DNA of 43,203 nucleotides. Origin: Myxococcota bacterium (GTDB taxonomy: Bacteria; Myxococcota_A; UBA9160; SMWR01). Positions 1 through 43,203 of this stretch are shown piece after piece. The notes beneath the pieces are model-generated. The model ran no database searches. It saw nothing but the letters and a program-made list of their open reading frames with translations, and had not been told where the DNA came from. Each line of letters begins with the position of its first letter. Position 1 is the first letter of the stretch. The translations under genes were made by a program, and so were the position numbers. The stretch covers positions 1 through 43,203 of the forward strand of contig JBCCEW010000009.1 in assembly GCA_039030075.1 (NCBI GenBank), written 5' to 3'.

Positions 1-3000
1 CGGATCGAGCCCGGAGAGATCGAGCGCACGCTCATGGCGCACCCCACCGTCTCCGACGCCGCGGTGCGCGCCTTCGACGGACGACTCGTCGGCTATCTGA
101 CCGGCGCTGGTGTGGAACCCGACGAGGTGTCGCGCTGGCTCGCGGAGCGTCTGCCCGCCGCCATGGTTCCCGAGCGCCTCGTGTGTCTCGAGCGACTGCC
201 GCTCACCGCGAACGGGAAGCTCGACCGGCGTGCGCTTCCCGAACCCAAGAGCGTGGTCGCGGAGGTCCCGTTCGTGGCGCCGGACGGCGCTGCCGAGCAG
301 AAGCTGGCGGAGATCTTCGCCGATGTCCTCGGCGAATCCCGCATCTCGGCGACGGCGAGCTTCTTCGAGCTGGGCGGCCACTCGCTGCTCGCCACGCGGG
401 CCGTCTCCCGGATTCGCGAGGCGTTCTCGACCGAGCTGCCCCTGGCGGCGCTCTTCGAAGAGCCGACGGTGCGCGGGCTGGCGCCCCGGCTGGCCGAGGG
501 CGAGGGCGCAGCGCTACCTCCGCTCGAGCGGGTGCCTCGCGACGGACCACTCCCCGTCTCCTTCGCACAGCGGCGGATGTGGCTCCTGGATCGTCTCGAG
601 CCCGAGGGCCGCGCGGCCTACGCGATCCCGATGGCGGCGCGCGTGCGCGGTCCGCTCGACGTCGACGCGTTCTCGCGCAGCATCGACGCGCTCGTGCAGC
701 GCCACGAAACGCTGCGCACCGTCTTCGCCACCGACGCATCCGGTGAGCCCGTGCAGGTGATCCAGGACGCGAGAACAGCCGCGCCGGTGCGCGTCGCGTC
801 GATCGACTTGCGCGGGCTCGAGGGACAGGAGCAGCAGGACGCGATCGCGCAGGAGCTCGCTTCGCGCACGCTGATCCCCTTCGATCTGGCGGAAGGCCCG
901 CTCCTGCGTGTGGCGCTCTTGCAGGTCGGGTCGGAGGAGCACGTGCTGCTGGCGGTGTGTCACCACGTCATCTTCGACGCCTGGTCGCGGGGCGTCCTGC
1001 TCCGGGAGCTGTCGCTGCTCTACGCCGCGCTCTCGCACGGCGCGCCGATTCCCCTCGAGCCGCTCGAGATGCAGTACGCCGACTTCGCCGCGTGGCAGCG
1101 CGGCTGGCTATCAGGCGAGCGGCTCGAAGCCGAGCGCGATTACTGGCGTCGCGCGCTGGCAGGTGCTCCGGGTCTGCTTTCGCTGCCCGCAGACCGTCCC
1201 CGTCCTTCCCGACCCACCCACCGCGGCGATCGGGTCCTCCTGCGCGTGCCGAGTGAAACCAGCCAGGCCCTCTCGGATCTCGCGAGCCGCGAAGGCGCCA
1301 CGCCGTTCATGGTGATGCTCGCCGCGTTTCAGGTGTTGCTCGGCCGCTTGACCGGCCGTGATGACCTCGTCGTGGGCTCACCGATCGCGAATCGCCGCCA
1401 GCAGGATCTCGAGGGGTTGCTCGGCTTCTTCAGCAATACCGTCGTGCTGCGCACGGATCTCTCCGGTCGGCCGACCTTCCGGGACCTGCTGGGCCGCGTG
1501 CGGCGCACGGCGCTCGACGCCTACGCCCACCAGGACCTGCCCTTCGAGGAGCTCGTCGAGATCCTTCCCGTCGAGCGCGACCTGTCGGCGAACCCGCTCT
1601 TCCAGGTCGTGTTCACCCTGCGCAACACCCCCCGCGACCCCGTGGCGTTCGAAGGCCTCTCCTTCGAACCGGTCGGCGCGGAGGTTCCGACGTCGAAGTT
1701 CGATCTGACCGTGCTGCTCGAGGAGACCGAGGGCGGCCTGCTCGGCAACTTCGAGTTCGCGACCGACCTCTTCGAGCGGGAGACGGTCGAAGGGTGGCGC
1801 GACGCCTACGTGCGCTTGCTCGATGCGATCGTCGCCGATCCGGACGCGCGCGTGCGGGACCTGCCGACCGGTCTTCCCGCGTCCTTGCGGCCCGACCCGA
1901 GCGAGCGACCGGGCAGCGCGGTGCGCGCGCTGCGGCCCGACGAAACCCTGGCCGATCGTTTCCACTTGCGGGCGCGGCAGCAACCCGACGCGCCGGCGGT
2001 GGGACTCGCTGGCGAGAGCCCGGTCGAGACCTCCTTCCTTTCCTACGGCGAGCTCGAGCGGCGGGCCAACCAGCTCGCCCGCACGCTCCGCGAGCGCGGC
2101 GTACGCGCCGAAGACCGCGTGGGGCTCTGTGCGGAACGGGGCGTCCACGAGTGGGTGGGCATGCTCGCCGCGTGGAAGCTCGGCGCCGCCTACGTGCCGC
2201 TCGATCCGAGCTTCCCCGAGGAACGCCTCGCCTGGATGGTGGAGTCGAGTCGCGTGGAATGGGTGATGACCGCGGGTGCCGCGGCAGCCGACGCCTTGCC
2301 GGCCGGGGTGACGACCCTCGCGCTCACCGATCCCGCGAACTACGCCGCTTCGTCCGAGCCACTCGACGCGCCGCCCGGAGGCGCCGAGGGGAGCGCTTAC
2401 GTGCTCTACACCTCGGGCTCGACGGGTCGCCCGAAGGGCGTGGCGGTGTCCCACCGCGCCGCGGCGTTCTTCCTGGACGCCATGACCGAACGCTTGGGTT
2501 GGAACGCGGACACGCGCGTGCTGGCGGTGACGACCCTGAGCTTCGACATCTCACTGCTCGAACGCTGGGGACCGCTCTGGCGGGGCGGCCGTTCCGAAGT
2601 CGCGCCGCTCGAGGTCGTGGCGTCGGGTGCGGCGCTCGCCGAGTGTCTCGCGGGGAGCGAGGCTACGGCGCTGCAGGGCACGCCGGCCACCTGGCGGCTC
2701 TTGCGCGACGCAGCGTGGCAAGGCGGCGCAGCGCTTCAAGCGCTCGTCGGAGGCGAGGCCCTGCCGACGGAACTCGCCGCGTGGATCGCCGCGCGCGCCG
2801 GAGAGGTCTGGAACCTCTACGGACCGACCGAGACCACCGTCTGGTCGACGGCCCATCGCTTCGAGGCCGATGCCTCCGAGGCGGCGAAGGGCACCGTCGA
2901 GCTGGGCACGCCGCTCGGCGCGACGCGGCTCGCCGTCCTCGACGCCGAGGGCCGGCCGGCGCCCGTCGGTGTCTGGGGTGAACTCGCGATCGGCGGAGGC

Positions 3001-6000
3001 GGCGTCACGCGCGGCTACGAGGGTCGGGGGGCAGAGACCGCGCTGCGCTTCGTCCCCGATCCCTTCGCGCCCGCGTCCGAACCCGGCGCTCGCCTGTATC
3101 GCACGGGAGACCTGTGTCGGCTGCGCCGCGACGGGGGCCTCGAGTACGGCGGTCGCGGGGACGGCCAGGTGAAACTGCGCGGGTTCCGGATCGAGCTGGG
3201 TGAGATCGAAGCCCAACTCGTCGCCGACGACGCGGTGGCCGCGGCCGCCGTCGTTCCCGTCGACGAAACGCTCGTCGCGTTCGTAGTCGCACAGGACGCC
3301 GATTCCGCGCCTGCGGTGGACGGTCTCCGCGCCGGGCTCGCGGCGACCCTGCCCGCGTACATGGTGCCGCGTCGGGTCCAGTGTCTCGACGCACTTCCGC
3401 TCACGCCCAACGGGAAGATCGATCGTTCTGCGCTCGCGGGGCGGGTGTCCGCGGACGACGGCGCGTCGCCGGCCTTCGCGGCGCCGCGGACGGAGACCGA
3501 GACGGCTCTCGCGTCGATCTTCGCGGAGGTGCTCGGCCGGGATGCGGTGAGCGTCGATGCGAGCTTCTTCGACCTCGGAGGGCACTCGCTCCTGGCGACG
3601 CGCGTGGCCATCCGGATTCGCGAGGAACTCGGCGTGGAGATCCCGCTGCGGATGCTCTTCGAGGCGTCGACGGTCGCCGCCCTTGCGCAAGCGGTGGACG
3701 CGGGCGAAGTCGCGGGGCACGAAGCCGGCGCACCGAGCGCGCCGATTCGGGTCGACGAGCGGCCGGCCAGGATTCCACTGAGCTACGCGCAGGAGCGGCT
3801 CTGGTTCCTCGACCAGCTGAACCCGGGTGACGCGTCCTACGCGATTCCCTTCGCGCTGCGGCTCGCGGGCCCGCTGGATGTGGACGCGCTACACGCGGCG
3901 CTCCAGGCGGTCGTGGATCGCCACGAGGTGCTACGAACGACCTTCGCGGCGGTGGAGGGGCTTCCGGAGCAGTGCGTCCACCCATCTGGATCCGAACTCG
4001 CGCGTGTGGCGGCGTCGCTCGCCGTCGTCGACGCATCCCAGGAAGACCTCGCGCAGCGCGACGCCCGCGCGCGCGATCTGGTGTTCGCGGCAGCGCGTCA
4101 GCCCTTCGACCTGGCGACCGGACCGTTGATGCGCACGACCCTCGTGCGACTCGCGCCCGACGTGCACGTGGTGGCGCTCGTGACCCACCACATCGTGAGC
4201 GACGGCTGGTCGGCGGGCGTCCTCGCCCGCGAGCTCACCGCGCTCTACGCCGCGCAGACGAGGGGGGCGCCGAGCCCGCTCGCGCCGCTCGAAATCCAGT
4301 ACGCGGACTGGGCGATCCACGAGCGGCAGGTGCTCGACGAGTCTGCGCTCGAACGCGAGATCGCGCACTGGCGGCGCGCGCTCGCGGGCGTCCCGCAGCA
4401 GCTGGTCGCGCCGGATCTCGAAGAGCCCTCCCGGCCGGCCGAAGCCTCCTTCGAGATCGATGGAGCCGTTCTGGATCGGCTCGAGGCACTGGCGCGCGCG
4501 CACGACGCGAGCCTGTTCATGGTCTGTCTGGCGGCGTTCCAGCTCCTGCTCGGACGCGAGGGCAACACCGAAGACGTCGTGGTCGGGACCGACGTCGCAC
4601 ACCGCACGCATGGTGCGACCGAATCCCTGATCGGGTTCTTCGTGAACGTGCTGGCGCTGCGCACGCGACTCGACGGCGCGCCGAGTTTCGCCGAGCTCGT
4701 CGGACGCGTTCGGGAGACCTGCCTGGAGGCGTACGAGCACCAGGACGTTCCCTTCGCGCGCGTTGCGGGCGCCATCGGCGAGCGGCGTGAAGACGGCCGT
4801 TCGCCGCTGGTCCAGGTGCTCTTCGTGCTGCAGAACCTGCCGTCGGTCGCGATCGAGCTCGGCGACGTCCGCGCCGAGGTGCTCGAGCCCGCCGAGCCGA
4901 CCACGAAGTTCGACCTCGCGCTGTTCTTCCGCCGCCACGGTGGGGGGCTCGCGGGTACCTGGCGGTACGACGCCGGGCGTTTCTCGCCCGACCGGGTCGA
5001 GCGGCTCGCGCGCCGTCTCGAGGCCCTGCTCGCGACGGTCGCGGCCACCCCCGACGTCGGGATCGATGCGCTGGACCTCCGGACCCCCGCCGAGCGCGAG
5101 GCCGAGCGCGATCGCTCGGGGCGGCGCAAGGCCGGACGTCGTTCGCGTCTGCGGCGCGCCGCGGCCCGCCCGGTGGCGACCGAAGCGGCGTCCCCGATCG
5201 AGGTGGGTGCCGCGGTCGAGGGCCTCCGACCGAGCGATGCGAGCGCTCCGTTGTGCATCGCGGCGACGGGCACCGAAGCGGACCTGGTCGGCTGGGTGCG
5301 TAACGAACGCGGCGTGCTCGAGCAGGCGCTGCAGCAGCACGGCGCCGTCCTCTTGCGCGGCGGGCCCTTTCACGACGAGAAGGCGTTCGAGGCGTTGGGC
5401 CGCGCTGTCGTGGGTGAGCTCTACGGGGAGTACGGCGACCTGCCCCGTTCGCCGGTGAGCGGGCGGGTCTACGGGTCGACGCCCTATCCGCCGGATCGCT
5501 CGATCCTCTTCCACAACGAGAGCGCCCACCTGACGAGCTGGCCGACCCGGATCTTCTTCGGCTGCGTGATTCCCGCCGAGACGCGGGGGGAGACACCGGT
5601 GGCCGACGGCCGTGCCGTGTTGGCGGCGCTGCCCGACGACGTGCGCGAGCGCTTCGAGACCCTTGGACTGCGCTACTCGCGGACCTTCACGGCGGGCCTC
5701 GACGTCCGCTGGCAGGACTTTTTCCGCACCGACGATCCGCGGGTGGTGGAGCAGCGCGGCGCGGAAACCGGCACCGAGGTCGAATGGGACGCGGACGGCA
5801 CGCTGCGGATCGCCGATCGCCGGCCCGCGATCGGTCCGCACCCCGACCACGGTTGGCCCGTCTGGTTCAATCAGATCGCCCTGCATCATCCGCGCTATCT
5901 CGACGCTGCGGTTCGCGAGGCCCTGCTCGGGAAGTACGGGATCGAACGGTTGCCGCGGAACGTGACCTTCGGCGATGGATCCGTCATCGAGGAGCGCGAC

Positions 6001-6195
6001 CTCGCCTGCGTCGATCGGGCCTATGAGGCCGCGCGCGTCGAGTTCCCGTGGCGCCGTGGCGACGTCCTCGTCGTGGACAACGAGCGCGTCTCCCATGCCC
6101 GGAACCCGTTCACCGGGGAGCGCAAGATCATCGTCGCGATGGGCCGCATGCGAACGCCGGACGGGATCCTGGGCACCAGCGAGGAAGACCGATGA
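1..6195 (+). CDS. Nonribosomal peptide synthetase A(partial)-T-C-A-T-C with C-terminal SyrP-like Fe(II)/2-oxoglutarate dioxygenase
   Basis: The reading frame is open from base 1, so the 5' end lies outside the window. Residues are counted from the first codon seen. It opens at adenylation motif A8 (RIEPGEIE) and runs through A10 to a carrier domain (FFELGGHSLL, Ser128). Condensation domain 1 follows (HHVIFDAWS, His321/322, Asp326). Then come a full adenylation domain (about 649-1150, A3 TSGSTGRPKG, Lys1139), a carrier domain (Ser1196) and condensation domain 2 (HHIVSDGWS, His1396/1397). Pocket residues D849 I850 L853 Q892 L915 G917 L939 V947 W948 K1139 spell a glycine-type code. After a basic linker, residues about 1750-2060 form a TauD/SyrP-like dioxygenase with iron ligands His1838 and Glu1840 (FHNESAH) and His2032, and an oxoglutarate-binding Arg2041. 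The SyrP family hydroxylates carrier-bound aspartate. Because the next gene loads Asp, that is the inferred substrate. The stop overlaps the next start (ATGA). Confidence 0.95.
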   Translation, partial: RIEPGEIERTLMAHPTVSDAAVRAFDGRLVGYLTGAGVEPDEVSRWLAERLPAAMVPERLVCLERLPLTANGKLDRRALPEPKSVVAEVPFVAPDGAAEQKLAEIFADVLGESRISATASFFELGGHSLLATRAVSRIREAFSTELPLAALFEEPTVRGLAPRLAEGEGAALPPLERVPRDGPLPVSFAQRRMWLLDRLEPEGRAAYAIPMAARVRGPLDVDAFSRSIDALVQRHETLRTVFATDASGEPVQVIQDARTAAPVRVASIDLRGLEGQEQQDAIAQELASRTLIPFDLAEGPLLRVALLQVGSEEHVLLAVCHHVIFDAWSRGVLLRELSLLYAALSHGAPIPLEPLEMQYADFAAWQRGWLSGERLEAERDYWRRALAGAPGLLSLPADRPRPSRPTHRGDRVLLRVPSETSQALSDLASREGATPFMVMLAAFQVLLGRLTGRDDLVVGSPIANRRQQDLEGLLGFFSNTVVLRTDLSGRPTFRDLLGRVRRTALDAYAHQDLPFEELVEILPVERDLSANPLFQVVFTLRNTPRDPVAFEGLSFEPVGAEVPTSKFDLTVLLEETEGGLLGNFEFATDLFERETVEGWRDAYVRLLDAIVADPDARVRDLPTGLPASLRPDPSERPGSAVRALRPDETLADRFHLRARQQPDAPAVGLAGESPVETSFLSYGELERRANQLARTLRERGVRAEDRVGLCAERGVHEWVGMLAAWKLGAAYVPLDPSFPEERLAWMVESSRVEWVMTAGAAAADALPAGVTTLALTDPANYAASSEPLDAPPGGAEGSAYVLYTSGSTGRPKGVAVSHRAAAFFLDAMTERLGWNADTRVLAVTTLSFDISLLERWGPLWRGGRSEVAPLEVVASGAALAECLAGSEATALQGTPATWRLLRDAAWQGGAALQALVGGEALPTELAAWIAARAGEVWNLYGPTETTVWSTAHRFEADASEAAKGTVELGTPLGATRLAVLDAEGRPAPVGVWGELAIGGGGVTRGYEGRGAETALRFVPDPFAPASEPGARLYRTGDLCRLRRDGGLEYGGRGDGQVKLRGFRIELGEIEAQLVADDAVAAAAVVPVDETLVAFVVAQDADSAPAVDGLRAGLAATLPAYMVPRRVQCLDALPLTPNGKIDRSALAGRVSADDGASPAFAAPRTETETALASIFAEVLGRDAVSVDASFFDLGGHSLLATRVAIRIREELGVEIPLRMLFEASTVAALAQAVDAGEVAGHEAGAPSAPIRVDERPARIPLSYAQERLWFLDQLNPGDASYAIPFALRLAGPLDVDALHAALQAVVDRHEVLRTTFAAVEGLPEQCVHPSGSELARVAASLAVVDASQEDLAQRDARARDLVFAAARQPFDLATGPLMRTTLVRLAPDVHVVALVTHHIVSDGWSAGVLARELTALYAAQTRGAPSPLAPLEIQYADWAIHERQVLDESALEREIAHWRRALAGVPQQLVAPDLEEPSRPAEASFEIDGAVLDRLEALARAHDASLFMVCLAAFQLLLGREGNTEDVVVGTDVAHRTHGATESLIGFFVNVLALRTRLDGAPSFAELVGRVRETCLEAYEHQDVPFARVAGAIGERREDGRSPLVQVLFVLQNLPSVAIELGDVRAEVLEPAEPTTKFDLALFFRRHGGGLAGTWRYDAGRFSPDRVERLARRLEALLATVAATPDVGIDALDLRTPAEREAERDRSGRRKAGRRSRLRRAAARPVATEAASPIEVGAAVEGLRPSDASAPLCIAATGTEADLVGWVRNERGVLEQALQQHGAVLLRGGPFHDEKAFEALGRAVVGELYGEYGDLPRSPVSGRVYGSTPYPPDRSILFHNESAHLTSWPTRIFFGCVIPAETRGETPVADGRAVLAALPDDVRERFETLGLRYSRTFTAGLDVRWQDFFRTDDPRVVEQRGAETGTEVEWDADGTLRIADRRPAIGPHPDHGWPVWFNQIALHHPRYLDAAVREALLGKYGIERLPRNVTFGDGSVIEERDLACVDRAYEAARVEFPWRRGDVLVVDNERVSHARNPFTGERKIIVAMGRMRTPDGILGTSEEDR

Positions 6196-9100
6196 GCGCC
6201 GAGGTGGGATACCGGCTCGCGCCCCAGCAGGAGCGCGTGGCGGATGCGCTCGCGCGACGGGCGCCGGGCCACGAGGCTCTCTCGGCGCTGGGTTCGGGCG
6301 GTGGCTTCCGCGTGCAGTGGCTCCTCCGTCTGCACGCGCCGCTCACACTCGAGACGCTGGCGGCCCGGCTGTGTCGGGCGATCGATCGTCACGATGCGCT
6401 GCGTCTACGACTCGTGCCGCGCCCGGGCGCACGCCGTCCGCTGCAGCGCTTCGTCGCCGAAGGAAGCCAGGACCCGCTCGCCGAGGGAATCCTGCGAAGC
6501 GCGCGCGAGGACGCGCGCGAGGTGTGTCGCGCCGAGTGGGCGCGGCCCTTCGACCTGACGACGGAAGCACCGCTGCGTCTGGTGCGTCTCGAAGAAGGTC
6601 CGGACGCGTCGCGCCTGATCTTGACCGCGTCGGCGCTCGCCCTGGATACGCGTTCGTCGATCGCACTGGCCGAGGAACTCTGCGGCGACGTGTCCCCGCT
6701 CGACGAGGACCCGGAGGCGCTCGATTGGCTCGGGGCGTCCGCGTACTTCCGCGAATGGCTGGAAGACGAAGCGGACGAGGACGCGCGCGCGGATCGCGCG
6801 CACTTCTCGGACGCCTCGTGTGGAGAACCCCTGCGCTGGCCGCCGCTCGCCGTCCGCCCCGAGCACGGCGCGCAGGGCGGAGGCTACGTGCGCCTGCCGG
6901 TGCCGGTTTCGCGCGAGGCCGCGAGCAACCTTGCGGCCGCTGCTATGCGCGCCGAGGTGTCGACCGAGGCGCTCTGGCTCGCGGGGCTTCACGCGCTGCT
7001 CGCCCGCACCAGCGAGACGACCGAAACCGGGGTGCGTGTGGCCTCGGGAGGTCGGGGGCTCGAAGAGCTCGAAACCCTGCTCGGCCCCCTGTCGCGTTGG
7101 TTGCCGGTCGGTACGCGCGTCGACCAGAAGGCCTCGGCCGCTGCGCTCGCGCGGTCACTCGATCGCGCCCTGGAGCGCGCGCGTGAACACGCGCATGGCC
7201 ACCGCGACCCCGATCCCTCGACGGACGAAACCTCGTTGGAGCTCGATGCGATCGCTTTCGCGGCGGTCGATGCGACGCTCGAGGGCGCTGCCGAGATCGA
7301 GGGGCTGCGCGCGGTGGAAACGGACGCGCCGCTGCTGGCGACGCTCCTCGACGCGGGGAACGGGTCGCCCGAGCCCGCGCTCGAGGTGGACACGGGTCGG
7401 GTCGATATCGGCGCTGCGGCGACCTTCGCTGCGGCCCTGGCGGACCTGTGGACGTCCATCGCGAACGATCCCGAGCGCGCGGTGGGCGAGCACACTCTGG
7501 TCGCTCCGGGCTCGGCGCGGGAGCGGGCGCTGGGCGGACCGTACACGTCCTTCGAAGCGACACCGGGTTCGTTCGTGGAGCGCTTCGACGCGGCCGTTGC
7601 GAGTGGCCCGGAGCACCCCGCGGTCATCACCGACACCACGACGCTCTCCTACGCCGATCTGGATCGCCGCTCCCGCGCGCTCGCGGCGAAGCTGCGCAGC
7701 GCGGGCGCCGGGCCCGATCGCCCCGTCGCGCTGGTCTTGCATCGAACCCACCACGCCCTCATCGCGATGCTGGGTGCGATGCGAGCAGGCGCCCCCTTCC
7801 TGCCCCTGGACCCGGTGCTCCCGACGGAGGCGATCGGCTTCCGGCTCGAGGACGCCGACGCTGCGGTCGTACTGACCGAACCGCTCCTCTACGCGCGCGT
7901 TCCCGAGCCTTGCCCGCGTTGGAACCTCGAGGAGCTGGATCTCGACGCGGAACCCGAGCCCGAGGTCCGCGGCCCGGCCCCCGCCGACTGCGCCTATCTG
8001 TTGTACACGTCGGGCTCGACGGGGAAGCCGAAGGCGGTCGCCGTCGAACACCGCCAGCTCGCCGCGTACATCGCGGCCATCGAGCCCCGGATCGGCGTCG
8101 GCGCCGGCGCGTGTTGGGGGAACCTGTCGACCCTGGCCGCCGACCTGGGTCACACCACGCTCTTCCCGGCTCTCGCCACTGGCGGCACCCTGCGGCTGTT
8201 CGGCGAGGAGTCGATGGGCAACGCGCGCGTGCTCGCGGAGCAGCTGCGGGCCTGCCCGATCGACGTCCTCAAGATCGTGCCCTCCCACCTGGCCGCCTTG
8301 CTGGACGGCGCTGGCGGACCCGAGGCCGAGCGCGCGTTGCTGCCGGCGCAGGCGCTGCTTTGCGGGGGCGAACCCCTGCCGTCGGCCCTCGTGGAACGCA
8401 TCGGCGACGCGGTGCCGACCCTGCTCAACCACTACGGGCCGACCGAGACGACGGTGGGCGTCGTCGTCGGCGATGCGCGGTCCATGCCCAGCGACGCGGA
8501 GGGGCGCGTCCCGATCGGTCACCCGCTGGGCCACGCACGCGCCTACGTGCTCGACGAGCGCCTCGCGCCCGTTCCCGTCGGCGTGCCCGGAGAACTGTAT
8601 GTCGCCGGCCCGACGGTGACGCGCGGCTACGCGGGGCGGCCCGCTCTGACCGCCGAGCGTTTCCTCCCCGATCCTTTCGGACCCGAGCCGGGCGCGCGTA
8701 TGTACCGGACCGGCGACCGTGTGCGCCGGCTCGCCGACGGTTCGCTGGCGTACCTCGGTCGGACCGACTTCCAGGTGAAGATCCGCGGCTTCCGCGTCGA
8801 GCCCGGCGAGATCGAGAAGACGATCCTGGACCACCCGGACGTCGCGCAGGCCGCCGTCAAAGCCCTCGGTGATGCGACCAGTGGCGGAGCGCGCCTGGTG
8901 GCGTGGGTGGCTCCGCGCACCGGGGTCTCACTCGAAGCGGCCGACCTGCGCGAGTGGATGAAGTCGCACATCGCGGTCTACATGCGACCGGCGAGCTGGG
9001 TCCTCTTGCGCGCGTTGCCGCTCACGCCCAATGGGAAGGTCGACCGTGCCGGACTTCCGGAGCCCGACACGAGCCAGCCCGCGACGGAGCACGCCTACGT

Positions 9101-12100
9101 GGCGCCGCGCGGCGCGGCCGAGCGCGACATCGCTGCGATCTGGTGCGAGCTGCTCGGGCTCGAGCGGGTCGGCGTCGAGGACAACTTCTTCGATCTCGGA
9201 GGCCACTCGCTGCTGCTGGTGCAACTGATGAGTCGCCTCGAAGCGCGTTTCGAGCGAGAGATCCTGATCACCGAGCTCTTCCAGTACACGACGGTTGCGG
9301 CGATGGCCGACTGGCTGGACGGGGCCGGCGGGGCGAGCACCGCCGCGTCGGACGACCGGGCCCGACGCGAACGGCGCTTCGACCCGAACGAGCCGATCGC
9401 CGTCGTCGGGATGGCGGCGCGCTTCCCGGGCGCCGGTTCGATCGACGCGTTCTGGGAGAACCTGCGCGAGGGACGCGACGGCGTCACGCGCCTCGAGCGA
9501 GACGCACTCCTCGACGCCGGGGTGGACGCGTCGCTGCTGGACGATCCGCACTTCGTGCCGGCGAGCCCGATGCTCGACGACATCGACCGCTTCGACGCGA
9601 CCTTCTTCGGGGTCGCGCCCCGCCAGGCGCAGATCATGGATCCGCAGCACCGTCTGCTCCTCGAGATCGCCTGGGCCGCGCTGGAAGACGCGGGGATCGC
9701 GCCCGGGCGCTCGGCCGGTCGCGTGGGCGTGTTCGCTGGCGCCGGGCTCAGCAGCTACTTCCTCCACAACCTGGCGGCCGCCCCCGAGCTAGTGGCGGCG
9801 GCCGGGGTGACGGCGGTGCGTCACGCCAACCGCGTGGACAATCTCGCGACCCGGGTGGCGTATCACCTGGATCTGGCGGGTCCGGCGGTGACCGTGCAGT
9901 CCGGCTGTTCGTCTTCCCTCGTGGCGGTCCACCTGGCCGCGCAGAGTCTGCTGACCGGCGATTCCGACGTGGCAATCGCCGGTGGCGTCACCGTGAACGC
10001 CGGGCAGGGCCGTGGCTATCTCCATCAGCCCGGCGGGATCAACGCCCCGGACGGTCGTTGCCGCGCGTTCGACGCCGCCGCCGCCGGTACGGTGTTCGGC
10101 AGCGGTGTGGGCGCCGTGGTGCTGAAGCGCCTCTCCGACGCTCTGGCCGATGGCGACACGGTGCACGCGGTCGTCCTCGGCTCGGCGATGAACAACGACG
10201 GCGCGATCAAACAGGGCTACACGGCGCCGAGCATCGAGGGCCAGGCGACCGTCGTGGCGGATGCGCTCGCGCGCGCCGGCGTCGATCCCGCCGACGTGGA
10301 CTTCGTCGAAGCGCACGGAACCGGCACGGCGATCGGCGATCCGATCGAGGTGGCGGCGCTCGCACGCGCCTTCGGTTCCGCCGCGGCTGCGTCCGGGAGC
10401 ACCGTGCTCGGATCGGTCAAGTCGAACCTCGGTCACCTGGACGCCGCCGCGGGCATCGCCGGTTTCCTGAAGGCCGTCCTGGCGCTCTCGCGTGGAGAGA
10501 TCCCGCCGACGCTGCACTTCGAGGCGCCGAACCCGCGGCTGCAGCTCGACGCGACGCCCTTCCGGATCGCCGAGGCGCTGACGCCGCTGGAAGGTCCCCC
10601 CGAGCAGCGACGCGGTGGCGTGAGCTCGTTCGGGATCGGCGGCACCAACGTGCACGTGGTGCTCGGCGGACCCGTTCCCGCGCCGCGACCCGACCCGGCT
10701 CCGGCGAGCGCGAACGATGGCGCCGCCGTGCTCACCCTGTCCGCGCGACGCGCGGACGCACTCGACGGCATGGCGGAAGCCCTCGCCGAGCGGCTTCGCG
10801 CGCAACCGGAGCTCGCGCTCGACGACGTCGCCTGGACGTTGGCCAACGGACGCCGACCAGCGCCCCACCGGCGCACGGTTCTCTGCGCCGACCGCGAGGA
10901 GGCGATCCAGGCGCTCTCGGGCGCGCTCCCGGATCGCGTCCGCAGCCGGGTCGCCACGCTCCGCGACGCCGACATCGCCTTCTTGTTCCCCGGTCAGGGG
11001 GCGCAAATGCCGGGCATGGCGGCGCCGCTCTACGAAGCAGACGCCGCCTTTCGTTACCGCTTCGACGAAGTCCAGAAAGCCGTCGAAGAAGCGCAGGCGC
11101 AGGTGGGACATCCGAGTCCCGGCGAGCTGCGAGAACTCCTGCTGAACCCGCAGGCTCCGGACGCCGCGAAGCGCCTCGCCGATACCGCGCTCGCGCAACC
11201 GGCGCTCTTCGTGATCGAGCTCGCGATGGTCGAGGCGTGGGCCGCGCGCGGCGTGCGGGCGAGCGCGCTCGTCGGGCACAGCCTCGGCGAGTGGGTGGCC
11301 GCCACACACGCCGGTGTGTTCTCGCTCGAAGATGGGGCGCGCCTGGTGGCGTTGCGGGGACAGCTGCTCGCGCAGCAGCCGACCGGCGCCATGCTCGCGG
11401 TGCGGGCCAGTGCCGAAGACGTCGGCTATTGGCTCGCCGAGCCCGGCGGTGAAGGGCTGCACCTCTCCGCGATCAACGGTGGTGAGGACGTCACCGTGGG
11501 CGGTTCGGTGGACGCGATCGAAACCTTCGCGGCGCGGCTCGCGCGCGGGGACGTGCAGGTGCGTCGGCTCGCGACCTCCCACGCGTTCCACGTGCCCCAG
11601 ATGGAAGGAGCGGTGGAGCCGTTCCGCGCCGCGGTCGCCGCGGTCCCGCGGCAAGCGCCCCAGGTGCCCTTCGTCTCGGCCCGGACCGGTGGTTGGATCC
11701 AAGACGCGGAGGCGGTCGATCCGGACCACTGGGCGCAGCAGCTCGTGGAGCCCGTGCGGTTCTCCGAGGCGCTCGCTGCCCTCGGTGAACGCTTCGGCGG
11801 CGTGGCCCTCGAGGTGGGGCCGGGCCGCGCGCTGTCCACCCTCGTGCGACGCGAGACATCGCTCCCGGTGGTGGCCCCCCGCCCGGGCGGCAGTCCCCCG
11901 CATCCGATCTCGGCGGCGCTGGCCGACCTCTGGTTGCACGGCGCCGCCATCGACTGGAGCCAGGCCCTGCCCGGCGGAACCGCCCGACGCGTGTCCCTGC
12001 CGACCTATCCCTTTGCGCGCGAGCGTCATTGGGTCGACGCCACGCCCGGATCGGCACGCGTGCAGCCCGCGGTTGCCCGCGTCGGAGGGGAGGCGGCGCC

Positions 12101-13781
12101 GGCCGAGGGGTTCGTCCCCGCGATCCCCGAGGACGGCGACGCGTCGACCGATCTCGCCTCCGTCGCGCGCGCGAGCGCCTACCGGGCGCCGCGCACGGAT
12201 CCCGAGCGCCTGCTCGTCGACATCTGGGAGCAGGTGCTCGGCGTCCCGAAGATCGGTGTCGACGACGACTTCTTCGAACTGGGCGGGGACTCGTTGCAGG
12301 TGCTCCAGGTGCTGTCTCTCGTGCGTGAGGCGGGCTACGCCCTCGACCCGGAAGACCTCTTCGATCGCCAGACCGTCGCGACGGTCGTCGAGGTGATGCA
12401 CCCGGCGGCGAGTTCGGACCCGCGTGTCTCGGCGCTGGGGGCCGAGCGGCTGGCCGACCCGGTCACCGGTGAAGACGTCGGGTTCACGCGCCGCCCGCGT
12501 CGGGTCGTTCCATGGACGGCCGAGCAGCGTCGTTGGCTCGCCGCTGGCGGTGCGCCCGTCCACCAGCGACTCGTCTCGGCGGTCGACGGGAACGCACTTC
12601 CCGACGAGGACGGCCTGCGCGCGGCCACGGTCCTCTGCACTGCGCGCTACGGTGCGCTGCGGCTGCGCGCAGCGCGCGCCGGGGGCGAGTGGATCCAGCG
12701 ACTCGTCTCGTCGGAAGACGCGCCTTGGACGGTCGCCACGCGAACGCTTGCGAGCGGGGAGTCGCTGGAGTCGACTCTCGCTGCGCTGGCCCGCGAGCTC
12801 GATCCGGTGGCCGGGCCCGTCGCCGCGGCGGTGCGGTTGGCGTGTGGGGGATCGCCCGAGGCGACGCGGCTCGCGGTCATCGTGCATCCGCTGGTCGCCG
12901 ACGCCGACGCGCTCGACGTCCTGGTGTCGGAGCTGCTGAACGCAGGCGCTGCGTCCGGCGCGCGTTCACCGGATCCCGAGGCCGAGGGCTTCGGGAGCTT
13001 CGCCGAATCTGCACTCCTCGCCTCGCTCGACGCCCCCACCGAGGCGTCCGGCGGCGCGCCGGTCCGGGTGCCGCGCGATTTCCCGCTCGGCGAAGCGCTG
13101 GCGTCGAACCGTGTGCGCGCAACGCGTCCCGTCGCGAACGTCGCCGAGGGGCTCGAGGGCGTGCTCGCCGCGACCGCGTGCGCGCTTCACCGCTGGACCG
13201 GGGTCGGACGCGTCGATCTTGCCTTCGAGCGGCGCGCGGCGGCGGCATCGGAGAGCGTCGGCTGCTTCACCGAGCGGGCGACGGCGACATTCGAAGCCGC
13301 GGCCGATGGCGTGTCCGTCGAGGACGCGCGTGAAGCGATGGCGCGCGCGGTAGTTGTGACGGACAGCGGCGCGGCCTCGGACGTGTGGGTCCGCGTGACG
13401 TCTCCGCCGCGCGCTCCCGAGCACGAGGGCACCCGCTGCGATCGCATCCCCGGGCCGGCGCCGTGGACGCACCCGGAGGCGCGCCCCTTGCACGCCCTCG
13501 AGGTGACCTGGATCGCCGGCGACGCCGGAGCCCCGGGCCAGCTGGCAGTCGACTACTCGAGCGCGGTCCACCGCTCCGAAACCGTCGACCGCGTGATCGA
13601 CGACATCACCGCGCAGCTGACCGGCGGAGCGGAGGGGGCGACGCCGGAAGAGGCACCTGCCGTCGCCGCGCCGGCTCTCACCCCTGACGCCGTGAGCGCC
13701 ACGTCGATCCGACCCGCGGATCTGGAAAAGCTATTGGCCCGGGTCGGCGGAAGCGATGCGCAGGACGAGGGCGAGCGATGA
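6192..13781 (+). CDS. Hybrid NRPS-PKS: interface-like degenerate C - A(Asp) - T - KS - AT - T - degenerate E/C domain
   Basis: The ATG at 6192 overlaps the previous stop and has GAGGA six bases upstream; length is 2529 aa. Residues 5-440 are C-domain-like but lack HHxxxDG (SALALDT, residues 147-153), so this domain cannot condense. It resembles the 'interface' domains paired with siderophore aspartyl beta-hydroxylases. The adenylation domain (about 455-965) has D651 L652 T655 K694 L723 G725 H747 V755 G756 K949, the classic aspartate code. A carrier (Ser1006) precedes a ketosynthase of the NRPS-hybrid type (Cys1239 in SGCSSS, His1375, His1415) and an acyltransferase (Ser1697; HAFH 1797-1800, malonyl-specific). 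There is no KR, DH or ER before the second carrier (Ser2034), so a beta-keto thioester is expected. The last 440 residues resemble an epimerization/condensation fold with HP at 2232 in place of HH. That part is probably structural or a docking partner for the next protein. Confidence 0.93.
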   Translation: MSAEVGYRLAPQQERVADALARRAPGHEALSALGSGGGFRVQWLLRLHAPLTLETLAARLCRAIDRHDALRLRLVPRPGARRPLQRFVAEGSQDPLAEGILRSAREDAREVCRAEWARPFDLTTEAPLRLVRLEEGPDASRLILTASALALDTRSSIALAEELCGDVSPLDEDPEALDWLGASAYFREWLEDEADEDARADRAHFSDASCGEPLRWPPLAVRPEHGAQGGGYVRLPVPVSREAASNLAAAAMRAEVSTEALWLAGLHALLARTSETTETGVRVASGGRGLEELETLLGPLSRWLPVGTRVDQKASAAALARSLDRALERAREHAHGHRDPDPSTDETSLELDAIAFAAVDATLEGAAEIEGLRAVETDAPLLATLLDAGNGSPEPALEVDTGRVDIGAAATFAAALADLWTSIANDPERAVGEHTLVAPGSARERALGGPYTSFEATPGSFVERFDAAVASGPEHPAVITDTTTLSYADLDRRSRALAAKLRSAGAGPDRPVALVLHRTHHALIAMLGAMRAGAPFLPLDPVLPTEAIGFRLEDADAAVVLTEPLLYARVPEPCPRWNLEELDLDAEPEPEVRGPAPADCAYLLYTSGSTGKPKAVAVEHRQLAAYIAAIEPRIGVGAGACWGNLSTLAADLGHTTLFPALATGGTLRLFGEESMGNARVLAEQLRACPIDVLKIVPSHLAALLDGAGGPEAERALLPAQALLCGGEPLPSALVERIGDAVPTLLNHYGPTETTVGVVVGDARSMPSDAEGRVPIGHPLGHARAYVLDERLAPVPVGVPGELYVAGPTVTRGYAGRPALTAERFLPDPFGPEPGARMYRTGDRVRRLADGSLAYLGRTDFQVKIRGFRVEPGEIEKTILDHPDVAQAAVKALGDATSGGARLVAWVAPRTGVSLEAADLREWMKSHIAVYMRPASWVLLRALPLTPNGKVDRAGLPEPDTSQPATEHAYVAPRGAAERDIAAIWCELLGLERVGVEDNFFDLGGHSLLLVQLMSRLEARFEREILITELFQYTTVAAMADWLDGAGGASTAASDDRARRERRFDPNEPIAVVGMAARFPGAGSIDAFWENLREGRDGVTRLERDALLDAGVDASLLDDPHFVPASPMLDDIDRFDATFFGVAPRQAQIMDPQHRLLLEIAWAALEDAGIAPGRSAGRVGVFAGAGLSSYFLHNLAAAPELVAAAGVTAVRHANRVDNLATRVAYHLDLAGPAVTVQSGCSSSLVAVHLAAQSLLTGDSDVAIAGGVTVNAGQGRGYLHQPGGINAPDGRCRAFDAAAAGTVFGSGVGAVVLKRLSDALADGDTVHAVVLGSAMNNDGAIKQGYTAPSIEGQATVVADALARAGVDPADVDFVEAHGTGTAIGDPIEVAALARAFGSAAAASGSTVLGSVKSNLGHLDAAAGIAGFLKAVLALSRGEIPPTLHFEAPNPRLQLDATPFRIAEALTPLEGPPEQRRGGVSSFGIGGTNVHVVLGGPVPAPRPDPAPASANDGAAVLTLSARRADALDGMAEALAERLRAQPELALDDVAWTLANGRRPAPHRRTVLCADREEAIQALSGALPDRVRSRVATLRDADIAFLFPGQGAQMPGMAAPLYEADAAFRYRFDEVQKAVEEAQAQVGHPSPGELRELLLNPQAPDAAKRLADTALAQPALFVIELAMVEAWAARGVRASALVGHSLGEWVAATHAGVFSLEDGARLVALRGQLLAQQPTGAMLAVRASAEDVGYWLAEPGGEGLHLSAINGGEDVTVGGSVDAIETFAARLARGDVQVRRLATSHAFHVPQMEGAVEPFRAAVAAVPRQAPQVPFVSARTGGWIQDAEAVDPDHWAQQLVEPVRFSEALAALGERFGGVALEVGPGRALSTLVRRETSLPVVAPRPGGSPPHPISAALADLWLHGAAIDWSQALPGGTARRVSLPTYPFARERHWVDATPGSARVQPAVARVGGEAAPAEGFVPAIPEDGDASTDLASVARASAYRAPRTDPERLLVDIWEQVLGVPKIGVDDDFFELGGDSLQVLQVLSLVREAGYALDPEDLFDRQTVATVVEVMHPAASSDPRVSALGAERLADPVTGEDVGFTRRPRRVVPWTAEQRRWLAAGGAPVHQRLVSAVDGNALPDEDGLRAATVLCTARYGALRLRAARAGGEWIQRLVSSEDAPWTVATRTLASGESLESTLAALARELDPVAGPVAAAVRLACGGSPEATRLAVIVHPLVADADALDVLVSELLNAGAASGARSPDPEAEGFGSFAESALLASLDAPTEASGGAPVRVPRDFPLGEALASNRVRATRPVANVAEGLEGVLAATACALHRWTGVGRVDLAFERRAAAASESVGCFTERATATFEAAADGVSVEDAREAMARAVVVTDSGAASDVWVRVTSPPRAPEHEGTRCDRIPGPAPWTHPEARPLHALEVTWIAGDAGAPGQLAVDYSSAVHRSETVDRVIDDITAQLTGGAEGATPEEAPAVAAPALTPDAVSATSIRPADLEKLLARVGGSDAQDEGER

Positions 13782-16700
13782 CCACCGATACTCCGCCCCG
13801 CGCCGACGTCGTCGATGTCTACGATCTCACCCCCGCCCAGGCGGGGATGCTCTTCCACACGTTGAGCAGTCCCGGAAGTGGCGTCTACGTCCAGCAGCTG
13901 TGGTGGACGATCGAGGGCGACTTCGACGCGGAAGCGCTGCGGCGCGCCTGGGATCGCGTGGCCGCGCGCCACGCCGTCCTGCGCACGAGTTTCCACTGGG
14001 AAGGACTCGAGCAGCCGTACCAGGTCGTGCACGGGGTCGTGCAGACGCCGCTCGCGGACGTGGATCTGCGCGGTCTCTCGCCGGAGGCCCAGGCCGCGAA
14101 GCTCGATGAAGCGCTCGAAGCGGACCGGCGCTCGGGCTTCGATCTCACCCAGGCGCCCGCGGTGCGGATCCACCGCTACCGGCTCGACAACAACCGTCAC
14201 CGCATCGCCGTGAGCTACCACCATATCCTGCTCGACGGGTGGTCGGTGCCCGTCGTGACCCGCGAACTGTTGCTCGAGCTGGTCGCCGAGCGCGAGGGCC
14301 GCACCCTCGAACTGCCGCCCTCCAGGCCCTTCGCTGAGCACGTCCGGCGGGTCGTCTCTCAGGACCCGAGCGCCGCCACGTCGCATTGGCAGGAACGCCT
14401 CGCGGGGTTCGCGACACCGAGCCGCGCCGATCTCGATGCGCAGCCCGTCGTCGAGAAGGCGTCGGTGATCCGGGTTTCCGCCTCGCTCGACGACGCCGCC
14501 GCCGAGCGACTCGCGTCGGCGGCGCGGGCAGCGGGGGTGACCCTGGGCACGATGGCCCTCGGCGCCTGGTCGATCGCCCTCTCGGCGCTCTCGGGCAGGA
14601 CGGATGTGGTCTTCGGCGTCACTTCGAGCGGGCGCGACGCCACCGCGGGTGCCGACGAGACGCCGACCGTCGGCATGTGCCTGACCACGCTGCCCTTCCG
14701 CGCGGACGTCGCGTCCCACGTGCCGCTGCGAGACTGGTTGCGCGAGCTGCAGCGGCGCCAGGCCGAGGATCGGCGCTTCGAGCACACTCCGCTGGCCGAG
14801 CTGCGCGGGCTCGCCGAACTCGAACCCGGCGCGTCCCTCTTCGACACCATCGTCGTCGTCGGCAACACGCCGCTCGCCGAGCTCGAGATGGCGGCCGGTC
14901 GGCTGCCGGCGCTCCGCGTCACCGAGGTCGGTGATTTCGAGAAGACGAACTATCCGCTGACCCTGCTCGTCTCGCCGCGGTCGGGTCTCTCGGTCGAGGC
15001 CCTCGGCGGTACGGGAACGGATCCCGCGGCGATCGAGCGCGCGGTGGCGCTCTTCGTATCGACGCTGCGGCGGCTGGCCGATCACCTCGACACACCGGCC
15101 CACGCCTTTCCCCTGGTGGACACCGCGGGCGCGCCCGCGCCGGTTGCGGAGCCGAACGAGCCCGGACCGGGCCTCGAACTCGACCTGGTCGCCGCGATCG
15201 ACGCGCAGCGTTTCGACCGGCCCGATGCGGTCGCGCTCGTAGACGGCGATCGAACGGTCACCTACGGCGCGTTGCTCGACCGCGTCGATGCACGCGCACG
15301 GCAGCTCGCCGGCGCGGGCGTTCAGGCGGGCGATCGCGTGGCGATCGCGGCCGAGCCGGGATCCGGGCTGGTGGAGGGGCTGCTGGCCGCGCTCCGAGTC
15401 GGGGCCACGTGTGTGCCCCTCGACCCCGGTCAGCCGCCGGGGCGTCGCCAGCGCATCCTCGAGAACGCGCGCCCGGCCGCGGTCCTGTCGACATCGGAGT
15501 TCGCGGACGAGTTCGCGGCCGCGCTCCACGAGACCCCCGTGCTCGACCTCGATGCGTCGGCTCGCGGGAACGAGGCGCCGCCGCAGGCGCTCCCGCTGCC
15601 GCCCTTCGACCCGTCGCGCCCGGCTTACGTCCTCTACACCTCCGGTTCGACGGGCGAGCCGAAGGGGGTGGTCTTGCCCCTCGATACGCTCGCGCGCCTG
15701 GTCGCGTGGCAGAACGAGCGCTCGGGTCCCGAAGCGTGTGCGGCCACCCTGGCGCTGGCGCCGATCGGCTTCGACGTGGCGTTCCAGGAGCTGCTCTCGG
15801 CGTTGGTCGCGGGCGGTCGGCTCGTGATCGTCGACCGCGCGACGCGCCGAGACCCCGGCGCCATCCTCGACCGGGTCGAAGCGCATGGGGTGACGCGCCT
15901 GTTCGCTCCGTTCGTGTTGCTCGATGCGATCGCGCAGGTGGCGGTGGCGCGTGATCCCGCCCCGTCGCCCCTGCGCGAAGTCGTGACGGCCGGCGAAGCC
16001 CTCCGCGTGACCGCGGCGATTCGCGGCTGGTTCTCGCGCTTGGACGGCGCGGTGCTCGACAACCAGTACGGCCCGACCGAGGCGCACGTGGTGACGGCCC
16101 ACCGGTTGACCGGCGATCCCCAGGACTGGGAGACATTGCCGCCGATCGGAAATGCGCTGCCCGGCACCGTGCTGCACGTCCTCGATCGCCTGGGTCGCCC
16201 GCTGCCCGACGGTCTCGTCGGAGAGCTGGTCCTGGCCGGACGGGGCCTCGCCCACGGCTACTGGAATGCGCCCGCGCGCACCGCCGAGCGCTTCGTTCCC
16301 GACCCGCTCGCCGTCCATGGGCCCGGTTCGCGCGCCTACCGAACGGGCGACCTCGTGCGGCGCCGCGCGGACGGCGCGCTCGCCTTCGTGGGGCGCGCCG
16401 ACGACCAGGTCAAGCTGCGCGGCTTCCGCGTGGAGCTCGGAGAGATCGAGGCTGCGATCGCGCGCCACGACGCCGTCGAGAGTGCGGCGATTGCGCTGCG
16501 GTCCCGGTCCGGTGGGACATCGGGATCCAGCGCACGGCTGGTCGCCTACGTCGTGATCCGGGAAGGAGACCCGACGCCGGACAGCGCGCTTCGCGGCTGG
16601 CTCGCGAACGAGTTGCCGGCGTACATGCTCCCCGACGCGTTCGTGAGGCTGTCGTCCCTACCCGTCACCCCGAACGGCAAGGTCGATCGGCGTGCTCTCC

Positions 16701-19700
16701 CGATGCCGGACGAGGCGGCGTTCGGTAGCGCGCCCGCGGGCGCGCGCGTCGAGCCGCGCACCGAGACCGAGGCGCTGGTTGCCGAAACCTGGAGCCGCGT
16801 GCTGGAGCGCGAGGGCATCGGGGCCCACGACGACTTCTTCGATCTCGGGGGCCACTCGCTGCTGGCGGTGCGGCTGGCCTCGCTGCTCGGTGCGGCGATC
16901 GGCCGCGAGGTGCCCGTCGTCCAGCTCTTCGAGCATCCGACACCGGCGGGCCTCGCCGCCTGGATCGAATCGAGCGCGCGCGGCGACGAGACGGGCGAAC
17001 CGAATCCCGTGCGGCGCGACCTCGCCGAAGAGCGGCCGCTCTCGGAATCGCAGCGGCGCTTGTTCGTGCTGAATCCCCAGGTGGCACCGACCCACCGCTT
17101 CTACCACACCGTGACGGCCCGCCGTCTGCGCGGTCCCCTGGACGTCCCGGCGCTCCGCTCCGCCCTCGAGTCCGTGGTGGCGCTGCACGAGCCGCTGCGC
17201 ACCGCGTTCGAGGTGCGGAGTCTGGCTCCGCTCGACGTCGTCAAACGCGTCGTCGCCGCCGGCGCGCTTCCGCTCGAGGTGGTCGACCTGTCCGATACCA
17301 CGGTCGCCGAGCAGGAGCGGGCCGTCCGCGCTCGGGCCGACGCCGACTTCGCTGCGCCCTTCGATCTTGCCGGCGGCCTCCTGATGCGCGCGACGCTGCT
17401 GCGTCTCGGCGACGACCACCACGTGCTCGTACTCGTGCATCACCAGCTCGCCTTCGATGCCTGGTCGCGCGAGCTCTTCGTGAAGGATTTCGAGCGCTTC
17501 TATCGGGCTGCGCTGTCGGGCGATTCCGAGGAGGTCGCGGCGCCGGAGTCGTCCGAGGCGCTGCGCTACGACGACCTCGCGGTCGACGAAGCCGACCGGC
17601 TCGAGAGCGACGCAGCACGGGAGCGGCTCGCATCGGCCCGGGACCGGCTCGCCGAGCCGTGCCCTCCCTTGGCCTTGGACACAGACTACGAACGGCCCGA
17701 CGTGAAGTCCTTCGAGGGGATCGTCTTGCCGCTGCGCATCCCGGCGGGTCTGGTCGAGCGTGCGCGCGAACTCGCGCGCCGCTCGGGCGTCACCCTCTAC
17801 ATGGCGCTCTTGTCGCTGTATGCGGTGTGGCTCCATGCGCACTCGCGACAGGAGCAGCTGCGGATCGGCTCGTCGTCGGCGGGCCGACGCGGTGAAGCCG
17901 CCGAGACGTTGGTCGGGCCGTTCAACGACTTCCTCGTCCTCCCCGTGGACCTCTCCGGGGATCCGAGCTTCCGGGAGCTCTTGCGGCGCATTCGTCGCGT
18001 CGCGCTCGACGCGCACGCCCATGGCGAGGTGCCCTTCGCGCGCCTCGTGGATGCGCTCGACGCGGGGGAGGACGCATCCCGCACGCCCGTCTATCAGGCG
18101 ATGTTCACGTACAAGCGCTTCCTCGAACGCCCCGACGGACGGCTCGGCGAGCTGGAGGTCGAAGGCGTCCACGTCGACTGGGGCACGGCGCGGACCGACG
18201 TGACGATCTCGCTCCTCGACGATGGCGAGGACATCGTGGGCTTCCTCGAGGCGAGTGCCGACCTCTTCGAGCGCGAGCGCACCATGCTGCGACTGCGGCA
18301 CGCCCAGGTGCTGCTCGATGCGGTGGTGCGCGACCCGGACGCACCGCTCTCCTCGCTTCCGCTCTCTCCCGCCGAGGCGGCGAACTACGATCCGATGTCG
18401 AGCCTCTCCGAGAGCGAGCAGCGCTACCTCGACGCCTTCGAGGTGCGACACGCCGGCCGCACCCCGCACTCTCGACAGCTCGCTCGGGATCATCACCCGA
18501 GCTGGGCCGACCCGCGCTTCGCAGCGGGCTACCGCAAGGCGCTTCGCGGAGTGGGGTACCCGCTCTTCGCGGAGCGCGCGGAAGGCGCGCGGATCCAGGA
18601 CGTCGACGGCAACGCCTACGTCGACCTCACGATGAGCTTCGGCATCACGCTCTTCGGCCACCGCCCGGCCTTCCTGCGCGAGGCCCTAAAGGACGAGGTC
18701 GACCGGGGCTTCCCGCTCGGGATGGCCGCGCCGCGTGCGGCCGAGGCCGCGGAGCGGATCCGTCGCTTCGTGCCGACCGTCGAGCGGGTGGCCTTCCTCG
18801 GAACGCGGACCGAGGCGATGATCGTCGGACTGCGCGCCTGCCGCGCCGCGACCGGTCGGTCCAAGGTCGTGGTGTTCCGCGGCGGCTACCACGGCAACGC
18901 CGACGAACTCCAGACCGGGCCGAACCCCTTCGATCCGGGAGCGCGACCGCCGGGGATTCCCGAAGCCCTGTCCGGGGACGTCTGGTCGCTCGACTACAAC
19001 GATCCGCGCTCCCTCGACGCGCTCGAAGCGCGGGCCGACGAGATCGCGGCCGTCCTGGTGGAGCCGATCCAGAGCCAGTGGGCGGCGCGACTCGACGAAG
19101 ACCCGGCGGCTTTCCTCGCCGGGCTGCGCTCGGTGACCCACGACCACGGCGTTCCGCTCGTCTTCGACGAGACCGTCTTCGGCTTCCGCATCCACCCGGC
19201 GGGCTGCCAGGGCCATTTCGGGATCGAGTCGGACCTCGCCATCTACGGCAAACCGATCGCCGGGGGCCTGCCGATCGGGGTGGTCGGCGGGCGCAGCGAG
19301 ATTCTGGACCGCATCGATGGCGGGGCCTGGTTTGGCGCCGAGGACGGCGCGCCGGCGGGCGGTCGTATCGAAGCCGGCAGCACCTACGGCGGGCACCCGC
19401 TCTCGATGGCGGCGGTGTGCGCGGTACTCGAAGAGCTCGAGCGTCGCGGTCCGAGCTTTCAGAAGGATCTGAACGAGCGAAGCGCGGCGTTCTGCGAGCG
19501 GCTGAACGCGCTCCTGCGGGCCGAAGGGGCGCCGATCGGCGTGACCCATTTCGGATCGCGCATCGGCTTCGTCTCCCTGGGCGGTGGCGACGTGGGGCCG
19601 CTCTTGCGCCTGCACCTTCTGGAGCACGGCGTGTTCCTGCGCGGCGATTGCGGCTCGCTTTCGGACGCCCACAGCGACGCGGACCTCGAGATCGTGGAGA

Positions 19701-19753
19701 GCGCCCTGCGCGAAACCGTCCGAACCCTCGCCGCCGCGGGATTCCGCGCCTGA
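13778..19753 (+). CDS. NRPS C-A(Pro-like)-T-degenerate C with C-terminal class III aminotransferase domain
   Basis: The ATG at 13778 overlaps the preceding stop (ATGA), with GAGG seven bases upstream; length is 1991 aa. The first C domain (HHILLDGWS, His148/149, Asp153) begins with the LTPAQAGMLFH signature seen in C domains that pair with an E-terminated partner. The adenylation domain (about 465-975) reads D666 V667 Q670 L708 V736 A738 Q763 V771 V772 K968, close to published proline codes (DVQLIAHVVK). The carrier Ser is 1027. The second C-like domain has HQLAFDAWS (His1222, Gln1223, Asp1227), so the catalytic second His is Gln and the domain is probably inactive. Residues about 1560-1990 are a glutamate-1-semialdehyde aminotransferase-like PLP domain (Asp1797, Schiff-base Lys1825 in YGKPIAGG). 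Its phosphate loop is GTRTEA, where relatives have SGTEA. No thioesterase or reductase is present. The aminotransferase may act on the beta-keto intermediate made by the upstream PKS module. Confidence 0.93.
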   Translation: MTTDTPPRADVVDVYDLTPAQAGMLFHTLSSPGSGVYVQQLWWTIEGDFDAEALRRAWDRVAARHAVLRTSFHWEGLEQPYQVVHGVVQTPLADVDLRGLSPEAQAAKLDEALEADRRSGFDLTQAPAVRIHRYRLDNNRHRIAVSYHHILLDGWSVPVVTRELLLELVAEREGRTLELPPSRPFAEHVRRVVSQDPSAATSHWQERLAGFATPSRADLDAQPVVEKASVIRVSASLDDAAAERLASAARAAGVTLGTMALGAWSIALSALSGRTDVVFGVTSSGRDATAGADETPTVGMCLTTLPFRADVASHVPLRDWLRELQRRQAEDRRFEHTPLAELRGLAELEPGASLFDTIVVVGNTPLAELEMAAGRLPALRVTEVGDFEKTNYPLTLLVSPRSGLSVEALGGTGTDPAAIERAVALFVSTLRRLADHLDTPAHAFPLVDTAGAPAPVAEPNEPGPGLELDLVAAIDAQRFDRPDAVALVDGDRTVTYGALLDRVDARARQLAGAGVQAGDRVAIAAEPGSGLVEGLLAALRVGATCVPLDPGQPPGRRQRILENARPAAVLSTSEFADEFAAALHETPVLDLDASARGNEAPPQALPLPPFDPSRPAYVLYTSGSTGEPKGVVLPLDTLARLVAWQNERSGPEACAATLALAPIGFDVAFQELLSALVAGGRLVIVDRATRRDPGAILDRVEAHGVTRLFAPFVLLDAIAQVAVARDPAPSPLREVVTAGEALRVTAAIRGWFSRLDGAVLDNQYGPTEAHVVTAHRLTGDPQDWETLPPIGNALPGTVLHVLDRLGRPLPDGLVGELVLAGRGLAHGYWNAPARTAERFVPDPLAVHGPGSRAYRTGDLVRRRADGALAFVGRADDQVKLRGFRVELGEIEAAIARHDAVESAAIALRSRSGGTSGSSARLVAYVVIREGDPTPDSALRGWLANELPAYMLPDAFVRLSSLPVTPNGKVDRRALPMPDEAAFGSAPAGARVEPRTETEALVAETWSRVLEREGIGAHDDFFDLGGHSLLAVRLASLLGAAIGREVPVVQLFEHPTPAGLAAWIESSARGDETGEPNPVRRDLAEERPLSESQRRLFVLNPQVAPTHRFYHTVTARRLRGPLDVPALRSALESVVALHEPLRTAFEVRSLAPLDVVKRVVAAGALPLEVVDLSDTTVAEQERAVRARADADFAAPFDLAGGLLMRATLLRLGDDHHVLVLVHHQLAFDAWSRELFVKDFERFYRAALSGDSEEVAAPESSEALRYDDLAVDEADRLESDAARERLASARDRLAEPCPPLALDTDYERPDVKSFEGIVLPLRIPAGLVERARELARRSGVTLYMALLSLYAVWLHAHSRQEQLRIGSSSAGRRGEAAETLVGPFNDFLVLPVDLSGDPSFRELLRRIRRVALDAHAHGEVPFARLVDALDAGEDASRTPVYQAMFTYKRFLERPDGRLGELEVEGVHVDWGTARTDVTISLLDDGEDIVGFLEASADLFERERTMLRLRHAQVLLDAVVRDPDAPLSSLPLSPAEAANYDPMSSLSESEQRYLDAFEVRHAGRTPHSRQLARDHHPSWADPRFAAGYRKALRGVGYPLFAERAEGARIQDVDGNAYVDLTMSFGITLFGHRPAFLREALKDEVDRGFPLGMAAPRAAEAAERIRRFVPTVERVAFLGTRTEAMIVGLRACRAATGRSKVVVFRGGYHGNADELQTGPNPFDPGARPPGIPEALSGDVWSLDYNDPRSLDALEARADEIAAVLVEPIQSQWAARLDEDPAAFLAGLRSVTHDHGVPLVFDETVFGFRIHPAGCQGHFGIESDLAIYGKPIAGGLPIGVVGGRSEILDRIDGGAWFGAEDGAPAGGRIEAGSTYGGHPLSMAAVCAVLEELERRGPSFQKDLNERSAAFCERLNALLRAEGAPIGVTHFGSRIGFVSLGGGDVGPLLRLHLLEHGVFLRGDCGSLSDAHSDADLEIVESALRETVRTLAAAGFRA

Positions 19754-19792
19754 CCCGCGCGAACCGAGAAACACACGAAACAGGAGAACGAT

Positions 19793-20005
19793 ATGAGTTG
19801 GAACGACGACGACACCACGACCCCGATGAAGGCGGTCATCAACGACGAGGAGCAGTACTCGATCTGGCCCCTCGATCAGGAGCTGCCCGCTGGCTGGCGC
19901 GACGCCGGCAAGGAAGGCCCGAAGTCGGAGGTCCTCGCCTGGATCGACGAGGTCTGGACCGACATGCGACCGCGATCCCTCCGCGAGCGCCTCGACCACG
20001 CCTGA
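19793..20005 (+). CDS. MbtH-like protein, NRPS adenylation-domain activator
   Basis: This is a 70-residue protein with nearly the full MbtH signature: [10 protein letters not shown] (17-26), PAGW (32-35), G39, and [10 protein letters not shown] (55-64). MbtH-like proteins bind NRPS adenylation domains and are often needed for their solubility or activity. The ATG at 19793 has a good AGGAG ribosome site about seven bases upstream. The gene lies 39 bases after the aminotransferase-bearing NRPS and 21 bases before the exporter, inside the same operon. One MbtH gene is in view and presumably serves all adenylation domains of the cluster. Confidence 0.95.
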
Positions 20006-20026
20006 ACGCGTTCCGGGTTCCCCCTC

Positions 20027-21679
20027 ATGAAGACGGTTCGTACCCTCGTCGCCCACGCACCGCGCTCGGTAGCGGCGGCAGGTCTGTTGGGCCTCGCCGC
20101 CGGTCTCGGCACGGCGGCGATGCTGGCGCTCGCGAACGGCGCGATCTCGGATCCGGGCGAGCGGACCCTCGCCGGGGGCGTGCGCTTCTTCGGCGTGGTG
20201 CTGGCCGTGATGGTGGCGACGGCCGGTTCCCAGATGGTGCTGGTGCGGCTGGCCCAGGGGATCGTCTTCGATCTGCAGCAGCGTCTGTTGGGCGCGATCT
20301 TGCAGGCGCCGCTCGCCCGGCTCGAGCAGATCGGAAAGCCGCGCTTGCTCGCGGCCCTGACCGCCGACGTCGACGCCGTCTCCCGCGCCGCGCCCTGGGT
20401 GGCCGGGCTCTGGGTGAACGCGACCGTTCTGGTGGGCTGTCTCGTCTACCTCGCATGGGTCTCCCCCGGGCTCCTCGCGCTGCTGGCGGGTGTTCTCGTG
20501 GCCGGAGGCGTCGTCTATCGCGCGCTGTCGACCCGCGGACTCGTCTTCATCCGCGACGCGCACGTCGCGCGCGACGATCTCTACCGGCACTTTCGTTCCG
20601 TGACCGAGGGGCTCCGCGAGCTGAAGCTCCACGCCCACTGGCGCGATCGCTTCACGCATCACGTCTTCCGCACCGACGCCGAGCGGTTTCGCGATGCGCG
20701 GGTGCGGGGGACGTCGATCTTCGCCTTCACCGGTGCCTGGGGCGTCACGCTCTTCTTCCTCGCGATCGGGGCGCTCGTCTACGTGGCTCCCGCGTGGATG
20801 CCCGTCTCCGACGGCATCCTCATGAAGTACGCGGTGACGATCCTGTTCATGATCACGCCCCTCCGCGGTCTGTTGAACGCAGCCCCGGAAGTGGGTCAGG
20901 CCGACATCGCGCTCGATCGCGTCGCGTCGCTGGGTCTCGACCTCGAGGAGGCAGGGCCCGACCCGGCTTCCGACCGCGGGGCGTCGCCGGCGGGCTTCAC
21001 CACCCTGACCCTCGAGGGGGTCGGCTTCGCGTTCCCGGCCGTCGACGACGAGTCCCCCTTCCTGCTGGGTCCGATCGACCTCACGCTTCGCTCGGGGGAG
21101 TGTGTCTTCCTGGTCGGCGGCAACGGCAGCGGCAAGACGACCTTGGCGAAGGTGCTGACCGGTCTGTACCCGCCGACGTCGGGTCGCGTGCTCGTCGACG
21201 GGGAAGCCGTCGGCACCGACGATGCGCAGCTCGACGCCTATCGGGCACTCTTCTCCGGGGTGTTCGCCGATGGGTTCGTCTTCGACGAGCTCCTCGGCGC
21301 GAGTGCCGACGCAGGGGCCGACTCGGAGATCCAGAAGCTCCTGGATCGGCTCGAACTCACCCGCAAGGTCCGCGTCGAGGATCGCCGCTTCTCGACGACC
21401 GCCCTGTCCAGCGGGCAACGGAAGCGGCTGGGATTGCTCGCGACCTGTCTCGAGCGGCGTCCGATCTACGTCTTCGACGAGTGGGCGGCCGAGCAGGATC
21501 CGCGCTTCAAGGACGTCTTCTACCGCGAACTCCTCCCCGAACTCGCGCGACAGGGCAAGACCGTCGTCGCGATCACCCACGACGACCGCTACTTCGCCTG
21601 TGCCGACCGGGTCGTGCGCCTCGACGAGGGGCGCGTGGTCGAAGACGTGGCCACCGCAGTCGTTCGGAGCGGGTCATGA
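20027..21679 (+). CDS. PvdE/SyrD-family cyclic peptide/siderophore-precursor export ABC transporter (fused permease-ATPase)
   Basis: This 550-residue half-transporter has hydrophobic membrane segments in residues 1-300 and an ATPase domain in about 325-550. Walker A is GGNGSGKTT (Lys370), the signature is LSSGQRKR (460-467), and Walker B is IYVFDEWAAEQDP (Asp484, Glu485). The DEWAAEQDP and SSGQRKRLGLL strings are characteristic of the PvdE/SyrD (cyclic peptide exporter) family, which moves acylated NRPS products such as the pyoverdine precursor across the inner membrane. The start at 20027 lacks a strong ribosome site, so coupling to the MbtH gene is likely. The stop overlaps the next start (ATGA). 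Its place inside the NRPS operon indicates that it exports the operon's product. Confidence 0.92.
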   Translation: MKTVRTLVAHAPRSVAAAGLLGLAAGLGTAAMLALANGAISDPGERTLAGGVRFFGVVLAVMVATAGSQMVLVRLAQGIVFDLQQRLLGAILQAPLARLEQIGKPRLLAALTADVDAVSRAAPWVAGLWVNATVLVGCLVYLAWVSPGLLALLAGVLVAGGVVYRALSTRGLVFIRDAHVARDDLYRHFRSVTEGLRELKLHAHWRDRFTHHVFRTDAERFRDARVRGTSIFAFTGAWGVTLFFLAIGALVYVAPAWMPVSDGILMKYAVTILFMITPLRGLLNAAPEVGQADIALDRVASLGLDLEEAGPDPASDRGASPAGFTTLTLEGVGFAFPAVDDESPFLLGPIDLTLRSGECVFLVGGNGSGKTTLAKVLTGLYPPTSGRVLVDGEAVGTDDAQLDAYRALFSGVFADGFVFDELLGASADAGADSEIQKLLDRLELTRKVRVEDRRFSTTALSSGQRKRLGLLATCLERRPIYVFDEWAAEQDPRFKDVFYRELLPELARQGKTVVAITHDDRYFACADRVVRLDEGRVVEDVATAVVRSGS

Positions 21680-24600
21680 GCCGGAGTTTCGTCGACTTGC
21701 TCGTGCGGCAGGCGGTCGAGGACCCGGAACGGGTCGCCTACCGCTTCCTGGTCGACGGCGACACCGAAGAATCCCTGCTCTGTGTCGGCGATCTGGACCG
21801 GCGGGCCCGCGTACTGGCGGCGCGCTTGGCGAATGCAGGAGCGGCCGGCGAGCGCGTGCTGATCCTGGTTCCACCGAGCATCGACAACGTCGTGGCGTTC
21901 TTCGCGTGCCTCTATGCTGGCGCGATCGCGGTCCCGATGGCGCCCCCGCGCCGAGCCCGCGCCGACGGCAAGCTGGCCGCGATCCGGGATCGCGCCGAGG
22001 CGCGTTTCGTGGTGGCCGATGCGGCGACCCGGACGCGCATTGCTCGCTCCGGCGAGTTGCCTACGGACGCTCCGGACGATCTCCTCTGGTTCGACGTGGC
22101 GGAAACGGATGCGGCGGGCGCGGACTTCGTTCCCGTGACTCCAGACGCTGGCGACGTGGCCTTCCTGCAGTTCACCTCGGGCTCGACGGGCCAGCCGAAA
22201 GGTGTCCGGGTCACCCACGCCAATCTCGTTGCGAACGCCGGGCTCATCCAGCAGGGCTTCGCCGATGACGCGCGCACGCGGGGCGTGACCTGGCTCCCGC
22301 CCTACCACGACATGGGACTCATCGGCGGGATCCTGCAGCCGATCTTCCTCGGTGCCGAGACCGTGATGATGACGCCGACGGCCTTCGTGCAGCGCCCGCT
22401 GCGCTGGCTCGAGGCGATCTCGCGCTATCGCGCCACGACGAGCGGTGGGCCCGATTTCGCGTATGCCCTGTGCGCTGACGTCGCGTCGCTGGCACCGCCG
22501 GATCTCGACCTCTCTTCGTGGACGCTGGCCTTCAGCGGCGCAGAGCCCGTGCGTGCTTCGACCCTCGAGCGCTTCGCCAGCGCGTACGCGTATGCCGGGT
22601 TCGATCCGAAGGCGTTCTATCCCTGTTACGGGATGGCGGAGACGACCCTCTTCGTGAGCGGCGGCGTGCGCGGCGCCGGGGCACGCACCCTCGCGGTGGA
22701 TGCGGAAGCGCTCGAGCGGAGCGAGATCACGCCCGACGAGGGCGGTCGCCCGATCGTGTCGTGTGGGCGGGCCGCCGGTGATGGTGTGCGGATCGTCGAC
22801 CTCGAGACGCATCGAGCCCTCCCCGAACGCCGCGTCGGCGAGGTCTGGGTGCGCGGCCCGCAGGTGGCGGACGGCTACTGGGGAGACCCGGAGGCATCCG
22901 CCGCGAGCTTCGGCGTCGATCTCACCCCGGGCGACGGCGGCTATCTCCGCACGGGAGACCTCGGTTTTCTCGAGGGCGGCGAACTCTTCCTGACCGGCCG
23001 GGCCAAGGATCTCATCATCCTGCGCGGTCGAAACCTGCACCCCGTCGACCTCGAGGAGAGCGTCGCCGCGGCACACGCGGCGCTCCAGGGGGCACCCGTC
23101 GCCGCGTTCCCGGTCGAAGCCCAAAGCCCGGATGGTGAACCGGAAGAGCGACTCGTGATCGTCGCCGAGGTCGCGCGCCAGGCGCGGCACGGACTCGACG
23201 CCGACGCCGTCGGCAGGGCGCTGCGAAAGGTCATCGTCGAGGAGCACGGCGTCGACCCGCTGGCGATCGTGTTCATCCGTCCGGCCTCGCTGCCGCGCAC
23301 GTCCAGCGGCAAGGTGCAGCGGCGTGCGACGCGGCAGTCCTACCTCGACGACGCGCTGTTGGTGCTCGGCCGCTGGGACGCGCCTCGACGTGCGGCGCCG
23401 GCGCCGCGCGCCACCGACGCCGCGCCGACCGGATCGATGCACGGGCCCGGCCGTGCGGCCCTGCGCGCTTGGATGATCGATGCCGTGGCGGCGGCGGCCG
23501 CCGTACTCCCGGAAGAGATCGACGCCGGCGAGCCCTGGGCCGCCCATGGACTCGATTCGCTGCAAGGCGTTCGTCTGATGGGGCGTCTCGCCGAATGGTT
23601 GGGACGCCCGCTGTCTCCGACGCTCCTCTACGACCATCCGACGATCGACGCGCTGGCGGGTCACCTCGCCACCGCGAGCGTCGACGCCGTCGAAACCGAG
23701 GCGCTGCGCGAGCGCCTCGACGCGGACGACGGAATCGCCATCATCGGCATCGCCGCACGCTTCCCGGGTGGAGAGGACGCGCACCGCTGGTTCGAGGGCC
23801 TGGCGAACGGAGTCGATGCGGTCGGCCCCGTCCCGGCTGATCGCCCTGGCGCCGATGCCTGGCGCCTGGCGGGGGAGCGCCACCCGGCTGTCGCCCAGGC
23901 GGGCTTCCTCTCCGACGTCGATCGCCACGAGATCGCGCTCTTCGGGCTCTCCCCGCGCGAGGCGCAGAACGTCGACCCGCAGCAGCGGCTGCTCCTCGAG
24001 ACCGCCTGGCGCGCCTTCGAAGACGCGGGGGTGGCGCCGGAACGCTTGGCCGGCAGCGCGACCGGCGTGTTCGTCGGTGTGAGCTCCCCGGACTACGCCC
24101 GGTTGATGGCCGCGAACCTCGGGGATCGGAGCCTTCCGGTCCACGCGGGAACCGGCAACGCGCTCAGCGTCGCCGCGAATCGGATCTCGTATCGCTTCGA
24201 TCTGCGCGGGCCGAGTCTCGCGATCGACACCGCCTGTTCTTCTTCCCTGGTCGCGGTGCACCAGGCGTGCGCCAGTCTCGAACGCGGCGAGTCGGAGCTC
24301 GCCCTGGCGGGCGGGGTGAACCTGCTGCTCGCGCCGGACCTCTCGGAGATCTTCGCCGAAGCGGGGATGCTCTCGCCGGACGGGCGCTGCCGGACCTTCG
24401 ACGCGGCCGCGAACGGCTACGTGCGCGGCGAGGGCTGCGGACTGCTGGTGCTGAAGCCGCTCTCGCGTGCGCGGGCCGACGGAGACCGGGTCTGGGCGGT
24501 GATCCGCGGCACGGCGGTCAACCAGGACGGTCGCTCGAACGGTCTCACCGCGCCGAGCGGCGCGGCGCAACAGGCGGTGATCCGCACAGCGCTCGCACGC

Positions 24601-27600
24601 GCGCGGGTGACGCCCGACGAGGTGGACTACGTCGAAGCCCACGGGACGGCGACCTCCCTCGGCGATCCGATCGAGGCGGAGGCGCTACAGGCCGTCTTCG
24701 GTGTGCGTGGCGAGGAACGCGAAGCGCTCCGCATCGGTTCGGTGAAGACGAACATCGGGCATCTCGAAGCCGCCGCGGGAATCGCGGGGCTGCTGAAGGT
24801 CGTCCTCTCCCTCGCGCACGAGCGACTCCCGGGGCAGCTGCACTTCGACACGCCGAACCCCCACGCACCGGTGGTCTCCTCGGCGACGCAGGCGGCCGCG
24901 TCACCCGGAGGTGGTCCGCTCGCGGTCCTGACGGAGACGCGGGCGTGGCCCGCCGCGAGCAGACGCGTGGCTGGCGTGAGTTCGTTCGGCTTCGGCGGCA
25001 CCAATGCCCACGTCGTCCTCGAAGGGGCGCCCGAAGCGCCGGCCGCAGCGGAGACACCCGACCTCTCGTGCGCACGGGGGCTCTGGCTCTCGGAACGCGA
25101 CGCGGACGCGCTGGCAGCGCTGGCCGGGGCAGCGGCGGATGTGCTCGATGCGGGTCAGCCGCTGGACGCGCTGGCGCGTGAAGCGGCAGTCGGTCGGGCG
25201 CGTTTCCCCGAGCGGATCGCCGTCGTCGCGGAGACGAGCGCCGATGCCACCCGCGCGCTGCGCGCCTGCGCAGCCGGCGAACGGCCGCCCGCTTCGATCG
25301 GACCGGCCACGTCGCGCGCCGGAGCCGAGCCCGCCATCGCCTTTGCGTTTCCCGGACAAGGCGCCCAGCGGGTCGGGATGGGCGCCGAGCTCTATGCCCG
25401 CGATCCCGGGTTCCGGCGCCGCCTGGACGCTTGCGATCGCGTGCTTCGCGAGGCGGCCGGCTTCTCCCTGGTGGAATTGCTGCAACGGACCGGTGAAGGA
25501 GCCGCGCGCCAGCTCGCCGAAACGCGCTTCACCCAGCCCGCCCTCTTCGCCGTGGAGCTCTGTCTGGCCGAGCTGTTGGTGGAACGCGGTGTGCGGCCCG
25601 GCCGGCTGATCGGCCACAGCGTGGGTGAGTACGCCGCGGCGTGTCTGGCAGGCGTCTTCGACCGCGAAGATGCGTTGCGGTTGGTCGCGCGTCGCGCCGA
25701 GTTGGTAGGCGACCTGCCGTCGGGCGGCGCGATGCTGGCCGTGGGGCTGCCGGCCGCGCAGGCGGAGGGCCGGATCGACGCCCGCGCCGACGTGGCCCTC
25801 GCCGTGGACAACGGCGCCGAGCGATCGGTCCTTTCGGGTGCGCGATCTTCGCTCGAGCCGATCGCGGCGGCCCTTGCGGCCGACGGGATCGAGGCGCGCT
25901 GGCTCGACGTCTCGCACGCCTTCCACTCTCCGCTGCTGGATCCCATGCTGCCCGCGTTCGGTGAGGCGGTCGCCGCCGTCGACCTGCGCGCGCCGCAGTG
26001 CGAGATCTTGTCCAATCTCACGGGAGAGGTCGCGGGAGCCGAAATGGCCACACCCGACTACTGGGTGCGCCAGCTGCGTGGACGCGTCCGATTCCGGGAG
26101 GGCCTCGAGTCCCTGTTTGCGGGGCGGCTCGATGCCCTCGTCGAGGTGGGCCCCCGCGCCACGAGTCTTGCGCTCGCGCGGGCGGCAGCATCGCCCGATC
26201 GAGCGACCGGGATCGCGTGGCTGCCGACCCTGCGCGATGGCGTGCGCGAGGATCTGGGCGTGGCGCGCGCGCTGGGGGAGCTCTTCGTCCGGGGCGCGTC
26301 CGTGGATGGCGAGACCACGCACGAAGACGTCCGGCCCGCGGCGCCTCGGTTGCCGGGTGTGCGCTTCCGACGCGAACGCGCCTGGTTCAGCGCCGCGAGC
26401 GGTCCGAGCCACGCGGTCCGCCGGCGCGCGGGGGCCCATCCCTTGTTGGGCGACGCGGTCGACGTGCCCGAGCCCGATAGGCATCGGTTCGAGACGCTCG
26501 TGTCCCCCGAAGCTCCGGGCTGGCTTTCGGACCATCGCGTCGGGCAGGCGGCGGTGATGCCCGCGGCGGCGTTCATCGAACTGGCACTGGCCGCCGGACG
26601 CCGCGCGCTCGGGGTCGAGGGGCCACTGGAGTTGCGCGACCTCGAGATCGCGGCCGCACTTCCCTTGCTCTCGAACGCCGATGTGCGGTTGCACACGCTC
26701 GCGTCGGAGAGCGAGGCGGGCCAGATGCGGGTGCGCACGTTCTCGTCGGACCCGAACGCGAACGCGACCTGGATGGGTCACAGCACCTCCGTCGTCACGA
26801 AAGGCGAGGGCGCTTCGCTTCCCGAGGCGCCGATGCCGTCGGACGAGACGTCGCGCGACATCGACCTGGATGCGCTGGCTGCGCGCTTCGGGGAGGTCGG
26901 GATCCACTACGGCCCCGCGTTCCGCGGGATCGAATCCCTCTCGGTGCGAACCGCGTGCGAGACCGGGGCGCCCTTCGCCTACGGGGTCGTCGCTGCGACC
27001 CCCGAAGCCGACGAAGGTCGCTACGGACTGCCTCCCACCCGACTCGATGCCTGTCTGCAGGCGATCGCGCCACTCCTGGACGCGAACGAAGCGCTGCTGC
27101 CCGTCGGAGCGCGGCGCCTGTGGGTCGCGGCCCCCCGCACCGGCTGGCCCGAGCGGATCGAAGTGCGCGCCTGGCTCGCGGGACCCCGCGAGGCGCATCT
27201 CGAGGCCACCACGCTGGGGGGCGAGCGGCTGTTCGCGCTCGAAGGCGTGCAGCTGGCTCCGGTTCCGGGGATCCGTGGATCGAAGCGCGACGCCCAGGAG
27301 GACTTGCACACCGTCGCGTGGATCGAGCGCGGAAGGGCCGGCGGCGCTCGCGTGCGCCTCCCGGATCCGTCCGGCGTCGTCGAAGACGTGCGACCGGCGT
27401 TCGAAGCTTCGCGCGAGGCGGAGTCGATCACCGGGTACCGATCCGGAATCGCGGCGCTCGAGGCCCGCGCACGCACCCTGGCCCAGGCGATCGTCACCCG
27501 CGAGGGCTTCGACGTGGTCGCCCGAGCCGCGGAATCCACGAAGGCGAGGCGACTGCTCGCACGCCTGCGCAACCTGGCCGCCCAGGCACCGTCTCCGCCC

Positions 27601-30600
27601 GCGCCCGCGGCGGACGATCCCCGCGTCGCCGTCGAGTCGGATCTGCTGGAGCGCTGCGCCGCACGCTGCCTCGACGTACTCGCCGGCACCTGTGATCCGA
27701 TCGCCGAGCTCCTGTTCCCGAACGGCGACGCGCGTGCCCTGCGTTCGATCTACCGCGACGGCGCGGGGCCGGCGTTGATGAATCGACAGGTGACACGCCT
27801 GGTCGAGTCCGCACAGCAAGCGCTGCCCCGCGACGAGGGGCTCGCCGTCCTCGAGATCGGCGCAGGGACCGGTGCCACCACCGAGGCCTTGCTGGAGCGG
27901 CTGGACGGGACGCGCTCTTCCTATTGGTTCACCGACCTCGGCGCGCCACTGGTGCAGTCGGCGATCGAGCAGCTGGGTCCGCGTCATCCGCGCTTCGAGG
28001 GGCGCCTGCTCGACGTGTCGCGCGACCCGCGCGAACAGGGCTTCGAGCCTGCCTGCGCCGACATCGTCGTCGCTGCCAACGTGCTTCACGCGACTCCCGA
28101 TCTGGGGACCACCCTCGCAAACACCCGAGAGCTGCTCGCCTCCGGCGGGTGGCTCGTCCTGCTCGAGGGCACCGAGCGTCTCGGCTGGCTCGATCTGACC
28201 TTCGGGCTGACCGACGGATGGTGGTGCTTCGAGCCGGACGCGCAGCGCACCGACCATCCCCTCATCGACTCGGCGCAATGGGAGCGTGTGCTCGTGGAAG
28301 CGGGCTTCGAGTCGGTGACCTCGCTCGTCGACGGATCTGCAGGCCTCGAACAGGACGTGATTGTGGCTCGCGCTCCGCGCCGCCGCGCTCGCCGCAGCCT
28401 GCGTGTTCTCTCCGGCGCCGAACGCGTCGCCGGGATCGAAGCCGCCGCGTCCGTGGTCGGCATCGACACGGAAGCGAATGGCGCGAACGCCCCGCTCGAG
28501 GACGCCGTAATCGTGGCGCGCGGCTTCACCGACGCGAGCCGGACCCTCCCCGAACGGGCCAACCTGGTTCTCGAAGAGGCGCTCGATGCAGCGCGCCACT
28601 GGCTCGCAGGTCGCAGCGATCTGCGCGGCAGCCGCTTGACCTTCGTCACCTATGGCGCCGCATCGGTCGGCGAGGACGGCGGCTTCGCTTCGCCCGATGC
28701 GGCGGGCGTTGCCGAGGCGGGGCTCTGGGGCGTGGCGCGTGCCCTACGACACGAGACGCCGGGACTCACCGTGCGCATCGTCGACGTCGGCCCTGGCGTC
28801 CGGTTCGATGCGCTCGCGCGAGAGCTCACGGCCGAGGACGGCGAGGACGAGGTCGCGCTGCGCGGGGAACGGCGGTTCGTCTCGCGCCTCGCACCCTGGG
28901 TGGATGACACCCGGCCGACCCGACTCGAGGTGGCGGTTCCCGGGCATCTGGATCAACTCGTCCAGTGTCCGGCAGAGCGGCGAGCGCCCGCTGCGGACGA
29001 AGTCGAGATCGCCGTGCGGGCCACCGGTCTGAACTTCCGAGACCTGCTCCAGGCCCTCGGCATGCTCGGGCGGGGCTATGCCGAGGCCCTCGACCAGGAA
29101 CACATCCCCTTCGGGTTCGAGTGCGCCGGCGTCGTCGCCCGCGTCGGGACGGACGTCGCGCATGTCGCAGCGGGTGATGCGGTGATCGGTTGCTTCACGC
29201 CGGGGAGCCTCGCCAGTCATGTGACGCTGCCCGGGCGCTTCGTGGTTCCCAAATCGGATCGTCTGGACTGGGCCGAAGCGGCAGCGTTGCCGACGGCATG
29301 GCTCACGGTCTGGTACGGGCTCGACACCCTGGCGGCGCTCGCGCCTGGTGAATGGGTGTTGATTCACGCGGCGGCGGGCGGCGTGGGCATGGCGGCCGTG
29401 CGCCACGCCCAGCGCACCGGGGCGCGCGTGATCGCGACGGCGCACCCGTCGAAGTGGGAACACCTGCGCGCGCTGGGCGTCGAACACCTGGCGAGTTCCC
29501 GCGACGCAGGCTTTGCGGATCGCGTGCGCGCGTGGACCGGCGGTGCCGGTGTCGACGTGGTGCTCAACTGCCTCGCCGACGAACTCGCGCTCGAGAGCCT
29601 CGCGGTGACGGCCCGAGGCGGACGCTTCGTCGAACTCGGACGCATCGGCGGGCTCGACGCGGAGACGGCCCGCCACCGACGACCCGACGTGCAGTTCCAC
29701 GCCTTCGATCTGGGCCAGGTCGCGATGGAGGGAGCGGTGGGTGGCGCGCTCGACGCGCTCGTGCAGCGGTTTGCCGCGAACGACGCCGGCGACACGCTCG
29801 TTCTCCCGACCACCGCGTTCCCGGTCGCCGAGGCCGAGGCCGCGTTCCGCCAGCTCCAGGCCGGGCGTCACGTGGGCAAGCTCGCCCTCGTGCGGGAGAC
29901 CCCGACTCCGGAGGCTCCGTTCCGCATCGATCCCGACGGCACCTACGTCCTGAGTGGAGGCACGGGGGGCTTGGGGATTGCCGTGTCGCGTTGGCTCGCG
30001 GACGCGGGTGCGCGACACCTGGTGCTGATCGCGCGGAATGCCCCCACGCCCGAGGCCCAGCAGGAGATCGATCGGCTGGTCGCCATGGGGGTTCGTGTCG
30101 ACGCGTGGTCCGTCGACGTCGCCGACGCCCGCGCCGTCGAGAATGCGTTCACGGCCCTGCGCGACGAGGGCGCCACCGTTCGCGGCGTCGTGCACGGGGC
30201 GGGAGTCCTCGCCGACGCGCTCCTCGAAGATCTCGACGACGCTCACGTGCGACGCGTCCTGCTGCCCAAGGTGCACGGCGTCACGCATCTCGCCGCGGCG
30301 ACGTCTGCCGACCCGCTCGACTTCTTCGTGTCCTTCTCGTCTGCGGCCGCGCTCTTTGGTTCTCCCGGCCAGGCGAACCATGCGGCGGCGAACGCCATCC
30401 TCGACGCCCACGCCGCGTGGCTGCGCAGCGAGGGACGGCCCGGTCGCAGCATCGCCTGGGGCGCCTGGGCCCAGATCGGAGCCGCCGCGCGCAAGGGGGC
30501 GGGGGAACGCCTCGCGGCGCTCGGCATCGGCGAAATCGATCCGCCCGATGGCCTCGCCGCCTTCGAGGCGGCGCTGCGCAGCGGGACTCCCTACTTAGGG

Positions 30601-31128
30601 GTGGCTCCTCTCGACTGGGATCGCTTCGCCCAGATGTCGTTCGCGGAGCGCCCGTTCTATGGGCATCGTCTGGCGGCGGCCACGGGCTCCACGGCGACGG
30701 TGAATCGGCTCGACCTCTCAGGGCTCGACGGCCCGCAGCGCCTGGCGGTGTTGGACGAGCACTTGCGCGCAGAGATCGCGACCGTCCTCGGACTCTCGTC
30801 CTCCGACGAGATCGAGCCGCGCAGTCGGTTGATGGATCTGGGCATGGATTCGCTGATGGCGGTCGAGCTGAAGGCGCGCGCCGAACGGAGCCTGGGCCTC
30901 TCGCTTCCGTCGACGCTCTTCTTCGATCACCCGACGGTGGAATCCCTGGTGGCCTACCTCGAAGCGTCGCTCGCTCCGGGTCCGGCGGAAGACGCAGAGC
31001 CGACCCGGGAGCCGCGCCCCGATGCGGGAGTCGGCGACGATGACTTCGCGGTGGAAGACGACGCCGCCGTGATCGACGACGTGGCGGGCCTCTCGGACGA
31101 GGACGTCTTGCGCCGCCTGCGCGGCTGA
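21676..31128 (+). CDS. FAAL-primed polyketide synthase: FAAL-ACP-KS-AT-DH-cMT-ER-KR-ACP
   Basis: The ATG at 21676 overlaps the exporter stop and has GGAG six bases upstream; length is 3150 aa. Residues 1-575 are a fatty acyl-AMP ligase (FTSGSTGQPKG, WLPPYHDMGLIGG, YLRTGDLGF), which activates a free fatty acid and loads it on ACP1 (Ser628). The KS is intact (Cys854 in DTACSSS, His989, His1029). The AT has Ser1315 and HAFH 1414-1417, so it is malonyl-specific. The DH has His1620 and Asp1791, the cMT has EIGAGTGATTE at 2060, the ER has HAAAGGVGM at 2564, and the KR has GGTGGLG at 2761. ACP2 Ser is 3059. In the KR the usual catalytic Tyr of GQANY is His (2902). If all domains work, the product is a two-carbon-extended, 2-methyl saturated acyl chain. 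This is the expected starter of the pathway although it is the last gene of the operon. The acidic tail (LSDEDVLRRL) may be a docking element. Confidence 0.94.
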   Translation: MSRSFVDLLVRQAVEDPERVAYRFLVDGDTEESLLCVGDLDRRARVLAARLANAGAAGERVLILVPPSIDNVVAFFACLYAGAIAVPMAPPRRARADGKLAAIRDRAEARFVVADAATRTRIARSGELPTDAPDDLLWFDVAETDAAGADFVPVTPDAGDVAFLQFTSGSTGQPKGVRVTHANLVANAGLIQQGFADDARTRGVTWLPPYHDMGLIGGILQPIFLGAETVMMTPTAFVQRPLRWLEAISRYRATTSGGPDFAYALCADVASLAPPDLDLSSWTLAFSGAEPVRASTLERFASAYAYAGFDPKAFYPCYGMAETTLFVSGGVRGAGARTLAVDAEALERSEITPDEGGRPIVSCGRAAGDGVRIVDLETHRALPERRVGEVWVRGPQVADGYWGDPEASAASFGVDLTPGDGGYLRTGDLGFLEGGELFLTGRAKDLIILRGRNLHPVDLEESVAAAHAALQGAPVAAFPVEAQSPDGEPEERLVIVAEVARQARHGLDADAVGRALRKVIVEEHGVDPLAIVFIRPASLPRTSSGKVQRRATRQSYLDDALLVLGRWDAPRRAAPAPRATDAAPTGSMHGPGRAALRAWMIDAVAAAAAVLPEEIDAGEPWAAHGLDSLQGVRLMGRLAEWLGRPLSPTLLYDHPTIDALAGHLATASVDAVETEALRERLDADDGIAIIGIAARFPGGEDAHRWFEGLANGVDAVGPVPADRPGADAWRLAGERHPAVAQAGFLSDVDRHEIALFGLSPREAQNVDPQQRLLLETAWRAFEDAGVAPERLAGSATGVFVGVSSPDYARLMAANLGDRSLPVHAGTGNALSVAANRISYRFDLRGPSLAIDTACSSSLVAVHQACASLERGESELALAGGVNLLLAPDLSEIFAEAGMLSPDGRCRTFDAAANGYVRGEGCGLLVLKPLSRARADGDRVWAVIRGTAVNQDGRSNGLTAPSGAAQQAVIRTALARARVTPDEVDYVEAHGTATSLGDPIEAEALQAVFGVRGEEREALRIGSVKTNIGHLEAAAGIAGLLKVVLSLAHERLPGQLHFDTPNPHAPVVSSATQAAASPGGGPLAVLTETRAWPAASRRVAGVSSFGFGGTNAHVVLEGAPEAPAAAETPDLSCARGLWLSERDADALAALAGAAADVLDAGQPLDALAREAAVGRARFPERIAVVAETSADATRALRACAAGERPPASIGPATSRAGAEPAIAFAFPGQGAQRVGMGAELYARDPGFRRRLDACDRVLREAAGFSLVELLQRTGEGAARQLAETRFTQPALFAVELCLAELLVERGVRPGRLIGHSVGEYAAACLAGVFDREDALRLVARRAELVGDLPSGGAMLAVGLPAAQAEGRIDARADVALAVDNGAERSVLSGARSSLEPIAAALAADGIEARWLDVSHAFHSPLLDPMLPAFGEAVAAVDLRAPQCEILSNLTGEVAGAEMATPDYWVRQLRGRVRFREGLESLFAGRLDALVEVGPRATSLALARAAASPDRATGIAWLPTLRDGVREDLGVARALGELFVRGASVDGETTHEDVRPAAPRLPGVRFRRERAWFSAASGPSHAVRRRAGAHPLLGDAVDVPEPDRHRFETLVSPEAPGWLSDHRVGQAAVMPAAAFIELALAAGRRALGVEGPLELRDLEIAAALPLLSNADVRLHTLASESEAGQMRVRTFSSDPNANATWMGHSTSVVTKGEGASLPEAPMPSDETSRDIDLDALAARFGEVGIHYGPAFRGIESLSVRTACETGAPFAYGVVAATPEADEGRYGLPPTRLDACLQAIAPLLDANEALLPVGARRLWVAAPRTGWPERIEVRAWLAGPREAHLEATTLGGERLFALEGVQLAPVPGIRGSKRDAQEDLHTVAWIERGRAGGARVRLPDPSGVVEDVRPAFEASREAESITGYRSGIAALEARARTLAQAIVTREGFDVVARAAESTKARRLLARLRNLAAQAPSPPAPAADDPRVAVESDLLERCAARCLDVLAGTCDPIAELLFPNGDARALRSIYRDGAGPALMNRQVTRLVESAQQALPRDEGLAVLEIGAGTGATTEALLERLDGTRSSYWFTDLGAPLVQSAIEQLGPRHPRFEGRLLDVSRDPREQGFEPACADIVVAANVLHATPDLGTTLANTRELLASGGWLVLLEGTERLGWLDLTFGLTDGWWCFEPDAQRTDHPLIDSAQWERVLVEAGFESVTSLVDGSAGLEQDVIVARAPRRRARRSLRVLSGAERVAGIEAAASVVGIDTEANGANAPLEDAVIVARGFTDASRTLPERANLVLEEALDAARHWLAGRSDLRGSRLTFVTYGAASVGEDGGFASPDAAGVAEAGLWGVARALRHETPGLTVRIVDVGPGVRFDALARELTAEDGEDEVALRGERRFVSRLAPWVDDTRPTRLEVAVPGHLDQLVQCPAERRAPAADEVEIAVRATGLNFRDLLQALGMLGRGYAEALDQEHIPFGFECAGVVARVGTDVAHVAAGDAVIGCFTPGSLASHVTLPGRFVVPKSDRLDWAEAAALPTAWLTVWYGLDTLAALAPGEWVLIHAAAGGVGMAAVRHAQRTGARVIATAHPSKWEHLRALGVEHLASSRDAGFADRVRAWTGGAGVDVVLNCLADELALESLAVTARGGRFVELGRIGGLDAETARHRRPDVQFHAFDLGQVAMEGAVGGALDALVQRFAANDAGDTLVLPTTAFPVAEAEAAFRQLQAGRHVGKLALVRETPTPEAPFRIDPDGTYVLSGGTGGLGIAVSRWLADAGARHLVLIARNAPTPEAQQEIDRLVAMGVRVDAWSVDVADARAVENAFTALRDEGATVRGVVHGAGVLADALLEDLDDAHVRRVLLPKVHGVTHLAAATSADPLDFFVSFSSAAALFGSPGQANHAAANAILDAHAAWLRSEGRPGRSIAWGAWAQIGAAARKGAGERLAALGIGEIDPPDGLAAFEAALRSGTPYLGVAPLDWDRFAQMSFAERPFYGHRLAAATGSTATVNRLDLSGLDGPQRLAVLDEHLRAEIATVLGLSSSDEIEPRSRLMDLGMDSLMAVELKARAERSLGLSLPSTLFFDHPTVESLVAYLEASLAPGPAEDAEPTREPRPDAGVGDDDFAVEDDAAVIDDVAGLSDEDVLRRLRG

Positions 31129-31133
31129 GCCGG

Positions 31134-31150
31134 CGACGCGTCGCGCGTCG
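31134..31150 (+). terminator. Candidate hairpin after the biosynthetic operon
   Basis: CGACGCG (31134-31140) and CGCGTCG (31144-31150) form a perfect 7-bp stem with a TCG loop. It starts six bases after the PKS stop and lies between convergent genes. No T-tract follows, so intrinsic termination is uncertain. Confidence 0.3.
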
Positions 31151-31163
31151 GCACCGTTCCGTG

Positions 31164-32183
31164 CTACCGGCCGCGAAGCTTCGCGAGCGCGCTGCGCGCC
31201 TGCTCCTGGCCCGGGTCGTACTCCAGCGCCTTCTCGTAGGCGGCGCGGGCGTCTGCGTTGCGTCCCCGACCCTCGTGGGCGCGACCGATCCACAGCCAGG
31301 CCGCTGAGGGAGCGTTCAGCAGATCGCTGCGGCGCAAACCGTCGAGATAGGCGCGGAGCAGTGTCAGGGCCTCGTCGGTCTCACTGCCGCGTTGGATCAG
31401 GAGCTTGGCGAGCTTGTAGCTGGCGTCGAGGCGCGCTGTTTCGTCGGGTCCCACCAGGGCGCTGCGAAACGCACGCTCGGCACCCGCCGGATCTTGCGCT
31501 TCGTTGCGCAGTCGGCCCAGCAGGAAGTGCAGCGCCTGGGCGTCGGGGTGCGCTTCGAGGCCCGCGCGGCAGCGGGCAAGGGCCGCTTCGAGTTCGTCCT
31601 GCCGGCGGAGTCTTGCGACATCGAGCGCCACCGAAGCCACCCGGTCGAGCGGCGCGAGGCGGGCAACGATGTCGCGCGCGCCGTCGAGGTCACCGCCGAC
31701 GAGTGAGGGGGCGTAGAGGAAGAAGTGACCGCGATCCATCAACGCGTCGACGTCCTTCGGCGCGAGCGCGACCGCTCGTTCCGTCGATGCGTCGATCGCG
31801 CGAATCGCCCACACCGCCGACAGACCACCGGCCTCGGCCAGCTGCTGTCGGAGTGCGCGCGTCCGCGTCACGTGGGCGGCGCTGCGATTCGGCGCCAAGG
31901 CGACGGCCCGATCGGCGTAGGCGAGCGCGTCGTCCGTGTTTCCCAGGCGCCGATGGACGGTCGACAGCAGCTCGAGGGCCCGTGGCGACGGGGGCGGTTC
32001 GCGCAGCGTCCGCTCGAGCAGCTGCTGGGCGTGCTCGAGCTCACCCGCGACCGTGGCCGCCTCGGCCTCCGCCAACGTCGGCGGGGTTCCCGCGGCCGGG
32101 CTGAGAAGGAACAGGAGAACCGCGACCAGGCGCAGGGGGACGCGGCACACGAGGCGCCGGGAAGGCGCCAATCCTTGCCTCAC
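31164..32183 (-). CDS. Secreted or periplasmic TPR-repeat protein
   Basis: I chose the GTG at 32183 because AAGGA lies eight bases upstream and the protein then opens with a signal-like stretch: basic N-terminus, hydrophobic LVAVLLFLL, then SPAAG. Length is about 339 aa. The rest is alpha-helical tetratricopeptide repeats. Clear examples are ALELLSTVHRRLGNTDDALAY near the N-terminus, and a C-terminal repeat whose final helix pair reads AWLWIGRAHEGRGRNADARA followed by YEKALEYDPG. TPR proteins act as protein-interaction scaffolds, and no catalytic domain is seen. It lies 35 bases downstream of the siderophore-interacting protein on the same strand, so both are probably one transcript under the Fur-controlled promoter. 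Its role in iron handling is unknown. In-frame open sequence upstream of the GTG is compositionally unlike protein and overlaps the neighbouring gene. Confidence 0.75.
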   Translation of the reverse strand: MRQGLAPSRRLVCRVPLRLVAVLLFLLSPAAGTPPTLAEAEAATVAGELEHAQQLLERTLREPPPSPRALELLSTVHRRLGNTDDALAYADRAVALAPNRSAAHVTRTRALRQQLAEAGGLSAVWAIRAIDASTERAVALAPKDVDALMDRGHFFLYAPSLVGGDLDGARDIVARLAPLDRVASVALDVARLRRQDELEAALARCRAGLEAHPDAQALHFLLGRLRNEAQDPAGAERAFRSALVGPDETARLDASYKLAKLLIQRGSETDEALTLLRAYLDGLRRSDLLNAPSAAWLWIGRAHEGRGRNADARAAYEKALEYDPGQEQARSALAKLRGR

Positions 32184-32218
32184 CCAAGCGATCCTTGCGC
32201 TGCGGACGCGACGGATGG

Positions 32219-32962
32219 CTACCAGGCCTCGGAGTCGTTGCGCTTCGCCTGCTTCATGCCCTCGTCGGTCTCCCCGATCTTCCAATAACAGCTGACGTAG
32301 AGATCGGTCCGGTCGACCGCGCGTTCGTGCCGGAAGTACTGACGCAGCGATCGGGATGCGCCGAATTCGCCGGCCACCCACACCGATGCGCGACCCGCTC
32401 GCCAGGGAATCGCCTTCACGGAATCTGCCAGCGTGGTGCTCGGGGCGTGTGGGTGGGGATTGTCGACCCAGGAGATCTCCATGCCCGACGGGCCGGAGAG
32501 GTCGAGGTGATCGGCGGGGTCGACGCCCTCGAGCACGAGGTGTCCCTGGGCGTCGTCGGGCAGGTCGCCCAGCATCACGGCGAGGGCGGGCAGGGCACTC
32601 AGGTCGCCCGCCAACAGGAACCAGTCCGCGTCGGCACTCGGTCGACGCACCGGTCCCGGATCGGTCACCGAGACCGGAGAGCCTGGGGACGCCTCTGCGA
32701 GCCAACGCGCGGCCGGTCCACCGTCTTCGTGCACCACCATCCAGAGCTCGAGCTCTCGTGCGGCCGCGTCGAATCGGCGCACGGTGTACGAGCGCAGCAG
32801 CGGGCGCCCGACCGCGCGCGGGAACACGAGCTTCACGTAGCCGCCCTCGAAGCCCGTCGGGAAGCGTTCGAGGTCGGCCCCGCCGAGCACGACGCGAGCG
32901 AGGTGCGGTGTGACCGAGTCGCGCTGGCGGACTTCGAGCTGGTGGATCGTCCGCTTGCGCAT
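32219..32962 (-). CDS. Siderophore-interacting protein (SIP/ViuB-family ferric-siderophore flavoreductase)
   Basis: This 247-residue protein matches the SIP family. It has an N-terminal FAD-binding barrel with RSYTVR (57-62), then a NAD(P)H-reductase-like half (DWFLLAGDLSALPALAVML) and the family's C-terminal signature YWKIGETDEG. SIPs reduce Fe(III) in imported siderophore complexes so that iron is released in the cytoplasm. The ATG at 32962 has GAGG six bases upstream; a GTG twelve bases further upstream is possible. The gene heads a two-gene - strand unit, and a near-consensus Fur box lies about 100 bases upstream. It sits next to the NRPS operon, convergent with it. Together with the exporter this is the strongest sign that the NRPS-PKS product is a siderophore. 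Confidence 0.92.
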   Translation of the reverse strand: MRKRTIHQLEVRQRDSVTPHLARVVLGGADLERFPTGFEGGYVKLVFPRAVGRPLLRSYTVRRFDAAARELELWMVVHEDGGPAARWLAEASPGSPVSVTDPGPVRRPSADADWFLLAGDLSALPALAVMLGDLPDDAQGHLVLEGVDPADHLDLSGPSGMEISWVDNPHPHAPSTTLADSVKAIPWRAGRASVWVAGEFGASRSLRQYFRHERAVDRTDLYVSCYWKIGETDEGMKQAKRNDSEAW

Positions 32963-33040
32963 CGTTCGCCTCACGCGGCTGGTTCGGGGGCTGCTCGCCG
33001 TGTCCCCACGCCCGAGGACCGGGAGCGGTCGTCGCGGCGC

Positions 33041-33069
33041 GTGACAAGCGCCAGCGTCCAGACGATAAT
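33041..33069 (+). promoter_or_regulatory. Predicted sigma70 promoter for the GST-like gene
   Basis: GTGACA (33041-33046, 5/6 to TTGACA) and GATAAT (33064-33069, 5/6 to TATAAT) are separated by exactly 17 bases. The -10 box forms the left end of the Fur box, so Fur binding would block it. Transcription would begin near 33076, leaving a leader of about 110 bases. Confidence 0.55.
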
Positions 33070-33090
33070 GAAATTCATTTTCAACAACAA
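33062..33090 (-). promoter_or_regulatory. Possible promoter for the SIP-TPR unit
   Basis: On the - strand TTGTTG (33085-33090) and TATCGT (33062-33067) are 17 bases apart and span the Fur box. The matches to consensus are only moderate (3/6 and 4/6). The position upstream of the siderophore-interacting protein makes it plausible. Confidence 0.35.
33064..33082. promoter_or_regulatory. Fur box (iron-dependent operator)
   Basis: GATAATGAAATTCATTTTC matches the 19-bp Fur consensus GATAATGATAATCATTATC at 16 of 19 positions. It is an isolated A/T-rich patch in a very G/C-rich region. It lies between the divergent SIP and GST-like genes and overlaps the candidate -10 elements on both strands. Fe(II)-Fur would therefore repress both directions when iron is plentiful. 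Confidence 0.82.
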
Positions 33091-33187
33091 GTGAATGGGC
33101 CCCTGTGCCACGGCTTCGCGGTTGAGCGAAGGGACCAAGGGGCACTACCGTCCGAGCGCGCGCACCGCGCGCCCAGAGGAGACCCCC

Positions 33188-33805
33188 ATGATCAAGCTCT
33201 ACGGCCTGCGCATGAGCAACTACTACAGCCTCACCAAGGCCCTGCTGCTCGAGAAGGGGCTCGACTTCGAGGAGGTGAAAGCGCCGCCGTCCCAGGACGA
33301 GGACTACCTCGCGCGTTCGCCGATGGGGAAGATGCCGTCGATCGAAGTGGACGGGAACTACCTGTCCGAGTCCCTCGCGATCTTCGCCTACCTCGAGCGC
33401 TTGCAGCCCGAGCCCGCGCTCTTGCCGAGCGACCCGTTCCTGGCGGGCAAGACGATGGAGCTCGCGTGCCACATCAAGCTCGACATCGAGTTGGTCGCAC
33501 GTCGTTGCCTGCCCGAGATGCTCTTCGGCAAGCCGGTGAGCGACGAGACCAAGAAGGAGGTCACGCGCGACCTGGCCAAGGGCATGAAGGCGGTCTCGCG
33601 GCTGCTGGTCTGCGATCCCTACGCGATGGGCAAGGACTTCACGATCGCGGACCTCTACGCCTACTACGGGTATGGGTTGGCGGGCGCACTCGCGAAGAAG
33701 GTGGTGGACGTCGACGTTCTCGCCGATGAGCCGAAGCTCGCGGCGTTGATCGGTCGACTCGCGGAACGCCCCAGCATCGCCCGGGTGACGGCGGAAGCGG
33801 GCTAG
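33188..33805 (+). CDS. Glutathione S-transferase family protein
   Basis: This 205-residue protein has an N-terminal thioredoxin-fold GST domain. It begins MIKLYGLRMSNYYSLTKALL, and the glutathione gamma-glutamyl contact motif is SESLAIFAYLE. An all-helical C-terminal domain follows, with the conserved FTIADLYAYY segment. Substrate cannot be told from sequence. The ATG at 33188 has AGAGGAG upstream and starts exactly at the family's first beta strand. An earlier in-frame ATG at 33095 would add 31 residues of non-family, compositionally odd sequence. The promoter upstream overlaps the Fur box, so expression probably rises under iron starvation. Possible roles include redox protection or thiol chemistry in the iron response. 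Confidence 0.85.
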   Translation: MIKLYGLRMSNYYSLTKALLLEKGLDFEEVKAPPSQDEDYLARSPMGKMPSIEVDGNYLSESLAIFAYLERLQPEPALLPSDPFLAGKTMELACHIKLDIELVARRCLPEMLFGKPVSDETKKEVTRDLAKGMKAVSRLLVCDPYAMGKDFTIADLYAYYGYGLAGALAKKVVDVDVLADEPKLAALIGRLAERPSIARVTAEAG

Positions 33806-33849
33806 ACGCGACGCCGTCGTCAGCGCGCTTGACCGGGACCGCTCCGGCG

Positions 33850-33872
33850 GGTTCCACTGCGTCGATGGAACC
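33850..33872. repeat. Inverted repeat GGTTCCA-N9-TGGAACC
   Basis: A perfect 7-bp inverted repeat (33850-33856 and 33866-33872) lies 21 bases before the Rieske oxygenase start. It could be an operator or a leader hairpin. Nothing else identifies it. Confidence 0.35.
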
Positions 33873-33893
33873 GAGCCTCGGGAGATGTCCTCG

Positions 33894-35027
33894 ATGAGCC
33901 GCGATGCCCTGGTCGCGATGGCCCGTCGTTCCCTCGCGCACACCCAGGCCGGCACGTTGCCGGCGGCGCACGACATGCTGCGCGTGCCCGCGGACCACTA
34001 CACCGACCCGGACCGCTTCCAGCTCGAGGTGGAGCGCATCTTCAAGCGGTTGCCTCTCGCGCTGGGCACCTCGGCCGAGCTGCGCGAGCCCGGCGCGTTT
34101 CGCACCACCGAGGTGGCGGGCATCCCGGTGCTGCTCGCGCGGGGTTCCGACGGCGAGGTGCGCGCCTTCCTGAACGCGTGCACGCACCGGGGGGCGCCGG
34201 TGGAATCGCGTGCCTGTGGGAAGACCCGCCGCTTCACCTGTCCCTACCACGCGTGGAGCTACGACACCGCCGGGCGTCTGCAGGGCATCTTCGCGCCGGA
34301 TCACTTCGGCGAGCTCGATCTCGAGAGCCAGGGTCTGGTGCGGTTGCCCACCTCCGAACGCGCAGGGCTCGTGTTCGTCATCCTCGACCCGGCGTCGACG
34401 CTCTCCTTCGATCGCGCGCTCGTGGGCTTCGACGCGATGCTCGAACATTCCCGCTTCGCGGATCGGGTGTTCTTCGAGCGCGTGCAGCTGCCCGGGCCCA
34501 ACTGGAAAGCGGCCTACGACGGCTATCTCGATTTCTATCACCTCCCCGTTCTGCACAAGCAGAGCTTCGGCACCCAGTTCTCCCACCATGCGGTGTACGA
34601 CGCGTGGGGCCCCCACGTGCGGACGACGGCCCTCGACGCGTCCTTCGCGTCGCTGGCGGAACTCCCCGAAGCCGATTGGAAGACCGAGCGGCTCGCGGGT
34701 GGGGTCTGGAACCTGTTCCCGGGTGGGGCGCTGGTGAATTTCCCCGCCGGTCCCGGGCTCGAGATCAGCCAGCTGAATCAGGTGTTTCCCGGTGCGCATC
34801 CCGGAGAATCGTTCACCGAGATCACCTTCCTGGCCTCGGTCGAGCCCGATGCGGCGCAGCAGCAAGCGCTCCGTGGGATGGCCGATCTGCTGGCGGGCGT
34901 CGTGCGTCGCGAGGACTACCCGACCGTGGCCGGTGTACAGCGCGGCCTCGAGAGCGGGCTGCACCCGGGGGTCCTGTTCGGGCGGAGGAAGGGCCGCAGA
35001 TCGTCCATCGCTGGATCGATCAGCTGA
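33894..35027 (+). CDS. Rieske non-haem iron oxygenase, alpha subunit (3' end frameshifted)
   Basis: The 377-residue frame contains a Rieske [2Fe-2S] motif, C96-x-H98 and C116-x2-H119 (CTHRG, CPYHAW). The mononuclear iron site is in YLDFYHLPVLH (His216, His221). This is the architecture of ring-hydroxylating or demethylating oxygenase alpha subunits, which use electrons from a separate reductase. No reductase gene is nearby. I prefer the ATG at 33894 (GGAG nine bases upstream) over one at 33885 that abuts the GGAG. The last residues after GVLFG become basic and unlike the family. The family-like C-terminus continues in another frame to 35095, so one base appears to be lost near 34980. Confidence 0.85.
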   Translation: MSRDALVAMARRSLAHTQAGTLPAAHDMLRVPADHYTDPDRFQLEVERIFKRLPLALGTSAELREPGAFRTTEVAGIPVLLARGSDGEVRAFLNACTHRGAPVESRACGKTRRFTCPYHAWSYDTAGRLQGIFAPDHFGELDLESQGLVRLPTSERAGLVFVILDPASTLSFDRALVGFDAMLEHSRFADRVFFERVQLPGPNWKAAYDGYLDFYHLPVLHKQSFGTQFSHHAVYDAWGPHVRTTALDASFASLAELPEADWKTERLAGGVWNLFPGGALVNFPAGPGLEISQLNQVFPGAHPGESFTEITFLASVEPDAAQQQALRGMADLLAGVVRREDYPTVAGVQRGLESGLHPGVLFGRRKGRRSSIAGSIS

Positions 35028-35095
35028 TCGCCGCCGAGACCCCGGAGGCGCTGGACGCGCTGCTGGCCCGCGCCGAGGTCTACCACCAGGCCTGA
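34977..35095 (+). other. Out-of-frame C-terminal tail of the Rieske oxygenase (apparent -1 base frameshift)
   Basis: After HPGVLFG the second frame reads AEEGPQIVHRWIDQLI and continues to a TGA at 35093-35095. The HRW-type ending is typical of Rieske alpha subunits. Adding one G to the GGG at 34980-34982 joins both parts into a single protein of about 400 residues. The break may be a sequencing error or a true mutation. Confidence 0.7.
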
Positions 35096-35107
35096 GGCGT
35101 CCCCGAC

Positions 35108-35129
35108 CCGCGGATCCAGGAATCCGCGG
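35108..35129 (+). terminator. Hairpin downstream of the Rieske oxygenase gene
   Basis: CCGCGGAT (35108-35115) and ATCCGCGG (35122-35129) form a perfect 8-bp stem around a 6-base loop. It lies 13 bases after the stop of the restored reading frame. No T-tract follows. Confidence 0.4.
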
Positions 35130-35240
35130 ACCCCCGAGTCCGGCCGCTGCGCGTCCCCTCCCTCAAGCGCCTTCTCCGGCACGTCGATGCCTACCCATCA
35201 GGCGCCCGCCGAGCCGATCCGGGCGCGGGGGAGGTTCGTG

Positions 35241-36107
35241 ATGAATCGGATGCGCTCGCTCACGCTCGTGCTGGCACTCGGAATCGGGATCTTCGCGGCT
35301 CCGCTCGCCGCGGCACCCACCCAACAGGATCCGCGCATGGGCGCGATGGAAGAGATCTTCTTCCTTTCGGGGCTCGAGTCCCAGCTCGCGTCCTTCTCCG
35401 ACGTCGTCGACCACTCGCTGGTCACCCAGGGGCAGACGCTGCCCCAGACCGAGCGCGAGGCCCTGCGCCGCGCGATGCGTCGCATCTTCGACGGCAAGGC
35501 CCTGCGTCAGGACGTCCGCAAGGGGCTGATCGCGCGCTACGACAGTGAGCACTCCCGCGCGACCCTCGCCTGGTTGCGCTCGCCGCTCGGACGTCAGATC
35601 ACCCGCCTCGAAGAGGCGGCCAGCAAGCCCGAGGTCATGCCGCAGATGGCCGCCTACGCCCAGAAGCTCCTGCAGAACCCGCCCCCCGAGAGCCGCCTGA
35701 ACCTGATTCAGCGTCTCAACGAAGCCAGCGGCGCCATGGGGCTTGCCCTCGATCTCGGGATGACGACCGCCCAGAGCGTGGCCGAGGGGCTGAACGAAGC
35801 CCAGCCCGTCGATCGACGCATCCCCGCCGAGCAGCTGCGGGCCGCCATCCAGCAGCAGCGCAGCGCGATGGAGGCGCAGCTGCGCTCGTCGCTGCACCTC
35901 AGCAGCCTGTTCGCCTATCGGAACCTCGAAGACGCCCAGATCGAGTCGTATCTCACGTTCATCGAGAGCGATGCCGGACGCTGGTATCACTCGGCGGTCG
36001 TGGCCGAGCTGGTGGCGACCCTCGAGCGGGCCGCCGGCGGTGCGGGGGTGGCGGTGGCGCAGGAGATGCGCGCCGGCGGAGCCGTGCCCGCCAGCATCGC
36101 TCCCTGA
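35241..36107 (+). CDS. Exported helical protein of unknown function (DUF2059-like repeats)
   Basis: This protein has 288 residues. The ATG at 35241 follows GGAGG at a spacing of six and gives a clear signal peptide: MNRMR, then LTLVLALGIGIFAAPLAAA, with likely cleavage after AAA. The mature part is helical. It contains a stretch like DUF2059 (VRKGLIARYDSEHSRATLAW, then LRSPLGRQITRLEE), and a second, similar segment near the end (SYLTFIESDAGRWYHSAV). DUF2059 proteins are small periplasmic or secreted proteins of unknown function. It is flanked by the Rieske oxygenase and the enoyl-CoA hydratase-like gene with gaps over 130 bases, so it may be transcribed separately. I cannot assign a role. Confidence 0.75.
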   Translation: MNRMRSLTLVLALGIGIFAAPLAAAPTQQDPRMGAMEEIFFLSGLESQLASFSDVVDHSLVTQGQTLPQTEREALRRAMRRIFDGKALRQDVRKGLIARYDSEHSRATLAWLRSPLGRQITRLEEAASKPEVMPQMAAYAQKLLQNPPPESRLNLIQRLNEASGAMGLALDLGMTTAQSVAEGLNEAQPVDRRIPAEQLRAAIQQQRSAMEAQLRSSLHLSSLFAYRNLEDAQIESYLTFIESDAGRWYHSAVVAELVATLERAAGGAGVAVAQEMRAGGAVPASIAP

Positions 36108-36245
36108 CGGGAGGCCAGACGCCGCGCCAGCGGCAACGCCCACGGCGCCTCGTCCCGGTACACCCGACGTGCCGGCGGAGCGTGCGCGTCCCGACGTCCG
36201 TTCTATCCTCGGCGACCCGTTCTTGTTCGCCCGAGGAGAGACCGC

Positions 36246-37124
36246 ATGTCCACGCCCCCCGATCTCGAGACCCTTGCACTCGAGAAGAGCGACGGTGTCC
36301 TCACCGTCACCCTGAACCGGCCCGATCGTCTGAACGCGTTCACCACGCGGATGATGCAAGAGTGGCTGAGAGTGCTCGACGACGCCGATGCCGATGACGC
36401 CGTGCGCGCGATCATCGTCACCGGAGCGGGGCGCGGCTTCTGTGCGGGGGCCGACCTGGGCGGGGGTGCGGAGACCTTCGCGTCGAACCGGACCGCCGCC
36501 CCGGATTCGAAGCCCTCGGTGCCGCGCGACTCGGGCGGCGTGCTCACGCTGCGCTTCTTCCGCTGCAAGAAGCCGTTGATCGCGGCGGTCAACGGCCCGG
36601 CCGTCGGTGTCGGGGTCACCCAGATCCTGCCGATGGACATTCGGCTCGCGAGCGAGAAGGCGCGCTTCGGCTTCGTCTTCGCGAAGCGCGGCATCGTCCC
36701 GGAGGCGGCGAGCAGCTATTTCCTGCCGCGCGTCGTCGGCATCAACCGCGCCATGGAATGGGTGGCGACCGGTCGGATCTTCGATGCCCAGGAAGCCCTC
36801 GCGGGTGGCCTGGTGAGCGAGGTGCTCGCGCCCGACGCACTGCTGCCGCGCGCGCGCGAGCTCGCCCAGGAGATCGCGGCGAACACGAGCGGCGTCTCGG
36901 TCGCCCTGGCGCGCCAGATGATGTGGCAGATGCTCGGTGCTTCGCACCCGATGGAGGCGCACCGCCTCGACTCGGAGGCGATGCAGGCGATGGGTGGGAG
37001 CCCGGACAGCCGCGAAGGGGTGACGAGCTTCCTCGAGAAGCGGCCCGCGTCGTTTCCGATGCGTGTCTCGGCCGACTTTCCGGCGCTGCGCGGCTTCCGG
37101 GAAGAGCCGCCCTTCGAGGGGTAG
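36246..37124 (+). CDS. Enoyl-CoA hydratase/isomerase (crotonase) family protein
   Basis: This 292-residue crotonase-fold protein has the N-terminal VTLNRPDRLNAF signature, the oxyanion-hole segment GRGFCAGADL (62-71) and the second signature around AAVNGPAVGVGV. An acidic residue in GIVPEAASSYFLPR matches the position of a catalytic Glu in hydratases. The family hydrates or isomerises enoyl-CoA thioesters, and the exact substrate is not evident. GAGGAG lies just before the ATG (36234-36239). The SDR gene follows after five bases and two acyl-CoA dehydrogenases follow further on. The set looks like a beta-oxidation-type catabolic operon for an acyl-CoA substrate. Confidence 0.88.
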   Translation: MSTPPDLETLALEKSDGVLTVTLNRPDRLNAFTTRMMQEWLRVLDDADADDAVRAIIVTGAGRGFCAGADLGGGAETFASNRTAAPDSKPSVPRDSGGVLTLRFFRCKKPLIAAVNGPAVGVGVTQILPMDIRLASEKARFGFVFAKRGIVPEAASSYFLPRVVGINRAMEWVATGRIFDAQEALAGGLVSEVLAPDALLPRARELAQEIAANTSGVSVALARQMMWQMLGASHPMEAHRLDSEAMQAMGGSPDSREGVTSFLEKRPASFPMRVSADFPALRGFREEPPFEG

Positions 37125-37129
37125 TCGTC

Positions 37130-37876
37130 ATGGCCGATGTTGCGTTGATCGTGGGCGGTGGACCGGGCATCAGCGCGAGCTGCACCCGGTTGTTCCATGC
37201 CGAGGGCCTGTCGGTGGCGATCGCCGCGCGCACGCCCGACAAGCCCGTGTTGCAGGAGCTGGCCCAGACCTGTGGGGCGCGCCTCTACGCTTGTGACGCG
37301 AGTGATCCAGCCGCCGTCGCCGCGCTCTTCGAGGGCGTCACGAACGACCTCGGTTCGCCGCGGCTCGTGGTGCACAACATCGACGGGCGCATGGCGGGGA
37401 TCTTTCGCAAGACGATCACCGAAGCGGAACCCGAGCTCGCGCGTCAGGTCCTGATCAACTCGACCTACAGCGCATTCCTGGTGGGCCAGGCGGCGGCCCG
37501 GGCGATGCTGTCCGCGCCCGAGCCCGCGGATGGACACCGCGGGACCATCGTCTTCACCAACGCCAGCGCTGCGTTCAAGGGCTTCCCCCGAAGTGGGGCG
37601 TTCGCGATGGCCTCCCATGGCAAGAGCGGACTCGCCCAGAGCATGGCGCGCGAACTGGGTCCACAGGGCATCCACGTGGCGCACGTGCCGATCGACGCCG
37701 CGATCGGCTGGACCCAGGAAGACGGGACCCGCTCGCACCGGCTGGCCGGCACGTCCGTCGACGACAACATGGCCGACCCGGATCGCATCGCGGACACCTA
37801 CCTGCAGCTCCACCGCCAGCATCGCTCCACCTGGTCCTACGAGGTGGTGCTGCGCCCGTGGACGGAGAACTGGTAG
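37130..37876 (+). CDS. Short-chain dehydrogenase/reductase-like protein lacking the catalytic Tyr
   Basis: This 248-residue Rossmann protein begins MADVALIVGGGPGIS (nucleotide-binding glycines 9-13) and carries later SDR strands (RGTIVFTNASAAFKG; SMARELGPQGIHVAHV). The active-site YxxxK is degenerate. The segment is FAMASHGKSGL, which keeps the Lys but has no Tyr four residues before it. This matches an atypical SDR group (SDR_c10-like, as I recall) with GIHVAHV after the active site. Activity may be weak, altered or absent. It starts five bases after the crotonase gene, so the two are probably co-translated, and acyl-CoA chemistry is the likely context. Confidence 0.85.
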   Translation: MADVALIVGGGPGISASCTRLFHAEGLSVAIAARTPDKPVLQELAQTCGARLYACDASDPAAVAALFEGVTNDLGSPRLVVHNIDGRMAGIFRKTITEAEPELARQVLINSTYSAFLVGQAAARAMLSAPEPADGHRGTIVFTNASAAFKGFPRSGAFAMASHGKSGLAQSMARELGPQGIHVAHVPIDAAIGWTQEDGTRSHRLAGTSVDDNMADPDRIADTYLQLHRQHRSTWSYEVVLRPWTENW

Positions 37877-38003
37877 GGCACGCGACTCCCGTCCCGGCCG
37901 TCGGGCCCCCGATGCGCGCTAGCATGGCCGTCCACCCCCCGTGCCGGCCCGAACCCGGCGTTCGTGCGTGTCCCGGCAGCGGGGGTCCCAGCGAGGAACC
38001 CGC

Positions 38004-39224
38004 ATGAGCCCTGTCATGGACGAGAACGAACTGCGCGAGCGCACCCGCGCCCTGCTCGAGGTGGTGCACCCCGAGCGCGACGACATCGTGACGTTTCGTC
38101 GCGCCCAATACGAGCACGGCCTGGCCTGGGTCCACTTTCCCGAGGGCTATGGTGGTTTCGGGCTCTCGCCGAAGATGAACTACGTGGTGCGCGACGAGGT
38201 GCTGAAGCACTCGAAGACGTACTACGCGGATCCCTTCGCCAGTGTCATCGCGATCGGCATGGGCGCGCCCGTGCTGCTCACCTACGGCGACGAAGCGACG
38301 AAGCGCGAGCTCTTGCCGCGGATCTTCAGCGGCGAGGACATCTGGTGTCAGATGTTCAGCGAGCCCTCGGCCGGTTCGGACGTCGCGGGGCTCTCGACGC
38401 GCGCGGTCCGCGACGGGGACAGCTGGGTCGTGAATGGCCAGAAGGTATGGACGACGGTCGCGCACCTTGCGAAGTGGGGCATGCTGCTCGCGCGTACGGA
38501 TCCGGACAAGCCGAAGCACGACGGGCTCTCCTACTTCCTGCTCGACATGGAGAGCCCGGGCGTGGAGGTGCGTCCGCTCTATCAGATCACGGGTGAGGCC
38601 GAGTTCAACGAGGTGTTCTTCAACGACGTTCGGATTCCCCACGCCCGCATGCTCGGCCAGGAAGGGCAGGGCTGGCGGGTGGCGATCACGACCCTGATGA
38701 ACGAACGCGTCGCGATCGGCGGCGGGGGGTCGAAGCAGAAGGGCGGCGGCGCGATCAGCCAGCTGCTCAAGGTGTGGCAGGACCGTGACGCCAGCACGAT
38801 GTCGGCGAGCCAGGAGGCGCTGCTGCGCGACCGCGTGGCCCGCATCTACATCGAGCAGGAGCTGCTGCGGCTCACGACGAAGCGCGCGGCCGCAGCGCAG
38901 AAGGCGGGCAATCCGGGCCCGGAAGGATCGGTGGTGAAACTCTTCCAGGCCGACAGCGCGAAGCGTCTCTGGGAGACGGCGATCGACGTGCTCGGGAGCC
39001 GCGGGCTCTCGTTCGAGGCGGGCTACGAGCTGCGGCAGACCGTGGGCGGAGACTCGAGCCCGGAAGCGTTGGCGAAGTACCAGTTCCTGCGCTCGCGGGC
39101 CAACTCGATCGAGGGCGGCACCAGCGAGATCATGAAGAACATCCTCGGCGAGCGCGTGCTCGGGTTGCCCGGCGAACCGCGCGTCGACAAGGACGTCGCC
39201 TGGAAGGACGTGCCCCGCAGCTAG
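38004..39224 (+). CDS. Acyl-CoA dehydrogenase family protein
   Basis: This 406-residue flavoprotein has typical ACAD segments: QMFSEPSAGSDVAG (FAD/substrate loop), VVNGQKVWTT, and the C-terminal SIEGGTSEIMKNILGERVLGLP. ACADs oxidise acyl-CoA to enoyl-CoA and pass electrons to ETF. The ATG at 38004 has GAGGA about seven bases upstream; an upstream in-frame ATG would add an implausible Arg-rich extension. It is followed by a second ACAD gene, and such pairs can form a hetero-oligomeric enzyme. The mid-region GGGGSKQKGGGAISQL resembles large-subunit FadE proteins of steroid or branched-acid degradation. That is a suggestion only. Confidence 0.9.
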   Translation: MSPVMDENELRERTRALLEVVHPERDDIVTFRRAQYEHGLAWVHFPEGYGGFGLSPKMNYVVRDEVLKHSKTYYADPFASVIAIGMGAPVLLTYGDEATKRELLPRIFSGEDIWCQMFSEPSAGSDVAGLSTRAVRDGDSWVVNGQKVWTTVAHLAKWGMLLARTDPDKPKHDGLSYFLLDMESPGVEVRPLYQITGEAEFNEVFFNDVRIPHARMLGQEGQGWRVAITTLMNERVAIGGGGSKQKGGGAISQLLKVWQDRDASTMSASQEALLRDRVARIYIEQELLRLTTKRAAAAQKAGNPGPEGSVVKLFQADSAKRLWETAIDVLGSRGLSFEAGYELRQTVGGDSSPEALAKYQFLRSRANSIEGGTSEIMKNILGERVLGLPGEPRVDKDVAWKDVPRS

Positions 39225-39328
39225 CCGCGGCGCCCTTCCCGGACCCGGCCGAGCCGCCTCGCTACGCAAGACAGGAAAGAAGAACCCTCCGCGCTCGCGC
39301 GATGCACGCAGCGCACTCAGGATGGACG

Positions 39329-40450
39329 ATGCAGAGTTTCACCGAAGAACACGACGAGCTGCGCGCCACCGTGCGCCAGTTCCTGGCCGACCGCTCGGAC
39401 GAGCAGGCGGTGCGCACCCAGATGGCCTCCGACACGGGCTTCGATCCCGACGTCTGGCAGCAACTGGCCGAACAGGTCGGGCTGACGGGCTTGATCATTC
39501 CCGAGGAGCACGGCGGCGCCGGGTTCGGCTACGTCGAGCTCTGCATCGTGGCCGAGGAGATGGGGCGCGCGCTCTTGTGTGCACCGTATCTCTCGAGCGC
39601 GGTGCTGGCGACGAACGCGTTGCTCCACGCCGCGACGCCGGCGGCCCAGAAGGAGATCCTGCCGGGCATCGCCGCGGGCAGGTTGCGCGCGAGCCTGGCC
39701 TACGCCGAATCGGGCTGGGAGGTCGACGGGGTTCGTATGGCGGCGCAGGAGAAGGACGGCGCCTGGGTCCTCGATGGAACCAAGCAACACGTGTTGGACG
39801 GCCAGAGTGCCGACGTGCTGCTGGTGGTCGCGCAGACTGCGGCGGGTCTGGAGCTGTTCCGCGTGGATGCCGACGCCTCCGGCGTCACCCGCACCGGTCT
39901 GTCCGGGCTCGACCTGACCCGGAAGCTCGCGCACGTCGAATTCGCGGCCGCCTCTGCGACGAAGCTCTCGGATGGAGACGCCCGCGAGGGAATCGAGCGC
40001 GCGTTGGCCCTCACCTGGATCGCGCTCTCGGCGGAGCAGGCCGGTGGCGCCCAGTGGTGCCTGGACACGGCGGTCGACTATGCGAAGTCGCGGCTGCAGT
40101 TCGGTCGACCGATCGGGACCTATCAGGCCATCAAGCACAAGTGCGCCGACATGCTGGTCGAGGTGGAGTTCGCGAAGACGGCCGCCTACGCGGCCTGCTG
40201 GGCTGCGGCCGACGTCGCGAGCGGCGACGCGAGCTGGGACGACGTCCTGGAAGCGGCGCACACCGCCAAGGCGTTCTGCTCGGAGACCTTCTTCCACGCG
40301 GCGGCCGAGAACATCCAGATCCACGGCGGGATGGGCTTCACCTGGGAGCACCCGGCGCACCTCTACTTCAAGCGCGCGAAGGCCAGCGATCTGCTGTTCG
40401 GGGACGCGGCCCACCACCGCGAGCGTCTGGCCGGGCGACTCGGGATCTAG
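39329..40450 (+). CDS. Acyl-CoA dehydrogenase family protein (second of a pair)
   Basis: This 373-residue ACAD is more divergent than its neighbour. The N-terminal helical domain starts MQSFTEEHDELRATVRQFLA, and LIIPEEHGGAGFGYVELCIV is clear. The middle beta domain has AYAESGWEVDG where the usual TEP-SGSD motif would be. The C-terminus has RLQFGRPIGTYQAIKHKCAD and IQIHGGMGFTWEHPAHLYFKRA. I chose the ATG at 39329 (AGGA upstream) over 39302, which lacks a ribosome site. The divergent FAD-loop motif suggests this subunit could be the non-catalytic half of an alpha2beta2 FadE pair with the preceding gene. That is inferred from known actinobacterial examples. Confidence 0.87.
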   Translation: MQSFTEEHDELRATVRQFLADRSDEQAVRTQMASDTGFDPDVWQQLAEQVGLTGLIIPEEHGGAGFGYVELCIVAEEMGRALLCAPYLSSAVLATNALLHAATPAAQKEILPGIAAGRLRASLAYAESGWEVDGVRMAAQEKDGAWVLDGTKQHVLDGQSADVLLVVAQTAAGLELFRVDADASGVTRTGLSGLDLTRKLAHVEFAAASATKLSDGDAREGIERALALTWIALSAEQAGGAQWCLDTAVDYAKSRLQFGRPIGTYQAIKHKCADMLVEVEFAKTAAYAACWAAADVASGDASWDDVLEAAHTAKAFCSETFFHAAAENIQIHGGMGFTWEHPAHLYFKRAKASDLLFGDAAHHRERLAGRLGI

Positions 40451-40483
40451 TCCCCGTTGCCCCGAGGGGTGCCCGATCGGGGA
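40451..40483 (+). terminator. Possible hairpin after the acyl-CoA dehydrogenase pair
   Basis: TCCCCG (40451-40456) can pair with CGGGGA (40478-40483), with additional G/C pairing inside. It begins right after the stop codon. No T-tract is visible. Confidence 0.25.
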
Positions 40484-40491
40484 ACCGAGTC

Positions 40492-40516
40492 GTATAGTGG
40501 CAAGATGCCACTATAC
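40492..40516. promoter_or_regulatory. Perfect 11-bp inverted repeat, candidate autoregulatory operator
   Basis: GTATAGTGGCA (40492-40502), AGA spacer, TGCCACTATAC (40506-40516). The right arm runs into TATACT (40512-40517), a good -10 candidate that would place the transcript start near 40524, just before the ATG at 40538. Protein bound here would block transcription of the two-gene unit downstream. Confidence 0.65.
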
Positions 40517-40537
40517 TGCGCTAGGCTCTCCCGGAGC

Positions 40538-41047
40538 ATGGCCTACGTCTACGCACGCAAGACCGGCCGGGTGGAGATCCGCGAGGCGCGGGTCACGCCG
40601 CGCGGCCCGCGTTCCCGGACCCTGGTGAGCTTCCAGGGCCCGCTGACCGAGGCCCACCTCGAGCGCGCCGACGCCGCATCCGCCCAGGGCATCGATCGGG
40701 CGGCGTTGCGGCAGCGGGCGCTGGAGCTGGGTGTCCCGGTCGCGCCCGACGTCGTGGAGGCGCCGGCCCGGGATCTGCTCGCCGGCCTGCGCCGCGGAGC
40801 CCGCCTCGATTCGCACACGGCGACGCTGCTGCGCGAGGCGCTGGCTCCGCATGCGTCCGAGGCGCTGCCCGACGCGCTGTCCGACGTGGCCGAGTGGGTC
40901 GGCGCGAGCGACGCCGAACGCGGGCGCGCGCTGCGTGAGGTGCTGCGGCTCTACGACACCATCGTGCGTTCCCGGGAACCCGTGCCGACGCCCGACACCG
41001 CGCGCTTCCCCCACTTCGACCTGTTGCCGCTACCGAAAGCGTCTTAG
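40538..41047 (+). CDS. Protein of unknown function upstream of a nucleotidyltransferase; candidate antitoxin/regulator
   Basis: This is a 169-residue soluble protein with no signal peptide. It opens MAYVYARKTGRVEIREARVT, a basic beta-rich segment, continues PRGPRSRTLVSFQGPLT, and is helical and acidic afterwards. I recognise no named domain. The start is not certain. The ATG at 40538 lies just downstream of a perfect inverted repeat and has only a poorly spaced GGAG. An ATG at 40505 lies inside the repeat and has no ribosome site. The gene is 14 bases from the nucleotidyltransferase. Small-gene pairing with a nucleotidyltransferase plus a palindromic operator suggests a type II or type IV toxin-antitoxin-like unit. 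This role is inferred from context only. Confidence 0.7.
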   Translation: MAYVYARKTGRVEIREARVTPRGPRSRTLVSFQGPLTEAHLERADAASAQGIDRAALRQRALELGVPVAPDVVEAPARDLLAGLRRGARLDSHTATLLREALAPHASEALPDALSDVAEWVGASDAERGRALREVLRLYDTIVRSREPVPTPDTARFPHFDLLPLPKAS

Positions 41048-41061
41048 CACGCCCAGGACCG

Positions 41062-41619
41062 ATGCACCTCGACGAGAAAGTCGCTGCGATCCACCAGGCG
41101 CTCGCCGCGGCCGACGTGCCCCATGCCTTCGGCGGCGCGATTGCACTCGCCTACTACGCCACCCCGCGCGGCACCCAGGACGTCGACATCAACGTCTTCC
41201 TGCCGGTCCGCGACTTCGACCGCGTCCTCGCGGCCCTCGAACCGCTCGGTGTGACACCGCCCGACGCGACCCAGCGGCGCACCGTCGAGCGCGACGAGCA
41301 GGTGCGACTGTTCTGGCAACACACCCCGCTCGATCTGTTCTTCTCCTACAACGCCCTGCACGACGCCTGCCTCGAGCGACGTCGCCGGGTGGCCTTCGGT
41401 TCCGACCGGATCGAGATCCTCGCTGCGGAAGACCTGGCGATCTTCAAGGTGCTGTTTGCCCGCGACAAGGACTGGCGGGACCTCGCCGAGCTGCTCTTCG
41501 CCCAGGCCGATCGCTTCGACGTGACCTACGCCCGGGAGTGGCTGGCGCGCATCCTCGCCCCGGAAGACGAGCGCGGACGGCGCTTCGCGGACCTGCTCGT
41601 CGAGCGCGGGCTCGCCTGA
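41062..41619 (+). CDS. Nucleotidyltransferase-fold protein (MNT/AbiEii-like), candidate toxin
   Basis: This 185-residue protein has an N-terminal nucleotidyltransferase signature: FGGAIALAYYATPRGTQDVD (GG at 24-25, metal-binding Asp40 and Asp42), then strands and helices ending in a helical region (EDLAIFKVLFARDKDWRDLA). The KxxxxRxKDxxDL-type motif near the end is common in AbiEii/MNT-type proteins and related stand-alone nucleotidyltransferases. Many members are the toxin half of toxin-antitoxin pairs, while others are minor tRNA- or protein-modifying enzymes. AGGA precedes the ATG by a few bases. The start is 14 bases after the unknown gene, consistent with co-transcription from the inverted-repeat promoter. 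Confidence 0.82.
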   Translation: MHLDEKVAAIHQALAAADVPHAFGGAIALAYYATPRGTQDVDINVFLPVRDFDRVLAALEPLGVTPPDATQRRTVERDEQVRLFWQHTPLDLFFSYNALHDACLERRRRVAFGSDRIEILAAEDLAIFKVLFARDKDWRDLAELLFAQADRFDVTYAREWLARILAPEDERGRRFADLLVERGLA

Positions 41620-41718
41620 GCCGTCCCCCGGTCGCCCGTCCGAACGCGGCGAGGTCTCCCACTCTCCCCGTCGGCCGGGAAGGGCCCAGCGAAGGACCCT
41701 CCGGGCCGTGGCCGTCCC

Positions 41719-41747
41719 TTGCTCGAGCCTATACCGATCGGTATATT
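41719..41747 (+). promoter_or_regulatory. Promoter of the hydrolase-TetR operon
   Basis: TTGCTC (41719-41724) and TATATT (41742-41747) are 17 bases apart. The -10 box matches 5/6 and overlaps the right end of the first palindrome. Repressor binding would exclude RNA polymerase. Confidence 0.5.
41730..41745. promoter_or_regulatory. TetR-type operator 1 (palindrome)
   Basis: TATACCGATCGGTATA is a perfect 16-bp palindrome centred between 41737 and 41738. It shares the core TACCGATCGGTA with a second palindrome 22 bp downstream. A TetR gene closes the operon. Confidence 0.75.
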
Positions 41748-41771
41748 CGCCTGTACCGATCGGTACAGGCG
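41748..41771. promoter_or_regulatory. TetR-type operator 2 (palindrome)
   Basis: This is a perfect 24-bp palindrome with the core GTACCGATCGGTAC, centred between 41759 and 41760. It is exactly 22 bp (two helical turns) from operator 1, so both sites face the same side of the DNA and could bind two dimers cooperatively. Confidence 0.75.
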
Positions 41772-41831
41772 CGCCCGCCGGCGACCGATCCATCCGGGAG
41801 CGCCCTGTCTCCCGGCCCGAGAGGATCCTCC

Positions 41832-42674
41832 ATGACCACCGCCACCCTGGCTCCCGGCTCGCGCCACGAAATCCGCATCCGCGCTCCGCGCATCGATTAC
41901 GACGACGTGCCTGCGCACTGGCTGGCCGACAACGCGATCGCCACCCAGATCTTCAACGGCCTCAACCTGGTCTTCCCCGACGGCGAGCGCTTCTTCATCG
42001 ACTCCGTGCGCGATCACCTCGATGACATCGAGGATCCGAAGCTCCGCGACCAGGTGCGCGGCTTCTTCGGTCAGGAAGGGCGTCACGCACACGAACACGA
42101 GCGCTACTTCGAGGCGATGGAGGCTCAGGGCTACGAGATCCGCCCCTTCCTGCGCCGCTTCGAACGCTTCACGAAGTGGACCACGCGCTGGTTGCCGCGG
42201 GGACTGCGCCTCGCCATGACCGCAGGCGCCGAGCACTACACCGCGACGCTGGGCGCGATGGCCTTCGAGAACCCCCTGCTGGATCGCGCGCACCCGGCCA
42301 TGCGGCGTCTGGCGATCTGGCACGCCACCGAGGAAGTGGAGCACAAGGCCGTCGCCTTCGACGTGCTTCAGGCCACGCATCCGAGCTACGCCCTGCGCAT
42401 TCTGGGATTCGTCCTGGCAACCCTCGAGGTTCTCGCTTGGAGCGGCGCAGGGACACGCATGCTGCTGCGCCAGGATCGCGATGCGGGCCGCGTCGATGCG
42501 CAGGGTCTGGCTGCGGCGCGCGAGGAACTCCAGGAGCTGCACAAGTGGCAGGCGCGCCGGCTCAAGGCCGCGATGCGCGCCTACCTGCGCCGCGACTTCC
42601 ACCCGAACGACACCGACGAGCTCGCCCTGGCTCACGAGAAGCTCGTCGAGGTCGGACTCCAGGCCACGGCGTGA
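41832..42674 (+). CDS. Predicted metal-dependent hydrolase (PF10118-like)
   Basis: This 280-residue soluble helical protein is rich in conserved His/Glu pairs: FFGQEGRHAHEHERY, then AGAEHYTATLGAMAF, then WHATEEVEHKAVAFDVL. These are the presumed di-metal ligands of the PF10118 family, whose members are annotated only as predicted metal-dependent hydrolases. The ATG at 41832 has GAGAGGA upstream. The stop codon overlaps the GTG of the TetR gene, so the two are translationally coupled. Two palindromic operators upstream indicate that the TetR protein controls this operon. The substrate and the inducer are unknown, and a lipid or acyl compound would fit the neighbourhood. Confidence 0.87.
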   Translation: MTTATLAPGSRHEIRIRAPRIDYDDVPAHWLADNAIATQIFNGLNLVFPDGERFFIDSVRDHLDDIEDPKLRDQVRGFFGQEGRHAHEHERYFEAMEAQGYEIRPFLRRFERFTKWTTRWLPRGLRLAMTAGAEHYTATLGAMAFENPLLDRAHPAMRRLAIWHATEEVEHKAVAFDVLQATHPSYALRILGFVLATLEVLAWSGAGTRMLLRQDRDAGRVDAQGLAAAREELQELHKWQARRLKAAMRAYLRRDFHPNDTDELALAHEKLVEVGLQATA

Positions 42675-43203
42675 CACCGGCCCAGCGCAAACGGGTAGCC
42701 GCGCGCGAGACGCCGGGGGGCCGCGAGCGTCTGCTCGAGGCGGCGACGGCGCTCTTCGCCGAGCGGGGCTACGCGGCGACGGGCATCGCCGAGCTGTGTC
42801 GCGAGGCCGGCGTGGCGAAGCCGGCCCTGTACTGGCACTTCGAGAGCAAGGAAGGCCTACTCGGTGCCGTCATCGAGCGCGTGGGTTCCCAGTGGATCGA
42901 GCGCTTGCAGAAGGTGGTCTATCTCGAAGGTCACCCGCTGCAGCGGATCCAGCGGCTCGTCACCGAATGGCGCACGATCCTGCTCGAGCAGCCCGAGCTG
43001 ATGCGGCTGCCCTTGATCGCCCAGCTCGAGCAGGGCGACTCGGATCGCGCGCGGGCGGCGCTGCGCAAGATCTGGTCGCGGGGCGACGCGGCGCTGATCC
43101 AGGGCATCGAAGACACGCTCGGCGTCCAGATCCAGGGCGTCGATCTGCTCGCCCAGACCATCCTCGACCTGCTCCAGGGCGCGGCTTTGCGCCAGATGGC
43201 CGA
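42671..43203 (+). CDS. TetR-family transcriptional regulator (3' end outside window)
   Basis: The open frame continues to the window edge, showing 177 residues. A GTG at 42671 overlaps the hydrolase stop (GTGA). After a basic N-terminal arm, residues 17-64 form the TetR helix-turn-helix domain (RERLLEAATALFAERGYAAT, then GIAELCREAGVAKPALYWHF). The helical ligand-binding domain follows and is incomplete. It most likely represses its own operon by binding the two TACCGATCGGTA palindromes upstream of the hydrolase gene. The ligand is unknown. Confidence 0.92.
   Translation, partial: MTPAQRKRVAARETPGGRERLLEAATALFAERGYAATGIAELCREAGVAKPALYWHFESKEGLLGAVIERVGSQWIERLQKVVYLEGHPLQRIQRLVTEWRTILLEQPELMRLPLIAQLEQGDSDRARAALRKIWSRGDAALIQGIEDTLGVQIQGVDLLAQTILDLLQGAALRQMA

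Follow-up and report, generated by a model that had tools for sequence, protein, structure and literature searches.

Tandem palindromes at the promoter of a PF10118–tetR operon in a Myxococcota bacterium as probable operators of the operon's own TetR

Introduction

The 43,203-nucleotide stretch of Myxococcota DNA analysed here (hereafter the window) ends in a gene for a PF10118 protein followed directly by a gene for a TetR-type regulator, and two palindromes, here called O1 and O2, lie ahead of them. The question raised by this locus is whether the palindromes are operators of the regulator encoded in the same operon, and whether the distance between them matters. Tandem-operator autorepression by a TetR is known from Tn10, in which two palindromes, tetO1 and tetO2, are found at the promoter of the regulated and the regulator genes. 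The Tn10 genes are divergent, whereas the window holds a single operon with the regulator downstream.

Palindromes and promoter

Both palindromes are perfect (Table 1) and share the core TACCGATCGGTA, which occupies positions 41732-41743 in O1 and 41754-41765 in O2. Their centres, at 41737.5 and 41759.5, are 22 bp apart, and the window sequence thus bears out the two perfect palindromes of identical core, with centres 22 bp apart, that a sequence-only reading of this DNA had described. The same reading had placed a −10 box between the operator centres, and the hexamer TATATT is indeed found there, overlapping O1. TTGCTC and TATATT plausibly form a weak promoter, as judged from sequence, with transcription predicted to start at about 41754. 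A stricter scan of positions 41620-41850, requiring at least four of six matches in each hexamer, found no promoter, and the −35 is therefore to be regarded as weak and the start point as unproven.

Table 1. Coordinates of the features at the PF10118–tetR promoter and operon (positions of the window).
Feature	Position	Strand	Basis and remarks
−35-like hexamer TTGCTC	41719..41724	+	3 of 6 to consensus; spacer of 17 to the −10; missed by the stricter scan
−10-like hexamer TATATT	41742..41747	+	5 of 6 to consensus; overlaps the right edge of O1, between the operator centres
Operator O1 (putative)	41730..41745	.	Sequence; perfect 16-bp palindrome TATACCGATCGGTATA; relatives keep it ahead of the same gene
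Operator O2 (putative)	41748..41771	.	Sequence; perfect 24-bp palindrome CGCCTGTACCGATCGGTACAGGCG, over the predicted start point
PF10118 'Metal_hydrol' gene	41832..42674	+	280 aa; probable ferritin-like diiron protein; Pfam 9.6e-74
TetR gene	42671..43203, continuing past the window to contig position 43312	+	GTG start; TetR_N

Palindromes as such were rejected as evidence, since shuffled sequence yields about as many: perfect palindromes of at least 14 bp number 13 in the window, which is 71% GC, against a mean of 11.9 in 60 dinucleotide shuffles, and those of at least 16 bp average 3.5 per shuffle. This abundance in a GC-rich window is what would favour taking O1 and O2 for an RNA hairpin, a terminator or a product of chance. 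However, a scan found no terminator-like site, 10 genomes retain the letters of the palindromes and not just their complementarity, and the joint presence of site and TetR in the order genomes and named loci described below makes such an origin still harder to accept, so that we consider it extremely improbable. Within the window, TACCGATCGGTA occurs six times at up to two mismatches (two of them exact) against 0.73 expected, and none of 100 shuffles reaches six.

A genome-wide search for the core, which the sequence-only reading had suggested as a route to the regulon, returned no further exact site: TACCGATCGGTA is present exactly twice in the whole 5,758,225-base genome, both times at this promoter, and only O1 and O2 match the 16-mer within two mismatches. 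Four 12-mers with one mismatch are found elsewhere in the genome, all inside open frames of more than 200 aa; judged by codon-position GC, three (L008, L009, L011) resemble ordinary coding sequence, and the fourth (L010) falls close to where its frame opens. A wider regulon in this genome was considered and rejected, as the 16-mer at up to three mismatches finds nine places and the reversed control also finds nine.

Another inverted repeat, GTATAGTGGCA-AGA-TGCCACTATAC, is seen at window positions 40492-40516, near the beginning of an open frame (40457-41047) without a Pfam hit. The next frame (41062-41619) is nucleotidyltransferase-like (PF14907, 6e-7, slightly below cut-off), and the two frames are perhaps a self-regulated gene pair.

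The two gene products

The GTG start of the TetR gene overlaps the stop of the PF10118 gene (GTGA, 42671-42674). Its product carries the TetR_N helix-turn-helix domain (PF00440, 9.5e-20, 70.6 bits against a cut-off of 24), and its model has a regular all-helical TetR fold (pLDDT 85.8). Two marks of TetR family membership, the helix-turn-helix domain and a putative palindromic operator near the promoter of its own operon, are found here. The closest solved TetR by profile is Mycobacterium Rv0302 (5d18, 4e-32), and Mycobacterium Rv0078 (5wm9, 6c31) is among the closest by fold to the model; these proteins are 26-28% identical to the window TetR, and a literature search found no operator sequence for Rv0302 or Rv0078. 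The profile also matches 3vpr, which we take to be the solved structure of Thermus thermophilus PfmR, at 1.3e-16, far below the top hits and under many other TetR chains.

The target gene encodes a PF10118 Metal_hydrol protein (248.6 bits against a cut-off of 33.2), and the sequence-only reading had accordingly called it a hydrolase. That label does not hold up well, resting as it does on the Pfam name, whereas the invariant residues and the model resemble the diiron fold of AurF, CmlI and R2. Across 52 sequences E52, E82xxH85, E134 and E168xxH171 do not vary, giving the Glu plus ExxH pattern of AurF/CmlI/R2-like ferritin-fold diiron proteins, and we infer that E52, E82, H85, E134, E168 and H171 are metal ligands. 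The model (pLDDT 95.5) matches CmlI with a VIA Z of 13.3 and AurF with 12.7, values that helical bundles can also reach (about 13), and the 50 matches listed are all R2, R2-like oxidases, AurF or CmlI, with VIA Z of 11 to 13. Foldseek gave a probability of 1.00 with a best E of 0.076, and the Pfam AurF match to the protein (1.3e-4) is below its cut-off. On this modelling the target is probably a ferritin-like diiron protein, or diiron or Mn/Fe oxidase-like, and the family name 'predicted metal-dependent hydrolase' is probably misleading.

Co-occurrence of site and regulator in relatives

Relatives were sampled as 79 genomes of the order, the window's own included, in which a protein matching at E up to 1e-60 was counted as the clade hydrolase (the term follows the family name). 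It is encoded in 10 of the 79; one genome of the same genus (G001) is without it, and the operon is therefore patchy. An operator-like site of the TGTACCGATCGGTACA type lies upstream of the gene in all ten, about 30 to 100 bp before its start, matching the 12-mer core exactly in seven, with one mismatch in two (G064, G008) and with two in one (G018, TACCATTCGGTA). These ten promoters together hold 18 sites, and A4, C5 and T13 of the 16-mer are kept in every one. A TetR gene comes next after the clade hydrolase in eight of the ten; in G041 and G064 the contigs end first, and in G041 a TetR is found at the end of another contig (L022).

The same association is seen among 80 hydrolase loci from named genomes, six of which (L049, L050, L051, L056, L057, L058) have an orthologous TetR. 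When a site was scored as present at up to one mismatch within 220 bp upstream, it was found at all six of these and at both loci cut by a contig end (L053, L059), and at none of the 72 others, which are not independent (many are from Acinetobacter and Alcanivorax) and include a few that end soon past the gene (e.g. L069, L071), where the absence of a TetR is uncertain. The co-occurrence depends on this cut-off, as at two mismatches the TetR-less loci L052, L054 and L103 show a site too, and the order and named-locus tests overlap in genomes (e.g. L049 is G065 and L050 is G047).

The motif is also found upstream of TetR orthologues that have no hydrolase in the examined stretch (L028, L031 and L032 with CGTACCGATCGTTACA; L035 with TGTACCAATCGGTACA), which indicates that it follows the regulator. 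No clear copy was seen upstream of the orthologues L025, L026, L033 and L034 or of the more distant L036-L038, and L027 has only a partial copy. Across the 79 genomes of the order the exact core occurs at 18 sites (reversed control, 3), ten of them elsewhere than at the clade hydrolase; eight of these ten were examined, mostly over 1.5 kb on either side (less for L150), and no TetR of the window family was found there. In 32 of the 72 loci without an orthologous TetR, a TetR-like frame of more remote similarity (E 5e-16 to 4e-4) is present somewhere, and the pairing of PF10118 with TetR may be wider than the window clade. Among L061-L128, such frames run divergently to the hydrolase gene in several Myxococcota loci and follow it in Acinetobacter.

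The proposal of the sequence-only reading, that the two sites serve the operon's own TetR as operators across its promoter, is thus supported by the co-occurrence of site and regulator across relatives. A different TetR-type regulator of the cell could in principle use O1 and O2 in place of the cotranscribed one, given that the genome has many TetR genes (51 scored matches to the window TetR) and that further TetR subgroups share the core within different flanks (L013, L014, L016-L018). Yet site presence tracks the cotranscribed TetR across loci and the exact core is at no second promoter of the genome, and we regard control by another regulator as very unlikely.

Relation to known TetR operators

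The core has precedents among other TetR proteins. PfmR of Thermus thermophilus (TTHB023, TetR family), as described in excerpts of PMC7022988, has CTGACCGATCGGTCAG as its best in-vitro site (KD about 2 nM), has two promoters with two sites each, its own included, and regulates genes that include those of fatty-acid biosynthesis. Judged by the same excerpts, the 10-bp core ACCGATCGGT is identical in the PfmR site and in the window operators, which differ in their outer bases (CTG...CAG in PfmR, TGT...ACA in the window). In Burkholderia cenocepacia, the TetR-type PaaR depends for repression in reporter tests on the inverted repeat ACCGACCGGTCGGT, placed between −35 and −10 (PMC2770484, excerpts). 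This operator is a close variant of the window core, but PaaR, so far as the excerpted text goes, has one overlapping repeat per promoter and governs phenylacetate genes, whereas the window has two separate palindromes and an unrelated operon.

The PaaR repeat, described in that source as dual and overlapping like that of QacR, also lends some colour to the idea that O1 and O2 form one composite operator for a dimer of dimers, as do the half-overlapping sites in three relatives with 14-bp spacing (G038, G064, G008) and the dimer of dimers that CprB forms on a 22-bp site (PMC4150764, excerpts). According to the latter source, two dimers fill the promoter cooperatively in both QacR and CprB, each on one longer operator (28 bp and 22 bp, respectively). 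The window instead has two complete perfect palindromes of at least 16 bp with no overlap between their 16-mers, an arrangement that fits the single-dimer class, whose operators measure 15-17 bp according to the same excerpts, and one long operator with overlapping dimer sites, as in the QacR/CprB class, is not seen in the window. We therefore think a composite operator unlikely here.

Tandem sites with this core are found beside other TetR genes as well. In the order, members of another TetR group (L013, L014, L016, L017, L018) have tandem CCGACCGATCGGTCGG-type sites beside their own gene, 31, 36 or 39 bp apart, with the same core as the window and different flanks and spacing, and elsewhere in the phylum pairs with flanks of the TTGACC/GGTCAA type adjoin TetR genes (L174, L176). 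Two genomes of one genus, G338 and G270 (L171, L178, L179), have seven and four tandem ACCGATCGGT pairs, which among those listed are 21 bp apart except for one at 34; no TetR of the window family was found in the examined stretch of these loci, and the pairs may be a repeated element or a multi-promoter regulon. As tandem TetR operators with the ACCGATCGGT core are recurrent, the window find belongs to an already known theme. In a literature search the 10-mer core was met in published papers, PMC7022988 among them, and the exact 12-mer TACCGATCGGTA and a direct precedent for a PF10118–TetR operon were not found.

Spacing of the operators

With 10.5 bp to the turn, a separation of 22 bp amounts to 2.10 turns, which leaves the sites about 34 degrees out of phase on B-DNA, and the claim in the sequence-only reading of exactly two helical turns has to be given up. 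The spacing also varies: among the ten order genomes it is 22 bp in the window genome (G000), G065, G041 and G044, 23 bp in G047, and 14 bp in G038, G064 and G008, and G018 and G049 have a single clear site. Whole helical turns are therefore not kept across the ten genomes with the clade hydrolase, and the family can do without phasing of exactly two turns. At 14 bp the two sites are turned by about 120 degrees on B-DNA, a spacing that would need another geometry than 22 bp.

Autorepression could be accompanied by strong cooperativity, in which two dimers on nearly the same face of the DNA touch and bind together, as the sequence-only reading had suggested. The angle of about 34 degrees left by the 22-bp spacing would allow this, and the spacing is kept in G000, G065, G041 and G044 even though the letters of the 10-bp gaps between the 12-mers have diverged (3 to 8 of 10 shared pairwise). 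Against this stand the relatives with 23 bp, 14 bp or one clear site, and a tree of the hydrolase (26 rows), in which the three rows with 14-bp spacing are monophyletic (100/100) and all but one of the five with 22 or 23 bp cluster together (86/90). This grouping suggests that the 22-bp layout was probably inherited and kept, and did not evolve repeatedly, so that repeated selection for it need not be invoked; the need to hold the −10 between the operators would fix the spacing too. Strong cooperativity is accordingly a possibility that we rate at somewhat under even odds.

The position of the promoter in relatives points to what is retained. In G047, G065 and G041 the centre of O1 is followed after 11-12 bp by a −10-like hexamer (after 7 bp in the window); in G038 and G008 such a hexamer precedes the first operator centre by 8 bp. 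The single operator of G018 contains TTGACT-16-TACCAT, and no convincing promoter could be placed in G044, G064 and G049. These positions indicate that the kept feature of the 22/23-bp class is a pair of operators straddling the −10. We would tentatively propose, as a conjecture that is rather doubtful at present, that this TetR subfamily has switched between two layouts with its operator sequence kept: a separate pair at 22-23 bp straddling the −10, and a half-overlapping pair at 14 bp downstream of it.

In a scan of the phylum, two exact 10-mers together were found in 14 of 377 genomes (reversed control, 1). The 15 such loci examined besides the window have centre spacings of 13, 21 (three times), 23, 24, 26, 31 (three times), 32, 34, 36 and 39 bp (twice); a TetR-like frame is present in the examined stretch of nine, about 1 kb off in one of them, and among the 15 no preference for whole turns can be defended.

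Proposed mechanism

The reading we prefer, to which we give a probability of about 0.83, is an autoregulated two-gene operon, in which the operon's own TetR would repress through O1 and O2 and be released by a ligand. It builds on the two sites and their placement at promoter-like hexamers, on the overlapping genes and on the site-regulator co-occurrence, all of them features of the sequences compared here. The TetR made from the second gene would bind each palindrome (consensus TGTACCGATCGGTACA) as a dimer. With O1 filled, which lies between −35 and −10 and overlaps the latter, the −35/−10 region would be blocked, and with O2 filled the predicted start would be blocked as well. When both are occupied the −10 would be boxed in and RNA polymerase excluded, so that little of either the diiron-like enzyme or the repressor would be made until, as we presume, a small ligand frees TetR.

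Significance

An uncharacterised TetR subfamily of uncultured bacteria hereby gains a DNA motif, a target and a promoter layout, and the PF10118 proteins, though named hydrolases, are suggested to be diiron oxidase-like. The relatives of the window provide natural spacing variants that bear on whether tandem TetR operators need helical phasing. If the switch of layout is true, they would represent a natural series from separate-dimer to dimer-of-dimers repression, acting on the promoter of a diiron enzyme not described before.
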